NCBI GenBank assembly: GCA_017622845.1
Contig: JAGAQJ010000058.1
Coordinates: forward strand, 1-64,000
DNA length: 64,000 nucleotides
From: Lachnospiraceae bacterium
Lineage (GTDB): Bacteria; Bacillota; Clostridia; Lachnospirales; Lachnospiraceae
Direction: 5' to 3'
A program made the position numbers and the translations under genes. Below the pieces are notes generated by a model, which saw nothing but the letters and a program-made list of their open reading frames with translations, did no database searches and had not been told where the DNA came from. Positions 1 through 64,000 of this stretch are shown here, one piece after another (position 1 is the first letter of the stretch; the number at the start of each line of letters is the position of its first letter).

Positions 1-33
1 CACCCTGTGACATTGGAAAAATCAGGCGGCTAA
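1..33 (+). CDS. Possible 3' end of an upstream gene (partial)
   Basis: The first 33 bases read as ten sense codons followed by TAA, ending in ...LEKSGG, and a small terminator-like hairpin follows 20 bases later. This fits the tail of a gene beginning outside the window, but ten codons give no clue to its function and chance is not excluded. Confidence 0.35.
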   Translation, partial: HPVTLEKSGG

Positions 34-50
34 TCTTCTAAAAATTTTTA

Positions 51-87
51 GCTTCCCAAATTAGGAAGGGATTTTTTGGGCTTTTTT
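51..87 (+). terminator. Weak rho-independent terminator
   Basis: A 5-bp stem (CTTCC 52-56 with GGAAG 64-68) with a 7-base loop is followed by GGATTTTTT and a second T run. The stem is short, so it is a modest terminator at best. It separates the window edge from the glycan cluster. Confidence 0.45.
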
Positions 88-181
88 AGTCCATTACTCA
101 AATTATGCAGTTCAAATTATACAATTAGCACAACGAGTTAATTTATATTTGAAATAAAACAATATGGAGGATTTAAAGAAT

Positions 182-664
182 ATGAAGAAAAATACAATAA
201 TTTCAACAATAGCAGGTGTTGTTACCGGTGCTGTAACAAGTAGTATGCTAGTATATAAAAAGCAAAAGAAAGTAATTGACAGAAAAACGGAATACCAAGC
301 GAAAATGAAGGAGTTCTATGAATTATTAGTTGCGTGGTTGGCATTAAAGCAGGAGAATAAATCATTATCGGATTACTTTATAAAAAATAACTATAAGACA
401 GTTGCTATTTATGGCATGAAGGAATTAGGAGAAAGATTATTGAATGAATTGCAGGGGAGTGAAATAGAAATTAAGTATATTATAGATAGAAATGCAGATG
501 GAATTTATGCAGATTTGGATGTATTTACACCAGATGATGAACTGGAGGATGTGGATGTTGTCGTGGTGACTGCAATACATTATTTTGATGAAATTGAAGC
601 AGAGATGAGTGATAAAATGAGTTGTCCAATCATATCTTTGGAAGATGTTATCTATGCAGTATAA
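182..664 (+). CDS. Membrane-anchored stand-alone Rossmann-like domain protein
   Basis: A 160-residue protein of unknown function. The start at 182 is preferred because GGAGG lies at 166-170, 11 bases upstream; the in-frame ATG at 164 overlaps that site. Residues about 5-25 form one hydrophobic, probably membrane-spanning segment, followed by a charged linker. Residues about 68-160 begin with VAIYGMKELGERLL, a beta-strand and glycine turn typical of nucleotide-binding Rossmann folds. A similar module is attached to six larger proteins further along the cluster (2017-13101), so this looks like the free, membrane-tethered version. Its base composition is visibly A+T-rich, like the next two genes. 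The ligand is unknown and no catalytic motif is evident. Confidence 0.7.
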   Translation: MKKNTIISTIAGVVTGAVTSSMLVYKKQKKVIDRKTEYQAKMKEFYELLVAWLALKQENKSLSDYFIKNNYKTVAIYGMKELGERLLNELQGSEIEIKYIIDRNADGIYADLDVFTPDDELEDVDVVVVTAIHYFDEIEAEMSDKMSCPIISLEDVIYAV

Positions 665-819
665 TTATAACGGTAAAAAGGTACATGGAGTTGGACAAGA
701 TGTTGTTTTGGTTTGTTATATCAAGTTAAGTCATTGTTGTAATGTTAGACACCATTGTATAAGGCACCTTAAATCAAAATTTTGTGCGAAGTAAATTTAG
801 AAAGTATGGAGAAAAAGAT

Positions 820-1947
820 ATGATACCCAAAGTACTGGCAATTTATTTGCCGCAATATCATAGAATACCTGAAAACGATGAATGGTGGGGAGAGGGATTT
901 ACAGAATGGGCAAACGTAAGAAGAGGAAAGCCTTTTTATCAAGGGCATTATCAGCCCAGAGAACCACTTAATGATGACTATTATGACTTATCCGATTTAT
1001 CTGTATTAGAAAGACATACCAAATTGGCAAAAAGAGCCGGTATAGAAGGATTTTGCTTTTATCATTATTATTTTAAAGGTAAAAAGCTATTGGAAAAACC
1101 TGTTGAAGAATATAGGGAACACTCTAAAGAACAGTTTCCATATTGTTTAATATGGGCAAATCAATCTTGGACGAGAACTTGGTATAGGGGTAATATTGGG
1201 AGGAAAGTTCTCATAAATCAGGATTATGGAAATAAAGAGGATTGGGAAAAGCATTTCAATTATTTATTACATTTTTTTAAAGATGACAGATACATTAAAA
1301 TTGACGGAAAACCTGTTTATATAATTTATCTTCCTCAAGATATAATCTGCAGAAAGCAGATGTTCGCGTTTTGGAGGAAACTTGCTGTTCAAAATGGATT
1401 TAAAGGTTTGTATATAATTGCAATGGATACATGGGAGGACAATGATCTTAAGGTTAATTTGTATGATGCTTTTATGAATTTTGAACCTGCACATACTTTT
1501 AAAAATGATAATTCGTATAGGAAAAAAATTTATAATTGGAAAGATAAAAAAATTAAAAATATAGACAAAAATACAGGTAAAATAATAAAGAGATTGCTGA
1601 TTAAGGATATGTATACATATTCTTTCTTTTGTAAAAAAACTGATAGATTAACAAAAGAAACACCAAAAATGAAAACATTTCTTGGGGTATTTTCAGGATG
1701 GGATAATACTGCACGAAAGGATGAAGATGGTTTAATAATCAGAAATTGTAATCCCAAAGGGTTTGGTCACATGTTGGAAAGAGCATTAAAGAAGTCTTGC
1801 GAAAGACATAATGAATTTGTGTTTATTAATGCATGGAATGAGTGGTCAGAGGGTGCGTATTTAGAGCCGGATAAAAAATATGGATATGCATATCTTAATG
1901 AGATAAGGCGTACTGTAAAAAAAATGAAACAAGTTGACATTAACTGA
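820..1947 (+). CDS. WbsX-family (GH99-like) surface polysaccharide protein
   Basis: A 375-residue protein starting with IPKVLAIYLPQYHRIPEN, then WWGEGFTEW and GFCFYHYYF, and ending near FINAWNEWSEGAYLEPD. These motifs are characteristic of the WbsX / glycosyltransferase-associated family (related to GH99), found in O-antigen and capsule clusters. Its exact reaction is not established; a glycosidase-like TIM-barrel role in glycan assembly or trimming is plausible. The ATG at 820 has GGAG at 808-811; an in-frame GTG at 784 is less likely. There is no signal peptide, so it probably acts in the cytoplasm. It is the second gene of the glycan cluster and is A+T-rich. Confidence 0.8.
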   Translation: MIPKVLAIYLPQYHRIPENDEWWGEGFTEWANVRRGKPFYQGHYQPREPLNDDYYDLSDLSVLERHTKLAKRAGIEGFCFYHYYFKGKKLLEKPVEEYREHSKEQFPYCLIWANQSWTRTWYRGNIGRKVLINQDYGNKEDWEKHFNYLLHFFKDDRYIKIDGKPVYIIYLPQDIICRKQMFAFWRKLAVQNGFKGLYIIAMDTWEDNDLKVNLYDAFMNFEPAHTFKNDNSYRKKIYNWKDKKIKNIDKNTGKIIKRLLIKDMYTYSFFCKKTDRLTKETPKMKTFLGVFSGWDNTARKDEDGLIIRNCNPKGFGHMLERALKKSCERHNEFVFINAWNEWSEGAYLEPDKKYGYAYLNEIRRTVKKMKQVDIN

Positions 1948-2016
1948 AATATTGTAAATCGTAAGTATAAAGTATGTTTATGATATTTTTATGTATTTCA
2001 GGAGGATTGGTAAATA

Positions 2017-5000
2017 ATGATTGAAGCTGTACTTAACAAGGTTGAAGCGGAGTATAATAATGAAAAAAATCTGGGAGAAACACAGTATCGCTTAAAATTA
2101 TTAAGAGAAAGTGAAGAAAAGTTTCACAATAAGAGAATAGCATTGTACGGAATCGGGGACAATGCCAGGTTTATTTTAAATGAATTGGTTGGCGAAAATA
2201 TAGTTGCACTAATAGATTTAAAATCATTCGGGCAATATAAGTATGGAAAAAAAGTATTGTCTCTTGAGGAGTGTATATTTCTAAACATTGAAGTTATTAT
2301 TATTGCTGCAGAAGCGAAGTCATCTGCAATTGTTGCTGAAAGAATTTTACCCTTTTGCGTACAAAACAACATAAGTCTTATCAATATGTATGGAAGAGAT
2401 GAAATCCTGCAAAAGCAGAGATATCTTCAAAAACAGATTGATTATTTAAATGTATCAGCAGATACGCTAATGGAACAGATAAAAAATGTTGAAGTCATTT
2501 GCGTTGAACTTTTAAAAGTATTGGGAGGAATTCCTTTTTATGATCAAAATGATTTTTTAAATGCTTTAGGAGAAAAAATAAAAGATACATCGTTCGCTCA
2601 TAGAAGGAGAGGGATTGAGAACAAGATCAAAAAGAGAATATATGATATTCCGGATGTTTATAAGGCATTTTCAACTGTGTCTTTTGGTATAAATGACTCT
2701 CAAGAGATGTGTGATATAGAAGAAGATTTTCTGATTGAGCAGTTTATAGAATTTCATAATATGGTAAATATTATAAATGAGGCATCCAGGATCGGAAAAA
2801 AAGTATATATATATTCAGAACTGAAACTTTCAAAAATAAAGCTGGAAAAATTGTTGGAAAAAATCGGAGTACGAAATTATTGCGGAATTATTCAGGAAAG
2901 TATAGGACGCCTTACCATTTCTAATGGACTAATTAGAAAATCATTGAGGGAAGATTTTTATAGGAGAAAATTGTTTATCTGTTCTGATGATTATAGCAAT
3001 ATTGTATTAGCGAATGCCTATGAAATGGACGTTTGTTTAATAAAGGATCCATGGAAATTTTTGTCAGAGATATCTGATATACATATAGATAGAAATTTGG
3101 TTAAGGAAGAAGAAAAAAATAATTTTGCGAAGTATGTTTACTGCAATTTCAAAGCGCCGTTTGCTAAAGAGAAATGTAATGGTTCACTCTTTCAAATTCC
3201 GGAATATAGTGATACCCAGGAATGGAAACGTGTAAAGCGAGAAAATATAAGTAATCAATTATTAAAGAAAATAGAGATAAATAGTTTTAGTGATTTGGAG
3301 CACCTTTATTTTAAAGAATGTGAGGTGCCTTTAGTTTCTATTGTTATTCCTGTGTTTAATCATTTTGAATTTACATATAATTGTCTTAAATCCATTTTGA
3401 CAAATACTACAGGTGTATCTTATGAAGTTATATTAGCAGATGATTGCTCAACAGATATAACTGCAAATATAAAAGATATAGTTTCCGGAATAAAAGTTAT
3501 AAGAAATTCTGAGAATTTGTTGTTTTTGAAGAATTGTAATAATGCTGCTCAATATGCCCAAGGGAAATATATTCTATTTTTGAATAATGATACACAAGTC
3601 TTATACAATTGGTTAAAACCGTTAGTACATCTTCTGGAACAAGATAGTCAAATAGGACTGGTTGGCTCAAAACTTCTTTACCCGGATGGAAGTTTGCAGG
3701 AAGCTGGTGGAATAATATGGGCAGATGGAACGGGTATGAATTTTGGAAATGCAAAGAATCCTGATTTAAAGGAATATAACTATGTCAAAGAAGTTGACTA
3801 TATTTCCGGTGCTTCTATTATGATAAGGAAACAGTTATGGGAGGAAATAGGAGGCTTCGATACCAGATATGTACCTTCGTACTATGAAGATACGGATTTA
3901 GCTTTTGAAGTACGAAAATGTGGGAAAAAGGTTGTTTATCAGCCAATGTCGGAGGTGGTGCATTATGAAGGTGTGTCAAATGGCAATGATATAAATAATG
4001 GTATAAAGCAATATCAGGAAGTTAACAGAATGAAGTTTACAGCTAAATGGGCTAATATTTTAGCAAGAGAAAATTATTTGGATAAATCAGAAATTTATAA
4101 AGCTCGTGAAAGGAGAGGAAATAGAAAAGTTGTCCTATTTATTAGCACAAATATTCCGACGCCGGATAAAGATGCAGGTTCGGTATCCATTATGAGTTAT
4201 TTAAAACTCTTTATAAAGAAAGGATATATAGTAAAATTTGCTGCGACTGATTTTTTGCTGTTATTAGACTATGTGTTTGAACTGGAACAAATGGGAATAG
4301 AAGTGTTATGCGATGACTATTATGAAAGGAATTTTGATTCATGGTTAATAAAGAATCAGCATGAGATAGATTATGCATTTGTAAATTATCCAAAAGCCGG
4401 AGAACATTATATTGATTTACTTAAAGGTACATCCATAAAGGTAAGGTATTATGGACATGATTTGCATTATCTCAGAAAAAAGAGAGAATATGAAATTAGT
4501 CATAATCCTGAGGATTTAAGATTATCAGATGAGTATTATAGTATTGAATCAAAGCTGATAGAGCAAGCAGATATTGTTTATTATCCGTCAAATGTGGAAG
4601 AGAAAATTGTAATAAAGGAGTTTGGCAAAGAAGAAGTTAGAGCCATACCATTATATGCTTATGATTTGAACAAAAAAGTAAAAGAGTATCAGCCATGTAA
4701 TCGGGAAGGGATTATTTTTGTGGGGGGCTATAGACATACTCCTAACGTGGATGCTGTAGTTTGGTTTGCCAAAGAGATTTATCCCATAATATCTCCAAGG
4801 GCAGAAATTCCATTTTATATAGTCGGCTCTAATGAACCGCCGGAAGTACAGGAATTGAAGGCTCCGGGAATCATTCACAAGGGATTTTTATCCGATGAAG
4901 AATTGGATAAGTTATATGATCAGGTAAAACTAGTTATAGTTCCATTGCGTTATGGTGCCGGAGTTAAAGGTAAAATCATCGAAACACTTTATAGAGGAAT

Positions 5001-5217
5001 CCCTTTAGTCTCAACAAGTATTGGGATAGAGGGTATACCAGGGGCAGATAAGGTAATTGATGTATCTGATGATGCAGTTGGATTTGCAGATAAGATTTTA
5101 GCTTTGTATTATGATGATGAGAGAATATTAAGAACCGTCGAGAATTACAGAAATATTATAGAGCGTAATTTTTCTGAAGAGGCAGCATGGCAGATTATAG
5201 GTAATGATTTTATATAA
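2017..5217 (+). CDS. Giant multidomain glycosyltransferase: Rossmann + degenerate HAD + GT2 + GT4
   Basis: A 1066-residue protein. Residues about 35-130 hold a Rossmann-like module (RIALYGIGDNARFIL). Residues about 200-365 follow the pattern of a HAD phosphatase-like domain but with altered motifs (VSFGINDS near 222, YIYSELKLS near 264, FICSDDYSN near 321). From about 440 a GT2 domain begins (VSIVIPVFNHFEF, ADDCSTD, LNNDTQV, YYEDTDLAF near 625). From about 702 a GT4-like domain follows (VGGYRHTPN near 901, VPLRYGAGVKGKIIE near 980). The two transferase domains suggest addition of two sugars to a growing surface glycan. There is no signal peptide. A good AGGAGG site precedes the ATG. It sits between the WbsX and RgpF genes. 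Sugar specificity cannot be read from sequence. Confidence 0.85.
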   Translation: MIEAVLNKVEAEYNNEKNLGETQYRLKLLRESEEKFHNKRIALYGIGDNARFILNELVGENIVALIDLKSFGQYKYGKKVLSLEECIFLNIEVIIIAAEAKSSAIVAERILPFCVQNNISLINMYGRDEILQKQRYLQKQIDYLNVSADTLMEQIKNVEVICVELLKVLGGIPFYDQNDFLNALGEKIKDTSFAHRRRGIENKIKKRIYDIPDVYKAFSTVSFGINDSQEMCDIEEDFLIEQFIEFHNMVNIINEASRIGKKVYIYSELKLSKIKLEKLLEKIGVRNYCGIIQESIGRLTISNGLIRKSLREDFYRRKLFICSDDYSNIVLANAYEMDVCLIKDPWKFLSEISDIHIDRNLVKEEEKNNFAKYVYCNFKAPFAKEKCNGSLFQIPEYSDTQEWKRVKRENISNQLLKKIEINSFSDLEHLYFKECEVPLVSIVIPVFNHFEFTYNCLKSILTNTTGVSYEVILADDCSTDITANIKDIVSGIKVIRNSENLLFLKNCNNAAQYAQGKYILFLNNDTQVLYNWLKPLVHLLEQDSQIGLVGSKLLYPDGSLQEAGGIIWADGTGMNFGNAKNPDLKEYNYVKEVDYISGASIMIRKQLWEEIGGFDTRYVPSYYEDTDLAFEVRKCGKKVVYQPMSEVVHYEGVSNGNDINNGIKQYQEVNRMKFTAKWANILARENYLDKSEIYKARERRGNRKVVLFISTNIPTPDKDAGSVSIMSYLKLFIKKGYIVKFAATDFLLLLDYVFELEQMGIEVLCDDYYERNFDSWLIKNQHEIDYAFVNYPKAGEHYIDLLKGTSIKVRYYGHDLHYLRKKREYEISHNPEDLRLSDEYYSIESKLIEQADIVYYPSNVEEKIVIKEFGKEEVRAIPLYAYDLNKKVKEYQPCNREGIIFVGGYRHTPNVDAVVWFAKEIYPIISPRAEIPFYIVGSNEPPEVQELKAPGIIHKGFLSDEELDKLYDQVKLVIVPLRYGAGVKGKIIETLYRGIPLVSTSIGIEGIPGADKVIDVSDDAVGFADKILALYYDDERILRTVENYRNIIERNFSEEAAWQIIGNDFI

Positions 5218-5341
5218 GAATAGTGATGATGATGGGCAAAACGATTTTGGAACATAGTTTTAACTTTTTCATCGATAAAAAGATAAGGCGGTAGTTTATG
5301 TAAGAAGTCTGCAAGACTTATCATGCAAGGAGTTAAGTATC

Positions 5342-6484
5342 ATGAAGCGGCTTTGTATATATGTAACATACAACAAAAACAACCAAATAAAAGAATACAT
5401 AGGTTATATAATCAAGGCAATCAGACAATGCGATATGGATATTTGCTTTGTATGTAATTATTTTGAATGTGTAAGCGGCTTAGAATACATACAGCCATAT
5501 GTGAACTGGATATATTATCGTGCAAACACAGGCTATGATTCGGGTGCCTATAAAGACGCTTTATGTGACTTCATAGGATGGGACAAGGTATATGAGTATG
5601 ATGAATTGATTTTGACGAATGATTCTTATTTGGGACCTTTTTTTCCAGTGGAGGATTATTTCAGACAGATGAATTCAGCAGAGTGTGACTTCTGGGGAAT
5701 GACAGGGCAGGCAGCAGGAGAATTTACGAATCCTGTTTATCAATTTGAAGCACATGTCCATAGCTATTTCTTTGTATTCCGGAAAACAGTACTGCATAGC
5801 GAGGCATTTCGGGATTTTTGGAATCAGTTTGAGTATCCCGCAAGTTTTCGGCAGGCTATTATTAATTTTGAAATACAGATAAATGTGTATCTGCGAAAAT
5901 GCGGTTTTAAAGCATCTTCCTTAATTGATTTATGGCATATTGAGCTGGAACGAAATGTAAATCCATTTTTACAGCATCCATATGAACTGATAGCGGAGCA
6001 TCGTTTTCCAATATTGAAAAAGAAAAGTCTTCTTATAAGAAATCCCGGTTTCTCAAGTGCTTTGAGGGCAGTTCAGTATTTAAAAGAAAAAGAGCTTTAT
6101 CCGGCGGAATTGATAGAAGAAATCATAGAAAATCAATTTTACATTCCGGAATTCGGGGAGCAGGAATGTAATAGTCTGGAGAATTTTTATCATCAGCATT
6201 CAAAGATATACATTTATGGAGATGGTGTATGCGGTAGGAATCTGGCGGTTTATTTTGAATACAAGGGCTGGCGTTTTGAGCATTTTCTTGTGACAAACAC
6301 AGAGGAAGCGGATTCAGATGTTATGACTATTGAACAGGTGGATATTGGACCAACAGTCGGCATTATTATTTCCGTAATTAATCCAACAGTAGCAGAAGAA
6401 ATGGCATCAAATATTGGAGAAAGATGCTGTAAAGGACAATTATTCTTTATATCGGAATGTAGATCAATACAGTTACCGATATAA
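5342..6484 (+). CDS. RgpF-like rhamnan synthesis protein with C-terminal Rossmann module
   Basis: A 380-residue protein. Residues 1 to about 270 match the rhamnan synthesis protein F type: the NTGYDSGAYKDAL motif, LTNDSYLGPFF, and a conserved late RNPGF. RgpF proteins act in assembly or side-chain modification of streptococcal rhamnose-glucose polysaccharides. Residues about 288-375 add a Rossmann-like unit (KIYIYGDGVCGRNLA) not part of ordinary RgpF and resembling those in neighbouring proteins. AAGGAG lies 9 bases before the ATG. From here on the G+C content is visibly higher than in the first three genes. A rhamnose-containing glycan is possible, but no dTDP-rhamnose genes are in the window. 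Confidence 0.8.
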   Translation: MKRLCIYVTYNKNNQIKEYIGYIIKAIRQCDMDICFVCNYFECVSGLEYIQPYVNWIYYRANTGYDSGAYKDALCDFIGWDKVYEYDELILTNDSYLGPFFPVEDYFRQMNSAECDFWGMTGQAAGEFTNPVYQFEAHVHSYFFVFRKTVLHSEAFRDFWNQFEYPASFRQAIINFEIQINVYLRKCGFKASSLIDLWHIELERNVNPFLQHPYELIAEHRFPILKKKSLLIRNPGFSSALRAVQYLKEKELYPAELIEEIIENQFYIPEFGEQECNSLENFYHQHSKIYIYGDGVCGRNLAVYFEYKGWRFEHFLVTNTEEADSDVMTIEQVDIGPTVGIIISVINPTVAEEMASNIGERCCKGQLFFISECRSIQLPI

Positions 6485-6502
6485 GACAGATGGGGGAAGT
6501 AT

Positions 6503-7216
6503 ATGAACATAGCAATGATAATTGCCGGGGGAACCGGAAACCGGATGCATCAGGATATACCAAAACAATTTTTAACTGTAAATGAAAAGCCGGTCATCAT
6601 ATATACATTAGAGGTATTTCAGAAACACCCTGCTGTAGATGAGGTTATAGTGGTTTGTATTGAAGGCTGGGAACAAATTTTATGGGCATATGCCAGGCAG
6701 TTTAATATTTCGAAAATGACAACAGTTGTTCCAGGCGGGGGAAGTGGTCAGGAATCTATTTATAATGGTTTGAAAGAATTGGAGAAGTCGCATGATGCGG
6801 ACGACATTGTGCTGATTCATGATGCGATTCGTCCAATGGTGTCAGAAGAAATCATTTCAGACTGCATTAATAAGACCATAGAATTCGGGTCCGCTATCGC
6901 GGTGATTCCATGTGCGGAGGCGATGCTGGTGTCTGAAAATCAGGAGAATTCACAGCAGATATATAACCGGGATTACTTGAAACGAACGCAGACACCTCAG
7001 GGATTTCGGCTGGGAAAACTGTTAGATATTCATAATCGGGCGATAGATGAAGGTATAAGAAATTCAGTTGCTTCTTGTACTCTGATGATTGAACTGGGAG
7101 AGCAGGTTCACTTTTCAAAAGGTTCAGAAAAAAATATTAAGCTTACTACAGTAGAAGACATTGATATTTTTAAAGCGTTATTACTGGCAAAAAGAGCGGA
7201 ATGGTTAAAAGATTAG
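6503..7216 (+). CDS. IspD/TarI-type cytidylyltransferase (first copy)
   Basis: A 237-residue nucleotidyltransferase with the IIAGGTGNRM glycine-rich CTP loop, DIPKQFL, a VLIHDAIRP metal/substrate motif and RTQTPQGFRL. These define the IspD family, which includes MEP-pathway IspD and TarI-type polyol-phosphate cytidylyltransferases. Placement directly before an SDR gene and a LicD gene argues for a CDP-activated polyol or similar alditol for a surface glycan rather than isoprenoid synthesis; this is inference. It starts 18 bases after the RgpF stop with GGGGGAAG upstream, so it is probably co-transcribed. A second, divergent copy lies at 13835-14533. Confidence 0.85.
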   Translation: MNIAMIIAGGTGNRMHQDIPKQFLTVNEKPVIIYTLEVFQKHPAVDEVIVVCIEGWEQILWAYARQFNISKMTTVVPGGGSGQESIYNGLKELEKSHDADDIVLIHDAIRPMVSEEIISDCINKTIEFGSAIAVIPCAEAMLVSENQENSQQIYNRDYLKRTQTPQGFRLGKLLDIHNRAIDEGIRNSVASCTLMIELGEQVHFSKGSEKNIKLTTVEDIDIFKALLLAKRAEWLKD

Positions 7217-7268
7217 GTTTGAGAATAAGTTCTCATTACGGGCAAATTGATTTGGCATAGGTAGATAT

Positions 7269-8273
7269 ATGAATTATTTAGAAAATGAAATATATCGGGC
7301 GGACATTGAAGCTGCGATTTCCAATGTAAATGGATTTGATTATTTTGATAATAAGAGAATATTAGTTCTTGGTTCGACAGGATTGATAGGTTCCTTTTTG
7401 GTTGATTGCTTTTTGTATTCCAATTCTAAATGGAATATGAATATAGATATTTATGCAGTCAGCAGAAAGCGTGAGCATTTAAAGCTGCGGTTTGCGGAAG
7501 GAACAGATAAGCTGCATTTTGTGGAAGGTGATGTTATTTCGCTGGAAATGGCAGAAGACGTGGATATCATTATTCATGCAGCAAGTCATGCCCATCCGCA
7601 GGCGTTTCGGGAGACCCCGGTTGAAACCATGCTTGGCAATTTTTTGGGAACTCATAGAGTGATGGAGATTGCCAGAAAAAATCCGGGCTGTCGCGTATTA
7701 TTTGTATCTTCGGGAGAGGTACAGGAATATGTGGATCATTTAACGGTAAGGGCATGTTATCCGGTCAGTAAGAAGGCATCGGAGACACTTTGTCTGTCTT
7801 ATATGCAGGAATATGGCATTGATGTTGTAATGGCCAGACCATGCCATACATTCGGTGCAAATGTTACACAGAGTGATAACAGGGCAACAGCGCAGTTTAT
7901 CGGGAAAGCTGTACGGAATGAAGACATAGTATTGAACAGTCTGGGGACGCAGGTACGTTCCTTTGCTTATGTGGCGGACTGTGTTTCAGGCTTATTGACG
8001 ATTGCAGCCTGTGGGCAGAAGGGATATGTGTATGGCGTAGCAGCTGACGAGACGTGCTCTGTCAGACAGTTTGCAAAGCAGTGCGCGGATGCGGCTCACA
8101 CGCAGGTTTTGATAAGTGATGCAAATGCAATAGAGAGGGCAGAGGCATCACCGATTAAGGAGCAGATTATAGACAATACAGATTTAAAAGGATTGGGATG
8201 GAAACCATTGTTTACAATAGAACAGGGAATTCGGCATTCGATTATCATTCAGAGACAGACAAGGGAGCAGTAA
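7269..8273 (+). CDS. NAD(P)-dependent extended SDR (epimerase/dehydratase family)
   Basis: A 334-residue extended short-chain dehydrogenase. VLGSTGLIGSFLV near residue 36 is the dinucleotide-binding GxxGxxG motif, FVSSGEV carries the conserved Ser region, and YPVSKKASE supplies the catalytic YxxxK. The N-terminal ~25 residues precede the Rossmann core. The family converts sugar nucleotides or sugar phosphates by epimerisation, dehydration or reduction. Lying between a cytidylyltransferase and a LicD transferase, it may act on a CDP-linked or phosphorylated intermediate, but the substrate is not readable. Its stop overlaps the next start as TAATG, so translation is likely coupled. Confidence 0.8.
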   Translation: MNYLENEIYRADIEAAISNVNGFDYFDNKRILVLGSTGLIGSFLVDCFLYSNSKWNMNIDIYAVSRKREHLKLRFAEGTDKLHFVEGDVISLEMAEDVDIIIHAASHAHPQAFRETPVETMLGNFLGTHRVMEIARKNPGCRVLFVSSGEVQEYVDHLTVRACYPVSKKASETLCLSYMQEYGIDVVMARPCHTFGANVTQSDNRATAQFIGKAVRNEDIVLNSLGTQVRSFAYVADCVSGLLTIAACGQKGYVYGVAADETCSVRQFAKQCADAAHTQVLISDANAIERAEASPIKEQIIDNTDLKGLGWKPLFTIEQGIRHSIIIQRQTREQ

Positions 8274-9478
8274 TGGAGAAGTATTATATCAAAAGTATGA
8301 TAGAGGAGATTGCGAAAGGACTTGATAGGCTAATCGAACAAAAAGTCATTTGTTCCAATAAAAAAGTACTGTTATATGGTTTGGACAGATATGCTTTTGC
8401 AATGAGGACTATTTTATCCAATAAAGGATACGGCAATATAGAAGGATACATATCAGATGATGAAGCAGCAGTTGTAGAGCATAATTGTGATATTAAGAAT
8501 TTTGCCTGCAAGTATTTGAATGATACGTATGAACTGATACAGGTCAGAACGATTGAAGACAGGCTTCTTCCGTTTGATAAAAATGCAACAATACTGATAG
8601 CATCTAAATCGTATCTTTTGGAAAAAGAAAAACTTGAACGGCTGGGATATTGTGAAAATATTCACTTTTACAAAGTGTATGATTTTATTGATGAAGAACT
8701 TGACAGGCTTTTTCTGAAGAAACGCAGAATGACAATAAAAGAAATGCAGGCAACGGAGAAGAAGATTCTTGCTTATGTGGATTATCTCTGCAGAAAGTAT
8801 AACCTGAGATACTGGGTATGCGGAGGAACGCTGCTTGGAACGATTCGCCATAAGGGTTTTATACCCTGGGACGATGATATCGATATATTTTTGCCGCTGC
8901 AGGATTACCGCAGGCTGATATCAGTCTTTGAAGAGAATGAACAATATACCATGATGGGAATGGGAACGTCAGAGGTCAATGACTTTTCTGACATTTTTGC
9001 AAAAGCAGTAGATAAGTATACAATTATCAATGAAGATATCGGGACTGTGCGGAAGGTAAATCCGGTTTGGATTGATGTATTTCCATTAGTAGGACTGCCG
9101 TCGGACAAGGAGGAGAGACAGCTTTTTTTTAAGAAATATAAGGAATTGAACAGACAGATATGGGAGAATTTCTATGCGTCAAACGGCAGTACGGAAGTGT
9201 TTTCGAAATGGTATGGAAAGCAGAAAGAATTTTTAGAGAAGTATGATTTTGACAAATCACAGTATGTGGGGGTTCTGGGAACGGCATATGGTGAGCGCGA
9301 TGCTGCTACCCGGGAAGTTTATGCAGGCACCTGCAGGAGACCTTTCGAGGATATAGAAGTCAATGTTCCGGTGGGATATCAGGAATACTTGGATAATCTT
9401 TATGGCAAGAATTGGATGCAGCTTCCGGATGAGAGCAAAAGGCAGCCGCATCATAACATTGAGGCGTATTGGTTATAA
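8273..9478 (+). CDS. LicD-family phosphotransferase with N-terminal Rossmann module
   Basis: A 401-residue protein. The start at 8273 overlaps the preceding TAA (TAATG) and has AAGGGAG just upstream; a longer reading from 8198 lies inside the SDR gene and is rejected. Residues about 28-130 form a Rossmann-like module (VLLYGLDRYAFAMRT). The LicD core begins near 178 with CGGTLLGTIRHKGFIPWDDD and continues DIDIFLP, the nucleotidyltransferase-fold metal-binding signature. LicD proteins transfer phosphocholine or other phospho-alcohols from CDP donors to glycans such as teichoic acids. With two CDP-forming enzymes nearby, transfer of a phosphopolyol onto the glycan is the likeliest role (inference). 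Confidence 0.85.
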   Translation: MEKYYIKSMIEEIAKGLDRLIEQKVICSNKKVLLYGLDRYAFAMRTILSNKGYGNIEGYISDDEAAVVEHNCDIKNFACKYLNDTYELIQVRTIEDRLLPFDKNATILIASKSYLLEKEKLERLGYCENIHFYKVYDFIDEELDRLFLKKRRMTIKEMQATEKKILAYVDYLCRKYNLRYWVCGGTLLGTIRHKGFIPWDDDIDIFLPLQDYRRLISVFEENEQYTMMGMGTSEVNDFSDIFAKAVDKYTIINEDIGTVRKVNPVWIDVFPLVGLPSDKEERQLFFKKYKELNRQIWENFYASNGSTEVFSKWYGKQKEFLEKYDFDKSQYVGVLGTAYGERDAATREVYAGTCRRPFEDIEVNVPVGYQEYLDNLYGKNWMQLPDESKRQPHHNIEAYWL

Positions 9479-9501
9479 GGCAGTTGTGGAGAGAAGTGAG
9501 A

Positions 9502-10557
9502 ATGGATATTATTAGCAGTATTCAGCAAATTTATAATCGGATTGCGGACGAGAAATCAAAGTATATCTATATGGAACGTTTAAATTATAGTATTACAAAA
9601 GATTTGCATTTTCTTCAGGATATGGTTGACAGGACAATACGAGAGAGTGATATATGGCAAAGCTTCTGCAGACAGTTGGCAGCTAGTGCTGCGAAAAATG
9701 ACATGGTTATTTTTGGCGCAGGAATCTGGGGGAATATTTTGTACAGCGAAACATGCAGTTTCATAAATTGGAAAAAGGTGATTGACAGCAATCCTGCAGG
9801 AAAAAGAGTTGGGACATTACAAGTAACGGGTTATAAAGATTTCATGAGAAACTATAATGGTGAAATGATAGTGATTTCTTCTTATAAGAATCAAAGTGAA
9901 ATGCTGGAGCTGCTGCAGAAGGAAGGGATTATTGGTGCTCAGATTTTAAATGCCGGAACTGTAATATATGAGCTGACAGAGAAAGCAATTTATTTCGACT
10001 TAGAAGAATTGACACCACAGGAGGGTGAGGTTTTTGTAGATGCAGGCTGCTATGACGGACTGACTACCAGAAGGTTTTTGGAATGGTGCGGTGGTAAGGG
10101 CTATTCTTATTGCATGGAACCGGATAGACAGAATATTGCATCAGTTAAGAATAATTTGGGTAATGACAAAAGATATGAAGTTGTGAATAAAGCATTATGG
10201 TCGAAAACAATGATGTTATCAATGAATGCAAAGGGGAATTTCGCGACTTCGGTTACTGAAATCGGACAAGACAGTGGTTTGCCCAAGATAGAAGCGGTCT
10301 CATTAGATGACCTGCTGGAAAACAAAACAGTTACTTTTATAAAGATGGATATAGAGGGAGCGGAAGCGGAAGCATTGCGCGGTGCGGAAAAAGTAATAAA
10401 AAAGTATAAACCAAGACTGGCTGTCAGTATCTATCATAAGACAGATGATATTTGGGAAATTCCCAAAATAATATTGGAATACTGCCCGGATTATAAATTA
10501 TATCTGAGACATTATTCATTTTCTTATTATGATACGGTATTATATGCAATTTCGTGA
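9502..10557 (+). CDS. FkbM-family methyltransferase with N-terminal Rossmann module
   Basis: A 351-residue protein; the ATG at 9502 follows GAGAAGTGAG, and the longer reading begins at a TTG overlapping the licD-type gene. Residues about 65-150 form a Rossmann-like module (MVIFGAGIWGNIL, IDSNPAGKRVG). From about 176, VFVDAGCYDGLTTRRF is the SAM-binding motif I, and KMDIEGAEAEALRGA near 280 is the FkbM signature. FkbM enzymes O-methylate sugars or polyketide hydroxyls. In this cluster it probably methylates a glycan residue; whether free, nucleotide-bound or polymer-bound is unknown. It lies tightly between LicD and a GT4 gene. Confidence 0.85.
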   Translation: MDIISSIQQIYNRIADEKSKYIYMERLNYSITKDLHFLQDMVDRTIRESDIWQSFCRQLAASAAKNDMVIFGAGIWGNILYSETCSFINWKKVIDSNPAGKRVGTLQVTGYKDFMRNYNGEMIVISSYKNQSEMLELLQKEGIIGAQILNAGTVIYELTEKAIYFDLEELTPQEGEVFVDAGCYDGLTTRRFLEWCGGKGYSYCMEPDRQNIASVKNNLGNDKRYEVVNKALWSKTMMLSMNAKGNFATSVTEIGQDSGLPKIEAVSLDDLLENKTVTFIKMDIEGAEAEALRGAEKVIKKYKPRLAVSIYHKTDDIWEIPKIILEYCPDYKLYLRHYSFSYYDTVLYAIS

Positions 10558-10575
10558 GAATGGAGGATGATAAAA

Positions 10576-11970
10576 GTGAAATACCTTATCTTTGGGACAG
10601 GAGATTATTATGAGCGTTATAAGAAATGGTTCAACAACGATGAGATAGCGGCGCTTTTGGATAATTCCCCCCAAAAAGCAGGTACCTATATAGATGGAAT
10701 TCAGGTTCTCACGCCTGAGGATGGAGTAAAGCTTGAATTTGATGTGATTGTTATCCTGAGCTTTTATGTGAAGGCAATGAAACAGCAGTTAATGGGACTG
10801 GGCGTGGATAAGGAAAAGATATATCATTTTTATGATTTACATCGGTTCATTGATCGGGCAGGCAGGAAGAAAGAGATAGTGTATTTTGGTGCGCAGAAGG
10901 AAGAAGCATTGTCAGATAAAGCACATAAAGTATTGCTGCTGTCGCAGGATATGACATTAGGCGGTCCTGCAATTGCACTTTATCATGCAGCGGAGATATT
11001 AATAAAAAACGGATATCAGGTAATTTGGGGAACAATGATTGACGGACCATTGAGACAAAAGGTGGTGGAGCTTGGCATAACTGTAGTTTTGGATGTAAAC
11101 CTTCAGATTGAAACAATGAAAGACGCGGATTGGACACAGGGATTTTCATTAGTGTTCTGCAATGCAATAAACTTTTGTGTATATTTGTCAGAAAGGTATC
11201 CGAACACACCGATAATATGGTGGCTTCATGATTCTGCATTTTTTTATGATGGTATTGACAAAGATATGCTGTTTCGGTTAGACAGACGTAACTTAACAGT
11301 GTGTGCTGTCGGCCCGGTGCCTGCACAAGTAATTCAGTCTTTTGTGCCGGATTTACCAGTGACGAACCTGTTATATGGAGTAGCAGACTGCTGTAAGTGC
11401 ACTGATAAAGTTGAGAAGGACTGTGACCGGATATGTTTTGTAACAATTGGATATGTTGAAGAAAGAAAAGGGCAGGATATATTGGTAAAAGCCGTTAAAT
11501 GTTTACCCATTGAACAAAAGAAAAAAGCAGTGTTTTATTTGGTAGGCCAGAATACTTCAACTATGGCGCAGAGACTAAAAGCTGAGCTGAATCGTATTCC
11601 TGAAATCAGGCTGCTTGGAACAGTAGACAGGAATCAGATTAATAAAATTTTAGAGCGTGCAGATGTAATGATTTGCCCGTCAAGGGAGGACCCTATGCCG
11701 ACAGTTGCTGCGGAAGCAATGATGCACAGCGTCCCTTGTATTGTCTCTGATGTAACCGGAACAGCAGCATATATCAGCGATGGTGTGGATGGATTGGTTT
11801 TCCGAAGTGAGGATGAATACGACTTGTCCTTACAGATAAAATGGTGTATCGAAAATCATGATAAGCTGTGTGGTATGGGGGTAAGAGCAAGGCAAATCTA
11901 TAATAATTATTTTTCTATGGAAGTGTTTGAACAGAATTTATTGAATATTGTTAATCAAGAAGTAAGGTGA
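10576..11970 (+). CDS. GT4-family glycosyltransferase with N-terminal Rossmann module
   Basis: A 464-residue protein. GGAGG at 10562-10566 abuts an ATG at 10567 with no spacing, so the GTG at 10576, nine bases away, is the better start. Residues 1-95 form a Rossmann-like module (YLIFGTGDYYERY, ALLDNSPQKAGTYIDG). The glycosyltransferase half starts near 117 (LLLSQDMTLGGPAIAL) and contains VTIGYVEERKGQD near 289 and CPSREDPMPTVAAEAM near 370, the C-terminal donor-binding E-x7-E region of GT4. It should add one sugar to the lipid-linked glycan at the cytoplasmic face. Donor unknown. Confidence 0.85.
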   Translation: MKYLIFGTGDYYERYKKWFNNDEIAALLDNSPQKAGTYIDGIQVLTPEDGVKLEFDVIVILSFYVKAMKQQLMGLGVDKEKIYHFYDLHRFIDRAGRKKEIVYFGAQKEEALSDKAHKVLLLSQDMTLGGPAIALYHAAEILIKNGYQVIWGTMIDGPLRQKVVELGITVVLDVNLQIETMKDADWTQGFSLVFCNAINFCVYLSERYPNTPIIWWLHDSAFFYDGIDKDMLFRLDRRNLTVCAVGPVPAQVIQSFVPDLPVTNLLYGVADCCKCTDKVEKDCDRICFVTIGYVEERKGQDILVKAVKCLPIEQKKKAVFYLVGQNTSTMAQRLKAELNRIPEIRLLGTVDRNQINKILERADVMICPSREDPMPTVAAEAMMHSVPCIVSDVTGTAAYISDGVDGLVFRSEDEYDLSLQIKWCIENHDKLCGMGVRARQIYNNYFSMEVFEQNLLNIVNQEVR

Positions 11971-12015
11971 GCAGCAGGGAGGAACGAAGGCTGTTGTTTT
12001 AGAGGAGAATGATAA

Positions 12016-13101
12016 ATGGACTTAGCAATCTACGGTGCCCAAGGGATTGCCCTTGGCGCATATGAAGCAATACACGGCATATATCCGCAACGAAGAATCA
12101 GATGTTTTCTTATAACAGAACGGGAAATGAACGCAGAATATCTTTCCGGAATTCCGGTTTTAGAGTTAAAAAGCTTTGCAGGCAAGCTGTCAGACAGGGA
12201 AAAAGAAAATATGGAAATTCTGATAGCTACTCCGGAAAATGTTATGCCGGAGATTGAGGAATGCCTTGACAAATATGGACTGTACTGTCATGTACGCCTG
12301 ACATCTTCACGATGGACAGAGCTTATAGGGTATCATTGTGCCTGCGACAAAAATTATATTCCTTTATCTGCGCTGCCTGTCGGTTATCATCGTCCCGGAA
12401 TGCATGTGTTTATGGCAAAGTTTTATAAAGACAAGCCATTGTCTGCAGATTACAATATGCCTGAATGGATTACGCCGATACAGGTAGGCGCATCGTTATG
12501 TGAGAAAAGAGTCGCTAATATCTTAGATTGTGACGGGGAAAATATATCAGAGAAAAATGGTAATTATTCGGAGCTTACAGCGCTTTACTGGATATGGAAA
12601 AACAGACTTTCCTACAAAAATGCTGAAGATAACAATGAATTTTATGGTTTGACACATTACCGCAGAATATTACAATTGTCAGAGGATGATATTTTGAGAC
12701 TGGCTGACAATGATGTGGATGTGGTACTGCCATTTCCTATGCCGTATGAACCGGATATTGGGGAACATCATAAAAGATATCTAAAGGCTGAGGATTGGAA
12801 TGCTCTGGTTAAGGCATTAGAAGAAATACAGCCGGAATACGCCTTGAATTTACCAGAAGTTTTGCAGCAGCGGTATTTTTATAACTATAATATGATGCTG
12901 GCACGAAAGAAAATTCTGGCAGATTATTGTGAATGGCTTTTTCCGATATTGGAGAGGATAGAGGAATTAAGTATTCCAAAGGGCTGTGAACGAAAGGACA
13001 GATATATTGGTTATATGGCTGAAACATTAGCAACGCTATATTTTATGTTAAATAAGGACAGGCTTACGATTGTCCATGCAGGATATAAATTTTTGACTTA
13101 A
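12016..13101 (+). CDS. DUF4422 putative glycosyltransferase with N-terminal Rossmann module
   Basis: A 361-residue protein. Residues 1-100 are a Rossmann-like module (LAIYGAQGIALGAYEAI, then a second half with IPVLELKSF). Residues about 130-350 match DUF4422, with MAKFYKDKPL, NYSELTALYWIWKN and FYGLTHYRRIL. DUF4422 proteins occur in capsule and exopolysaccharide clusters and are thought to be glycosyltransferases, though the chemistry is poorly documented. GAGGAGA precedes the ATG. The gene is followed after 16 bases by the ribulose-phosphate epimerase. Confidence 0.8.
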   Translation: MDLAIYGAQGIALGAYEAIHGIYPQRRIRCFLITEREMNAEYLSGIPVLELKSFAGKLSDREKENMEILIATPENVMPEIEECLDKYGLYCHVRLTSSRWTELIGYHCACDKNYIPLSALPVGYHRPGMHVFMAKFYKDKPLSADYNMPEWITPIQVGASLCEKRVANILDCDGENISEKNGNYSELTALYWIWKNRLSYKNAEDNNEFYGLTHYRRILQLSEDDILRLADNDVDVVLPFPMPYEPDIGEHHKRYLKAEDWNALVKALEEIQPEYALNLPEVLQQRYFYNYNMMLARKKILADYCEWLFPILERIEELSIPKGCERKDRYIGYMAETLATLYFMLNKDRLTIVHAGYKFLT

Positions 13102-13117
13102 GATTGTGAGGAAAAGA

Positions 13118-13780
13118 ATGTACTTTGAACTAATGGCATCAATGATGTGCGCCAATTATGCAAACCTTGAAAAGGAAATCAAAGAATTAGAGGACGGCAG
13201 TATTGATTCGTTTCATATCGACATCATGGACGGACGGTATGTACCGAATTATGCGATGTCGCTGAATGACTTAAAATACATAGCGTCTGTGGCCAAAAAG
13301 CCGCTTGATGTACACCTTATGGTAGAGCATCCTAACAACACGATAGCGCTTTTTACAAATGCGCTGCGGACAGGAGACACGATTTATATCCACCCGGAGG
13401 CAGAGTATCATCCGGCTGCAACCTTGCAGAAAATTATTGCTGCCGGGCTTGTTCCGGGAATTGCCATCAATCCGGGAACAAGCGTCGAGACAGTCATGGA
13501 AATGCTGCGTATTGTGAAAAAGGTACTGGTCATGACTGTAAATCCCGGTAATGCAGGACAGATGTTCATGCCGTATGTCGGAAAGAAAATAACGAAGCTG
13601 CTGGCACTCAAGGATGAGATGCAGTTTGAGCTCTACTGGGATGGGGCATGTACTGCTGATAAAATACTGGAATATGCTCCCAAGGGGGTAGACGGTTTTG
13701 TGCTGGGGACGTCCTTGCTGTTTGGCAAGGGGAAGCCATATGGAGAAATCCTGCAGGAGATAAGGGATTTAAGATTTTGA
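13118..13780 (+). CDS. rpe: Ribulose-phosphate 3-epimerase family protein
   Basis: A 220-residue TIM-barrel protein. The ATG at 13118 has GTGAGG upstream; an in-frame GTG at 13106 is less likely. Family motifs are FHIDIMDGRYVPN, DVHLMVEHP and VLVMTVNPGNAGQMF, which carry the metal-binding His and Asp residues. The usual opening APSILSADF is replaced by MASMMCANY, so substrate preference may differ. The classical reaction interconverts ribulose-5-phosphate and xylulose-5-phosphate. Located directly before a TarI/TarJ-like pair, it probably supplies a pentulose phosphate for CDP-pentitol synthesis rather than the pentose phosphate pathway alone; that is inference from context. Confidence 0.8.
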   Translation: MYFELMASMMCANYANLEKEIKELEDGSIDSFHIDIMDGRYVPNYAMSLNDLKYIASVAKKPLDVHLMVEHPNNTIALFTNALRTGDTIYIHPEAEYHPAATLQKIIAAGLVPGIAINPGTSVETVMEMLRIVKKVLVMTVNPGNAGQMFMPYVGKKITKLLALKDEMQFELYWDGACTADKILEYAPKGVDGFVLGTSLLFGKGKPYGEILQEIRDLRF

Positions 13781-13834
13781 GGGAAAAAGTTCGTTCTTAT
13801 TGGAGCAAGAAAAAACTGATAAGGGAGGCATTCA

Positions 13835-14533
13835 ATGAACACGGCACTGATACTTTCCGGCGGAACAGGCACAAGATTAGGCGCTGATATTCCAAAGCAG
13901 TACCTTATGGCTGGCGGGAAGCCGCTGATTGCATACTGTATCGAAACATTATCAATGCATGATATGATTGATACGATTTGGATTGTGGCAGATGCAGCAT
14001 GGCAGGAAAGGCTCATCCAATGGCTGCATAAAGCCGATAGAAATAAAAAATTCAGAGGATTTTCCAAGCCGGGAGCAAACAGGCAGTTATCCGTTTTTCA
14101 TGGACTTGAGGATATTCGTAAGTCTGCTTCCGATGATGACATCGTATTGATCCATGACGCGGCAAGGCCTTTGTTAACGCATCAAATGATAACAGACTGC
14201 ATAGAGGGGATGAGGGGGCATGAAGGGGTTCTTCCTGTCCTTCCTATGAAGGATACAATTTATCAAAGTGAAGACGGCAGATTTGTTTCTTCCTTATTAG
14301 ACAGGAAGAAACTATTTGCAGGGCAGGCACCGGAATGCTTTGTTCTGGGAAGATATCTGGAGGCAAACAGAAAACTGCTGCCGGATAAAATTCTTGCAGT
14401 TAACGGTTCTACAGAGCCGGCAGTGCTGGCAGGAATGGATATTGTCATGATTAAGGGTGATGAAAGGAACTTTAAGATAACAACGCAGGCTGATTTGGAC
14501 AGATTTTGCCGTTGGCTGAATGAAAAAGATTGA
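13835..14533 (+). CDS. IspD/TarI-type cytidylyltransferase (second copy)
   Basis: A 232-residue protein with LILSGGTGTRLGADIPKQYL, the CTP-binding loop, VLIHDAARPLL and a FKITTQADL C-terminal motif typical of the IspD/TarI family. It differs clearly from the copy at 6503-7216, so the two probably activate different alditol phosphates. Because it is followed immediately by a zinc alcohol dehydrogenase, the pair resembles TarI-TarJ, which make CDP-ribitol from ribulose-5-phosphate. MEP-pathway IspD is the alternative but fits the context poorly. GGGAGG precedes the ATG. Confidence 0.8.
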   Translation: MNTALILSGGTGTRLGADIPKQYLMAGGKPLIAYCIETLSMHDMIDTIWIVADAAWQERLIQWLHKADRNKKFRGFSKPGANRQLSVFHGLEDIRKSASDDDIVLIHDAARPLLTHQMITDCIEGMRGHEGVLPVLPMKDTIYQSEDGRFVSSLLDRKKLFAGQAPECFVLGRYLEANRKLLPDKILAVNGSTEPAVLAGMDIVMIKGDERNFKITTQADLDRFCRWLNEKD

Positions 14534-14568
14534 TATAAGGATAGATAGAGGTAAGGAGCAGGGTTACT

Positions 14569-15636
14569 ATGAAAGCATGGATATTACACAAGCCAGGCAA
14601 CATTCAATATGAAGATGCAGATATGCCGCAGATGAAAAGGAATGAGGTTCTTGTAAAGGTAAGGGCTGTCGGTATCTGTGGTTCTGATATTCCACGCATT
14701 TATCGTGATGGCGCGCACAGGATGCCATTGATACCAGGACACGAATTTTCTGGTGAAGTGGTGGAGACTGAAACCGGCTCAGACAGGAATTGGCTGCATA
14801 AACGAGTTGGTGTTTTTCCGTTAATTCCCTGCTTCTCATGCATTGCCTGTGAAAATGGAAGGCATGAGATGTGCAGGCAGTACAGCTATCTGGGTTCAAG
14901 GCGTGACGGTGGGTTTGCAGAATATGCTGCAGTGCCGCAGCAGAATTTGATAGAGCTTCCGGACAATGTCTCGTTTGAACAGGCTGCGATGCTTGAGCCT
15001 ATGGCTGTGGCAGTACATGCGATGCGCAGGGTTTTGGTAAAGGAGACAGACACAGTTGTAGTATGCGGACTGGGAACAATCGGGATTTTTCTGGTTATGC
15101 TTCTTTTGGAGCGCGGCATCAAAAATATTCTTGCAGTTGGAAATAAAGATTTTCAAAGGGATAAGGTTCTGGAACTGGGATTAACAGGAAATCAATTTTG
15201 CGATAGCAGACAGGAGGATATAACAAAATGGGTACATTTGCACACAGACGGAATGGGTGCAAATGTATTCTTTGAATGTGTCGGAAAAAATGAGACTGTG
15301 CTGCAGGCGTTGAATGTAACAGCACCCGGTGGCTCTGTCTGCATGGTTGGGAATCCATATACAGATATGAATCTGGACAAGCAGACCTGGTGGAAAATAT
15401 TGAGAAATCAGCTTGAGATAACAGGGACATGGAATTCTTCATTTTTCAGCGATGGGACTGAAACCGGACAAAAGGATACAGACTGGAGCTATGTGATTGG
15501 GCTTTTGGCAAAAGAAAGGATTGCTCCGCAGCAGTTTATATCACATAGGCTGGGTTTGGAGCATTTGGACGAGGGCCTGCATATTATGAGGGATAAGAGA
15601 GAGGATTATTTAAAAATTATGGCTGTCCTGCAATAA
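14569..15636 (+). CDS. Zinc-dependent medium-chain alcohol/polyol dehydrogenase, TarJ/GatD-like
   Basis: A 355-residue medium-chain dehydrogenase. GICGSD and the following GHEFSGEV carry the catalytic zinc ligands Cys and His-Glu. The stretch CFSCIACENGRHEMC provides the four cysteines of the structural zinc. VVCGLGTIGIF near residue 162 is the NAD(P) glycine loop. Known relatives include galactitol-1-phosphate dehydrogenase and TarJ, which reduces ribulose-5-phosphate to ribitol-5-phosphate. Following a cytidylyltransferase and a pentulose epimerase, a TarJ-like ketose-phosphate reduction is the most economical reading. AAGGAG precedes the ATG. It is the last gene of the glycan cluster. Confidence 0.8.
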   Translation: MKAWILHKPGNIQYEDADMPQMKRNEVLVKVRAVGICGSDIPRIYRDGAHRMPLIPGHEFSGEVVETETGSDRNWLHKRVGVFPLIPCFSCIACENGRHEMCRQYSYLGSRRDGGFAEYAAVPQQNLIELPDNVSFEQAAMLEPMAVAVHAMRRVLVKETDTVVVCGLGTIGIFLVMLLLERGIKNILAVGNKDFQRDKVLELGLTGNQFCDSRQEDITKWVHLHTDGMGANVFFECVGKNETVLQALNVTAPGGSVCMVGNPYTDMNLDKQTWWKILRNQLEITGTWNSSFFSDGTETGQKDTDWSYVIGLLAKERIAPQQFISHRLGLEHLDEGLHIMRDKREDYLKIMAVLQ

Positions 15637-15661
15637 GAAAAATATTGGTTTACAGCAGTGA

Positions 15662-17119
<1,458 letters not shown>

Positions 17120-17124
17120 GGTGC

Positions 17125-17150
17125 AAAAAGGGCGAGAATTCGTCCTTTTT
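17125..17150 (+). terminator. Rho-independent terminator of eno
   Basis: A 10-bp stem (17126-17135 with 17140-17149, one G-T pair) with a GAAT loop ends in a T run six bases after the eno stop. Confidence 0.85.
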
Positions 17151-17351
17151 CACAATTCAGCCGAATTAAAAACAGACAATTTGCGAAATTTACATAAATT
17201 TTTTAAATAATATAAACAATTAAGAAAATTCACCGATATATATTATGCGCAGCAAAATATTATTAGTTAAAACAGATATAAAAGATGTGAACCAATACCC
17301 TTATTATGCCAACACACATGTTTTATAGCTGCATTAGCTGATAATTTCAAG

Positions 17352-17403
17352 ATAGGGTGTTTAATAATCCGGATTAATCCGGGTCATTAGACACCCTATT
17401 TTG
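17352..17403. other. Long hairpin with nested palindrome upstream of pstS
   Basis: A 14-bp stem (17352-17365 with 17386-17399, one G-T pair) encloses the perfect palindrome CCGGATTAATCCGG. It is followed by TTTTG. It could be a second terminator insulating pst from eno, or a regulatory structure; it lies directly before the Pho boxes. The remainder of 17151-17351 shows no gene. Confidence 0.6.
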
Positions 17404-17404
17404 A

Positions 17405-17473
17405 TTTACAAATATTTTACTCTTATTTTACCGGAATTGTCTTTTGTATTTTACATGGCAGCTTTACTATAAA
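17405..17473 (+). promoter_or_regulatory. Triple Pho box and promoter of the pst operon
   Basis: TTTACA (17405-17410), TTTACT (17416-17421) and TTTACC (17427-17432) are direct repeats spaced exactly 11 bases apart. That is the spacing of PhoP-bound repeats (TTaACA-like, 5-base gaps) in Gram-positive phosphate regulons. A TATAAA -10 candidate lies at 17468-17473 with a poor -35 (TTGTAT, 17444-17449), as expected for an activator-dependent promoter. Two more TTTAC copies (17450, 17463) are out of phase. Confidence 0.65.
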
Positions 17474-17590
17474 AATTGTCAGGGGGAACAATGAAAACAA
17501 ATAACAAAGCCCTTGATAAATTTCATAAGCAACAGACTGCGTACATACAAAGATAAAAACAAAAGCAGTCAAAATAGGAGGAAAATGATT

Positions 17591-18556
17591 ATGAAAAATG
17601 CAGCATTCAGAAAAGGTATCGCTATGACTATGGCATCAGCAATGGTGTTAGGACTTTCTGCCTGCGGAAGCTCAAATGCAGATTCGACAGCTTCACAGGA
17701 CACATCAGCCAATACATCTGTGCAGGATACGACAGCACAGAACAATGCATCTGAAACGACAGACAGTGCAGCTGACACAACAGACAACGCAGCAGATGCA
17801 CAGACAGAGCAGAAGGATTTGTCCGGCACAATTACAATGGCTGGCTCAACTTCTATGGAGAAGCTTGCAAATGCAGTAGCAGAGAGCTTCATGGAGAAAT
17901 ATCCCAATGTAACAGTTACAGCAGAGTTTACCGGCTCATCAGCAGGTATTGAGTCGCTTCTTGCAGGCAGTGTGAACATCGGTAATTCTTCAAGAGCGCT
18001 TAAGGACAGTGAGAAGGAAAGCGGAGCAGTAGAAAATATCGTGGCGATTGACGGTATTGCGGTTGTTACAGATACAGCAAATGCGGTGACTGACCTTACA
18101 AAAGAACAGCTAATCAGCATTTATACAGGACAGACCACCAATTGGAGCGAGCTTGGCGGCGAGGATACAGCGATTGTAGTTGTAGGACGTGAAGCAGGTT
18201 CCGGTACAAGAGGAGCTTTCGAGGAGCTTCTTGAGATTCAGGATCAGTGTGCATATGCCAACGAGCTTGATTCTACAGGAGCAGTTATGGCAAAGGTTGC
18301 ATCAACGCCGGGAGCAATCGGCTATGTATCACTTGATGTGTTAGATGATACCGTTCAAGCATTTTCTTTAGAGGGTGTAACAGCTACTGCAGAAAACATC
18401 AAAGCTGGTGACTATTTCTTAAGCAGACCGTTTGTAATGGCTACAAAGGGCGAGATTTCAGAACAGGATGAGCTTGTACAGGAGCTTTTTAACTACCTTT
18501 CTTCTGAAGAAGGCAAGGCTGTTATCTCAGCAGTAGGACTCATCAATGTTGATTAA
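17591..18556 (+). CDS. pstS: Phosphate ABC transporter substrate-binding lipoprotein PstS
   Basis: A 321-residue secreted lipoprotein that binds inorganic phosphate outside the membrane and hands it to PstCA. AGGAGG at 17576-17581 sits nine bases from the ATG at 17591; longer readings are rejected. The signal peptide ends in the lipobox LSAC, followed by a Ser/Thr/Ala/Asp-rich linker to about residue 78. The mature domain has ITMAGSTSMEKL, FTGSSAGI and GREAGSGTRGAFEE, the phosphate-coordinating loops of PstS. It is the first gene of a complete pst-phoU set behind Pho boxes, so phosphate starvation should induce it. A hairpin after the stop probably lets it be expressed above pstC. Confidence 0.95.
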   Translation: MKNAAFRKGIAMTMASAMVLGLSACGSSNADSTASQDTSANTSVQDTTAQNNASETTDSAADTTDNAADAQTEQKDLSGTITMAGSTSMEKLANAVAESFMEKYPNVTVTAEFTGSSAGIESLLAGSVNIGNSSRALKDSEKESGAVENIVAIDGIAVVTDTANAVTDLTKEQLISIYTGQTTNWSELGGEDTAIVVVGREAGSGTRGAFEELLEIQDQCAYANELDSTGAVMAKVASTPGAIGYVSLDVLDDTVQAFSLEGVTATAENIKAGDYFLSRPFVMATKGEISEQDELVQELFNYLSSEEGKAVISAVGLINVD

Positions 18557-18584
18557 TCAAAGCTGAACGAATATATTAGTGTTT

Positions 18585-18633
18585 GCTGTCTCCTTACCTC
18601 CCATAATTTTACATATTTAAAAAAGGAGACAGC
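18585..18633 (+). other. Inverted repeat between pstS and pstC
   Basis: A perfect 11-bp inverted repeat (18585-18595 with 18623-18633) follows the pstS stop. It may stabilise the pstS message or reduce read-through into pstCAB, giving excess binding protein. It is not followed by a convincing T run. Confidence 0.6.
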
Positions 18634-18654
18634 GTAAAAAAAGGTTGAATTCAT

Positions 18655-19602
18655 ATGGATAATAATATGGTAATGAGCAAGTCATTTTCAATTATCGAAG
18701 GTAAAAAAACGAAAGCAGTGACCGAACTGGTCATGAAATATATATTTTTAATCTGTGCCTTTTTTGCAGTTTTGGCAGTGTTTTCTATCACCTTGTATAT
18801 GGTGCTGAATGGTACGCCGGCGCTTTTTAAGGTAGGAATCAAGGAAATCCTGTTCGGCACAGAGTGGGCGCCAGCAGCGGCAGAGCCGAAGTACGGAATC
18901 CTTTATGTTATCTTTACCTCAATCGTAGGTACCGCATGTGCAGTTCTGATAGGAGTTCCTATCGGCGTATTGACTGCCGTATTCATCGCAGAGGTTGCTC
19001 CTAAGAAATTGTCTGCAATAGTCAAGCCGGCAGTGGAGCTTTTGGCAGGCATTCCGTCCGTTATATACGGGCTTTTGGGTATCATGCTTTTAAATCCGCT
19101 TATGTATAAGCTGGAGCTTTTGGTATTTAAAGGTTCCAAAACGCATCAGTTTACAGGCGGTTCCAACCTTCTGTCAGCAATTATCGTTTTGGCAATTATG
19201 ATTCTGCCTACGGTGATTAATATTAGCGAATCGGCTATCAAGGCAGTCCCGAAGGATATGAGAAGCGCATCGCTGGCATTAGGAGCTTCTAAGATACAGA
19301 CGATTTTTAAGGTAGTTCTTCCGGTTGCAAAGTCAGGAATTATGTCAGCGGTCGTCCTCGGAGTCGGAAGGGCAATCGGAGAAGCAATGGCGATTACGCT
19401 GGTATCAGGAAGCTCTGTAAACCTTCCGCTGCCGTTCAACTCTGTTCGCTTTCTCACTACAGCGATTGTAGCGGAGATGGGATATGCGGCGGACGAACAC
19501 AGACAAGTGCTGTTTACGATAGGCTTGGTATTGTTTGTATTTATTATGCTGGTCAATACAGTATTTTCACGGCTTTTAACCGGCAGGAAAACGGAAGAAT
19601 AG
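18655..19602 (+). CDS. pstC: Phosphate ABC transporter permease PstC
   Basis: A 315-residue integral membrane protein with about six hydrophobic segments, the first near residues 27-50. The loop ALGASKIQTIFKVVLPVA contains the EAA-type motif that contacts the PstB ATPase, and IGEAMAITLVSG is typical of PstC. Together with PstA it forms the phosphate channel. The ribosome site before the ATG is weak (AGGTTGA), and the gene follows a hairpin, so translation may be limiting. The pstA gene begins 57 bases downstream. Confidence 0.93.
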   Translation: MDNNMVMSKSFSIIEGKKTKAVTELVMKYIFLICAFFAVLAVFSITLYMVLNGTPALFKVGIKEILFGTEWAPAAAEPKYGILYVIFTSIVGTACAVLIGVPIGVLTAVFIAEVAPKKLSAIVKPAVELLAGIPSVIYGLLGIMLLNPLMYKLELLVFKGSKTHQFTGGSNLLSAIIVLAIMILPTVINISESAIKAVPKDMRSASLALGASKIQTIFKVVLPVAKSGIMSAVVLGVGRAIGEAMAITLVSGSSVNLPLPFNSVRFLTTAIVAEMGYAADEHRQVLFTIGLVLFVFIMLVNTVFSRLLTGRKTEE

Positions 19603-19658
19603 AAGAAAAGAACGATTGTAGCTATGAAGGTACAGAACGGAAATGAAAGGTTGATTTT

Positions 19659-20579
19659 ATGGAAAAGGTAATAGTTTTGGAAGGGCTTAATGCTGTTGAC
19701 AAAAAAGAAAAAAGAAGTCTGCTGCACAAAAAGATACGTTTGTCGGACTGCATCATGTATGTGCTGATTTATCTGTCGGCTGCATTGGCAGTAGCTCTTT
19801 TAATCGGAATACTCGGATATGTTTTTGTAAAAGGAATCGGTACGGTAAACATAAGCTTTCTTACTTCGGTAACGAGCGTTCTGAAAGGAACAACAGGTAT
19901 CGCCGGCAATATCGTCAATACGTTGTATGTGATTATACTGACGCTGATTGTGGCAGCGCCGATTGGCATTGGCTCTGCCGTTTACCTGAATGAATATGCG
20001 AAGAAGGGGAGAATTGTTAAAATAATAGAGTTTACGACAGAAACCCTTTCGGGAATTCCTTCTATTATCTTTGGTCTGTTTGGAATGGTCTTTTTCGGAA
20101 ATACATTAGGTTTGGGGTATTCACTATTGACAGGTTCTTTTACTCTTGCAATTATGGTGCTTCCGCTGATTACAAGAAATACGCAGGAAGCGCTTAAGAC
20201 AGTGCCGGACAGCTATCGCAATGGTGCGCTTGGCATGGGAGCTACAAAATGGTATATGATACGTACAATCCTTTTGCCTTCAGCAATGCCGGGAATCGTA
20301 ACGGGAATTATTCTTGCTATAGGACGTATTGTCGGCGAATCTGCAGCGCTTTTGTTCACGGCAGGAAGCGGATTTCTGCTGCCGAAGGTATTTAGCGGAT
20401 ATTTCAGCAAGATATTCGAGTCAGGCGGTACGCTTACGATACAGCTGTATCTGTCAATGTCAAAAGGACAGTATGATATCGCTTTTGGCATTGCAGTAGT
20501 GCTGCTGGTGATTGTACTGGCAATCAACATGCTGACAAAGGTACTGGCAGGGAAACTGGATGTTACAAAAATCAAATAG
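19659..20579 (+). CDS. pstA: Phosphate ABC transporter permease PstA
   Basis: A 306-residue membrane protein with about six predicted spans; the first lies near residues 31-55. GIPSIIFGLFGMVFFG and ALGMGATKWYMIRTILLPSA are conserved PstA elements, the latter being the ATPase-contacting EAA loop; IGRIVGESAALLFTAG follows. It pairs with PstC in the inner membrane. An AAAGGTTG site precedes the ATG. It is the third gene of the pst operon and is followed by pstB. Confidence 0.93.
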   Translation: MEKVIVLEGLNAVDKKEKRSLLHKKIRLSDCIMYVLIYLSAALAVALLIGILGYVFVKGIGTVNISFLTSVTSVLKGTTGIAGNIVNTLYVIILTLIVAAPIGIGSAVYLNEYAKKGRIVKIIEFTTETLSGIPSIIFGLFGMVFFGNTLGLGYSLLTGSFTLAIMVLPLITRNTQEALKTVPDSYRNGALGMGATKWYMIRTILLPSAMPGIVTGIILAIGRIVGESAALLFTAGSGFLLPKVFSGYFSKIFESGGTLTIQLYLSMSKGQYDIAFGIAVVLLVIVLAINMLTKVLAGKLDVTKIK

Positions 20580-20643
20580 ATACATTCCCATCATGAAATG
20601 CCGGTTGTTTGTCAGGCGCATGATATCAGAAAAGAGGTAGAAA

Positions 20644-21402
20644 ATGAACGATATAAAAATAAGTGCGAAAAATCTGAACTTGTATTATGGTGAAAATCAT
20701 GCACTCAAAAACATTAATATGGATATCAAACAAAATGCCGTGACTGCCCTGATTGGCCCTTCGGGATGCGGCAAGTCCACCTTTTTAAAAAGTCTCAACC
20801 GTATGAATGATTTGGTGGAAAATGTCAAAATCACAGGAGAGATTGTGCTTGATAATGAAAATATCTATGATGAAGGTGTTGACACGACACTATTAAGAAA
20901 AAAAATAGGAATGGTTTTCCAACAGCCGAATCCTTTTCCGATGAGTATCTATGACAATATCGCATATGGCCCCCGTATTCACGGTATCAAGAATAAGGCG
21001 AAGTTAGATGAAATCGTGGAGGAGAGCCTTAGGGGAGCAGCTATTTTTGACGAGGTAAAGGACAGATTGAAAAAATCGGCGCTCGGCTTGTCGGGCGGAC
21101 AGCAGCAGAGACTTTGTATTGCACGTGCACTTGCAGTTCGTCCGGACGTGCTTTTGATGGATGAGCCGACATCAGCATTAGACCCGATATCTACTTTAAA
21201 GGTCGAGGAGCTGATGGAGGATTTGAAGAAAAAGTACACGGTAGTGGTTGTCACGCACAATATGCAGCAGGCGACAAGAGTATCCGATGAGACTGCATTT
21301 TTTCTGGTAGGAGAGGTCATCGAGTTTGATAAGACCGAGACGATTTTCTCCAATCCTAAGAACAAAAAGACAGAGGATTACATCACAGGCAGATTCGGCT
21401 GA
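20644..21402 (+). CDS. pstB: Phosphate ABC transporter ATPase PstB
   Basis: A 252-residue ABC ATPase that powers phosphate uptake through PstCA. It has Walker [10 protein letters not shown] (about residues 39-47), the Q-loop [11 protein letters not shown], the signature LSGGQQQR, Walker [14 protein letters not shown] and the switch His in [28 protein letters not shown] is a PstB hallmark. AGAGGT precedes the ATG. The length is normal for the family. Confidence 0.96.
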
Positions 21403-21496
21403 TTAGAGATAGACAGATGCGTTGCTTTGAAGAACAGGCTGCGGCAGGCTTGGTGCAAAGGCAGCGCAGTTTTTGAGAAAGGGCGGATATTATTTT

Positions 21497-22138
21497 ATGA
21501 GAGTAAAATTTGAAAAGCAGCTTACGGATTTAAACGACGAGCTGATTCATATGGGAAGTATGATAGAACAGGCAATTGAAATGTCAATCAGCGCACTCGT
21601 AAGGCAAGATGAGGATAAGGCAAGGAAAACAATCATGTTTTCAGATGAAATAGAACACATGGAAAAGGAAATCGAAAACAGATGCTTTCGAATCCTGCTG
21701 TCGCAGCAGCCCGTAGCAGGTGACTTAAGACGTGTTTCTTCCGCATTAAAGATGGTAACGGATATGAAGCGTATTGGTGATTTTGCAGGCGATATCTCAG
21801 AGATATCGCTCAATCTTCTGGGTCAGGAATATATCAAGAAGCTTGATCATCTCACCAAGATGGCAAAGGAAACTACCGTGATGGTGATAAACAGTATCGA
21901 AGCGTTTGTGCAGGAGGATGTCGTGCTTGCCGGAGAAGTAATTAAGTCCGATGATATCGTAGATGAGCTGTTCTTAACAGTCAAAGATGAACTGATCGAT
22001 TTAATACTGAAGAATCCCGAGAACGGAAGTCAGGCAACGGATATGCTGATGATAGCAAAATATTTTGAGCGAATCGGCGACCACGCTGAGAACATCGCAA
22101 AGTGGGTCATCTTTTCCGTGACCGGAAAAAAAGAATAA
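21497..22138 (+). CDS. phoU: Phosphate transport regulator PhoU
   Basis: A 213-residue helical protein with two PhoU repeats; EIEHMEKEIENRCFRILLSQQPVAGDLR and a second ...IAKYFERIGDHAENIA are the metal-binding E/D-rich helices. PhoU links the Pst transporter to the phosphate two-component system and prevents toxic phosphate uptake. The ATG at 21497 is preferred over an upstream TTG reading. It closes the pst operon. No phoP/phoR pair is found beside it. Confidence 0.93.
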   Translation: MRVKFEKQLTDLNDELIHMGSMIEQAIEMSISALVRQDEDKARKTIMFSDEIEHMEKEIENRCFRILLSQQPVAGDLRRVSSALKMVTDMKRIGDFAGDISEISLNLLGQEYIKKLDHLTKMAKETTVMVINSIEAFVQEDVVLAGEVIKSDDIVDELFLTVKDELIDLILKNPENGSQATDMLMIAKYFERIGDHAENIAKWVIFSVTGKKE

Positions 22139-22235
22139 AACAGTTGAAATGTGCACCAATTTATGTTAAACTATCTTTCGTCAGTGGGCTTATTTGGAAA
22201 TAAAGCTTACAGCTCATCGATAAGGAGGTGTGGAG

Positions 22236-22472
22236 ATGGCAGTTTTAAGAACAGTCCTTACTATTATATTAATACTGGTTTCTATCGTATTTACAGTGAT
22301 TGTTTTGATGCAGGAGGGTAAATCAGCAGGACTTGGTGCTATCAGCGGTGCAGCAGAGACCTATTGGGGGAAGAACAAAGGACGTTCCATGGAGGGTGCA
22401 CTTGTTAAGGTTACCAAGATTTTGGGCGTTGTATTTATGCTGCTTGCAATTGTTTTAAATATTAATTTTTAG
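22236..22472 (+). CDS. secG: Preprotein translocase subunit SecG
   Basis: A 78-residue membrane protein with two hydrophobic segments (about residues 5-25 and 56-76) and the conserved central motif LMQEGKSAGLGAISG. SecG assists SecYE/SecA in protein export. AAGGAGG at 22222-22228 sets the ATG at 22236; an upstream GTG overlaps that site. It has its own terminator and precedes rnr, the usual eno-secG-rnr-smpB order, here split from eno by the pst operon. Confidence 0.93.
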   Translation: MAVLRTVLTIILILVSIVFTVIVLMQEGKSAGLGAISGAAETYWGKNKGRSMEGALVKVTKILGVVFMLLAIVLNINF

Positions 22473-22500
22473 GCTATGATATATTTAAGATAAAATGTTG

Positions 22501-22531
22501 AAACACTCTTGTAATAAGAGTGTTTTTTCTT
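22501..22531 (+). terminator. Rho-independent terminator after secG
   Basis: A 10-bp perfect stem (22501-22510 with 22516-22525) with a 5-base loop runs into a T tract. It separates secG from rnr, which has a strong ribosome site of its own. Confidence 0.85.
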
Positions 22532-22568
22532 AATGTACATGAAAAATTTCAAAAAAGGAGGGTTTTGA

Positions 22569-24713
22569 ATGTCTGATAAGAGAAAAAAGGTAATTATGGA
22601 CTTGATGGAGGCGGAGTTCTACGTACCGATGAAGGAAAAAGAACTTGCAGTAATGCTTCAGGTATCAAAGGAAGACAGAGGAGAACTGAACCGCATCTTA
22701 AATGAATTGCTGGCAGAGGGAAAATTATCACTCACAAAAAAGGGAAAATTTATCAAAGCGAAACACTCAGACAGGGAGCTTATCGGTACTTTTATCAGTC
22801 ATCCAAAGGGCTTCGGATTTGTTGAGATTGACGGCAGGGACGAGGATTTATATATCCCTGAAAATTGCGTAAACGGCGCTTTTCATAAGGATACGGTAAA
22901 GGTATCGCTGATGTCGGGACAAAGAGGAAGACGTCAGGAGGCACAGGTCATTGAGATTATCGCAAGAGGCATGAAGCAGATTGTAGGCATCTATGACAAG
23001 AGCAATAAAAACTATGGCTTTGTGATTCCTGATAACACAAAGATTAGCGATGATATTTTTGTGCCTGTGGAGCGTTCCAAGGGAGCAGTATCAGGTCACA
23101 AGGTGGTATGTGAGATAACGGATTACGGCAAAAATAACAGAAAACCAGAGGGAAAAATTGTAGAGATTCTTGGACATGTCAACGACCCCGGCGTAGATAT
23201 CATGTCTATCGTAAGAGGCTATGAGCTGCCTGTGGAATTTTCCGAAAAGATTATGCATCAGGTAGAAAATGTGTCAAATGAAGTATCTGAGGCAGATATG
23301 GCAGGAAGACGCGATTTGCGGAAGATACAGATGGTGACAATTGACGGAGAGGACGCAAAGGACCTTGATGATGCAGTGAGCCTTACCAGGGACGGCGGGC
23401 TTTATCAGCTTGGAGTGCACATTGCTGATGTTACCAACTATGTTCAGGAAAACTCTGCACTCGATTGGGAAGCAAAGAAGCGCGGAACCAGTGTTTATCT
23501 GGTGGATAGAGTGATTCCCATGCTGCCCCACAAGCTTTCAAACGGCATTTGTTCCCTGAACGCAGGAGAAAACAGGCTTGCCCTAAGCTGCCTGATGACA
23601 ATTGACAAAAAGGGTGAGGTTGTCAGCCATGAAATTGTGGAATCCGTCATCAAAGTGGATAGGAGAATGTCCTATACAAGTGTAAAGAAAATTCTGGAAG
23701 ATAAAGATGAGGCGGAAATCAAGGAATACGAAGAACTTGTGCCGATGTTTGAGCTGATGAAGGAGCTTGCAGGCATTCTGCGTGAAAAGAGGAAAAAGAG
23801 AGGTTCGATAGACTTTGATTTCCCTGAGAGCAAGATTATTCTGGACAAACAGGGGCACCCTATTGAGATTAAGCCCTATGAGCGAAATGTGGCGACAAAG
23901 ATTATAGAGGACTTCATGCTGATTGCAAATGAGACTGTGGCGCAGCATTTTTACTGGATGGAGCTGCCATTTGTGTATCGTACACATGACAATCCCGATC
24001 CGGAAAAAATTGATAAGCTTAGTACCTTTATCAGAAACTTTGGATATTCCATCAAGAGCAGACAAGACGAGGTCCACCCCAAGGAGCTGCAAAAGCTGTT
24101 AGGAAAGATAGAGGATACACCGGAGGAAGCGCTCATCAGCAGGCTGACATTAAGGAGCATGAAGCAGGCAAAATACACGATTGACTGCACGGGACATTTC
24201 GGACTTGCGTGCCAGTATTATTGCCATTTTACCTCTCCGATTAGACGTTACCCGGATTTGCAGATTCACCGCATTATCAAGGAACAGCTTCGGGGAAAAA
24301 TGAATGAGAAGCGCATAGAACACTATAACGAAATCCTGCCGGAGGTGGCAAAGCATTCTTCTGAGATGGAGCGCCGCGCCGATGAAGCGGAGCGGGAGAC
24401 AGATAAGCTCAAAAAGGTAGAGTTTATGGAGGAACATATTGGTGAGATATTCGAGGGTGTTATCTCATCAATTACAGCATGGGGCGTGTATGTGGAGCTT
24501 CCCAATACCATAGAGGGTATGATTCATGTATCCATGCTGCCGGGAGACTATTTTTATTATGATGAGGAGACTTATGAAATGGTTGGTCAGGCAACCGATA
24601 TCCGGTATAAGCTTGGACAGACCTTAAAGGTCAGAGTCAATGCAACCGATAAAATATCAAGAACGATTGATTTCGTGATTCCTCAGGATTGGGAGCTTGA
24701 GGAGGAAGAATAA
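22569..24713 (+). CDS. rnr: Ribonuclease R
   Basis: A 714-residue 3'-5' exoribonuclease of the RNB family, which degrades structured RNA and works with SmpB/tmRNA in trans-translation quality control. Residues 1-70 form a winged-helix-like region. Two cold-shock-like OB domains follow ([34 protein letters not shown]). The RNB catalytic core runs from about 230 to 560, with [16 protein letters not shown] bearing the metal-binding aspartates. A C-terminal S1 domain ([20 protein letters not shown]) occupies about 620-710. AGGAGGG precedes the ATG. smpB follows after 19 bases. Confidence 0.96.
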
Positions 24714-24732
24714 GGAAAGGCTGGTTACAACG

Positions 24733-25203
24733 ATGGCAAAAAATGAGGCAATGAAGCTGGTTGCCAACAATAAAAAGGCATATCATGATTATTTTATAGA
24801 GGAGAAATACGAGTGCGGCATTGCACTGCACGGCACAGAGGTAAAGTCTCTGCGCATGGGAAAGTGCAGTATTAAAGAGGCTTTTATCCGGATAGAAAAC
24901 GGTGAGGTTTTTGTGTATGGAATGCATGTTTCTCCTTATGAAAAGGGAAATATCTTTAATAAAGACCCTCTGCGCGTGAAAAAGCTTTTACTGCATAAGC
25001 AGGAGATTAACAAGCTCCTTGGAAAGATAAAGGAGAAAGGCTATACGCTTGTTCCGCTGCAGGTGTATTTCTCAAATGGCAAAGCTAAGGTAGAGATTGG
25101 TCTTGCGCGTGGTAAGAAGCTCTATGACAAGCGCGAGGATATCGCCAGGAAAGACGCACGACGCGAGACTGAAAGAGAGTTTAAGGTCAAAAATCTGTAT
25201 TAA
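24733..25203 (+). CDS. smpB: SsrA-binding protein SmpB
   Basis: A 156-residue OB-fold protein that binds tmRNA and escorts it to stalled ribosomes. [29 protein letters not shown], and the C-terminal tail [20 protein letters not shown] are conserved, including the basic tail that enters the mRNA channel. The ATG at 24733 follows AAGGAAAGG; longer readings overlap the rnr stop. No tmRNA gene is visible just downstream, where it is often found. Confidence 0.95.
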
Positions 25204-25226
25204 CAATTAACGGGGAGAACAGGGTC

Positions 25227-25445
25227 ATGAATGAGGAGAGATTCAGCGAAATCAGACAGGCGATTGTCAAGATTCTGGAAGAATACAATATCATGTCCGC
25301 CAAAGATTTTGAAACAATGGATGAAGATACCGGATGTGAATTATATGAGAGCTTAAAAGCCGGAATATTAGAGGAATTTAATCTTGACAATGATGAAATG
25401 GACGCGGTTTTTGATAAGGTATTAGAGTCTGATTATGAGGAATAG
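25227..25445 (+). CDS. Small acidic protein of unknown function
   Basis: A 72-residue, strongly acidic and mostly helical-looking protein with no cysteine pair, signal peptide or recognised motif beyond a C-terminal acidic tail (ESDYEE). GGGGAG lies 10 bases before the ATG. It begins 23 bases after smpB and is probably transcribed with rnr-smpB. The size and charge resemble an acyl carrier protein, but the DSL-type serine attachment motif is missing, so that label is not supported. Confidence 0.65.
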   Translation: MNEERFSEIRQAIVKILEEYNIMSAKDFETMDEDTGCELYESLKAGILEEFNLDNDEMDAVFDKVLESDYEE

Positions 25446-25543
25446 CTTCTCATTTGTCAGAAAGCTGAACGTAAGCTCAATGAATGAGGGAGAAATCCCT
25501 GAAGTAAATACAGCAAAAATCAGTTATTTTGAAGGAGGATGTT

Positions 25544-26077
25544 ATGGGGATTAAAATGGTAAGTAAACATTTTGATTTTAATGAAAAAGATATTTCAGAA
25601 GGAAAATATAGTGCATGGAAGCTGATACAGCCGCTTTGGTATACTGTAAGCATTTATGACGGCCTTGATGTATATAATCAGGATTTGAAGAACTTCTCAG
25701 ATGCACAGCGAAAGATACTGGCTTTATTTTGGTATGATTCAGAGGTCTGCAATGGCGGTCATGACCAATTTTTTTCTAATTCAACGGGGATTGTCTGGAA
25801 AGATGCCATAGAATGTATGCAGATGATAGGCGCTCACAAATATGCGGAGAATTTTCAGAAAGCAGTTGATATGTTTGGAGGCAGCATACCTTTTGACCGT
25901 GATGAAAGAAACGATGCGCTTGAAAAACTATATGAGAATGAGGAATTTGATGGTTTCAATCAAATTGACGAGTTTTATTATGGCGAGGAAGATATTAATC
26001 AACTGATGAACGATTATGTGAAACTACATGCCTCTGACTTTGTTATTAAAGGCGATTATCTATATACAGAATTTTAG
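25544..26077 (+). CDS. DUF4375 (DMP19-like) protein
   Basis: A 177-residue protein. The ATG at 25544 lies five bases after AAGGAGG; an upstream TTG overlaps that site. The segment SEVCNGGHDQFFSN followed by AIECMQMIGA is characteristic of DUF4375, the family containing the Neisseria DNA-mimic protein DMP19. It is rich in Asp and Glu, as expected for a DNA mimic, though many DUF4375 members have no known role. It sits alone between smpB's operon and another unknown gene. Confidence 0.6.
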   Translation: MGIKMVSKHFDFNEKDISEGKYSAWKLIQPLWYTVSIYDGLDVYNQDLKNFSDAQRKILALFWYDSEVCNGGHDQFFSNSTGIVWKDAIECMQMIGAHKYAENFQKAVDMFGGSIPFDRDERNDALEKLYENEEFDGFNQIDEFYYGEEDINQLMNDYVKLHASDFVIKGDYLYTEF

Positions 26078-26132
26078 CCGGATAGTTTTGAAAGAGCGTC
26101 TGAAGCCTGACGAAAGAGGGGAGTAATTTGCC

Positions 26133-26714
26133 ATGGCAGGATTTATTACATATTGGCCGAAGGAGCAGATCAGGGAGTTAAAAAAGGAAAAGGATAACGG
26201 ACCAATCCAAGTTGTATTTGGCAGCGTTCATACGAAAATGCCTTCCATAAAAAGCGTAAAAGAGGGAGATGTCATTTATCCGGTTACGGTAAGCGGCGGA
26301 ACCTTATGTGTGGCAGCAAGGCTTCCGGTTGAGAAGATAGAGCCGGCATATGAGTATCTGATTCGGGAACTGGGAACCCCCTGCGGAGCGCTTATACCAG
26401 AGGATAAAGACTGGAACTGGAGAGAATATTATGGTAAGGCTCCTGTGAAGCCGCACAGATGTCATCAGCGTCCCTTTAACTGCTGTTCTGAAACTGCGGC
26501 TGTCGGTACTCAGGGTTCATCCATAGAGCTGCGGCCGATTCCCAGGGAGAAACTGCCGCAGTTGATGTTTGGACCGACAAAGGCAAGGCAAAAAATGCTG
26601 CTGCTGGATAAAAACGGCAGCCCGAAGGTAATTTCGCTCAGCTCCACTGTACGGAAAATGAGCGAGGAAACCCAAGAACTGTTTGATTCGTTGTTTGAGT
26701 TTCCTCCATCATAA
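26133..26714 (+). CDS. Conserved-looking hypothetical protein
   Basis: A 193-residue soluble protein I do not recognise. It opens with AGFITYWPKEQIREL. A central stretch VIYPVTVSGGTLCVAARL resembles an EVE/PUA-type beta-barrel strand pattern, but this is weak. A region with HRCHQRPFNCCSE contains three cysteines and two histidines, which could bind metal. GAGGGGAG precedes the ATG. It is convergent with the CbiE/CbiT-like gene, only 25 bases away, with no obvious terminator between. Confidence 0.65.
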   Translation: MAGFITYWPKEQIRELKKEKDNGPIQVVFGSVHTKMPSIKSVKEGDVIYPVTVSGGTLCVAARLPVEKIEPAYEYLIRELGTPCGALIPEDKDWNWREYYGKAPVKPHRCHQRPFNCCSETAAVGTQGSSIELRPIPREKLPQLMFGPTKARQKMLLLDKNGSPKVISLSSTVRKMSEETQELFDSLFEFPPS

Positions 26715-26739
26715 ATAAACAGGATAGAACGTTTGTTCC

Positions 26740-27648
26740 CTATTCTTCTCTGGTTCTTGCGGTGATTATCCAGGGAGCAGGATTGGATTTAAAGGTATTG
26801 TTGCTTCCGAGCTTTGTCACAGATACCTGTATGGTTTCAACGTCGGCAAGTCCAAGAGAACGTAAGGTATCAGGAAGCGCAGCGGCAGTCTTAAAGTCTA
26901 ACGTATAGATGACAACGTTGATGTTGGGGTTGAGCTTTGTGAGACAGGTAAGCTCCTGTTCCGTGCTTGCGGAAGCTACCAGAAATACCAGGGAAGGGAC
27001 AGCACAGTCAGCCATCGTTTCTTCATCAACATGATCAATGATTTTGATATTGTGAAGATCGAAGTGCGCTACATTATCCTCCAGTGTAGAGCGGTCTGCT
27101 TTGCTGTACTCAACTGCGATAACAGAACCTTCGGCAGCAATCAGCGCTGCTTCAATGGCGATACTTTCTCCGCCAATGACACAGATGTCATCTTGCGGGT
27201 CAACCATCATTTTGTTGAGAATAATGGCGCGGATTTCACTTCCTACATATTGTATGGAACCGCGCTGGAGCTTTTCATTGCTCAGCCCGATGCGTGATGA
27301 GTTTCTGGCATTGGGATTAATAATCAGCATACCGGCAGATGCATTGATACCGCGGTTAATCATATCTTTTACCTGATTATGCAGGATTTCTCCGCTCGGG
27401 TCAGAGCCTTCATTATACCATACTTCACATTCGCCTAATCCGGCGTTCCATAACCGATAGAAGATATCATCAATTCCGGCGTTGGTAAATACCAGCGTTG
27501 TCTTGTGTGCTTCAACGGTGGGAATGACATTCTTATTTTTCTTGGTAATATCAATAATTTTGACATGCTCTAAGTCAATACTTGTATTTTGTGAGTAGTA
27601 TTGCAGCCAGCTCAAAATAATGTCATTGGTAAAAATCTGTTTTTCCAT
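26740..27648 (-). CDS. Orphan CbiE/CbiT-like (precorrin methyltransferase-related) protein
   Basis: A 302-residue protein. Residues about 45-125 resemble the C-terminal half of CbiE (LVFTNAGIDDIFYRLWNAG). Residues about 125-225 follow CbiT (EIRAIILNKMMVDPQDD, then AIEAALIAAEGSVIAVEYSKA, and DLHNIKIID). CbiET/CobL carries out the last C-methylations and decarboxylation of the corrin ring. Here the SAM-binding glycine loop, usually GAGTGSV-like, reads VIGGESIAIEA and looks degenerate. No other cobalamin gene is nearby, so a cobalamin role is doubtful. A good promoter lies upstream (27681-27709). A homologous but repurposed protein is the cautious reading. Confidence 0.55.
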   Translation of the reverse strand: MEKQIFTNDIILSWLQYYSQNTSIDLEHVKIIDITKKNKNVIPTVEAHKTTLVFTNAGIDDIFYRLWNAGLGECEVWYNEGSDPSGEILHNQVKDMINRGINASAGMLIINPNARNSSRIGLSNEKLQRGSIQYVGSEIRAIILNKMMVDPQDDICVIGGESIAIEAALIAAEGSVIAVEYSKADRSTLEDNVAHFDLHNIKIIDHVDEETMADCAVPSLVFLVASASTEQELTCLTKLNPNINVVIYTLDFKTAAALPDTLRSLGLADVETIQVSVTKLGSNNTFKSNPAPWIITARTREE

Positions 27649-27680
27649 AGGTGTGTGCCCCCTTTTGTATTAATACGATA

Positions 27681-27709
27681 ATTGTATCACTTTAAGCATC
27701 ATTGTACAA
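27681..27709 (-). promoter_or_regulatory. Sigma-A-type promoter for the CbiE/CbiT-like gene
   Basis: On the minus strand TTGTAC (27709-27704) and TACAAT (27686-27681) are separated by exactly 17 bases, about 33 bases upstream of the start. GGGGG ahead of the ATG serves as ribosome site. Confidence 0.6.
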
Positions 27710-27896
27710 TAAAATTAGGAAAAACATAACAGTGAATAAGCTGTTATTTTATTTTTAAAAGGCATTATGCTGAAAAGAATAATAAAAATATAAAAATTAT
27801 TGTATAAAATTTGATACAATAACGAAAAAATACACACTATCGTAATTTATATTGTATAATATTACTTATAAAATATGTAAAGGACGGAGGAAGCAT

Positions 27897-29897
27897 ATGA
27901 GAAGTGACGAACAAAGGAAAACAGTTTCCATCAAAGTGAAGCTGTTAGGTATTATTCTGCCTGTTGTACTTATTATTGTTGTGCTATTGATTGGAATATC
28001 ATTCTTTATTTCCAAAGAAATTATTAAGGAATATTCTCAAAATTTGCTTGGATCGTCTATTGAGAATCAGGCAAATGAGATTGAAGCATGGCTGAATGAG
28101 AATTTGTCAGCTTTTCAGATGGCAAAGAGAACCATAGAGCAGACAAACCCGTCTCAGGAGCAGCTTCAGAGGATGTTAGACGGTTACTGCGGCTTCAACG
28201 ATAATTATCCGGAAGGGCTCTATATTGCCGATGAAAAAGGGAATATAATGGTAGCAAAAGACTCCGGGAAGATAGAAAATGACCCAACCCAGTCTGTTTG
28301 GTACAAAGAAGGACTGACTAGATGGAATATGGCGTTTACGAATGCCTATACAAATACAGTTGGCGAGGCTGTGATCAGTGCCTCTGGCATTTTGAAAGAT
28401 AATTCAGGCGTAGTGAAAGTTATTTCTGTTGATCTTTCATTGCAGAGAATTAGTATTATTGTAAATAGTTTTATCGAGATGGATCAGGCGCAGGCATTTT
28501 TGGTAAGCAGTGTGGATGGTACGATATTGGCACATCGGGATACGAATCTGATATCTTCTAAGTTGAGTGCCTCGGACAGCAGTTTTATGAGAACAGTCGG
28601 CGAGAAGCTGGAGCAACAGAATTATAGTATGACTGAAATTGAGAATAATATGACAGCTTTTGAAGAAATCGCTGGTACGGATTGGATTTTGGTTTCTTAT
28701 GTTCCAACAGATGTTATTTATTCTGATATTAAAGGGGTTAGAACCCTGATGATTGTTATCAGTCTGCTCTCTACCATATTGCTGGCTGTCTTGATTGAAA
28801 GAGTCGTTTATATGGTCATTCGTCCGGTAAAAGAATTGACAAAAGTAATTACAGCTATGACAGAAGGTGACTTTACTATTAAATTACAGTCCGCAAGCAA
28901 TGATGAGATTGGAATTATGAGCAGACATGTGGAGAAATTTGTTGCTTCCATGCAGAATATGATTACTTCGATACATCGGATATCCGGTAAACTGAATACA
29001 CAGGCAAATACCAGTGATGAGATTTCTGAGCAAATGTACGATGCATCGAGACTGCAGAGTCAGTCCATGAAAGAGCTGAACAGTACAGTAGAGCAGTTAT
29101 CCCTTTCGGTCAATGAAATCGCGGAAAATGCGACAACATTGGCTTTGGTAGTGGCAGATACCCGTGAAGATGGTGTTCAGGTAAAGGAAAAGATGAATCA
29201 GACAGTTGAAATCTCCAAACAGGGTAAGACTGATATGCAGCGTGTAAACAATGCTATGAGGGATATCAATGAGTCAATTCAAAAGCTGGATCAGGCAATT
29301 GGCAAGGTAGGAAAGGCATCAGAGGAAATCACGAAGATTACGGGAGTGATTGGAAATATTGCAGATCAGACGAATCTGCTGTCATTAAATGCTTCGATTG
29401 AGGCCGCAAGAGCTGGAGAAGCGGGACGAGGTTTTGCTGTCGTGGCGACAGAAATCGGGCAGCTGGCAAGTACCAGTTCAGATGCCGTACATGACATTGA
29501 GACGCTGATCAATGAGATTAATGGTTTGGTAAAGGATACGGTGCAGCAGACAGAGGAAAGTGTAGATAATATCAATCATAGCAGCAGTTTAGTTGAAAAT
29601 ACACTTGAAACCTTTGAACAGATATTTGACAATATTGAAGGTGTGAGTACACTGGTACAGCAGATGGTTGAAAAGGTTGGAAAAGTAGATGATGTGGCAA
29701 GCAATGTGGCAGCAATATCTGAGGAACAGGCAGCAAGTTCACAGGAAATTCTTGCAACTTCAGAGACGATGGTAGAACAGGCAGATAGTATTACAGGCAA
29801 CAGCGAAAGCGTATCTGAAGGCGCAAAAGAATTGGCGATATCAGCAGAAGAATTACAGGAACAGGTTTCCAAATTTAAAGTAGAGAGTGAGGTGTAA
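27897..29897 (+). CDS. Methyl-accepting chemotaxis protein with dCache-type sensor
   Basis: A 666-residue chemoreceptor. CGGAGG sets the ATG at 27897. A transmembrane helix (about residues 15-38) leads to an extracellular double-Cache-like domain (about 45-285; [15 protein letters not shown] and [16 protein letters not shown] are typical). A second helix (about 290-312), a HAMP domain and a long coiled-coil signalling domain follow; the tip [22 protein letters not shown] binds CheA/CheW. A TATAAT lies at 27855-27860. It precedes a solute-binding lipoprotein by six bases, suggesting the two sense the same ligand. No flagellar or other che genes are in the window. Confidence 0.92.
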
Positions 29898-29903
29898 GCC
29901 GGG

Positions 29904-30890
29904 ATGAAAAAAGGATGGATACAGAAGTCAGCAGTAATTTTGAGCATATTCGTTTTGCTTGCATCTGTTTTAATGGGATGCGGCGAACAGACAGCAGCAG
30001 TACATAATAAGGATATCAGAATATTTTTAAGCCTAAATGAGATGGATACTTTTCGACAGACACTGGTGAATGCCGTTGAAGATAAGGCGGCACAGGAAGG
30101 CATCGAACTTGTGGTAGAGGATGCCGACGGCTCAATCGAAACACAAGTTGACCATATCAAAATGGCAGCGGCGCAGGATTATGATGTAATTCTGTGCAGT
30201 CCGGTTTCTACGGATACAGTAGTAGAACTAAAAGCAAGTGCAGGAGATATACCGATGGTCTTTATTAACAGCTGCCCGGATGACAAGCATTTGGAAGCAG
30301 GAAAGTATGTTTATGTAGGATCGGACGAGAAGGTGGCCGGACAGTTTCAGGCAGAATATGTTCTGGAGCGGCTGGCAGACAAAGATGAGATCAATGTCGT
30401 ACTGCTCAAAGGACCAAACGGGCATTCTGCAACAAACGGCAGGACAAATGGTGTGAAACAGACATTGGCTGCAAGCGGCAAGAAGATTAATTATGTGTTC
30501 GAGGATTTTGCAAACTGGGATACGGAGCAGGCAAAAGAATTATTTGAGCTGTTCCTGAAAACCGGAGTACCTGTTGACTGTGTCCTTTGTAATAATGATT
30601 CTATGGCGCTTGGTGTGGTAGAGGCATGCAAGAATGCAGGGCTGGATTCCATTCCGGTTTTGGGTGTGGATGCTACAGCAGACGGTTGTGTGTCAATCCG
30701 GAACGGCGAGATGGCATTTACTGTATATCAGTCGGGTCTCGGACAGGGACAGGCGGCTGTCGAGATGGCTATGAAACTTGTTATGAAGGAAGATACCAAG
30801 GAGATGGAAGGTATCACAGAAGACGGAAAATATATGTGGGTACCATTTGAAAAGGTAGACAGCAGTAATGTCTCGCAATATATGAAATAA
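29904..30890 (+). CDS. Sugar-type periplasmic binding lipoprotein
   Basis: A 328-residue secreted binding protein of the RbsB-like class. The signal peptide ends in the lipobox LMGC. The mature part has two Rossmann-type lobes: DVILCSPVSTDTVVE and PMVFINSCP, then CVLCNNDSMALGVVEA and VLGVDATADG. Such proteins bind sugars, autoinducer-2 or similar ligands. There is no permease or ATPase gene beside it. It starts six bases after the chemoreceptor stop (ribosome site GTGAGGTG inside that gene), so it more likely feeds the receptor than a transporter, or uses a transporter elsewhere. Confidence 0.88.
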   Translation: MKKGWIQKSAVILSIFVLLASVLMGCGEQTAAVHNKDIRIFLSLNEMDTFRQTLVNAVEDKAAQEGIELVVEDADGSIETQVDHIKMAAAQDYDVILCSPVSTDTVVELKASAGDIPMVFINSCPDDKHLEAGKYVYVGSDEKVAGQFQAEYVLERLADKDEINVVLLKGPNGHSATNGRTNGVKQTLAASGKKINYVFEDFANWDTEQAKELFELFLKTGVPVDCVLCNNDSMALGVVEACKNAGLDSIPVLGVDATADGCVSIRNGEMAFTVYQSGLGQGQAAVEMAMKLVMKEDTKEMEGITEDGKYMWVPFEKVDSSNVSQYMK

Positions 30891-30920
30891 TTCAGGAAAA
30901 AATAGATCGTGGATTGTAAT

Positions 30921-30947
30921 GAGGAAGGGCTTTGGCTCTTCCTTTAA
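30921..30947. terminator. Bidirectional terminator between convergent genes
   Basis: A 9-bp stem (30922-30930 with 30935-30943, one G-T pair) with a TTTG loop lies between the binding protein and the AraC gene. T-rich sequence follows on the plus side. Confidence 0.7.
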
Positions 30948-30959
30948 TTAAATATGCGA

Positions 30960-31814
30960 CTATCTCTTTCGTCGATATCGAAGCGGTGACATTCCATATG
31001 CTTTCTTAAAAGTGCGGATAAAATAGCTGACATTATTAAAGCCGCAGCAAAGAGCAATCTCAGTGACAGGAAGCTCGGTTGTCTCAAGCAGTTTTTTGGC
31101 CTGGATGAGACGCTGATGGTTTAAGTACTGAATCAGTGAAATATGAAAGTGCTCTTTAAAATAGCGTGAGATATATTTTTCTGACAGATGAAAATGCTTC
31201 GCAAGCATGGCAAGCGATAATGGTTCTGAATAATGGCTCTGAATGAAAATCAAAAGCTCTCTTTGAAAGGTAGTAGGGGTTCCATGCTCAACCTTCCGAA
31301 AAAATGTTTCATCTTCTAACAGCATTACGAGCAATTGAAGCAGCAGACAGCGTATCTGAAGATGTCTGGCAATATTATGACAAGGATGCCGGGCAATAAC
31401 TTGTTCTAAAATTGCAGCGGCTTTTTTGTTTCTTGATGTATCGTGGATTTCATGAGAAAACTGCAGGCTGCCGTTTCGTAATGGGTGGAGCAGTGTTGTT
31501 TCTAACTGGTCGTCTGACTGAAAAGAGATAAATTCCAGTGGAAAGAGCAGCGTATAATAGGCAGCGTTCAAATCCTCCGTTCCCATCAGATGCAGCTCCT
31601 TTGGATTTACAAAGTAAACAGAACCGGGGACAGCGTTGTAAAGCTGTTCGTCAATGGAAATCTTGAGAGTTCCCTGCTTGATATAAATGATTTCAAGTTC
31701 GTCATGCCAATGAACCGGAATTTGAAAAGCATGAGGTGCATTATGCATGAAATATTGGTCATAAGGACACTCCTTCGTTCCATGTGGAATATTTTCTTTT
31801 AATTCTAAATACAT
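30960..31814 (-). CDS. AraC-family transcriptional regulator with cupin sensor
   Basis: A 284-residue regulator. The ATG at 31814 has AAGGGAGA upstream. Residues about 25-110 form a cupin-type ligand domain (HWHDELEIIYIKQG, VYFVNPKELH). The C-terminal ~100 residues hold two helix-turn-helix units (LAKHFHLSEKYISRYFKEHF and IALCCGFNNVSYFIRTFKKAYG, ending SPLRYRR). These regulators usually control sugar uptake and use genes. The target is unknown: the divergent MATE gene or its own gene are the obvious candidates, with a large inverted repeat between them. Confidence 0.92.
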   Translation of the reverse strand: MYLELKENIPHGTKECPYDQYFMHNAPHAFQIPVHWHDELEIIYIKQGTLKISIDEQLYNAVPGSVYFVNPKELHLMGTEDLNAAYYTLLFPLEFISFQSDDQLETTLLHPLRNGSLQFSHEIHDTSRNKKAAAILEQVIARHPCHNIARHLQIRCLLLQLLVMLLEDETFFRKVEHGTPTTFQRELLIFIQSHYSEPLSLAMLAKHFHLSEKYISRYFKEHFHISLIQYLNHQRLIQAKKLLETTELPVTEIALCCGFNNVSYFIRTFKKAYGMSPLRYRRKR

Positions 31815-31916
31815 CACAGATTCTCCCTTGTTGTTTGTTAATAGTGACTGCACTTATACCTTCGCAGTGTCATTCGAAAATGCTGCGCATTTCCTCGTTC
31901 ATGAGCTTTGCTCTAT

Positions 31917-31973
31917 CCGTCTGGTGTCTGACAAAACTGTCTGCAGGCAGCCGTTTTGCCGGACACCAGACGG
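31917..31973. repeat. Long inverted repeat in the araC/MATE divergent region
   Basis: Arms 31917-31937 and 31953-31973 are complementary over 21 bases with two mismatches and a 15-base loop. There is no T run, so it is not a standard terminator. It could be an operator, a cruciform or an mRNA leader structure. The rest of the 320-base region 31815-32134 shows no gene. Confidence 0.8.
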
Positions 31974-32134
31974 CACTGTTTATTGCTTTCGTGTACAGTT
32001 TATCATAAAAAGTAGAAAATGTGCAATTTTTAGCTGATATTATATAAGATATTATGGGCATAAAGAGATAAAATTTAAATAAATAAATCGCTAATCAGAT
32101 TAGAGGTAATAACAGAAGAAAGAAGGAATAGTCA

Positions 32135-33454
32135 ATGAAGGGAAAACAAAAAGGTCTGGTGCAGTTATTTATACCAATATGCTTGGAAACATTATGCCAT
32201 ATGCTGGCAGGGGTTGTTGATACGCTGATGCTTTCGTCGGTAGGAGATAAAGCAGTTGGTGCAGTTGGAACAGCCAATACTTATATCGGTATGTTTATTA
32301 TCATGTTTTCAATTATATCTTCGGGAATGATTGCTGTGATGACGCAATATATCGGAGCCGGAAAAAACGGTGTTGCTTATCAGGCGCGACAGGTCGGATT
32401 ACTGTTCAATGCGGTTCTGGGAATTTTTATGTCGCTCATGTTATTTACGTGTTCTGAGTTTATCCTTAAGATGGTAGGAATCGCGGACAGCCTGCTGCCA
32501 TACGCCGTGACCTACCTGAAAATCGTGGGAGGTTTCAGCATTTTAAATGCCGTGATACCGATTTTTTCAAGCTATCTGAGGGCTTTTGGCCATACGAGGC
32601 AGCCTCTTATAGCAACGCTTTGCGGAAATGTCTTGAATCTGATTTTTAATTCAATATTTTTGTTTGTGTTCGATTTCGGCGTGGCAGGTGTTGCCTGTGC
32701 AACCGTTATATCCCGTATGTTTAATCTGACTATGGTGATGCTTGCCGCTCATAGGAGGGTAAAAGCGAAGCAGTCACCGGAGCGTATTCGAAATACTGAG
32801 GTTCTGAAAAACATTGTCAGGATTGGTCTGCCATCAGCTTTGGAGACGGCGCTCTATAATGTTGCGATGACGTTAATTATTCGATTTTTGAACAGCATGG
32901 ATTCGGAAGGCTTAAATGTTACAGCACGTTCTTATGCGATGCAGATTACCAACTTTTCGTATTCTGTTGGAGCTGCACTGGCACAGGCAAATGCGATTAT
33001 GACAGGCTGGCGTATAGGCGCAGAGGAATATGATGCATGCGACAGAGGAACAAAGCGTGCAGCAGTGATAGGCATAGTGGTCGCGACGATATTAGAGAGC
33101 GCCTTTGCACTTTCTTCCGGTGCGCTGATGCACTTGTTTACAGACGATCCGGTAATGATTTCGCTGGTAGGAAAGCTGCTGGCTATTGACATCGTATTAG
33201 AGATTGGACGCGTGTCGAATCTCGTCTTTGGAAATGCGCTCAAGACAAGTGGAGATGCTCTCTATACAACAGTTATAGCAGCAAGCTTTGTGTATTTGTG
33301 CGCGGTGGCAGGAACATACTTTTTTGGCATCCGCATGGAGTTGTATGTGGTGGGCGCATATATTGCAATGGCGCTTGATGAATGTGTCAGAGCGGTATTT
33401 ATGTTCGGACGCTGGAACACAGGAAAATGGAGACAAAAGGGATTTTTGTCATAA
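32135..33454 (+). CDS. MATE-family multidrug/toxin efflux transporter
   Basis: A 439-residue membrane protein with about 12 hydrophobic spans arranged as two similar halves, as in MATE antiporters. The start KGKQKGLVQLFIPICLE, the segment DTLMLSSVGDKAVGAVGTAN and the second-half GLPSALETALYNVAMT are typical. MATE proteins export cationic drugs or metabolites using Na+ or H+ gradients. An AGAAGGAAT ribosome site precedes the ATG. It lies divergent to an AraC regulator that may control it. Substrate unknown. Confidence 0.9.
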   Translation: MKGKQKGLVQLFIPICLETLCHMLAGVVDTLMLSSVGDKAVGAVGTANTYIGMFIIMFSIISSGMIAVMTQYIGAGKNGVAYQARQVGLLFNAVLGIFMSLMLFTCSEFILKMVGIADSLLPYAVTYLKIVGGFSILNAVIPIFSSYLRAFGHTRQPLIATLCGNVLNLIFNSIFLFVFDFGVAGVACATVISRMFNLTMVMLAAHRRVKAKQSPERIRNTEVLKNIVRIGLPSALETALYNVAMTLIIRFLNSMDSEGLNVTARSYAMQITNFSYSVGAALAQANAIMTGWRIGAEEYDACDRGTKRAAVIGIVVATILESAFALSSGALMHLFTDDPVMISLVGKLLAIDIVLEIGRVSNLVFGNALKTSGDALYTTVIAASFVYLCAVAGTYFFGIRMELYVVGAYIAMALDECVRAVFMFGRWNTGKWRQKGFLS

Positions 33455-33458
33455 AGTA

Positions 33459-33488
33459 TTGAAAACTTACCATTATCTGTGATAAAAT
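33459..33488 (+). promoter_or_regulatory. Promoter candidate for the LeuD/LeuC-type operon
   Basis: TTGAAA (33459-33464) and TAAAAT (33483-33488) are separated by 18 bases, about 80 bases before the first small-subunit gene. No T-box or leader peptide was found in the short leader. Confidence 0.45.
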
Positions 33489-33567
33489 TTTATATCTATG
33501 AAGTCACTGAACAATTACCTTAGATAAAAATATTCTGAACAGAAATGGTTATAGGAGGAGATACAGA

Positions 33568-34038
33568 ATGGGAAAAATTTTTAAATTTGAACAAGATGTT
33601 GATACGGACCAGATTATTGCTTCTCAGTATATCATATATCCTACGATTGATGAGATGAAAGCACACACCTTTGAGTCGCTTGATCCGGATTTTGCCGCAC
33701 AGGTACAGCCCGGTGATTATGTGGTAGCATCAGAGAATTTTGGCTGCGGCTCATCAAGAGAGCAGGCGCCGAGCGTGCTGAAGGCTTTAGGTGTGAAGGC
33801 AGTCGTTGCAAAATCCTTTGCGCGTATTTTTTACCGCAATGCAATCAATATCGGACTTCCGGTCATTGTCTGTAAGGACTTGCATGAGAATGTCAAGGCC
33901 GGCGATGACATGGAGCTTTCCATGCAGGAGGGCGTGGTGCGTGTAAACGGCAAGGAATATGAATGTACCAGGCTTCCTGAATATATGCAGGGAATTCTTG
34001 ATCAGGGCGGACTGATTGCATCATTAAATAAGTCCTGA
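33568..34038 (+). CDS. leuD: LeuD-type hydro-lyase small subunit (first pair)
   Basis: A 156-residue small subunit of the isopropylmalate isomerase / homoaconitase group. DVDTDQIIASQYI and ENFGCGSSREQAPSVL are the family motifs that complete the active site. The specificity loop after the first motif reads YIIYPT, unlike the usual YLRL/YLVM types, so the substrate may not be isopropylmalate. AGGAGG precedes the ATG. Its partner large subunit begins 157 bases later, an unusually long gap for such a pair. Confidence 0.85.
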   Translation: MGKIFKFEQDVDTDQIIASQYIIYPTIDEMKAHTFESLDPDFAAQVQPGDYVVASENFGCGSSREQAPSVLKALGVKAVVAKSFARIFYRNAINIGLPVIVCKDLHENVKAGDDMELSMQEGVVRVNGKEYECTRLPEYMQGILDQGGLIASLNKS

Positions 34039-34084
34039 TTGCAATGTGCAGTATCAAGCATGATGCGTAGAGCAGTGAAAACAT

Positions 34085-34156
34085 GGTAACAGCCTGGTTC
34101 GGAGATTAGTAAGGCTTGAATCCTGAAATAGGAAAACGTAAGGCTGAACTGTTAAA
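34085..34156. repeat. Degenerate copy of the AAGGCTGAACTGTTA repeat between leuD- and leuC-type genes
   Basis: AAGGCTGAACTGTTA (34140-34154) matches the terminal repeat of the MITE at 53724-54077. A GTAACAG-CCT stretch near 34086 may be a worn opposite end. It accounts for much of the long gap between these partner genes. Confidence 0.45.
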
Positions 34157-34195
34157 ATATATGAGAAATTTTGTGACAGAAAGGAACATAATAAA

Positions 34196-35446
34196 ATGGG
34201 AATGACAATAGCAGAGAAAATCATCGCTGCGGCAGCAGGCGCAGAGTCTGTCAAGCCCGGTGATATACATACTGTAGAGCTTGACCGTCTGATGAGCAAC
34301 GATGGAACGACCCATCTTACCATAGATATGTATCATCAGCTCAAGAATCCGCATATTGCAGATGTCAATAAGCTTGTATGGATTGTGGATCACAATGTGC
34401 CCTGTGACAGTGTAAAGACAGCAGCATCACACAAGAAAATGCGTGATTTTGCTAAGGAGAACGGCATTAAATTTTATGAGGGCGCCGGTGTGTGCCATCA
34501 GGTAATGATAGAGAATCATGTGACAAGCGGCGAACTGATATTTGGTGCGGACAGCCATACCTGTGCCTATGGTGCGCTTGGCGCATTTGGAACAGGTGTC
34601 GGCTGTACCGATTACCTGTATGCAATGGTGACAGGCCACTCATGGCTCTTAGTGCCGGAAACACTGAAATTCAATTTGACAGGCAAATTAAAAGAAGGCG
34701 TTTACGCCAGAGATTTAATCTTGTCTATTATTGGCATGATTGGTGCAAATGGTGCGAACTATATGGCGATGGAGTTTAGCGGTGAGGGCTTAAAGACACT
34801 GAATATGAGTGACAGAATTGCAATCTGCAATCTTTGTGTTGAGGCAGGTGCAAAGACAGCCTTGATGGAGGTTGATGAGATTACGCTCGATTATCTGAAA
34901 GCTCATGGCAGAGAGCCGAAGTACAGCTTTAAGAGTGATGAAGATGCGCATTTTGCAAAGGTTTATGATATTGACTTATCGACAATTAAGCCGATTGTGG
35001 CAAAGCCGCATTTTGTAGACAGTGTGGTAGATGCGAAGGAATGTGTCGGCACTCACATTGATGAAGCATTCCTTGGTTCCTGCAATAACGGGCGCCTTGA
35101 GGACTTGAGAGTCGGAGCGGAGCTGATAAAGGGCAGGAAGGTTCACCCTCTTGTAAGATTTCTGGTGGTACCGGCAAGTGCAGAGGTGTATAAGCAGGCG
35201 CTTTCCGAAGGATTGATTGATACCTTTATGGAGGCTGGCGCTATCGTCATGAATCCGAACTGCAGCGTCTGCTGGGGAAGCTGTCAGGGCGTTATCGGTG
35301 AGAATGAAGTGTTAATCAGTACCGGAACGCGCAATTTTAAGGGAAGGGCAGGACATAAAGATTCTTTTGTGTATCTTGCGTCAGCAGCAACTGTTACGGC
35401 ATCAGCAATCAAAGGCGAGATAGCGACAGCGGACATGCTGGAGTGA
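34196..35446 (+). CDS. leuC: LeuC-type [4Fe-4S] hydro-lyase large subunit (first pair)
   Basis: A 416-residue large subunit of the archaeal/clostridial LeuC-HacA type. GADSHTCAYGALGAFGTGVG is the aconitase-family signature. Iron-sulfur ligands are visible in LGSCNNGRLEDL and NPNCSVCWG. The usual GSCTN reads GSCNN here. These enzymes isomerise or dehydrate hydroxy-diacids such as isopropylmalate, citramalate, homocitrate or 2,3-dimethylmalate. AAAGGA precedes the ATG. A second complete pair follows directly. Confidence 0.87.
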   Translation: MGMTIAEKIIAAAAGAESVKPGDIHTVELDRLMSNDGTTHLTIDMYHQLKNPHIADVNKLVWIVDHNVPCDSVKTAASHKKMRDFAKENGIKFYEGAGVCHQVMIENHVTSGELIFGADSHTCAYGALGAFGTGVGCTDYLYAMVTGHSWLLVPETLKFNLTGKLKEGVYARDLILSIIGMIGANGANYMAMEFSGEGLKTLNMSDRIAICNLCVEAGAKTALMEVDEITLDYLKAHGREPKYSFKSDEDAHFAKVYDIDLSTIKPIVAKPHFVDSVVDAKECVGTHIDEAFLGSCNNGRLEDLRVGAELIKGRKVHPLVRFLVVPASAEVYKQALSEGLIDTFMEAGAIVMNPNCSVCWGSCQGVIGENEVLISTGTRNFKGRAGHKDSFVYLASAATVTASAIKGEIATADMLE

Positions 35447-35485
35447 GCACAGGAGAGTCAATTAGAAAGGTAGTGTTATATAAAA

Positions 35486-35977
35486 ATGGAAAAGTTCAGC
35501 GGTAAAATATGGGTACTTGGTGATGACATCGATACGGACATTATTATTCCCACAGAATATCTGGCATTAAAAACAGTAAAGGACATGGCGCCCTATGCAT
35601 TTTCTCCGCTTCGTCCGGAGCTTGCTGCACAGATTCAGGAAGGCGATATTATTGTGGCAGGCAAGAATTTCGGCTGCGGCTCATCCAGAGAACAGGCGCC
35701 GGAAATTATCAAAACGCTTGGCATCAAATGTGTGATTGCAAAGTCTTTTGCACGGATTTTCTTTAGAAACTCGATTAACAACGGTCTGCTTCTGATAGAG
35801 AATGACAAGCTTCGTGATGTGGTAAACGAAGGAGATGAAATTACGGTTACCATCAATGAATCAATCGAGCATAACGGCAGTCAATATCCGATTACATCAC
35901 TTCCTCAGAATTTGGTGGATATCATCAATGCAGGCGGTCTTGTAAAGGCAATGCGTAAGCTGAATGGTTTAGATTAG
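35486..35977 (+). CDS. leuD: LeuD-type hydro-lyase small subunit (second pair)
   Basis: A 163-residue small subunit with DDIDTDIIIPTEYL and KNFGCGSSREQAPEII. Its specificity loop reads YLALKT, closer to canonical isopropylmalate isomerases than the first pair's loop. It begins 39 bases after the first large subunit and ends 18 bases before its own large subunit, so all four genes probably form one operon. Confidence 0.88.
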   Translation: MEKFSGKIWVLGDDIDTDIIIPTEYLALKTVKDMAPYAFSPLRPELAAQIQEGDIIVAGKNFGCGSSREQAPEIIKTLGIKCVIAKSFARIFFRNSINNGLLLIENDKLRDVVNEGDEITVTINESIEHNGSQYPITSLPQNLVDIINAGGLVKAMRKLNGLD

Positions 35978-35995
35978 AAAGGCAAGGGCAGACTC

Positions 35996-37237
35996 ATGGG
36001 TTCAACGATTATAGAGAAAATTGTAAGAAATAATGTCGGAAGGGACGTAAAACCCGGTGAAATCGTCACGGTGAATGTGGACCGTGTCATGATACATGAT
36101 ATCTTCATTCCGTTTGTGGCATCTAAATTTGAGGAGATGGGTTTTACCAAAATATGGGACCCCGACAAGGCCGTTTTGATTTATGACCATCTGGTGCCGG
36201 CAAGTCAGGTTGATGATACCAGACATTTTCGCATAGGAAATGAATTTGTCGAGAAGTACGGTATGAAAAATATACACAGGTCAGACGGTATCTGTCATCA
36301 GCTCATGACCGAGGCAGGCTATGTAAAGCCGGGAGATGTCGTATTTGGAACAGACAGCCATACAACAACCTACGGCTGTGTCGGTGCATTTTCATCAGGC
36401 ATCGGTTATACGGAGATGGCAAGTATTCTCGGTACCGGTACACTTTGGATTCGCGTGCCGGAAACAATTAAGGTAGAAATCACGGGAAATCTTCCTGCAA
36501 ATGTGATGGCAAAGGATATTATACTAAAGCTGATTGGCGACCTTGGCGCGGACGGTGCAACTTATAAGGCGCTTGAGTTTACAGGAGATACGGTTGAAAA
36601 AATGTCAGTCGCTTCCAGAATGTCTATGTCGAACATGGCGATTGAGGCAGGTGCTAAATGTGCACTCTTTACACCGGATGAAAAAACAGCAGAGTACTGT
36701 GAGATAGAGCTTACTGATAAGGAAAGAGATTTAGTCGGGGACGCCGACGCAGAGTACTGCAGAGTGCTTCACTACCAGGCAGAGGATTTCGTGCCGGTTA
36801 TGGCATGTCCTTCGAATGTCGACAATGTAAAGCCTGTTGCGGAGCTTGCAGGAAAAGAGATTGATCAGGTATTTATCGGATCTTGCACAAATGGCCGTCT
36901 GGAGGATTTAATGGCGGCGGCGGAGGTGCTCAAGGGGAAGCATGTGGCACCATATGTAAAACTGATTGTCACACCGGCAAGCCGCAAGATATACAGACAG
37001 GCAGTAGAAAACGGAACAATGGCAATTCTTGCAGAGGCAGGCGCCATTATCACTCATCCGAGCTGTGGTCTTTGCTGCGGCAGAACCGGCGGTATCCTGA
37101 CGGATGGAGAAACGGTAGTGGCTACTAACAACAGAAACTTTTTAGGACGTATGGGAACGTCTAAGGTGGGAATTTATTTAGCTTCTCCCAAATCTGCCGC
37201 GGCATGTGCAGCAGCAGGAAAAATTGTTGTTCCGTAG
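35996..37237 (+). CDS. leuC: LeuC-type [4Fe-4S] hydro-lyase large subunit (second pair)
   Basis: A 413-residue large subunit. GTDSHTTTYGCVGAFSSGIG, IGSCTNGRLEDL and HPSCGLCCG give the aconitase-family signature and the cluster-binding cysteines in canonical form. It is related to but clearly distinct from the first large subunit. With a canonical GSCTN and YLAL loop in its partner, this pair is the better candidate for true 3-isopropylmalate dehydratase. No leuA or leuB gene is nearby. A strong terminator follows. Confidence 0.9.
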   Translation: MGSTIIEKIVRNNVGRDVKPGEIVTVNVDRVMIHDIFIPFVASKFEEMGFTKIWDPDKAVLIYDHLVPASQVDDTRHFRIGNEFVEKYGMKNIHRSDGICHQLMTEAGYVKPGDVVFGTDSHTTTYGCVGAFSSGIGYTEMASILGTGTLWIRVPETIKVEITGNLPANVMAKDIILKLIGDLGADGATYKALEFTGDTVEKMSVASRMSMSNMAIEAGAKCALFTPDEKTAEYCEIELTDKERDLVGDADAEYCRVLHYQAEDFVPVMACPSNVDNVKPVAELAGKEIDQVFIGSCTNGRLEDLMAAAEVLKGKHVAPYVKLIVTPASRKIYRQAVENGTMAILAEAGAIITHPSCGLCCGRTGGILTDGETVVATNNRNFLGRMGTSKVGIYLASPKSAAACAAAGKIVVP

Positions 37238-37260
37238 AGAAACAGTGATAATCTATCTAT

Positions 37261-37297
37261 AACATCTCATTGTTTTCGGCAATGAGATGTTTTTTTG
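37261..37297 (+). terminator. Rho-independent terminator of the LeuCD-type operon
   Basis: A perfect 12-bp stem (37261-37272 with 37280-37291), a 7-base loop and a T7 run follow the second large subunit. Confidence 0.92.
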
Positions 37298-37517
37298 TTT
37301 CGAAATCTATGTTACAATATTGATGGGGTATCACCCGCTTTCAGTTAAATGAAGCAGAATGGGTTGATACAGTACACTCTATCTGCCCGAAGGGGTATTC
37401 ATGATTGCTCTGCTGAAATTAACATATTTTTATAACATGTTTTCTATCACAATGTTTTCTATCACATGCTATCTGAGAGAGGTGAGTGAGTCAGTCAGCA
37501 GAGAGAGGAGGGGATTT

Positions 37518-39707
37518 ATGAGTATTTTTCCCGTACTTTTAGGTGTGCAATATGTTGGAATTGCTGCTTTGATGATAGAAATTCTGTATGTCATGAAACA
37601 GAAAACATCAAAGCTGCAGACATTGATGATGTTAGTGCTCATAGCAACATGTATTAATTTTGTGGGATATTTGTTTGAGATGCAGGCGACAGACAAAAAC
37701 ACAGCGCTGATGGCAATTAAATTTATTTATTTCGGAAAGCCTTATATTGCACTCAGTATTTTTTTGTTTGCCATGGAATTTTATAAGGTGCGTCTTCCAA
37801 GATGGCTGGTTAATGTCCTGTGCGGTATTCATATATCCGTGACGATTCTGGTACTTACCTGTGAGAAACACACGTTGTATTACAGCAGCATTGACTATAC
37901 ATATGAGGGAATGTTTCCGCACCTTGTTTTTGGTCATAGCATTATTTATAAGATATATAATTACGGCTTTATTATGGGATATCTGCTGATTATAGTATTG
38001 GTCGGCGTCAAAAATTATAAATATACAAGAACGCACATCGAAAAGACACGGATTATTCTGATGAGCAGCATATCAGGAGTGTCAGTTGCAGGGTTTCTGC
38101 TTTTTTGCAGCGGTGCGGCGAGAGGGTATGATACAACAGTGCCGGCGTATATCATCTCAGCCACACTGCTGATGATTTTGATGTTCCGATATGACCTTCT
38201 TGATGTTTTGCTGCTTGCAAAGGATGACATTGTTGATGAATTTGATGCCGGAATTGTTGTACTGGATGAAAGAAACAGGGTAATTTACATGAATAAAAAA
38301 GCCGGGGATATTCTTGCTGCTTTACAGGAGGAAAAGGCAGAAGCAGAGATCAGCAGACTGGACAGATTATGTGAGCAGAATGAAAGGCTTCATATAGAAG
38401 ACCGCATTTATGAGCTTCGGAGAAAGAAAATTACCAGAAACGATAATTTTTACGGAAATATCTATATCATAGGAGATATTACCGAGAGCTACAACTATAC
38501 GATAAATCTTGAAAAGCAGAAGGCGATTGCAGAGCATGCGAATCAGGCGAAATCAGACTTCCTTGCGAGAATGTCGCATGAAATCCGGACACCGATTAAT
38601 TCTGTGTTAGGCATGAATGAGATGATACTGAGGGACAGTACAGAGCCGGTTGTCAAGCGGTATGCCATGAACATCAAGACTTCAGCGAATTCTCTTCTTG
38701 GCATTATTAATGATATCTTGGATTCTTCCAAGATTGAATCCGGCAAGATGGAGATACTGCCTGTAGAATATGATTTAGACAGCCTGCTGAATGATGTTGT
38801 AAGCATGATTTATGCCAAGGCAAAGGATAAAGAGCTGAGATTTGAGGTCAATGTGAATGAAAAGCTTCCCAATAAATTGTATGGCGATGATGTGCGGATA
38901 CGTCAGGTATTGGTCAATCTGCTTACAAATGCCGTCAAATATACGCATGAAGGCTCTGTTATGCTCTCCGTCGACGGAAAAAGCATTGGTGACAGTCTGC
39001 TGTTGTTCTGTGAGGTAAAGGATACGGGAATCGGCATAAAAGAGGAAGACCTGCCAAGGATTTTTCAGACCTTTGAGAGGGTAGACGAAAAAAGAAACAG
39101 AAATATTGAAGGAACAGGTCTGGGCATGAATATCGTTCAAAGCCTGTTGGAGCTTATGGGGACGGAGCTGAAGGCAGAAAGCGTGTATGGCAGCGGAACG
39201 ACATTTTATTTCGAACTATCACAAAAAATCATATCAGAGGAGCCTATCGGCAATTTTCGGGAAACCGTGGAAAAGCTGGGAGAGGAGTATCAATATAAGA
39301 GCTTGTTCAAGGCGCCTCAGGCAAAGATATTGGTTGTGGACGACAATGAAATCAACCGAATGGTATTTACCTGTATGCTGCTGGATACACAAATACAGGT
39401 AACGGAAGCAGAGTCCGGTATCAAAGCGTTAAAGTTGGTGGAAAAGGAGCGTTTTGATATGATATTTCTTGACTATATGATGCCGGAGCTTGACGGAGTA
39501 GAGACTCTTCATAAAATGCGGAATATGGAACATAATTTAAGCAAAGCAGCCCCTGTGATTATTTTGACTGCTAACGCAGTTACAGGCGCTAAGGAGCAGT
39601 ATTTGGCAGAGGGGTTTGACGATTATCTGTCGAAACCGATTATCCCTGAAAAGCTGGAACAGATGATTAAGGACAGGCTTCCGAAGGAATATGTGGTTGA
39701 GGATTAA
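37518..39707 (+). CDS. Hybrid sensor histidine kinase / response regulator
   Basis: A 729-residue membrane kinase. GAGGAGGGG before 37518 decides the start over an upstream reading from 37401. Residues about 5-205 contain roughly seven hydrophobic spans (7TM-type sensor region). A PAS-like segment (DAGIVVLDERNRVIYMNKKAG) follows. The phospho-His lies in MSHEIRTPINSVLG (about 352). The ATPase domain has NLLTNAVKYTHEGS, DTGIGI and GTGLGMNI. A C-terminal receiver domain begins near 602 (ILVVDDNEINRM) with the phospho-Asp in FLDYMMPELDG and a conserved K in SKPI. No DNA-binding output is fused, and no partner is adjacent. The signal is unknown. Confidence 0.9.
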   Translation: MSIFPVLLGVQYVGIAALMIEILYVMKQKTSKLQTLMMLVLIATCINFVGYLFEMQATDKNTALMAIKFIYFGKPYIALSIFLFAMEFYKVRLPRWLVNVLCGIHISVTILVLTCEKHTLYYSSIDYTYEGMFPHLVFGHSIIYKIYNYGFIMGYLLIIVLVGVKNYKYTRTHIEKTRIILMSSISGVSVAGFLLFCSGAARGYDTTVPAYIISATLLMILMFRYDLLDVLLLAKDDIVDEFDAGIVVLDERNRVIYMNKKAGDILAALQEEKAEAEISRLDRLCEQNERLHIEDRIYELRRKKITRNDNFYGNIYIIGDITESYNYTINLEKQKAIAEHANQAKSDFLARMSHEIRTPINSVLGMNEMILRDSTEPVVKRYAMNIKTSANSLLGIINDILDSSKIESGKMEILPVEYDLDSLLNDVVSMIYAKAKDKELRFEVNVNEKLPNKLYGDDVRIRQVLVNLLTNAVKYTHEGSVMLSVDGKSIGDSLLLFCEVKDTGIGIKEEDLPRIFQTFERVDEKRNRNIEGTGLGMNIVQSLLELMGTELKAESVYGSGTTFYFELSQKIISEEPIGNFRETVEKLGEEYQYKSLFKAPQAKILVVDDNEINRMVFTCMLLDTQIQVTEAESGIKALKLVEKERFDMIFLDYMMPELDGVETLHKMRNMEHNLSKAAPVIILTANAVTGAKEQYLAEGFDDYLSKPIIPEKLEQMIKDRLPKEYVVED

Positions 39708-39812
39708 AGAAGTGGAACAATAGCTCTATTTACAAAAAGAGGGGGATAATGATATAGTTTAGTCAGGTGCATGAATAATTGCACAAATTTTTCTAAAGAA
39801 AGGGATAGAGCT

Positions 39813-41159
39813 ATGAACAAAATAGTCAAAAAATTATGTAAAGTGGGAATTTCTTTGGCGCTGACTGCAGCTGTCGCATTGGGCAGTTGTCCGGCTGAAA
39901 TGGAGAAGGCAAGTGCGTCAACTTCAATTTCAGGAGTATCACAGATTGCAAATCTGCCAAACGATTTTATTCGTGGTGTAGATATCTCCACAGTGCTTGC
40001 AATGGAAAACAGCGGTGTGCAATACAAGTATCTGGACGGTACCAACGGCGATATTTTTAACATTCTTGCCGGTGCGGGCGTGAATTATGTCAGAATCCGC
40101 ATCTGGAACAATCCATATGATGCAGATCCGCCTTATAAAGGATACGGCGGAGGAAACTGCAACCTGTACACTGCTAAGGTTCTTGGCAAGAGAGCGACAG
40201 ATGCAGGAATGAAGGTTTTCATTGATTTTCACTATTCTGATTTCTGGACAGACCCGGCGAAGCATTATCCGCCCAAGGATTGGGCAGATTATAACCTTCA
40301 TGAGAAAAAAATAGCTGTCTATAACTTTACGCGCGATTCTCTGTGTGAATTAATCAACTATGGTGTAAATGTGCAGATGGTTCAGATTGGAAACGAGACG
40401 AATGGTGCTTTGTGCGGCGTTGGCGGTACGGCTGATGATGTTTGGGACTTGAGTTCAGGTGTTGCGGAATTAATGCAGCAGGGCTGCTATGCAATAGATG
40501 ATGTCAACAGCCAATACGGAAGAGATATCCTTAAGGTTCTTCATTTCACACGTTTGATCGATGATGGAGAATGGTATGCAGAGCAGGTGGATAAGATGGG
40601 TGTAGACTATGATGTGTATGCTGCATCGTTTTATCCGATGTGGGATGGTACAACTTCGGATATGACTACAGTTCTTACAAATATTGCAAGGACTTACAAT
40701 AAAAAGGTAATGGTAGCTGAAACAGCATATCCGTTCACCTTTCATGATTCTGACGGTTCCAGAAATAATATTAATGACAGCTCTGCCATGAAATATTCGA
40801 ATTACGCTGTAAGCGTTGCTGGTCAGACCCAGGCTCTTTACGATGTATTTAACGGTATTGCAAAGGTAAACGATTCTTTGAATGGTTATGGACTTGGCGC
40901 TTTTTACTGGGAACCGGCTTGGATTGGAACCGACAGCTCCGCATGGGGAACGTATGGCACCGGATGGGCCTCCTCCACTTCGGAAAATTACGAAAGATTG
41001 TTTAGTGCAACGGCGCAGGAATATTCCACTACAGATTTGGGTAGCTCCTGGGATAATATGACATTATTTGATAGTAATGGAAAGGCATCAACCGCGCTCT
41101 ATGTATTTAATGACATTCGCGGCGTGGATAGTGTAACCTCGGCAAATGGCGGTAATTAG
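39813..41159 (+). CDS. Secreted arabinogalactan endo-beta-1,4-galactanase (GH53)
   Basis: A 448-residue secreted enzyme that cuts beta-1,4-galactan side chains of pectin. The ATG at 39813 has an AAAGAAAGGG site. The N-terminus is a signal peptide; it may end at ASA (signal peptidase I) or at the lipobox-like LGSC. GH53 motifs include FIRGVDISTV, NYVRIRIWNNP, DFHYSDFWTDPAKH, QIGNETNG (acid/base Glu, about 192) and VMVAETAYPF (nucleophile Glu, about 300), and AFYWEPAW. No carbohydrate-binding or sortase domain is seen. It fits a gut bacterium using dietary pectin. No transporter adjoins it. Confidence 0.93.
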   Translation: MNKIVKKLCKVGISLALTAAVALGSCPAEMEKASASTSISGVSQIANLPNDFIRGVDISTVLAMENSGVQYKYLDGTNGDIFNILAGAGVNYVRIRIWNNPYDADPPYKGYGGGNCNLYTAKVLGKRATDAGMKVFIDFHYSDFWTDPAKHYPPKDWADYNLHEKKIAVYNFTRDSLCELINYGVNVQMVQIGNETNGALCGVGGTADDVWDLSSGVAELMQQGCYAIDDVNSQYGRDILKVLHFTRLIDDGEWYAEQVDKMGVDYDVYAASFYPMWDGTTSDMTTVLTNIARTYNKKVMVAETAYPFTFHDSDGSRNNINDSSAMKYSNYAVSVAGQTQALYDVFNGIAKVNDSLNGYGLGAFYWEPAWIGTDSSAWGTYGTGWASSTSENYERLFSATAQEYSTTDLGSSWDNMTLFDSNGKASTALYVFNDIRGVDSVTSANGGN

Positions 41160-41186
41160 GAATTGAAATGATGGATTGATTTACGG

Positions 41187-41229
41187 AAGGCACCCCTGAT
41201 TTGGTTTGAAAATCATGGGTGCCTTTTGG
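41187..41229 (+). terminator. Rho-independent terminator of the GH53 gene
   Basis: A 9-bp plus 6-bp stem interrupted by one mismatch (41187-41202 with 41210-41225) ends in CCTTTT. Confidence 0.8.
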
Positions 41230-41265
41230 ACTAAGTGTCAAATGACAAAATATAAGAAATGATAT

Positions 41266-41309
41266 ATGCTCAGGTTGATACAGGAAAATGTATCGACTTG
41301 AGCATTTTT
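41266..41309 (+). terminator. Terminator-like hairpin upstream of the AAA+ ATPase
   Basis: A 16-bp stem (41266-41281 with 41290-41305, two G-T pairs) with an 8-base loop is followed by TTTT, only 36 bases before the ATPase ATG. It may be an attenuator or a second terminator behind the GH53 gene. Confidence 0.6.
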
Positions 41310-41344
41310 GTATAAGCGATTATTTTACAATATAGGAGGATATT

Positions 41345-42451
41345 ATGAAAGCAATTAAAATTGGAACAAAAGTTGAGATTTACAACGATACCGTGTTGAC
41401 TTATGATGAACTGCCTGCAAAAGCATATATTGTCAGATTTACTAAGATGTCAGGCTTTTATTTGGATGAGTATATGGATATTGCGGTAACAGAAGGCAAA
41501 ATATATGGGGAACATATGAAAAAGGTGGAAAAGGTTTTGAGGACTTACGGAGAGTTTAACAGAAATCTTGGCGTTATCCTAAGCGGACGCAAAGGAATTG
41601 GAAAATCGTTGTTTGCCAAGCTTTTGTCCGTAGAAGCGATTAAAAGCGGAATACCGATGATTGTCGTCGACAGATACATACCGGGAATTTCCGCGTATAT
41701 CGAAGCAATTGACCAGAGAGTAATGGTACTGTTTGATGAGTTTGATAAGACCTTTGGCGATGTAAGAACATCGGAGGGAGAAATTGAGCCGCAGGCCGCA
41801 CTGCTTGGACTGTTTGACGGAATTTCACATGGAAAGAAATTGTTTGTCATTACCTGCAATGATATTCGAAAACTAAATGATTTCATCGTAAACCGACCGG
41901 GGCGTTTTCACTATCATTTTCGCTTTGACTATCCGTCTGCAGAAGAAATAAGAATCTATCTTACGGATAAGCTTAGGAAAAAATATTATAGGGAGATTGA
42001 GCCTATTATAGCATTTTCAAGAAAGGTGGATTTGAATTATGACTGCCTCAGGGCTATCGCATTTGAAATTAATAACGGCGAGAGCTTCAGCAGTGCGATA
42101 GAGGACTTAAACATTATGAATCTGTCACAGGAGTGTTATGATATCACAATACATTTTAAAAATGGTTCTCCGATGCAGGTGGAGAACAAATATATTGATT
42201 TTTTTAGCGATGAAGAAATCAGCCTTTGTTTTTCAGAAGATCATTACAATGAAATTCTTACGATAAATTTCCGGGTGAGGGACAGTATCTATGATGCAAA
42301 AAATAACTGCTATCTGCTGCCTGCCGACAAGCTGAAAATCTCATATGATGAGAGCTACGACCAGGAACTTGTTGACAAGACAAAGGCATTAACGCCGGAC
42401 TATCTTTCGATAGCGAAAGTGAAGGAAAAAAGTCTGCATTACATTGTATAG
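41345..42451 (+). CDS. Orphan AAA+ ATPase
   Basis: A 368-residue soluble protein. Walker A is SGRKGIGKSL (about 79), Walker B VMVLFDEFDK (about 128), sensor 1 ITCND, and an arginine-finger-like VNRPGRF follows. The C-terminal ~130 residues have no recognised domain. The overall form resembles small AAA+ ATPases found in phages and mobile regions, which remodel unknown partners. AGGAGG precedes the ATG, with a strong hairpin further up. No phage genes lie nearby, and the next gene is on the other strand. Confidence 0.75.
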   Translation: MKAIKIGTKVEIYNDTVLTYDELPAKAYIVRFTKMSGFYLDEYMDIAVTEGKIYGEHMKKVEKVLRTYGEFNRNLGVILSGRKGIGKSLFAKLLSVEAIKSGIPMIVVDRYIPGISAYIEAIDQRVMVLFDEFDKTFGDVRTSEGEIEPQAALLGLFDGISHGKKLFVITCNDIRKLNDFIVNRPGRFHYHFRFDYPSAEEIRIYLTDKLRKKYYREIEPIIAFSRKVDLNYDCLRAIAFEINNGESFSSAIEDLNIMNLSQECYDITIHFKNGSPMQVENKYIDFFSDEEISLCFSEDHYNEILTINFRVRDSIYDAKNNCYLLPADKLKISYDESYDQELVDKTKALTPDYLSIAKVKEKSLHYIV

Positions 42452-42514
42452 GGCTGAAAGACCGCAGATGCAGTCAACAGGAGTCTGCCGAAAGACAGGC
42501 TCCAATTGGATACA

Positions 42515-42985
42515 TTACAGTTTATCTCTGTCGTTTTCAAGGATATATTGGAGAAGGGCATCGCAGCCCTCGCTGATATCATGGTAGGTTACGTCAAAAT
42601 CACCCGTGTACCATGGATCAGCGACATCGCGCCCGGAACCGGCAAAGCTAAGGAGCTTATAAATCTTATCCTGACGGCCGTTTCCTGCAATGCGTATCAT
42701 GTTCCTGATATTAGCAGAGTCCATTCCAATCAGATAGTCATATTCCTCATAATCCTTCTCAGTCATCTGAACCGCGCGGTGCGGAACAAGCGGTATATTC
42801 ATTTCGCGGAGCTTGTTCACAGTTCCATAGTGAGGAGCGTTTCCGATTTCCTCGCGGCTTGTTGCGGCAGAATGAATGGAAAAGGAGTTTTCCAGTTGAC
42901 TTTTTTTCACAAGGTCAGTCATGACACTCTCAGCCATGGTGCTGCGGCAGATATTCCCATGACAGACAAACAGTATTTTTACCAT
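42515..42985 (-). CDS. Low-molecular-weight protein-tyrosine phosphatase
   Basis: A 156-residue phosphatase. The P-loop CHGNICRS (residues 8-15, CX5R) and the general-acid motif DPWYTG (about 122) are both intact. In Gram-positive bacteria such enzymes reverse tyrosine phosphorylation of capsule regulators (Wzd/Wze), of UDP-sugar dehydrogenases or of stress proteins. A GAAGGGA site precedes the ATG. It is not inside the glycan cluster. Its partner kinase is not in the window. Confidence 0.9.
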   Translation of the reverse strand: MVKILFVCHGNICRSTMAESVMTDLVKKSQLENSFSIHSAATSREEIGNAPHYGTVNKLREMNIPLVPHRAVQMTEKDYEEYDYLIGMDSANIRNMIRIAGNGRQDKIYKLLSFAGSGRDVADPWYTGDFDVTYHDISEGCDALLQYILENDRDKL

Positions 42986-43096
42986 CTTGTTTTTATCCCT
43001 TCATAAACCTTCAAAAATTGCTTGCTTTCTGCCAACAAGACGAATCGACACTTCCGGCGAATCGTCTTGGCACAGAGTTTATTGATATCAATTGTT

Positions 43097-43687
43097 CTAC
43101 ATGTTGATTTTTCGGATAACACGACATGGATTGCCGACTGCCAGTGAATTTTCTGGTATATCTTTTGTTACAACGCTTCCGGCTCCAATAACAGAACCAT
43201 TTCCAATCGTTACTCCGGGGAGTACGATTACACCGCCGCCCAGCCAGCATCCGCTTCCGATTCTGATAGGTAAAGCATATGTTCGGCAAAAATATTCTCC
43301 GGATTCCGGGTTCCAATCTGGTGTAAGTCTTTCGGAGAGCTCGACGGGGTGTGTTGCAGTGTAAAGCTGCACATTAGATGCAATTAGAACATTATCTCCA
43401 ATTTCAATTTTATTGCAGTCTACAAATGTACAATTCATGTTGATTGAAACATTATTTCCTAAGAATATATTATTTCCGTAATCGCAAATGAAAGGCTGCC
43501 CGACCGATACATTTGTACCGATTTGATGAAATAGTTGATTAAGGATTTCGCGTTTTTCTTCTTTCTGCTCATATCGCAGGGAATTATATTCTCTTAATAG
43601 TCTCCGGGCTTCTTCTTTCAGATGTAAAAAAATTTCATTGTGGCAGTCATAGTATTCTCCTGCCATACACTTTTCAAGTTCTGTCAT
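43097..43687 (-). CDS. Maltose/galactoside O-acetyltransferase-like hexapeptide-repeat protein
   Basis: A 196-residue left-handed beta-helix acetyltransferase. GGAG at eight bases supports the start at 43687; a reading from 43726 is less likely. The N-terminal MTELEKCMAGEYYDCH matches the Mac/LacA subfamily. Hexapeptide repeats run through IEIGDNVLIASNVQLYTATHP, where the His is catalytic, and end with GAGSVVTKDIPENSLAVGNP. The enzyme acetylates sugars using acetyl-CoA. Substrate unknown. The region downstream (42986-43096) contains a hairpin without a T run. Confidence 0.9.
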   Translation of the reverse strand: MTELEKCMAGEYYDCHNEIFLHLKEEARRLLREYNSLRYEQKEEKREILNQLFHQIGTNVSVGQPFICDYGNNIFLGNNVSINMNCTFVDCNKIEIGDNVLIASNVQLYTATHPVELSERLTPDWNPESGEYFCRTYALPIRIGSGCWLGGGVIVLPGVTIGNGSVIGAGSVVTKDIPENSLAVGNPCRVIRKINM

Positions 43688-43881
43688 AATAACATCTCCG
43701 CTCCAATTACATTCTCGAATCGTCATGAATTCTAACTATATCAGGTATTTTAGACTCCAAAATTCCTGCTTTCATTATATCAAAATGATTACGAAATAAA
43801 AGACTATTTTGTGATTTAGCAATAATTCTGTTTGAAATGCATTTTTCTGAAATCATGTTCATTCAATGCCTTTTTGTGTAC

Positions 43882-44355
43882 TTAGTTAAGCAGATAAATC
43901 ATAAAGCTGAGATATCCGGCAAAGGTCACCCAAAGCAGATATGGAAGCTGAAGATAAGCGGCAGCAGAATCAATTCTGCTGAATTTGAATATCATCTTGA
44001 TGATAGAAGCCCATAAAACGATCAGCCATATAAATGCAAACAAAAAAGTCTGCATATTGAAAAAGATAATCGACCAGAAAAAATTTAAGATAAGCTGAAA
44101 GGCGTAATTTAGCAAAGCGTCCATAACTTCTTCAGGATAGGTGCCTTTTTGCAGATAGATACGGGCGCTGCTGATTCCCATAAGGATATAAAGAATCGTC
44201 CAGACAATAGGAAAAAGTATGGCAGGAGGAGCCAATGCCGGTTTATCTATTGCAGCATAGATATCCGTATTATTTCGCGTAAGGAAAAAAGAGAGCCCTC
44301 CTGTCCCAAGTGCAATGATAATGGCGATGAGATAAGGTTTTATTTTCGTCCGCAT
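43882..44355 (-). CDS. TspO/MBR family membrane protein
   Basis: A 157-residue protein with five hydrophobic spans. KPALAPPAILFPIVWTILYI, LNFFWSIIFF and PYLLWVTFAGYLS are hallmark TspO sequences. TspO proteins bind porphyrins and other ligands and act in stress or tetrapyrrole control; their role in clostridia is unclear. The start at 44355 has TGAGGT six bases upstream and is preferred over 44367. It lies downstream of tyrA on the same strand, perhaps co-transcribed. Confidence 0.85.
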   Translation of the reverse strand: MRTKIKPYLIAIIIALGTGGLSFFLTRNNTDIYAAIDKPALAPPAILFPIVWTILYILMGISSARIYLQKGTYPEEVMDALLNYAFQLILNFFWSIIFFNMQTFLFAFIWLIVLWASIIKMIFKFSRIDSAAAYLQLPYLLWVTFAGYLSFMIYLLN

Positions 44356-44423
44356 AGGAAACCTCATTTTGTGATAAGTTGTTATATTTTATGCGGAATA
44401 AAGTCTCTTATGTGGTTTTTATC

Positions 44424-45524
44424 TTATTTTCTCTGATAAATGGAGTAGTTCAGATTTTGAAGCAATACAACAGCTTCGTCTAAAGCGGCTGCATCGTAAA
44501 ATTCAACACGAAGTATCCCTTCCTCAAATTCCCTGTTATGTATGATGCCGATATTCTTTATGGAAATATCTGCCTTGGCAAGCAGAGTGGCAAGCGATGC
44601 AATAGAGCCGGCTTCATCAGGGATATCTACATAGCAGGCAAATACCTTCTTGATAGGTCCCTTTGGCAAATCAGCAAAGGAATCCCGGTATTCTTTGGAA
44701 GCAGCGAACAAATCATAAGTAAAGCCCTTTTGCTTTGCACGTACAGCCTTGCTGATTGTTTGCAGAGAGTCTATGTAATCATCTAATAAATCAGCGATAT
44801 TTTCTGTGTTTGCCATGCAGATTGATTCCCACATATCCGGGGAGGAGGAGGCAATGCGCGTAATATCCTTAAAGCCTCCGGCAGCAATAAGCTTCATAGT
44901 GCCTTCCTTCGAATCATGGTCGTGCACCAGATTGGCGAGTGCGGCGGCAATCAGATGCGGCACATGACTGACAGCAGCCGTTACATAGTCGTGCTCTTGA
45001 TGACTTAATATTAAAGGAATAGCGCCTATTTTTTTAACCAGTGAGTAGTATTCGGCGACAGCCTCGTTTGATACATCTTCTGTGGGCGTGAGGATATAGT
45101 AGGCATTTTCCAAAATCATCGGATTGGCGTTGGAAAAGCCTGTCTTTTCGCTTCCTGCCATGGGGTGTCCCCCGATAAAATTTTTGCTTAATCCAAGCTG
45201 TTCAACTGTCTCATGAATGGCGCCTTTGACGCTGCCAACATCTGTGATAATTGTATTGTCGGATATGAGCGGTTTCAGCTGTTCCAAAAATTTGTTATTA
45301 ACGGCGACAGGAGCGCATAAGAATATCATATCACAGTCGGAAAAAAGCTCATTGATTTGCGTTGTACCTTCGTCGATAGCGCCTGCCGCAAGAGCCTCAT
45401 CAAGAGTGGACTGCCTTCGGGCATATGCTACTATTTTCGCGTTGGGATTCACTTGCCTGATTGCCAGTGCAATTGACCCGCCGATAAGACCAAGACTTAA
45501 AAAGCCGAATTTATTCATACTCAT
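44424..45524 (-). CDS. tyrA: Prephenate dehydrogenase with C-terminal ACT domain
   Basis: A 366-residue enzyme of tyrosine biosynthesis, which oxidatively decarboxylates prephenate to 4-hydroxyphenylpyruvate using NAD. LSLGLIGGSIALAI is the dinucleotide-binding loop. DVGSVKGAI, GGHPMAGSEKTGF and AAVSHVPHLIAAAL carry the conserved substrate residues. A C-terminal ACT domain (about 293-366) implies feedback by tyrosine. AAAGGTA precedes the ATG at 45524. A strong promoter lies at 45611-45639. Confidence 0.93.
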   Translation of the reverse strand: MSMNKFGFLSLGLIGGSIALAIRQVNPNAKIVAYARRQSTLDEALAAGAIDEGTTQINELFSDCDMIFLCAPVAVNNKFLEQLKPLISDNTIITDVGSVKGAIHETVEQLGLSKNFIGGHPMAGSEKTGFSNANPMILENAYYILTPTEDVSNEAVAEYYSLVKKIGAIPLILSHQEHDYVTAAVSHVPHLIAAALANLVHDHDSKEGTMKLIAAGGFKDITRIASSSPDMWESICMANTENIADLLDDYIDSLQTISKAVRAKQKGFTYDLFAASKEYRDSFADLPKGPIKKVFACYVDIPDEAGSIASLATLLAKADISIKNIGIIHNREFEEGILRVEFYDAAALDEAVVLLQNLNYSIYQRK

Positions 45525-45610
45525 AGAACGGATACCTTTCAATATAAATAATGGATTAATGGATAATGTAATGAATAACCGGTGCATAGATTCATGCATC
45601 GACACTTATG

Positions 45611-45639
45611 ATTATCGCACTTTAAAGCGCTAAAGTCAA
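45611..45639 (-). promoter_or_regulatory. Sigma-A promoter for tyrA
   Basis: On the minus strand TTGACT (45639-45634) and GATAAT (45616-45611) are separated by exactly 17 bases, about 85 bases upstream of the tyrA start. Confidence 0.7.
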
Positions 45640-45668
45640 TTGCAAATTTAATTTATGCATTCATAACG

Positions 45669-45991
45669 TAACAGTTCAGCCTTATGGGTACTGTTTCGTC
45701 AAATGTCACGAAATTCGACATTATATTTCATGAAAAAATTTAATGTGCATAATGTACAAAAGAGATTGAATTATCTGAAAATTTATAGTAATATTGTAGA
45801 TATTAAGTACAGCACAATGCACCTGCTGCAGAGTACGGAGGATATATATACTGTATCAGGCAGCAAGCCGCCATGAAGCGGTTTTGCATGGCTTGCCGCT
45901 TGTAACTTATGAAGGTACGGAATAGTTATGTAATATTTAACTATTAGGATTCAACAATAAAACTATGAGATAGAAACAGGAGGTAGCTGCA
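45669..45991 (+). other. Leader region of the EF-G-like gene with repeat end and hairpin
   Basis: This gene-free stretch contains TAACAGTTCAGCCTT (45669-45683), a lone end of the repeat family seen at 53724-54077. It also holds a GC-rich hairpin (arms about 45860-45869 and 45890-45899) in the probable 5' leader. AGGAGG precedes the next start. No convincing promoter was singled out. Confidence 0.45.
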
Positions 45992-48082
45992 ATGAATATT
46001 TACACAACTGATAAAATCAGAAACGTAGTATTGTTAGGACATGGTGGTGCCGGAAAGACAAGTCTGGTGGAATCCATGGCATATCTGGCAGGTATCACTT
46101 CACGCATGGGAAAAGTGGAGGATGGAAATACGGTCAGTGATTTCGGCAAGGAAGAACAGAAAAGAAAAATTTCCATCAGCACGTCAGTAGTTCCTGTTGA
46201 GTGGGAAGGTGTAAAAATCAATATTTTGGATGCTCCCGGATATTTCGATTTCATAGGTGAGGTTGAGGAGGCAATCAGCGCGGCAGATGCAGCGATTATC
46301 GTTGTTTCAGGTAAGTCAGGCGTTGAGGCAGGAACGGAGAAAGCATGGGAACTGTGTGAGAAATACAAGCTTCCCAGAATGATATATGTAACCGGAATGG
46401 ACGCAGACAACGCTTCTTTTAAAAATGTAGTTGAGACATTGACAGAGATGTATGGTAAAAAGATAGCGCCATTCCATTTTCCCATCAGAGAAAACGAAAA
46501 GTTTGTGGGCTATGTAAATGTTGTAAGTGAGACAGGAAACCGCTGGAAAGGGAAAGAGGTAGAAGAATGTGAAATTCCGGATTACAGCAGGGAAAATCTT
46601 TCGCTGTACAAGGATACGCTTATGGAGGCTGTGGCAGAGACAAGCGAGGAGTTTATGGAGCGCTATTTTGGCGGTGAGACATTCTCTGAAAATGAAATCA
46701 GGGCAGCGCTTAGAACCAATGTGCTTGACGGCTCTATCGTTCCGATCAGCATGGGTTCCAATACGCTATGCCAAGGTACATATGCTTTGCTGGACGACAT
46801 TGTGAAATATATGCCAAGCCCTGAAAATAAGCAGATAGCAGGTTTTAACATGAAGACAAACGAAGTTTTCGAGGCAAATTATGACTTTTCGAAGGCGAAG
46901 TCAGCATATGTATTTAAGACGATTGTTGACCCATTTATCGGAAAATACTCTCTGATAAAAATATGTTCCGGCGTATTTAAGGCAGATGATGTGATTTACA
47001 ACAAGGATAAGGATATTGAGGAGAAGGTTAACAAGCTTTATGTACTGCAGGGGAGCAAGCCGATAGAGGTCAGTGAGCTGCATGCAGGGGATATTGGAGC
47101 AATCGCAAAGCTTACAGCGGCAAGAACAGGTAATACTTTGTCCACAAAGGCAACTGTCATCGAATATGGCAAATTTGAGATTTCGAAGCCTTATACGGCT
47201 ATGCGTTACAAGGTGCCGAACAAGGGCGATATTGATAAGGTAGCACAGGCATTGCAAAAGCTTTCACATGAGGACCAGACACTTAAGATTGTGAATGACA
47301 CCGAAAACAGGCAGTCTTTGCTGTATGGTATCGGCGAGCAGCAGCTCGAAATTATACAGAGCCGTCTTGTGAACGAGTATAAGTGTGAGATAGAGCTTAG
47401 TAAACCGAAGGTTGCATTCAGAGAGACGATCAGGAAAAAATCAGACGTGGAGTACAAATATAAGAAGCAGTCCGGCGGTCATGGACAGTACGGTCATGTA
47501 AAGATGCGGTTTGAGGCTTCCGGTGACCTGGATAAGCCTTATGTATTTGAACAGGAGGTTGTAGGAGGCGCTGTTCCAAAGAACTTCTTCCCTGCTGTTG
47601 AAAAGGGTCTGCAGGAGTCTGTACAGAAGGGACCTTTGGCTGCATATCCGGTTGTTGGAATTAAGGGTATTCTTTATGATGGCTCTTATCACCCGGTAGA
47701 TTCTTCTGAAATGGCATTTAAGATGGCAACCATACAGGCATTTAAGAAGGGAATTATGGAGGCGGGACCTGTCCTTCTTGAGCCGATTGCGACACTCAGG
47801 GTAACGGTACCTGACAGATATACAGGTGATATTATAGGTGATTTAAACAAGCGGCGCGGCAGAGTGCTTGGCATGAATCCTATAGGAAACGGTAAGCAGG
47901 TAATCGAGGCAGACATTCCGGTTATGGAGCTGACAGGATACTGCACTGTACTTCGTTCCATGACAGGAGGACGCGGAAATTATGAGTATGCTTTTGCCAG
48001 ATATGAGCAGGCTCCAAGCGATATACAAGCGGCTGAGGTAGCAGCAAGAGCAAATAAAGTAGCAGAAAATAATGAGGAATAA
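45992..48082 (+). CDS. EF-G-like translational GTPase (type 2)
   Basis: A 696-residue protein with all EF-G domains. G1 is GHGGAGKTS (about 17-25). G3 reads DAPGYFDF, so the usual catalytic His of DTPGH is Tyr. The G4 position reads VTGMDADN, so the NKxD guanine-specificity motif is altered. Domain IV (SGGHGQYGHVKM) and the C-terminal GNYEYAFARYEQAP are preserved. Such EF-G-like proteins occur alongside true EF-G, and roles in ribosome recycling or stress are discussed for relatives. AGGAGG precedes the ATG. It is monocistronic with a strong terminator. It is not the main fusA, which sits with rpsL/rpsG and tuf. Confidence 0.88.
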   Translation: MNIYTTDKIRNVVLLGHGGAGKTSLVESMAYLAGITSRMGKVEDGNTVSDFGKEEQKRKISISTSVVPVEWEGVKINILDAPGYFDFIGEVEEAISAADAAIIVVSGKSGVEAGTEKAWELCEKYKLPRMIYVTGMDADNASFKNVVETLTEMYGKKIAPFHFPIRENEKFVGYVNVVSETGNRWKGKEVEECEIPDYSRENLSLYKDTLMEAVAETSEEFMERYFGGETFSENEIRAALRTNVLDGSIVPISMGSNTLCQGTYALLDDIVKYMPSPENKQIAGFNMKTNEVFEANYDFSKAKSAYVFKTIVDPFIGKYSLIKICSGVFKADDVIYNKDKDIEEKVNKLYVLQGSKPIEVSELHAGDIGAIAKLTAARTGNTLSTKATVIEYGKFEISKPYTAMRYKVPNKGDIDKVAQALQKLSHEDQTLKIVNDTENRQSLLYGIGEQQLEIIQSRLVNEYKCEIELSKPKVAFRETIRKKSDVEYKYKKQSGGHGQYGHVKMRFEASGDLDKPYVFEQEVVGGAVPKNFFPAVEKGLQESVQKGPLAAYPVVGIKGILYDGSYHPVDSSEMAFKMATIQAFKKGIMEAGPVLLEPIATLRVTVPDRYTGDIIGDLNKRRGRVLGMNPIGNGKQVIEADIPVMELTGYCTVLRSMTGGRGNYEYAFARYEQAPSDIQAAEVAARANKVAENNEE

Positions 48083-48087
48083 GATGT

Positions 48088-48128
48088 AAAAATCCGCTGA
48101 GACGGCTCGGGGTCATCTCAGCGGATTT
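48088..48128 (+). terminator. Rho-independent terminator of the EF-G-like gene
   Basis: A perfect 12-15-bp GC-rich stem (48088-48102 with 48116-48127) ends in TTTTT six bases after the stop. Confidence 0.93.
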
Positions 48129-48185
48129 TTATGCATAGAAACTCATCAGAAAATTAGCAGCACCGCTGCATGAGTTCTTATTTCT

Positions 48186-49568
48186 TTACTTGATGATAGG
48201 GAGAAGGACTGTGAAAGTAGAACCGCCGCCCAAATGATCACTTACGGTAATTTTGCCATGATGTGCGGTGACAATACCTTGTGCAATCGACAATCCAAGT
48301 CCAAAGTGGCTTTTATCGCTTCGTGCTTTTTCACTTCGATAAAAGCGATTAAAAATCTTGTCTTTTTCTTCGTCACAAATTCCGACACCAGTGTCAGAAA
48401 TCTTAATCTCATAATAGTTTTTAAAGAAATCTAAGGCTATCAGAATGTGACCGTTTGCAGGTGTATAGCTGATGGCATTGTGCAGCAGTATTGTGACTAC
48501 CTGTGTGATACGTTCGCTGTCACAGACACATGCCGGAGGCTGTTCCGCAGGAAGCTTGAGGTTCAGTGCAATGTGCTTTTGCCTTGCCATGCTTTCAAAC
48601 CTTTCATACACATTGAGAAGCAGTGTATCAAGCTCAGTTTCCCGGCAGTCCATATCAAAATGATTGGCATCAAGGCTTGATAAGGTAAGCATATCACCCA
48701 ATAAGCGTGAGGTGCGGAGCGCTTCGCTTTGAATCATGGACAAATCATGAGATATTGCCGGAACTATGGAAACGTCCTTTTCAAGGCTTTCTTTTGGATT
48801 CAATTCCTTTTGGACGTTCAGTTTTTCACAGGCATTTTCGGAACAGGACAGAATGACTGCAAGCGGTGTGCGAAGCTCATGCGAGGCTGCTGCCACGAAT
48901 TGATTCTGCCTGAGCCGGTTTTCCTCTATCGGCTGTAAAAGCTTCCCGGTAAATATCCATGCAAAAATCCATAGAGCCGCCAGAGCCGCCAGAATGATGC
49001 CAAGAAATAAGAGCCGCTGATGCCATATCTGCTGCCGCACTCCGGCAAGAGGCGCAATCAGAAGCATTTCAAGAGCGGATTGATTTTTTGCGACGGATAT
49101 TACAAAGCAATAGTAATCCTGAGCAATTGCAGGGGTATCAGATGTTCGCGGCATCATGAAGGAAGTATAGCTGCTTTGGTAGGATATGGTACGTTTGTCC
49201 TGAGAGGCAGCATTATTTTCATCAGTATTTTCGCTTTGTTTCCTGTAATATGCCCATGCATTGTCAACAATTTGTTCTCTGACAGTATTTTGAAGCCTGC
49301 TGTTAAATAAAAATTCTACACCGTTGTCCGACAAGGATATATAATAGGCATCATTTGCTTCAAGCTGTGAAAGCCAGGTATGACTGATTACGTTTTGCTG
49401 CTCAAGCATTGCGGCGATACTGTATATGTCGCTTTGATAGGAATAGTTTTTATTATCCAGTATGTTTTTTTCTGATATGTACAGATAGGCAAGCGTCATG
49501 ATAATCAGGATTAAGGTTGTGATGCCTCCGCTAAGCAGTGTCAGCCGGAGCCGGACTTTTTGAATCAT
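48186..49568 (-). CDS. Two-component sensor histidine kinase
   Basis: A 460-residue membrane kinase with helices at about 10-33 and 195-220 enclosing an extracellular sensor of about 160 residues. The phospho-His lies in AAASHELRTPLAVIL. The ATPase domain has LLHNAISYTPANG, DTGVGI and FGLGLSIAQGIV. AAGGGAGA precedes the ATG at 49568. That start overlaps the response-regulator stop as ATGA, so the two are translationally coupled. The ligand is unknown; the divergent solute-binding operon suggests a sugar or related molecule. Confidence 0.92.
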   Translation of the reverse strand: MIQKVRLRLTLLSGGITTLILIIMTLAYLYISEKNILDNKNYSYQSDIYSIAAMLEQQNVISHTWLSQLEANDAYYISLSDNGVEFLFNSRLQNTVREQIVDNAWAYYRKQSENTDENNAASQDKRTISYQSSYTSFMMPRTSDTPAIAQDYYCFVISVAKNQSALEMLLIAPLAGVRQQIWHQRLLFLGIILAALAALWIFAWIFTGKLLQPIEENRLRQNQFVAAASHELRTPLAVILSCSENACEKLNVQKELNPKESLEKDVSIVPAISHDLSMIQSEALRTSRLLGDMLTLSSLDANHFDMDCRETELDTLLLNVYERFESMARQKHIALNLKLPAEQPPACVCDSERITQVVTILLHNAISYTPANGHILIALDFFKNYYEIKISDTGVGICDEEKDKIFNRFYRSEKARSDKSHFGLGLSIAQGIVTAHHGKITVSDHLGGGSTFTVLLPIIK

Positions 49569-50251
49569 GGCAGTTTCTCCCTTTCGAGAAGGCAATATCC
49601 GATACCGCGAACCGTCTTTAGTTCCAGACAGCTTCCGACAGCTTTCAGCCTGCGGCGGATAAAATAGATGTAGTTGTCCAGATTTCCTTCCTCAATATCG
49701 CTGTCGGGTCCCCAGACTTTAAGAAGGAGTGTATTCCGGGATAATGTCTGACCGGAGTTTCTGATAAAAATTTCAAGCATAGTCCCTTCGCGGTTAGAAC
49801 AGGTGCAGCTTCCCTTTGGACCTGTAAGTGTGCTGTCAGCTTCATTGTAGCTGATATCTGCAAGCCGCAGCATGTTTGTCATATTGAGGATAGGAGAGCG
49901 TCTGGTGACACATTGGATTCTTGCAAACAGTTCATCGAACGCAAAAGGTTTGACCAGATAATCGTCAGCTCCAAGATTCAGTCCGTCTACTTTGTCCTTC
50001 AAGGTTCCGAGGGCTGTGATCAATATGATCGGAACATAGATATTGTTTTTTCGAAGCTCAGACAAAACCATGGAGCCCTCCATAAGAGGAAGCATTCTGT
50101 CAAGCAATATGACATCATGAATATTCTGACTTGCGTAGTAAAGAGCTTCTTCACCGTCAAAACAGGAGTCCACGTCAAAACCCTTGGATTGTAAGCGTTC
50201 AGTCAGTGTATGGTTCAGATTTTTGTCATCTTCTGCAATTAAGATACGCAT
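49565..50251 (-). CDS. OmpR-family response regulator
   Basis: A 228-residue regulator. The receiver domain has LIAEDD, the phospho-Asp in VILLDRMLP (about 51) and the Lys of LVKPF. A winged-helix DNA-binding domain follows, ending DNYIYFIRRRLKAVGS and VRGIGYCL. The start at 50251 has AAAGGA upstream. It probably binds the paired 11-base repeats at 50333-50386, controlling both itself and the divergent operon. Confidence 0.93.
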   Translation of the reverse strand: MRILIAEDDKNLNHTLTERLQSKGFDVDSCFDGEEALYYASQNIHDVILLDRMLPLMEGSMVLSELRKNNIYVPIILITALGTLKDKVDGLNLGADDYLVKPFAFDELFARIQCVTRRSPILNMTNMLRLADISYNEADSTLTGPKGSCTCSNREGTMLEIFIRNSGQTLSRNTLLLKVWGPDSDIEEGNLDNYIYFIRRRLKAVGSCLELKTVRGIGYCLLEREKLP

Positions 50252-50332
50252 ATTGCGATTCCTTTCGTCCAAAATTTTGTGTTATTGAAGTATATGGAAT
50301 AACACTTTAACTAAGAAATTATAGCATACATT

Positions 50333-50401
50333 TCTCTAAAAAGTCTCTAATATCTGATTTCCAAAATTTTAGAGAAAACTTAGAGAATGATTTGTTATAG
50401 T
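50333..50401 (+). promoter_or_regulatory. OmpR-type operator and promoter of the solute-binding operon
   Basis: TCTCTAA occurs at 50333-50339 and 50344-50350. Its inverse TTAGAGA occurs at 50369-50375 and 50380-50386. Each pair has an exact 11-base period. TATAGT (50396-50401) is a -10 for the plus-strand operon; the second pair occupies the -35 position, as at activator-dependent promoters. A 9-bp inverted repeat (50407-50415 with 50443-50451) follows in the leader. Confidence 0.7.
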
Positions 50402-50509
50402 AAAGTCAGCGTCAGCTTACAGGAGCACAAATCGGATTGTTTCTGACGCTGCCCTCAGCTTACAAGGGCAATCACGAGTAAGAAACAAAAACGGAAGGAG
50501 CTTGAAGCA

Positions 50510-52852
50510 ATGAAAGGTAAGACGGGAAAGGGAATTTTGTCCGCAATTTTGGCAGTGTCCCTTTGCATGGGATTGACAGGGTGTGGGACGTTTGGCTCAC
50601 AAAGTGCAGAACAAGATGGGAAACAGGCAGTATCAGATGAAGCGATAGATATCACGTCAAATAAAGGTGATGCTTCGCAGAATACAGGCATGGGTAGATA
50701 TGTGGAAAAGACGGTTTATGAGATGGATAGTGTTTTCACGATGGCGAACCGTGTATTAAATGATGGGAGCTTCTTGTTTACAGACTGTACGTCAGGTAAA
50801 AAGTACGTTTCGAATGATAGCGGTGATACATGGGAGGCTGTGGAAGATGAAAAATATGCCCAATTTGTAGATGAACATTACGCAGCAGAATCAGCTGTTT
50901 CTGCGGATGGCGTGATTGCGATGATTAATATGGAAGCAAAGGAGAATGCGGGGAACGGCGAGAAACAGGATTATGATTTCGTCTGCAATGTATTTTATGG
51001 CGATGGTGCGTCAAAAAGAATTTCAATTGAACTGCCTTCTGACAGTATGGGGTGCAGAAATTTGACATTTGATGAGAATGGCAGACTGTACGTCAGCGCA
51101 TACAGCTGCGATACCATATACGAGGTCGACATCAATGAGGGCACGAGTAAGAAACTTGTAGATATTCCGGGTGGAGTTGAAATTATGGAATGCCGCAGCA
51201 ATATACTGATGTGTGCTGCCTATGAGAAGACATATCTCTATGATTTGGAGAATCAAAGTTTTATAGAAGATGAAGTACTCAATGATTTTATCCATGAGAA
51301 TTATAATGGTGTAGAATGGTATGGCAGCGGCTACAGTGCATTTGTGTTTCTTGGAGAGGAAAATGTTATCTATGTGGCAGGAGAAAAAGGGCTGCACCGT
51401 CATGCAATTGGCGGAAGCACAATGGAACAGGTGATTGACGGTGGTTTGTCATCCTTTGGCGACCCATCGCATAGCATTATGACAGCGATGATGAATGACA
51501 GACAGGAGTTTATCGCAGTATTCAGTGACGGTAAATTTGTGAAATTCACATATGATGAAAATGTTTCGGCAGTGCCGGAGGGAAAACTTACCGTGTACGG
51601 ATTAAAGGAGGATGCTGTAGTCAGACAGGCGATTTCAGCATATCAGACAGCATATCCTGATATGTATATCGAGTACGAAACAGGCATGGAGGAAGGCGGT
51701 GTGACCAGAGAGGATGCGCTCAAAAAGTTAAATACGGAGCTGATGAGCGGCAATGGCCCTGACGTGCTGCTGCTTGATGATATGAGCATTGATACCTATG
51801 TTTCAAAAGGGGTATTGATGGATTTGTCAGAGCTTGTCAACACAATTGACGCTGAGGAAGGCTTGTTTATGAACCTGATTGAGTCTGTTAATCAGGGAAC
51901 AGGAATATATGCTGTTCCAGCGCAATTCAGAATCCCTTTTATTGCAGGTCATGAGGATACAATACAGGGCGTTGAAGATTATCAGACATTTGCAGATATG
52001 GTTGAGAAGGTTAGGGCAGATTATCCTGATACAAACCTGTTGATGACATGCTCTGCTTCAGGCATTATGAAAAGAATGCTGACGGTCTGTGAACCTTCCT
52101 GGAAAGATACGGATGGTCAGGTTGATAAGATCAGAATAAAAGAATTTTTACAGGAAACCAAGAGGATTTATGATGCACAGATGAATGGTACTCCCAAGAA
52201 TGAGATAGAAAATTATCTGGAGAATGCGGCAGAATCGGACATTGAGGACAGCATATATCTTACACAAATGAATAATTTTGATTATTATATAGGCATTACC
52301 CCCTTCTTATGGGGAGAACCGATGGGATATGTCAGCTTTCTGGATATGATATCGATGGCGAAAAACAGCGGTTTTGAAGACACAATGTATAGAGTAATGG
52401 ATGGACAGAGTTCCAATGTCTATCACCCGTCAACAATTGCCGGAATCAATGCAGCGACCAATAGTTCCGAGCAGGCAAAGCAGTTTATAGAAATATTACT
52501 TTCGCCAGAGGTTCAAGATGTTCCCTCTATCGGATTTCCGATGAACAAAAAATCTTTTGTAAATCAGTTTGAATATGAAGAAAGTAAACTCGGAGAAGAT
52601 GGTGGCTTATACTATGTGGGAGGTTCATCTCAGGACGGTTTGGAGGTCAATTACACCGTTTATCCTGCTTCCGCGGATGAGGTCAGTGCGCTTGAAAAAG
52701 TGATTGCGTCACTAACTACCCCGTATATACAGGACAGCGTTCTTGAAACAGCAGTGATTGCTGAGGGTGAAAAATATTTTCAAGGAAAGCAGGACCTTGA
52801 CACAGCAGTCAGCAGAATTATGGAAAGCGCAGCGCTTTATACAATGGAGTAA
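50510..52852 (+). CDS. Lipoprotein with N-terminal propeller-like region and C-terminal solute-binding domain
   Basis: A 780-residue secreted lipoprotein; the lipobox is LTGC. Residues about 65-350 look like a beta-propeller, including an Asp-box SNDSGDTWE near 102. From about 357 (GKLTVYGLKEDAVVRQAI) it follows the family 1 extracellular solute-binding fold, with GNGPDVLLLDDMSI and YAVPAQFRIPF. Such proteins capture sugars for ABC importers. The fused propeller is unusual and might bind polymer or act in sensing. It is the first gene of an operon with two permeases and an HlyD-like gene, opposite a two-component system that probably regulates it. Confidence 0.8.
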   Translation: MKGKTGKGILSAILAVSLCMGLTGCGTFGSQSAEQDGKQAVSDEAIDITSNKGDASQNTGMGRYVEKTVYEMDSVFTMANRVLNDGSFLFTDCTSGKKYVSNDSGDTWEAVEDEKYAQFVDEHYAAESAVSADGVIAMINMEAKENAGNGEKQDYDFVCNVFYGDGASKRISIELPSDSMGCRNLTFDENGRLYVSAYSCDTIYEVDINEGTSKKLVDIPGGVEIMECRSNILMCAAYEKTYLYDLENQSFIEDEVLNDFIHENYNGVEWYGSGYSAFVFLGEENVIYVAGEKGLHRHAIGGSTMEQVIDGGLSSFGDPSHSIMTAMMNDRQEFIAVFSDGKFVKFTYDENVSAVPEGKLTVYGLKEDAVVRQAISAYQTAYPDMYIEYETGMEEGGVTREDALKKLNTELMSGNGPDVLLLDDMSIDTYVSKGVLMDLSELVNTIDAEEGLFMNLIESVNQGTGIYAVPAQFRIPFIAGHEDTIQGVEDYQTFADMVEKVRADYPDTNLLMTCSASGIMKRMLTVCEPSWKDTDGQVDKIRIKEFLQETKRIYDAQMNGTPKNEIENYLENAAESDIEDSIYLTQMNNFDYYIGITPFLWGEPMGYVSFLDMISMAKNSGFEDTMYRVMDGQSSNVYHPSTIAGINAATNSSEQAKQFIEILLSPEVQDVPSIGFPMNKKSFVNQFEYEESKLGEDGGLYYVGGSSQDGLEVNYTVYPASADEVSALEKVIASLTTPYIQDSVLETAVIAEGEKYFQGKQDLDTAVSRIMESAALYTME

Positions 52853-52857
52853 CTAAA

Positions 52858-53643
52858 ATGAAATACAGACATGCGCGCAGGGAGCGCAGGGCATTTGTGT
52901 GCTTCCTGCTTCCAAGTATGATTGGCGTTTCCGCATTTGTCCTGATTCCCTTCTTAGATGTTATAAAGCGTTCCTTTATGACAGTGATGTCAGGAGAGTT
53001 TGCGGCGCTTGATAATTATAAAAGAGTGATTGGCAATCAGGCGTTTCAGATTGCTGTAAAAAATACGCTGCATTTTACGGGGGTGGCAATACCGTTACTG
53101 GTGCTTATCGGACTTTCTGCTGCTCTGGTGCTTAGCAAAATAAATGACACACGTGTCATAAAGAGTCTGTATCTTTTTCCCATGGCGATGCCGACGGCTA
53201 CTGTGGTGATTGTCTGGCGAATGTTCTTTTATCAGCAGAATTTTGAAAGTCTGGTTGCAAGTTATCTGTGGAAAAATATTGGTTATATGTTAGTGCTGTG
53301 GCTTGCAGGAATCTCAGCAATACCCAATGAACTTGTGGAGGCAGCACAGGTGGACGGGGCAGGATGGTTTCGATGTTTCTTCTATGTGAAGCTTCCTTGC
53401 CTGAGGGGGAGCCTGTATACAATCGTGATATTGTCATTTCTGAATTCCTTCAAGGTATACCGTGAAGCATATCTGGTGGCAGGCTCCTATCCGGCACAGG
53501 ATATCTACCTGCTGCAGCATATCTTCAATAACTGGTATGTCAATCTGGAGCTTGATAAGCTGGCAGCGGCTACCGTGACTGCAGGGGTGTTTTTGTTTGC
53601 ATTTATCATATTGCTGAATGTGTTTTGGAATAAAGAAAGCTGA
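52858..53643 (+). CDS. ABC sugar transporter permease (first)
   Basis: A 261-residue inner-membrane permease of the MalF/UgpA type with about six spans, starting at LPSMIGVSAFVLIPFLDVI. The EAA loop EAAQVDGAGWFRCFFYVKLP contacts the ATPase. It starts five bases after the binding-protein stop. No ATPase gene is in this operon, so a shared MsmK-type ATPase encoded elsewhere is probably used. A MITE separates it from the second permease. Confidence 0.9.
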   Translation: MKYRHARRERRAFVCFLLPSMIGVSAFVLIPFLDVIKRSFMTVMSGEFAALDNYKRVIGNQAFQIAVKNTLHFTGVAIPLLVLIGLSAALVLSKINDTRVIKSLYLFPMAMPTATVVIVWRMFFYQQNFESLVASYLWKNIGYMLVLWLAGISAIPNELVEAAQVDGAGWFRCFFYVKLPCLRGSLYTIVILSFLNSFKVYREAYLVAGSYPAQDIYLLQHIFNNWYVNLELDKLAAATVTAGVFLFAFIILLNVFWNKES

Positions 53644-53715
53644 CCGCTGTAATACACAGATGACAAAAATAACTTCCAAACACGAGATATGATACGAGGA
53701 GAAAAATATTGGTTA

Positions 53716-54085
53716 CAGGAAATGTTACAGTTCAGCCTTTTATGCATTCTTATCCGGACGAAAACGGCAGATAGTATCCTTCCGACTGCCATGGATTCCG
53801 AATGGGAATTTCCTAATACGATGAGGAAGGCTTTCAAATGAGCACGGAGCCGGCTCGAGTCGGCATCCATGCCTCCATCTCGCCTAAATTTGCTTCCGTA
53901 CAAATATACTCCTGCTTTGCATATCATCGTATAAGGAAATATCACCATTCTCCACCGAGGCATTCTGCCGGATACTATCTGCCATTTTCTGTTCAGTGAA
54001 ACCATAAAATGGAACAGTTGTCAGTACACAGAAGGGCGGCAGTCCTGATTAAAATATTCATAAGGCTGAACTGTTACCAGGAAAT
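53716..54085. mobile_element. 354-bp MITE with 8-bp target duplication
   Basis: The element spans 53724-54077. Its left end GTTACAGTTCAGCCTT and right end AAGGCTGAACTGTTAC are inverted repeats with one mismatch. It is flanked by perfect direct repeats CAGGAAAT (53716-53723 and 54078-54085). No transposase is encoded. The GTAA-type ends and 8-bp duplication match habits of the IS66 family (established knowledge), suggesting mobilisation by such an element. Inside, a 20-base inverted repeat (53760-53779 with 53970-53989, 19/20) bounds a 210-base core absent from the related copy at 60457-60542. The insertion left the flanking permease genes intact. Confidence 0.8.
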
Positions 54086-54122
54086 TCGAGGTCTGAACTG
54101 TAATGGATATCGTGAGGTGTGT

Positions 54123-54986
54123 ATGTTCAGGAAAGTGATAAATACTATAATAGAATCTATCATCAAGATAATTTTCATAGCCGCAGGCATTATGATATGC
54201 GCTCCGGTTCTTTTGGTCATAACAGGCTCCGTGATGGGAGACAGTGACCTCTATGAGTGTCTTGCTCCTGTATTTCTGGACGGGCAAGGCTTTGCGACAT
54301 GGAAACTGATACCGCAGTATCCAACCTTAGAGCATTACAAAAAGCTGTTATTTCAATCGCCCCGGTTTTTTGTATTGTTTTGGAACAGCATCAAAATAGT
54401 CGGCTTGATATTGATAGGGCAATTGCTGATTGGCGTGCCTGCCGCATGGGCATTTGCAGTCTACAATGTAAAAGGGAAAAACATACTTTTTACATTGTAT
54501 ATCGTACTGATGCTTTTGCCCTTTCAGGTGACCATGCTCTCGTCATACATTGTTCTGGACAGGCTGTCATTGCTTAATACACATTGGGCAGTCATTTTGC
54601 CAGCCGTCTTCAACACTTTTCCAATCTTTGTAATTTATGGAGGTTTTCGTGCTATACCCAGGCCGCTTCTGGAAGCAGCAAGGATTGACGGTGCAGGTGA
54701 GTTGTATTTATTTGTCAGGCTCGGGCTGACACTTGGAAAAGGCAGTATCATGTCAGCGATTGTTCTTGGTTTTCTCGAATACTGGAATATGATTGAACAG
54801 CCGATTGCTTTTTTGGAGGACAAGTCATTATGGCCTTTATCGCTCTATCTTCCTCAAATCAGTTGGACTCAGGCAGGATTTGCATTTAGTGCTTCTGTGA
54901 TTATGCTGATACCGGCAGTGTTTGTGTTTATTATGGGGCAGGATTATTTAGAACAGGGAATCATTTATTCGGGACTGAAAATGTAG
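54123..54986 (+). CDS. ABC sugar transporter permease (second)
   Basis: A 287-residue MalG-type permease with about six spans. The ATG at 54123 has TGAGGTG upstream; a longer reading would start inside the MITE and is rejected. The EAA loop is EAARIDGAGELYLFVRLGL. It pairs with the first permease, 480 bases upstream, the gap being almost entirely the MITE. Confidence 0.9.
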   Translation: MFRKVINTIIESIIKIIFIAAGIMICAPVLLVITGSVMGDSDLYECLAPVFLDGQGFATWKLIPQYPTLEHYKKLLFQSPRFFVLFWNSIKIVGLILIGQLLIGVPAAWAFAVYNVKGKNILFTLYIVLMLLPFQVTMLSSYIVLDRLSLLNTHWAVILPAVFNTFPIFVIYGGFRAIPRPLLEAARIDGAGELYLFVRLGLTLGKGSIMSAIVLGFLEYWNMIEQPIAFLEDKSLWPLSLYLPQISWTQAGFAFSASVIMLIPAVFVFIMGQDYLEQGIIYSGLKM

Positions 54987-55050
54987 ATTCTGCAGGCATG
55001 AAATCTGAAAAGTACACGTGAATCGAACGGTTCGGAAAGGCATGGTTGTA

Positions 55051-56752
55051 ATGATGGAACAGGATGAAGAAAAGATATTGAGCCGTAAGCGGCTTGAAAA
55101 GTGGATAAAGATATTTTTAATATTCTTAGCGTTTATGTGGCTGTGTACAATCATATCAAGAAGCATCTATGTGTCGAAGCTGCCGCAGGTAAAGACAGAG
55201 CTGCCGCTAAAGAGATACATAGAGCACATTGTGGAGGCTGACGGAATTGTGACGGCGGGCGGAGAAGTAGCCGTAAACACACTGTCAGGACTGCGCATTG
55301 AAAAGATTAATGTACAGCAGGGTGATGCGGTTAAGTCAGGAGATGTGCTCTTTACAATTGATACAGAAGATTTGAAAAGTATCATAGCAGCAAAAGAGAC
55401 AGAACTTACCAAACTGCAGCTCCAACTGGCAGATGCGGAATTTAATCAAATATTAGGCGCGCAGAAGAAGGAAATTGCACTTCTGTGGGCACAGGAGGAT
55501 TATGATAATGCAGACAAGGAGACAGCGTTGGCGGTACAGAGAGCGCAGGAGGCGCTCAGTAAGGCACAAGGTGAGCTGCAGAAGCATCTGGGTTTCGGCA
55601 CCGCATACCTCTGATGAAGACAGGGAGAACGCATGGAATCGGTACAACACATGGAAGAAGCAAGGCTATGAATTGCAGGATACAATAGCGGAAAAGGAAA
55701 GAACGATAGCAGAGCTTGCGGAAAAATTAAGCAGTGCGATAAATCATAAAACAGGAGATGCCGTTGAAGACAGCAGTATGGAAAGCAGCAATACAGAGAA
55801 CAACGGTGATGAGGAAAATACTGACACAAATCCGGATATTAGAGAGCAGCTTGAAAAGGAAAAGGAGGAATTAGTACAACTGCAGTCAAAGTTGGCAGAG
55901 CTTGAGAGAAATCCGGTAGCACAGCCGAACTATTCCGCAGAGGAAATGGCGTATGATGCATGGCAGTCGGAAAAAGCTTCCCTTGAGGAGGCAGTACAGT
56001 CAGCAAGGCAGGCGCTTGAGGACGCCAGACTTGCAAGAGAGAATACCCTCAGACAAAAGATGCGCGATATTGCATCTGCCCAAACCTTGAGCAATGCAGA
56101 TTCCGGCATATCAGTATATGAACTTGAAATTGCAGATTTGCAGACTGAACTTGCAAAATTATATGATATTCTACAGAAAAAAGGCAGTATTACAGCAGAA
56201 AATGATGGATTTATTTCAAATATACAGATTGATGTTGGCGGAAGAACGACAGACAGCGCATCAATGCTTTTGGCGGATTTATCGACTGGAGGACAGTTTA
56301 AGTTCAGTATCAGCAAAGAACAGGCGAAGTATATTCATCTGAATGATAGTATTGAATTAAAACTGAACGGAGAGCAAAGTATGGAAGTAACAGCAGACTA
56401 TTTCACGGAAAATAATACCGGCGGATATGATATGATATGCAGACTTCTGGCAGAAACCGGACAGCCGGGAATCAGCGGAAGGATACGTAAGTCCGTGCAG
56501 GGTGAGCAGCATAGCCTGACTGTTCCTGTGGAAGCAGTGTATGAGGAGTCAGGAACGTTCTATATCTACATATTAAATGAAAAAGCAGGAATCCTTGGAA
56601 ATGAGTACTATGCGGAAAAGATAAAGGTGCAGATAGCAGACAGAAACGACAAATATGCGGCGGTAAGTGAAGGAACCATCAGTGAAGATACACAGGTAAT
56701 TATTTTTTCATCAGAGGAATTAAAGCAAGGTGCAAATATTAAAATTGAATAA
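55051..56752 (+). pseudogene. HlyD-like membrane fusion protein, frameshifted
   Basis: The first frame (55051-55614) gives a membrane anchor (about residues 20-42), the biotinyl/lipoyl-like start of an HlyD adaptor (VEADGIVTAGGEVAVNTLSG, VQQGDAVKSGDVLF) and a coiled coil. It then runs out at a TGA. The second frame (open from 55475, meaningful from about 55600) continues with long coiled coil (RENAWNRYNTWKKQGYEL onward), a returning lipoyl half and a beta-barrel domain to 56752. One extra base near GGGTTT (55591-55596) explains the break; repair would give about 566 residues. HlyD proteins bridge ABC or other exporters to outside, so its place behind an importer is odd. Sequencing error, true pseudogene or recoding are all possible. 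Confidence 0.75.
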
Positions 56753-56757
56753 AAAAA

Positions 56758-56786
56758 TTGCCATTTTCAGACAAAAACATTATACT
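56758..56786 (+). promoter_or_regulatory. Sigma-A promoter for the DUF3737 gene
   Basis: TTGCCA (56758-56763) and TATACT (56781-56786) are separated by exactly 17 bases, 56 bases before the start. Confidence 0.65.
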
Positions 56787-56842
56787 GGTAATCGTAATAT
56801 GATAATACAGTAAGAACAGTTCGGTAATGGAGATGAAAGCAA

Positions 56843-57676
56843 ATGAAAATAATAGAGAAACAAACCTTTGATGAGGAACGCGCCCTCTATGGCAGCAAAG
56901 AAGTAATTTTAAATGATTGCTCCTTTGACGGTCCGGCGGATGGTGAGAGCGCTGTAAAAGAAGCATCAGATATTCAGGCAAACAGATGTTTCTTTAACTT
57001 GCGTTACCCGTTTTGGCATGTACATGGACTTGGCATTCAGGATTCTGAGATGACCGGGCAGTGCCGTGCTGCACTTTGGTATTCGGATAACATCAAAATA
57101 ACAGGGACAAAGCTGCATGGCATCAAGGCGCTTAGGGAGTGCAGCAACGTCGTGATTCAGAATTGCGATATCGCATCGCCGGAGTTTGGCTGGTCTGTCA
57201 ATAATATAAAAATGGACGATTCGACAGCCGTTAGCGAATATTTTATGATGCGTTCCGAGAACCTTATGTTTCAGAATGTCACCTTCAAGGGAAAGTACTC
57301 GTTTCAGTATATCAAAAATGCATTATTTGAAAACTGCAATTTCGACACCAAAGATGCTTTCTGGCATGGTAAAGATGTCACTGTGAGAAACAGTATCGTT
57401 AAGGGAGAATACCTTGCATGGTACTCAGACGGGCTTACGTTGGAAAATTGCAAGATTATCGGTACACAGCCATTATGCTACTGCAAAAATCTGAGACTAA
57501 TCAACTGTGAAATGATTGACACCGATCTTTGCTTTGAAAAATCAGAAGTCGAGGCAAATATCACAACGCCTGTGGTGAGTATCAAGAATCCGCTGTCCGG
57601 TACAATCACAGTTCCCTCAGTCGGGGAAATTATCATGGATGATGCAAATGCAAAGGGTGAGATTAAATTCAGGTAA
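56843..57676 (+). CDS. DUF3737 beta-helix protein
   Basis: A 277-residue soluble protein of repeating short strands (NCSFDGPADGESA, CFFNLRYPFWHVHG, FENCNFDTKDAFWHG, WYSDGLTLENCKI) forming a pentapeptide/beta-helix-like fold. The composition and motifs match DUF3737, common in Firmicutes and of unknown function. GGAGATG precedes the ATG. It has its own promoter and terminator and is probably monocistronic. Confidence 0.85.
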   Translation: MKIIEKQTFDEERALYGSKEVILNDCSFDGPADGESAVKEASDIQANRCFFNLRYPFWHVHGLGIQDSEMTGQCRAALWYSDNIKITGTKLHGIKALRECSNVVIQNCDIASPEFGWSVNNIKMDDSTAVSEYFMMRSENLMFQNVTFKGKYSFQYIKNALFENCNFDTKDAFWHGKDVTVRNSIVKGEYLAWYSDGLTLENCKIIGTQPLCYCKNLRLINCEMIDTDLCFEKSEVEANITTPVVSIKNPLSGTITVPSVGEIIMDDANAKGEIKFR

Positions 57677-57699
57677 TCATGTCCATAGCAATAAATGTT

Positions 57700-57737
57700 A
57701 AAAGGTATTGTCTGCGTTTTCAGCCAATACCTTTTGG
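57700..57737 (+). terminator. Terminator after the DUF3737 gene
   Basis: A perfect 11-bp stem (57700-57710 with 57725-57735) with a T4 end; it may also serve the convergent acyltransferase gene. Confidence 0.75.
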
Positions 57738-57784
57738 CGATATGCTTCTCATATCATAGATTTTAAGGTTTGAATTGAGGATTG

Positions 57785-58811
57785 TCATGACTTCGGTTTT
57801 GGCAGTCTTACCTGAATATATGTGATAATCCTTTTTTCAAAAGGGACCAATGTTTTATGGGCTAATAACAGCAGGAGAAACGTATATATATAAGTTGCTA
57901 ATGGTGTCGGAAACGTGACACTTAATCCCAAAATGCTTGCAGTAACCGGAACGAATGTTTTGATTAAAAACTCGCTACCGCATAAATACAAGGTTTCCCT
58001 TCCGAGAGTATTAAACAACTTAACATTTTGGCAAATATATGAAACAATAAACACAACCAAAATGACGATGCATGGCTTTATGACAGGGAGGTAGAAATCC
58101 AAGAAAGGTATACTTGACAAATTATGTAACAAATCATTTCCAAAGAATAATGCTATTGTGTAAAAGATACTATACCCCCCCGAGTATAAGCACGCTGCGT
58201 GAAAAGAATCCTTTATGGGAAAGCAGAAGGTCTATTTTTTCAAATAGCAAATATCCCAGTGCATAATAAATCAGATAATACATGGCACTATCTACATTAA
58301 ATATCCCCATTGGATCACCATTAAAATAAGTTTCAGCAATTGTGTAGAAAAATAAACTGACACCTAAAATCAATATTTTATATTTCATTTTTTTAATTAA
58401 TGTAAACACTATGCTTACAACAAACAAGCAGGTTAAAAACCACAGACTGCCTGCGAAAAATTGAAGTCTTATTGCACCTTGGACTGCTGAGAGCAGATAC
58501 TCCTTTACAGTATCCTGTGCTGCATTGGTATTGATGGTATGGACAATGATAACTGCGATTGCAAATACGACATATGGAATGAAAATATTTTTAATCTTTT
58601 TATATAAGCTTACAAGAATGCCATCTTGATTCAAGGCTTCTGTACAACCTGATATAAAAAAGAATAATGGTACGTGAAAAGCAAACACAAAATAATGCCC
58701 CCACCCTGCCGCATCTGCAAAATGACCCAGATAAATTGCAAATATGCCAAAAAATTTTGCAACATCAAGCCATTGTACCCTTTTTACTGAATTTGATGAT
58801 TTTTCCATCAT
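57785..58811 (-). pseudogene. Acyltransferase-3 family membrane protein, interrupted at a G7 tract
   Basis: Reading from 58811 gives 213 residues of an acyltransferase-3 / OatA-like membrane enzyme: VQWLDVAKFFGIFAIYLGHF, then FAFHVPLFFFISG with the conserved His, and several spans. It ends at TAG just after a run of seven G on the coding strand (58175-58181). Removing one G joins it in frame to the open frame ending at 57785 (SSIPFLDFYLP... onward), giving about 341 residues, the normal family length. These enzymes acetylate surface glycans or exopolysaccharide. AGAGGAGG precedes the start. The tract suggests slipped-strand phase variation, currently off; an assembly error is the alternative. 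Confidence 0.8.
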
Positions 58812-58937
58812 TTTAAAGTATACCTCCTCTAAAAAGTTTAAAATTATGTATGAGCAAACGTAAGATTGAACAGTTACGAAGTCTGCTATGAGTAGTATAC
58901 ATCAATACAATATGGTTTACAATTATAAAATCCGTTA

Positions 58938-58966
58938 TTGACATTTTAGCAAAGTATGATTATACT
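58938..58966 (+). promoter_or_regulatory. Strong sigma-A promoter for the rtcB leader
   Basis: A perfect TTGACA (58938-58943), a 17-base spacer and TATACT (58961-58966). It lies 68 bases before the small leader ORF. Confidence 0.8.
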
Positions 58967-59033
58967 ATTAGCAAAACAAAGAGCACGAACTTTGTATGGC
59001 AGCGGGAAACCACGATTCGATAAGGAGGACAAC

Positions 59034-59108
59034 ATGCAGTACAGTATCAGAATGAACTTAAATTTAATAACTGATAAACAAGGTGTATTTGTCCCCGGAA
59101 ATCGTTAA
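59034..59108 (+). CDS. 24-residue leader peptide upstream of rtcB
   Basis: ATG at 59034 is preceded by AAGGAGG (59021-59028 region) at good spacing and reads 24 codons to TAA at 59106-59108; the peptide begins MQYSIRMNLNLI and ends VFVPGNR. It has its own promoter and a terminator 35 bases after the stop. The last seven codons (59080-59101) can pair with 59133-59152, which is also the left arm of that terminator. This arrangement is typical of ribosome-controlled attenuation. It could alternatively be a free-standing small protein. Confidence 0.65.
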   Translation: MQYSIRMNLNLITDKQGVFVPGNR

Positions 59109-59152
59109 GGGTATCTTATATATTTATTATATTTTCCGGATAAAAACACCTT
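59080..59152 (+). promoter_or_regulatory. Candidate antiterminator hairpin
   Basis: 59080-59101 (start AAGGTGTATTTG) pairs with 59133-59152 through 7 base pairs, one mismatch, 7 more pairs including a G-T, then 5 pairs beyond a 2-base bulge. The right arm overlaps the terminator stem by about nine bases, so the two structures exclude each other. Confidence 0.6.
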
Positions 59153-59168
59153 ATGTTGAGGTGTTTTT
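59143..59168 (+). terminator. Terminator between the leader ORF and rtcB
   Basis: A 9-bp stem (59143-59151 with 59159-59167) with a 7-base loop and T7 run lies 145 bases before rtcB. No second promoter was identified between it and rtcB, so it probably acts as an attenuator. Confidence 0.8.
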
Positions 59169-59312
59169 TTGTTGTAAAAATATTCACTCATGAACAAGAT
59201 GTTTGCTTAATCCGGCATTATATGAATGAGAATGGATATGCATCATGAAATGGCTGTTGCGGCAAAAAAACATTTTCAAAAGAATGCTTTAATAGTAAAA
59301 GGAAGGATTTTT

Positions 59313-60440
59313 ATGCTTACAATATACGGAAAATATACAAACGCAGTTGTTTATACGATTGACAATGAGCAGTATGCCATTGATGATTATGCACGCAGCC
59401 AGCTCCAGATGATTTGCAATCACCCAAGTGCGGAAGGAAGTAAGATACGTGTTATGCCGGATGTTCACCCCGGAAAGGTTGGTACGATTGGTCTGACGAT
59501 GACAGTCGGAAGCTCGCTGATGCCCAATCTGGTTGGAGTAGATATTGGCTGCGGCATGACACTTGCAAAAATTAAATCCAAAAATATTGAGTGCCAGAAG
59601 CTTGACACGGTGATTCGTGAACATGTGCCTGTCGGCGGAAAAGTCAGAAAGACGGCGCATAAGCTCAGCGATGCGGCAGAGCTTCACCAGTTACGGTGCT
59701 ATAAAGCAATTGATACAGCAAAAGCAGAGTTAAGCATCGGAACGCTTGGCGGAGGAAATCATTTTATTGAGGTTGACAAGGACGAGGAAGGACTCTATCT
59801 CGTCATTCATTCCGGCAGCAGGCATCTTGGAATCGAGGTTACAGAGTATTATCTGAAAGAGGGACAGAAAATGTCCCAGATGAAAAAGCAGGGATATGCT
59901 TCGTATGATTTGACCTGTCTGGAGGGAACTCTGTTAGAGGATTATTTACATGACTTAAGCATCGTACAGGAGTTTGCAAGGCTGAACAGGGAAGCCATGA
60001 TTGACGAAATTGTTCGCGGTATGAAATGGCGGATTGCGGACAGCTATACCTGCATACATAACTATATCGACTTTTCTCAGACAGTACCCATTTTAAGAAA
60101 GGGCGCAATCAGTGCCAGGGAAGGGGAAAAGGTTATCATTCCCATCAATATGCGTGACGGCATTATTCTGGGCACAGGACTTGGAAATGATGACTGGAAT
60201 TGTTCCGCGCCTCACGGTTCAGGACGTATTTACAGGCGCTCCGAAGTAAAAGAACATCATACGGTTTCTGAATTTAAAAAGGAAATGAAAGGTATTTATT
60301 CCGTCTGCATTAATCAGGATACGCTGGACGAATCACCGTTTGCCTACAGGAGACTTGAGGATATCGCCGATGCTGTCAGGGAAACAGTAGCGGTGGAGCG
60401 CATTATAAAGCCTGTCTATAACTTCAAGGCAGGTGGGTGA
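59313..60440 (+). CDS. rtcB: RNA-splicing ligase RtcB
   Basis: A 375-residue RNA ligase joining 2',3'-cyclic phosphate and 5'-OH ends using GTP and Mn2+. LVGVDIGCGM holds the metal-binding Asp and Cys, GTLGGGNHFIEV and HSGSRHLG provide His ligands, and CSAPHGSGR contains the guanylylated His. GGAAGG at 59301-59306 supports the ATG at 59313; a longer reading from 59226 is rejected. In bacteria RtcB repairs toxin-cleaved tRNA or rRNA. No archease or RtcA gene adjoins it. Confidence 0.94.
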   Translation: MLTIYGKYTNAVVYTIDNEQYAIDDYARSQLQMICNHPSAEGSKIRVMPDVHPGKVGTIGLTMTVGSSLMPNLVGVDIGCGMTLAKIKSKNIECQKLDTVIREHVPVGGKVRKTAHKLSDAAELHQLRCYKAIDTAKAELSIGTLGGGNHFIEVDKDEEGLYLVIHSGSRHLGIEVTEYYLKEGQKMSQMKKQGYASYDLTCLEGTLLEDYLHDLSIVQEFARLNREAMIDEIVRGMKWRIADSYTCIHNYIDFSQTVPILRKGAISAREGEKVIIPINMRDGIILGTGLGNDDWNCSAPHGSGRIYRRSEVKEHHTVSEFKKEMKGIYSVCINQDTLDESPFAYRRLEDIADAVRETVAVERIIKPVYNFKAGG

Positions 60441-60475
60441 GGCAGTTTATCCCGGATTTTAATCAGGACTGCCTC
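60441..60475 (+). terminator. Hairpin terminator of rtcB, partly built from a repeat remnant
   Basis: GAGGCAGT (60439-60446) pairs with ACTGCCTC (60468-60475), and the enclosed sequence folds further. The 3' arm belongs to the truncated repeat at 60457-60542. Only a weak T-rich tail follows. Confidence 0.55.
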
Positions 60476-60542
60476 CCTTCTGTGTACTGACAACTGTTCC
60501 GTTTTCGTCCGGATAAGAATGTATAAAAGGCTGAACTGTTAC
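60457..60542 (-). repeat. Truncated, shorter relative of the MITE
   Basis: Read on the minus strand this starts GTAACAGTTCAGCCTT (60542-60527), matching the left 43 bases of the MITE (53724-53767). It then jumps directly to the MITE's right portion (54013-54056, one mismatch over about 44 bases). The 246-base interior and the right terminal repeat are missing. Confidence 0.75.
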
Positions 60543-60634
60543 GCAGGCGGAACAAAGTAATAGACATCTGTTTTCGGATAAGGTAAAATAAATAAAAAAG
60601 GGCACAGCTTTGTTTAGGAATGGAGGCAGATGAT

Positions 60635-61255
60635 ATGATAATAACAATCAGCCGCAAAACAGGAAGCGGCGGACATACCATAGGAAAGCTTTTGGCGGAG
60701 AAGCTCGGATATGACTTTTATGATAAAGAAATCGTGGCGGCGGCAGCAAAGGAAATGGGAATTGACGAGAAGCTCATAATGGAAAACGGCGAAAATATGT
60801 CTGAGCAGGATTACATCGATATGAAAAGCGGATTCATACCTTATTTTAAAAAGGCGGAAGTGCCCTATGAGGAAATCAGGGAAGCACAGGATAAAGTAAT
60901 CCACAGCATCGCCGAACAAGGCAACTGCGTTATTGTGGGACGCGGTGCAGATGATATCTTAAGAGAACGGGATGATGTTTTCAGCATATTTATCCATGCA
61001 GGTATGGAGTATCGCATAGAAAGAGTCCGGCGTCATGAAGGAAAAACCAGTCAGGAGGAACGGATTCGGAAAGAGCTGGAACGAAAGGACCGCTCAAGAG
61101 CAATGTATTACAGATATTTCACGCAGAAGGAATGGGGTAAGGCAGAAAATTATTTCCTTTGCCTTGATGCAGGCATTTTTACAAAGACACAATGTACCGA
61201 CCTGATTATACAGGCAGTTGGGATGAAGAAACGCTGCTGTTCAGACAAGACGTAG
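60635..61255 (+). CDS. Cytidylate kinase-like family protein
   Basis: A 206-residue P-loop kinase of the cytidylate-kinase-like family. ITISRKTGSGGHTIGKLLAE is the nucleotide-binding opening with the variant loop of this family, and VIVGRGADDIL and RVRRHEGKTSQEE follow. The start at 60635 has TGGAGG upstream. Members are widespread in Firmicutes, but the substrate is unproven; housekeeping Cmk is usually elsewhere. It may be co-transcribed with nothing: leuS follows after 176 bases. Confidence 0.85.
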   Translation: MIITISRKTGSGGHTIGKLLAEKLGYDFYDKEIVAAAAKEMGIDEKLIMENGENMSEQDYIDMKSGFIPYFKKAEVPYEEIREAQDKVIHSIAEQGNCVIVGRGADDILRERDDVFSIFIHAGMEYRIERVRRHEGKTSQEERIRKELERKDRSRAMYYRYFTQKEWGKAENYFLCLDAGIFTKTQCTDLIIQAVGMKKRCCSDKT

Positions 61256-61275
61256 CATTTACTGCTGATTATGAC

Positions 61276-61347
61276 TTTGCAAGCCGCGTGAGAAAACATA
61301 TGATAAGCAATAAAGTAAGTAATAGTAAAGTAATAAAAGGCTTGCAA
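61276..61347. repeat. Inverted repeat upstream of leuS
   Basis: TTGCAAGCC (61277-61285) and GGCTTGCAA (61339-61347) are perfect inverted arms around an A+T-rich loop with repeated AGTAA units. Function unknown. It is not a T-box. Confidence 0.55.
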
Positions 61348-61431
61348 TATAAATATGATTGCGCTAAAATATTCCAATAAAAATGAATTAAATGAATGGA
61401 AAATATATGAGGTGGAAAAGGAGTAAGAGAA

Positions 61432-63846
61432 ATGAACAAAGAATATTCTCCAAAGGACATTGAGAAAAAATGGCAGGACATCTGGGACAAGGAGGAAGCT
61501 TTTAAAGTAGGCGTCGACAAGTCAAAGCCAAAGTATTATGCATTAGTTGAGTTTCCTTATCCTTCCGGACAGGGACTCCATGTAGGTCATCCAAGACCAT
61601 ACACCGCTATGGATATTGTATCAAGAAAGCGCAGAATGCAGGGGTATAACGTACTTTTCCCGATGGGCTGGGATGCATTCGGACTTCCGACAGAGAATTA
61701 TGCCATCAAGAATAAAATTCATCCTAAGATTGTCACAAAGAACAATGTGGCTCATTTCAAAGAGCAGCTCAAGTCACTTGGATACTCCTTTGACTGGTCG
61801 AGAGAGATTAACACGACAGATGAAAATTATTATAAATGGACCCAGTGGATTTTTTTACAGCTGTTTAAGAAGGGACTTGCTTATAAGACCGAGATGCCGA
61901 TTAACTTCTGTACCTCATGCAAAGTAGGACTTGCAAATGAGGAAGTTGTAAACGGCGTCTGTGAACGCTGCGGTTCTGAGGTTATCAGAAAGATGCAGTC
62001 TCAGTGGATGCTTAAAATTACGGAATATGCGGACAAGCTCATTGACGGACTGGATGAGGTAGATTATATCGAGAAGGTTAAAGTATCACAGAAGAATTGG
62101 ATTGGCCGCTCTGAAGGTGCAGAAGTGAATTTTAAGCTGAAGGATAAGGACGAGACACTTACGATTTATACAACAAGACCGGATACGCTGTTTGGTGCGA
62201 CATATATGGTTATCTCTCCGGAGCACCCTTTAATTGAAAAGTATAAAGCAGATATTGAGAATTATGATGAGATTGTTGCTTACCGTGAGCAGGCTTCCAA
62301 GAAATCAGACTTTGAGCGTACAGAGCTTGCAAAGGATAAGACTGGTGCATGCCTGAAAGGTATCATGGCAGTCAATCCGGTCAATAACAAGGAAATCCCT
62401 GTATGGGTATCTGATTATGTATTGATGTCATATGGTACGGGTGCGATTATGGCAGTTCCGGCACACGACACAAGAGACTGGGACTTTGCAAAGAAGTTTG
62501 GACTTCCGATTATTGAGGTTGTTGCAGGCGGAGACGTTCAGAATGAGGCGTTTACAGATGTTGCCACAGGAAAATTGTGCAATTCGGACTTCTTAAACGG
62601 AATGGAAGTAAAGGATGCAAAGGCAGCAATCATTCAGTGGTTAGAGGAGAAGAACATCGGACACAAGAAAGTAAACTATAAGCTCCGTGACTGGGTATTT
62701 TCACGCCAGCGTTATTGGGGGGAGCCGATTCCTATTGTGAAGTGTCCTTGCTGCGGATATGTTCCGCTAGATGAAAGCGAGCTTCCGTTAAAGCTTCCTG
62801 AAGTAGAAAGCTATATGCCTACAGATACAGGAGAATCACCGCTTGCTGCAATGCGCGACTGGGTTGAGACGACATGCCCGAAGTGCGGCGGCAAGGCAGA
62901 GCGTGAGACGGACACAATGCCGCAGTGGGCAGGCTCGTCATGGTATTTCTTAAGATACATTGACCCTGACAATCAGGAAATGTTTGCAGGCAAAGAGGCG
63001 CTGGAGTACTGGATGCCGGTAGACTGGTATAACGGCGGTATGGAGCATACAACCCTGCATCTGCTTTACTCAAGATTCTGGCATAAGTTCCTGTATGACC
63101 AGAATTTAGTGCCTTGCAGTGAACCATACATGAAACGTACCTCACATGGTATGATTCTTGGTGAGAACGGCGAGAAGATGTCAAAATCAAGAGGAAATGT
63201 AGTCAATCCCGATGATGTAGTCAATGAGTTTGGCGCGGATACACTTAGAACCTACGAAATGTTCATTGGCGCATTTGACTTAAGCGCTGCATGGAGCATG
63301 GAGGGTGTTAAGGGCTGCAGACGTTTCCTTGAGAGAGTATGGAAGCTTCAGGATATGCTTGTTGAAGGTGATGAATATCGTCCGGAGATGGAAACCAGGA
63401 TACATCAGACAATCAAGAAGGTTTCCAATGACTTCGAGGGATTGAAGTTCAATACAGCAATTGCGGCAATGATGGCGCTTGTAAATGATTTCTATAAGGC
63501 AAACAGCATTACAAAGGGCGAGTATGCAACCTTGCTGCTCCTGCTCAATCCGGTAGCGCCTCATATGACAGAGGAGCTTTGGGAGATGTACTTTGGAAAC
63601 GGAAGGGCTTATCAGCAGAAATGGCCGGAGTATGATGAGGCGAAGACGGTTGAATCTACAGTAGAAATCGCAGTGCAGATTAACGGCAAGGTAAAGGCTA
63701 CCCTAAAGGTAGAACTTGACGAAGAGGAGTCCTCTGTAAAGGAGAAAGCACATGCAATTCCTGCTATTGCAGAACTGATGGCAGGCAAGAATGTAGTCAA
63801 GGAAATTTACGTAAAAGGAAGAATCCTGAATATCGTAGTAAAATAA
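61432..63846 (+). CDS. leuS: Leucyl-tRNA synthetase
   Basis: An 804-residue class Ia synthetase that charges tRNA-Leu. The HIGH motif is HVGHPRPYT (about 50) and KMSKS is intact (about 582). The CP1 editing domain carries [14 protein letters not shown] and [16 protein letters not shown]. Zinc-like Cys pairs appear in [12 protein letters not shown]...CERCG and in the CPCCG and CPKCGG knuckles. AAGGAG precedes the ATG. Length is normal. Confidence 0.97.
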
Positions 63847-63857
63847 GTATCACAGGG

Positions 63858-63906
63858 AAAGTGTGTATGAACAGCAGCAGGCATATGATTCATACACACT
63901 TTATAA
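63858..63906 (+). terminator. Rho-independent terminator of leuS
   Basis: A 14-bp stem (63858-63871 with 63889-63902) with a 17-base loop follows the stop by 12 bases. The T tail is short (TTTATAATT). Confidence 0.75.
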
Positions 63907-63937
63907 TTAACCTGAATAAAAGATTGGAATGTGAGCA

Positions 63938-64000
63938 ATGGTCAATGACATATTAACGCCAATGAACCATAGAGAAATTGAATACAATGCAAAAAGGCTG
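63938..64000 (+). CDS. 5' end of a further gene (partial, unknown)
   Basis: ATG at 63938 opens 21 codons to the window edge without a stop, beginning MVNDILTPMNHREIEYN. GGAATGTGAG lies upstream as a modest ribosome site. It follows the leuS terminator, so it is probably an independent gene. Too short to identify. Confidence 0.5.
   Translation, partial: MVNDILTPMNHREIEYNAKRL

Follow-up and report, generated by a model that had tools for sequence, protein, structure and literature searches.

How might the rtcB gene in this stretch of Lachnospiraceae DNA (64,000 nucleotides, hereafter the window) be controlled, and to what would that control respond? The preliminary description of the locus had proposed that a leader ORF with a switchable terminator governs rtcB, and the parts it listed, namely a near-perfect promoter, a 24-codon ORF with a Shine-Dalgarno (SD) sequence and a terminator with a run of seven Ts, are all present (Table 1). 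The small ORF and its ribosome-binding site stand between the promoter and rtcB, and the intrinsic terminator, which is the sole plus-strand terminator reported across 58700-60700, stands between the leader ORF and rtcB. A separate rtcB promoter behind the terminator had been named as a possible counter-indication, and a consensus scan reported no sigma-70-like site on the plus strand in 59168-59313. The alternative hairpin also lies where it had been placed, as a helix of 18 base pairs (-20.5 kcal/mol) between segments 2 and 3, although the overlap of its 3′ arm with the 5′ arm of the terminator amounts to about eleven bases rather than about nine. Two elements were absent from that description: the leader SD pairs with the TTGTCC of the ORF end, which constitutes a third pairing, and a 5′ hairpin (P1) lies upstream of it. 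A GUAAC-UUAACC-like stretch precedes the SD in the window and in its relatives. The leader has a single match in the window's own genome, which is itself, and no family of Rfam 15 matched it at gathering score; the 17 matches obtained at a permissive threshold across 58900-59330 were all under that score and were judged to be chance. We read the locus as a ribosome-mediated transcription attenuator of four segments, the first of them being the SD of the leader itself, and we give this reading a probability of about 0.7.

Table 1. Elements of the rtcB leader in the window, and a second leader in genome G350 (positions are those of the window, except in the last row, where they are those of locus L193)
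Feature	Sequence or role	Position	Strand	Remark
Promoter	TTGACA-17-TATACT	58938..58966	+	11/12 consensus matches
5′ hairpin P1	stem ACAAAG/CTTTGT, loop AGCACGAA	58976..58995	+	stem covariation
Leader SD (segment 1)	AAGGAGGA; able to pair with ORF end	59022..59029	+	
Leader ORF	24 codons and stop; peptide MQYSIRMNLNLITDKQGVFVPGNR	59034..59108	+	
Segment 2	GGTGT...TTGTCC, ORF end; partner is segment 1 or segment 3	59080..59101	+	
Segment 3	antiterminator 3′ arm; 18 bp with segment 2	59132..59152	+	
Intrinsic terminator	hairpin 59142-59168, T7 59164-59170	59142..59170	+	
rtcB ribosome-binding site	AGGAAGG	59300..59306	+	read from sequence
rtcB	375 aa, RtcB RNA-ligase family	59313..60440	+	Pfam RtcB PF01139, 188.2 bits
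Leader before MoxR-like gene, L193 (G350)		5950-6060	minus	

The conservation of these parts was assessed in the RtcB clade of the window, represented by the best 80 of 334 matches in the named collection, which are mostly Lachnospiraceae by their record titles. We examined 80 loci, consisting of the window and 79 of these 80 matches (L035, with 82 bp upstream, was excluded). An SD, a short ORF and a TTGTCC-like motif were found at 67 of the 80 loci drawn from the best 80 of 334, and a covariance model (R1) derived from 17 leaders that had been picked for their GCACGA hairpin added L070 and L085, so that a leader is present at 69 of 80; conservation in relatives was a check proposed in the preliminary description. 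Two loci that are truncated by contig ends (L067 and L097) were scored as not found, and nine (L042, L046, L048, L050, L052, L054, L058, L066 and L091) had no intact leader within at most 1500 nt upstream. Five of these (L046, L048, L050, L054 and L066) form an RtcB sub-clade in which no leader was seen, and in some of them the upstream gene is one that we take to be AraC-like.

Closer to the window, a search of 98 genomes for RtcB identified, besides the window, 16 same-genus relatives with 79-83% identity. R1 matched 14 of 38 same-genus genomes, once in each, and rtcB was present at 13 of the 14 loci; the fourteenth ends with its contig in G036, whose rtcB opens another contig. Three of the 17 genomes were unmatched by R1: in G016 and G037 (record L042) the SD and the ORF start are missing, while in G025 the locus is interrupted by a contig end. 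A more distant relative, G024 (65% identity), has a diverged leader beyond the reach of R1, and in G019 (54%; L021) no leader was found by the strict rule described below. The natural deletion in G016 and G037 was considered as a freed switch and rejected, since folding still gives the terminator at 0.99; on this prediction the deletion allele looks broken rather than always on.

The strict rule asked for three parts in order within 500 nt: an SD, an ORF of 12-42 codons and a terminator. It was satisfied by 49 of 78 upstream regions of the clade (from the best 80 of 334, leaving out the contig-cut L067 and L097) compared with 0 of 234 dinucleotide shuffles, so that the small ORF expected in relatives is indeed conserved together with its terminator. 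Among 32 other RtcB genes, comprising 29 loci from a TIGR03073 phylum search (L146 was dropped because it had no start) together with L020, L021 and L023, one satisfied the rule, namely L133, the sole protein above the TIGR03073 cut-off among 398 genomes. This comparison set is not wholly canonical RtcB, as L020 is PrfH-linked and is the same place as L182; no leader was found at L020 by the strict rule.

We then asked whether the alternative pairings are constrained. The terminator motif was present in 61 of the 67 leaders (loci from the best 80 of 334), and the other six stood outside the antiterminator and folding tests. Cognate antiterminator arms paired with a mean of -18.6 kcal/mol, compared with -16.07 for the best mean among 5000 permutations of 54 distinct pairs, and the SD:ORF-end pairing gave -13.19 against -12.71 for the best permutation (58 distinct), although both permutations ignore the relatedness of the loci. 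Taken singly, the cognate antiterminator arm ranked first in 6 of 54 cases and 42nd or lower in 7. In a 59-row alignment, which was fitted to the structure and keeps relatedness in, 8 of 13 pairs vary on both sides, with a covariation of 0.302 compared with 0.152 when shuffled and at most 0.097 when the same alignment was slid. The mutually exclusive antiterminator, which overlaps both the ORF end and the terminator, covaries by a permutation test in which relatedness is kept in. The SD:ORF-end pairing appears to covary more weakly than the antiterminator and P1, being mostly invariant with double changes in three pairs, in one or two rows each. The TTGTCC is kept despite a different reading frame in L062, L080, L093 and L102, and in L064 a TTATCC occurs with the SD GGATAA, which together indicate a constraint at the RNA level. 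By this comparison the reading frame of the leader is also kept: the other two frames contain 108 and 58 stops per 622 codons, compared with 0 in 683 codons in frame, where the presence of the ORF was itself a condition of selection. On the comparison of loci, the proposal that rtcB lies behind an attenuator with a leader ORF, in which terminator and antiterminator act as a switch, appears well supported.

Equilibrium folding was used to predict how the position of a ribosome would affect the choice between the pairings. In the free RNA of the window the SD:ORF-end pairing had a probability of 0.76 and the terminator 1.00. With a ribosome footprint on codons 1-5 the antiterminator rose to 0.71-0.82, falling to 0.33 at codon 6, 0.04 at codon 7 and 0.00 from codon 8 onward. 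Masking the SD alone raised the antiterminator from 0.00 to 0.64, whereas a mask of equal size upstream of the SD left it at 0.00; the free RNA thus apparently folds into the terminator because the SD occupies the antiterminator strand. Among the homologues, masking the SD raised the antiterminator by at least 0.1 in 26 of 61, compared with 4 of 61 for the control mask. It reached at least 0.3 in 7 of 60 as free RNA, in 29 of 60 with the ribosome on codons 1-5 and in 3 of 60 with the ribosome on codons 11-20 (L104 left out), while in L032, L041, L055, L056, L068 and L086 it was at most 0.03 with the ribosome at the start. When the RNA upstream of the ribosome was ignored (the downstream-only model), the window gave 0.80-0.85 at codons 1-7, 0.33-0.44 at codons 8-11 and 0 from codon 12 onward, and homologues reached at least 0.3 at codons 1-5 in 32 of 61 and somewhere in codons 11-18 in 20 of 61, suggesting that the permissive zone may exceed the start region. 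On an equilibrium model only, a fold that depends on ribosome position is therefore predicted in the window and in roughly half of the homologues. In about half of the homologues no switch is visible at equilibrium in these predictions; co-transcriptional folding may favour the antiterminator because its strands are transcribed first.

We infer from these parts and folds that transcription terminates ahead of rtcB and that translation of the leader controls this termination. In untranslated RNA, the SD would pair with the ORF end (1:2), the terminator (3:4) would form and rtcB would be off. Under normal translation, a ribosome that has moved past the start would cover segment 2 as the polymerase nears the terminator, so that 3:4 would again form and rtcB would stay off. 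A ribosome that has initiated and is held on the first few codons would instead hide the SD and leave segment 2 free; the freed segment 2 would pair with segment 3, the polymerase would read through and rtcB would be made. As the physiological signal we infer initiated ribosomes that are unable to elongate, whether through ribosome damage, blocked decoding, drugs or missing early aminoacyl-tRNA, and the response to this failure of elongation would be an RNA-repair ligase. This ribosome-parked-at-the-start logic is a prediction of the folding model. The preliminary description had expected either failed initiation or a stall in early elongation to turn rtcB on. The stall is predicted to favour read-through, and a ribosome stuck at the start is probably right as the inducer; failed initiation is probably wrong, as the free RNA of the window folds into the terminator.

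The leader ORFs also carry peptide-level preferences, which bear on the principal alternative, that of a classical codon-specific attenuator in which the ribosome stalls at given codons, at Asn around codon 8, and reports the state of one tRNA, for example cleaved or uncharged tRNA-Asn. Asn accounts for 139 of 683 leader codons, 2.2 times the expectation from base composition, and its enrichment sits at codons 7-10, while Lys (29 codons) is at 0.36 times expectation; among 61 distinct ORFs, 39 have Asn at codon 8, and the downstream-only model retains some antiterminator at codons 8-11. A codon-based response would also have a precedent in Pseudomonas aeruginosa PA5471.1, in which codons 3 and 4 are important once the CCA ends of tRNAs are defective, as excerpts of PMC13041342 describe. 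Against this, codon 8 is other than Asn in 22 of 61 ORFs, the switch of the window is already off at codon 8 if re-pairing of the SD is permitted, and the Asn-rich stretches may merely hold the RNA unstructured. In addition, RtcB2-PrfH did not protect against colicins E5 and D, which cut tRNA, according to excerpts of PMC9223846. Positions 2-6 of the leaders carry 14-23 different codons each, so that no single amino acid is read there. We regard a codon-specific switch as unlikely. It counts against the four-segment model, however, that it has no use for either the Asn enrichment or P1.

Even less probable is a trans-acting ligand or protein that binds the 5′ hairpin with its GCACGA loop, or the GUAAC-UUAACC stretch, with the leader ORF playing a secondary part. 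The P1 stem covaries (5 of 5 pairs, with 85.3% of cells paired, in an alignment fitted to the structure), and 45 of the 67 leaders (loci from the best 80 of 334) carry GCACGA no further than 140 nt ahead of the SD, against a chance of about 3% per leader from length alone; both exceed what an attenuator needs. However, GCACGA was not found in the remaining 22 leaders, including all 14 of L098-L111, most of which retain the ORF, the motif and the terminator. Moreover, alignments A2 and A3 and model R1 derive from leaders selected for GCACGA, so that its invariance there is no evidence, and the leader matches no Rfam family at gathering score. Finally, the ORF could code for a small protein with a function of its own, or the short transcript could act as an sRNA, with the terminator merely ending it and rtcB having its own promoter. 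This is a very improbable reading in spite of the peptide-level preferences, since the consensus scan reported no promoter-like site on the plus strand in 59168-59313, the relatives differ in frame over TTGTCC and the antiterminator covariation would be left without a reason.

The four-segment attenuator can be set beside known systems. In the trp and his leaders, the pairings 1:2, 2:3 and 3:4 are alternatives and a lack of translation leads to termination. The window shares both properties, but its segment 1 is the leader SD rather than a set of control codons, and its ORF lacks a run of one biosynthetic amino acid. The mef(E)L leader of macrolide efflux in Streptococcus pneumoniae is described as a Gram-positive leader peptide with a Rho-independent terminator and an anti-attenuator; in contrast to the window, its leader has eight residues, is needed for macrolide induction and targets an efflux pump. 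The toiL uORF of E. coli topAI is likewise described as sensing several translation stresses, and tetracycline is reported to stall ribosomes on its start codon, but it works on the topAI RBS and via Rho rather than an intrinsic terminator, and does not involve RNA repair.

We also considered the lineage of the ligase itself. Against the NCBIfam model TIGR03073 (release_rtcB), the window RtcB scored 107.9 bits, below the curated cut-off of 271.8. A FastTree of 61 RtcBs (one method, with several low supports) places PrfH-linked proteins on the deeper branches, with the clade of the window nested among them. No PrfH over the cut-off was found in the window's genome (G000), and its rtcB is followed not by prfH but by other ORFs, which we take to be a cytidylate-kinase-like gene and leuS. 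Within the genus only G010 and G012 have a PrfH over the cut-off, and that of G010 adjoins a second RtcB, itself with a short ORF and a terminator upstream; more widely, such a PrfH was found in 17 of the 397 genomes searched in the family and in 3 of the 398 searched in the phylum. Downstream of rtcB, prfH is found at 14 of 79 clade loci (from the best 80 of 334), and L179 unites a leader of the window's family, rtcB and prfH in one locus. Under a rule looser than the strict rule and with no shuffle control, 16 of 21 rtcB-prfH loci have a short ORF with an SD and 13 of 21 a terminator behind the ORF; these 21 come from 23 PrfH-bearing loci (L163, L164 and L172-L192), leaving out L164, in which rtcB was not found, and L173, in which the rtcB start lies beyond the locus. 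In L189, L190 and L192, which are rtcB-prfH loci of another family, a short ORF stands directly before rtcB with no terminator found between them, perhaps a translational version of the leader.

The preliminary description knew of no described case for rtcB, and here it needs correction. In P. aeruginosa, the RtcB-like armZ (PA5471) is controlled by the leader PA5471.1, responds to ribosome-targeting drugs and shares its operon with a release-factor-like gene (PA5470/PrfH), as set out in excerpts of PMC12057347, PMC3516279 and PMC13159725. Excerpts of PMC13041342 add that defects of the tRNA CCA end work via the leader codons named above, and that armZ is turned on if positions 1-226 of the leader region are removed or an early stop is placed at codon 3. 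Leader attenuation of an RtcB-family gene is thus already known from these descriptions, and the Lachnospiraceae form would be a variant of it: both would combine a leader ORF, transcription attenuation relieved by stalling and a gene of this family. The likeness considered here is one of arrangement and gene family. Among the differences, besides the activation of armZ by deletion or early stop, PA5471.1 is a 13-aa leader of Pseudomonadota while the window leader has 24 codons, the described output of armZ is anti-repression of an efflux pump, and rtcB in the window is not followed by prfH. Cleavage of tRNA, which the preliminary description gave as an example of inducing damage, is a candidate signal. 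The studied relative RtcB2-PrfH shields E. coli from colicin E3, a nuclease that acts on 16S rRNA (PMC9223846, in excerpts that name no leader or attenuator), and the window RtcB resembles this module in branching among PrfH-linked RtcBs but differs in that its genome has no PrfH over the cut-off. We found no leader for rtcB in Bacillota in the open-licence PMC literature, and 'rtcB' is absent from the main text of the attenuator survey PMC2965389.

Some MoxR-like genes likewise carry a leader. The idea that the leader might serve any gene was rejected on a search of the family, which found 8 matches spread over 7 of 397 genomes, 5 of them before rtcB and 1 before a MoxR-like gene; the remaining two were weak (L129, 34.6 bits; L131, 30.5 bits) and were judged to be chance. 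The MoxR-like case is in G350, where, in addition to the leader at rtcB, a second one (42.3 bits) stands before a MoxR-like AAA ATPase gene that is accompanied by one for a DUF2201 protein. Close relatives of this ATPase occur in 11 of 230 family genomes. A leader-like element precedes four of them (L198, L199 and L204 by reading, and L201 by R1 at 28.3 bits), rtcB lies immediately upstream of the ATPase in L200 and L202, and five of the 11 loci have neither a leader-like element nor rtcB upstream.

In many Lachnospiraceae of gut and rumen, an RNA switch that senses how ribosomes move on a leader ORF thus appears to keep rtcB off, and disturbed translation would itself turn the repair ligase on. 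We suggest tentatively, and with much less confidence than the attenuator itself, that this is a broken-ribosome sensor, in which the SD is the switch strand and only an initiated, start-trapped ribosome induces, and that it serves an RNA-repair regulon of rtcB, prfH and the MoxR-like ATPase in Bacillota, in parallel to PA5471.1. If so, ribosomes cleaved in the decoding centre would switch on the very ligase that repairs them, and the regulon would be governed by leaders of a single kind. The use of the SD as a switch strand would separate ribosomes stuck at the start both from no translation and from good translation, which would be an unusual logic. Such a switch would couple the expression of RNA repair directly to how ribosomes function in a large set of bacteria from gut and rumen, would open the inducing damage of RtcB2/PrfH-type systems to testing, and would point to the ArmZ leader of Pseudomonas as an instance of something more general, namely a coupling of this RtcB branch to disturbed translation.

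Several further observations were made at these loci. A gene for a Cys-rich protein of about 60 residues lies between the leader and rtcB at 32 of 79 clade loci (from the best 80 of 334), as in L063 upstream of 4001, and a related gene lies downstream at 5 of 79 of the same loci; the L063 protein matched no Pfam family, and these proteins are possibly the RtcB-associated unknown proteins described in excerpts of PMC6514570. Elsewhere in the window, a TwoAYGGAY RNA (RF01731, 79.8 bits) was detected on the minus strand at 53793-53957. Also on the minus strand, at 57785-58811, one gene, presumably acyltransferase-like, is present as two adjacent ORFs (58170-58811 and 57785-58132) and is perhaps broken.
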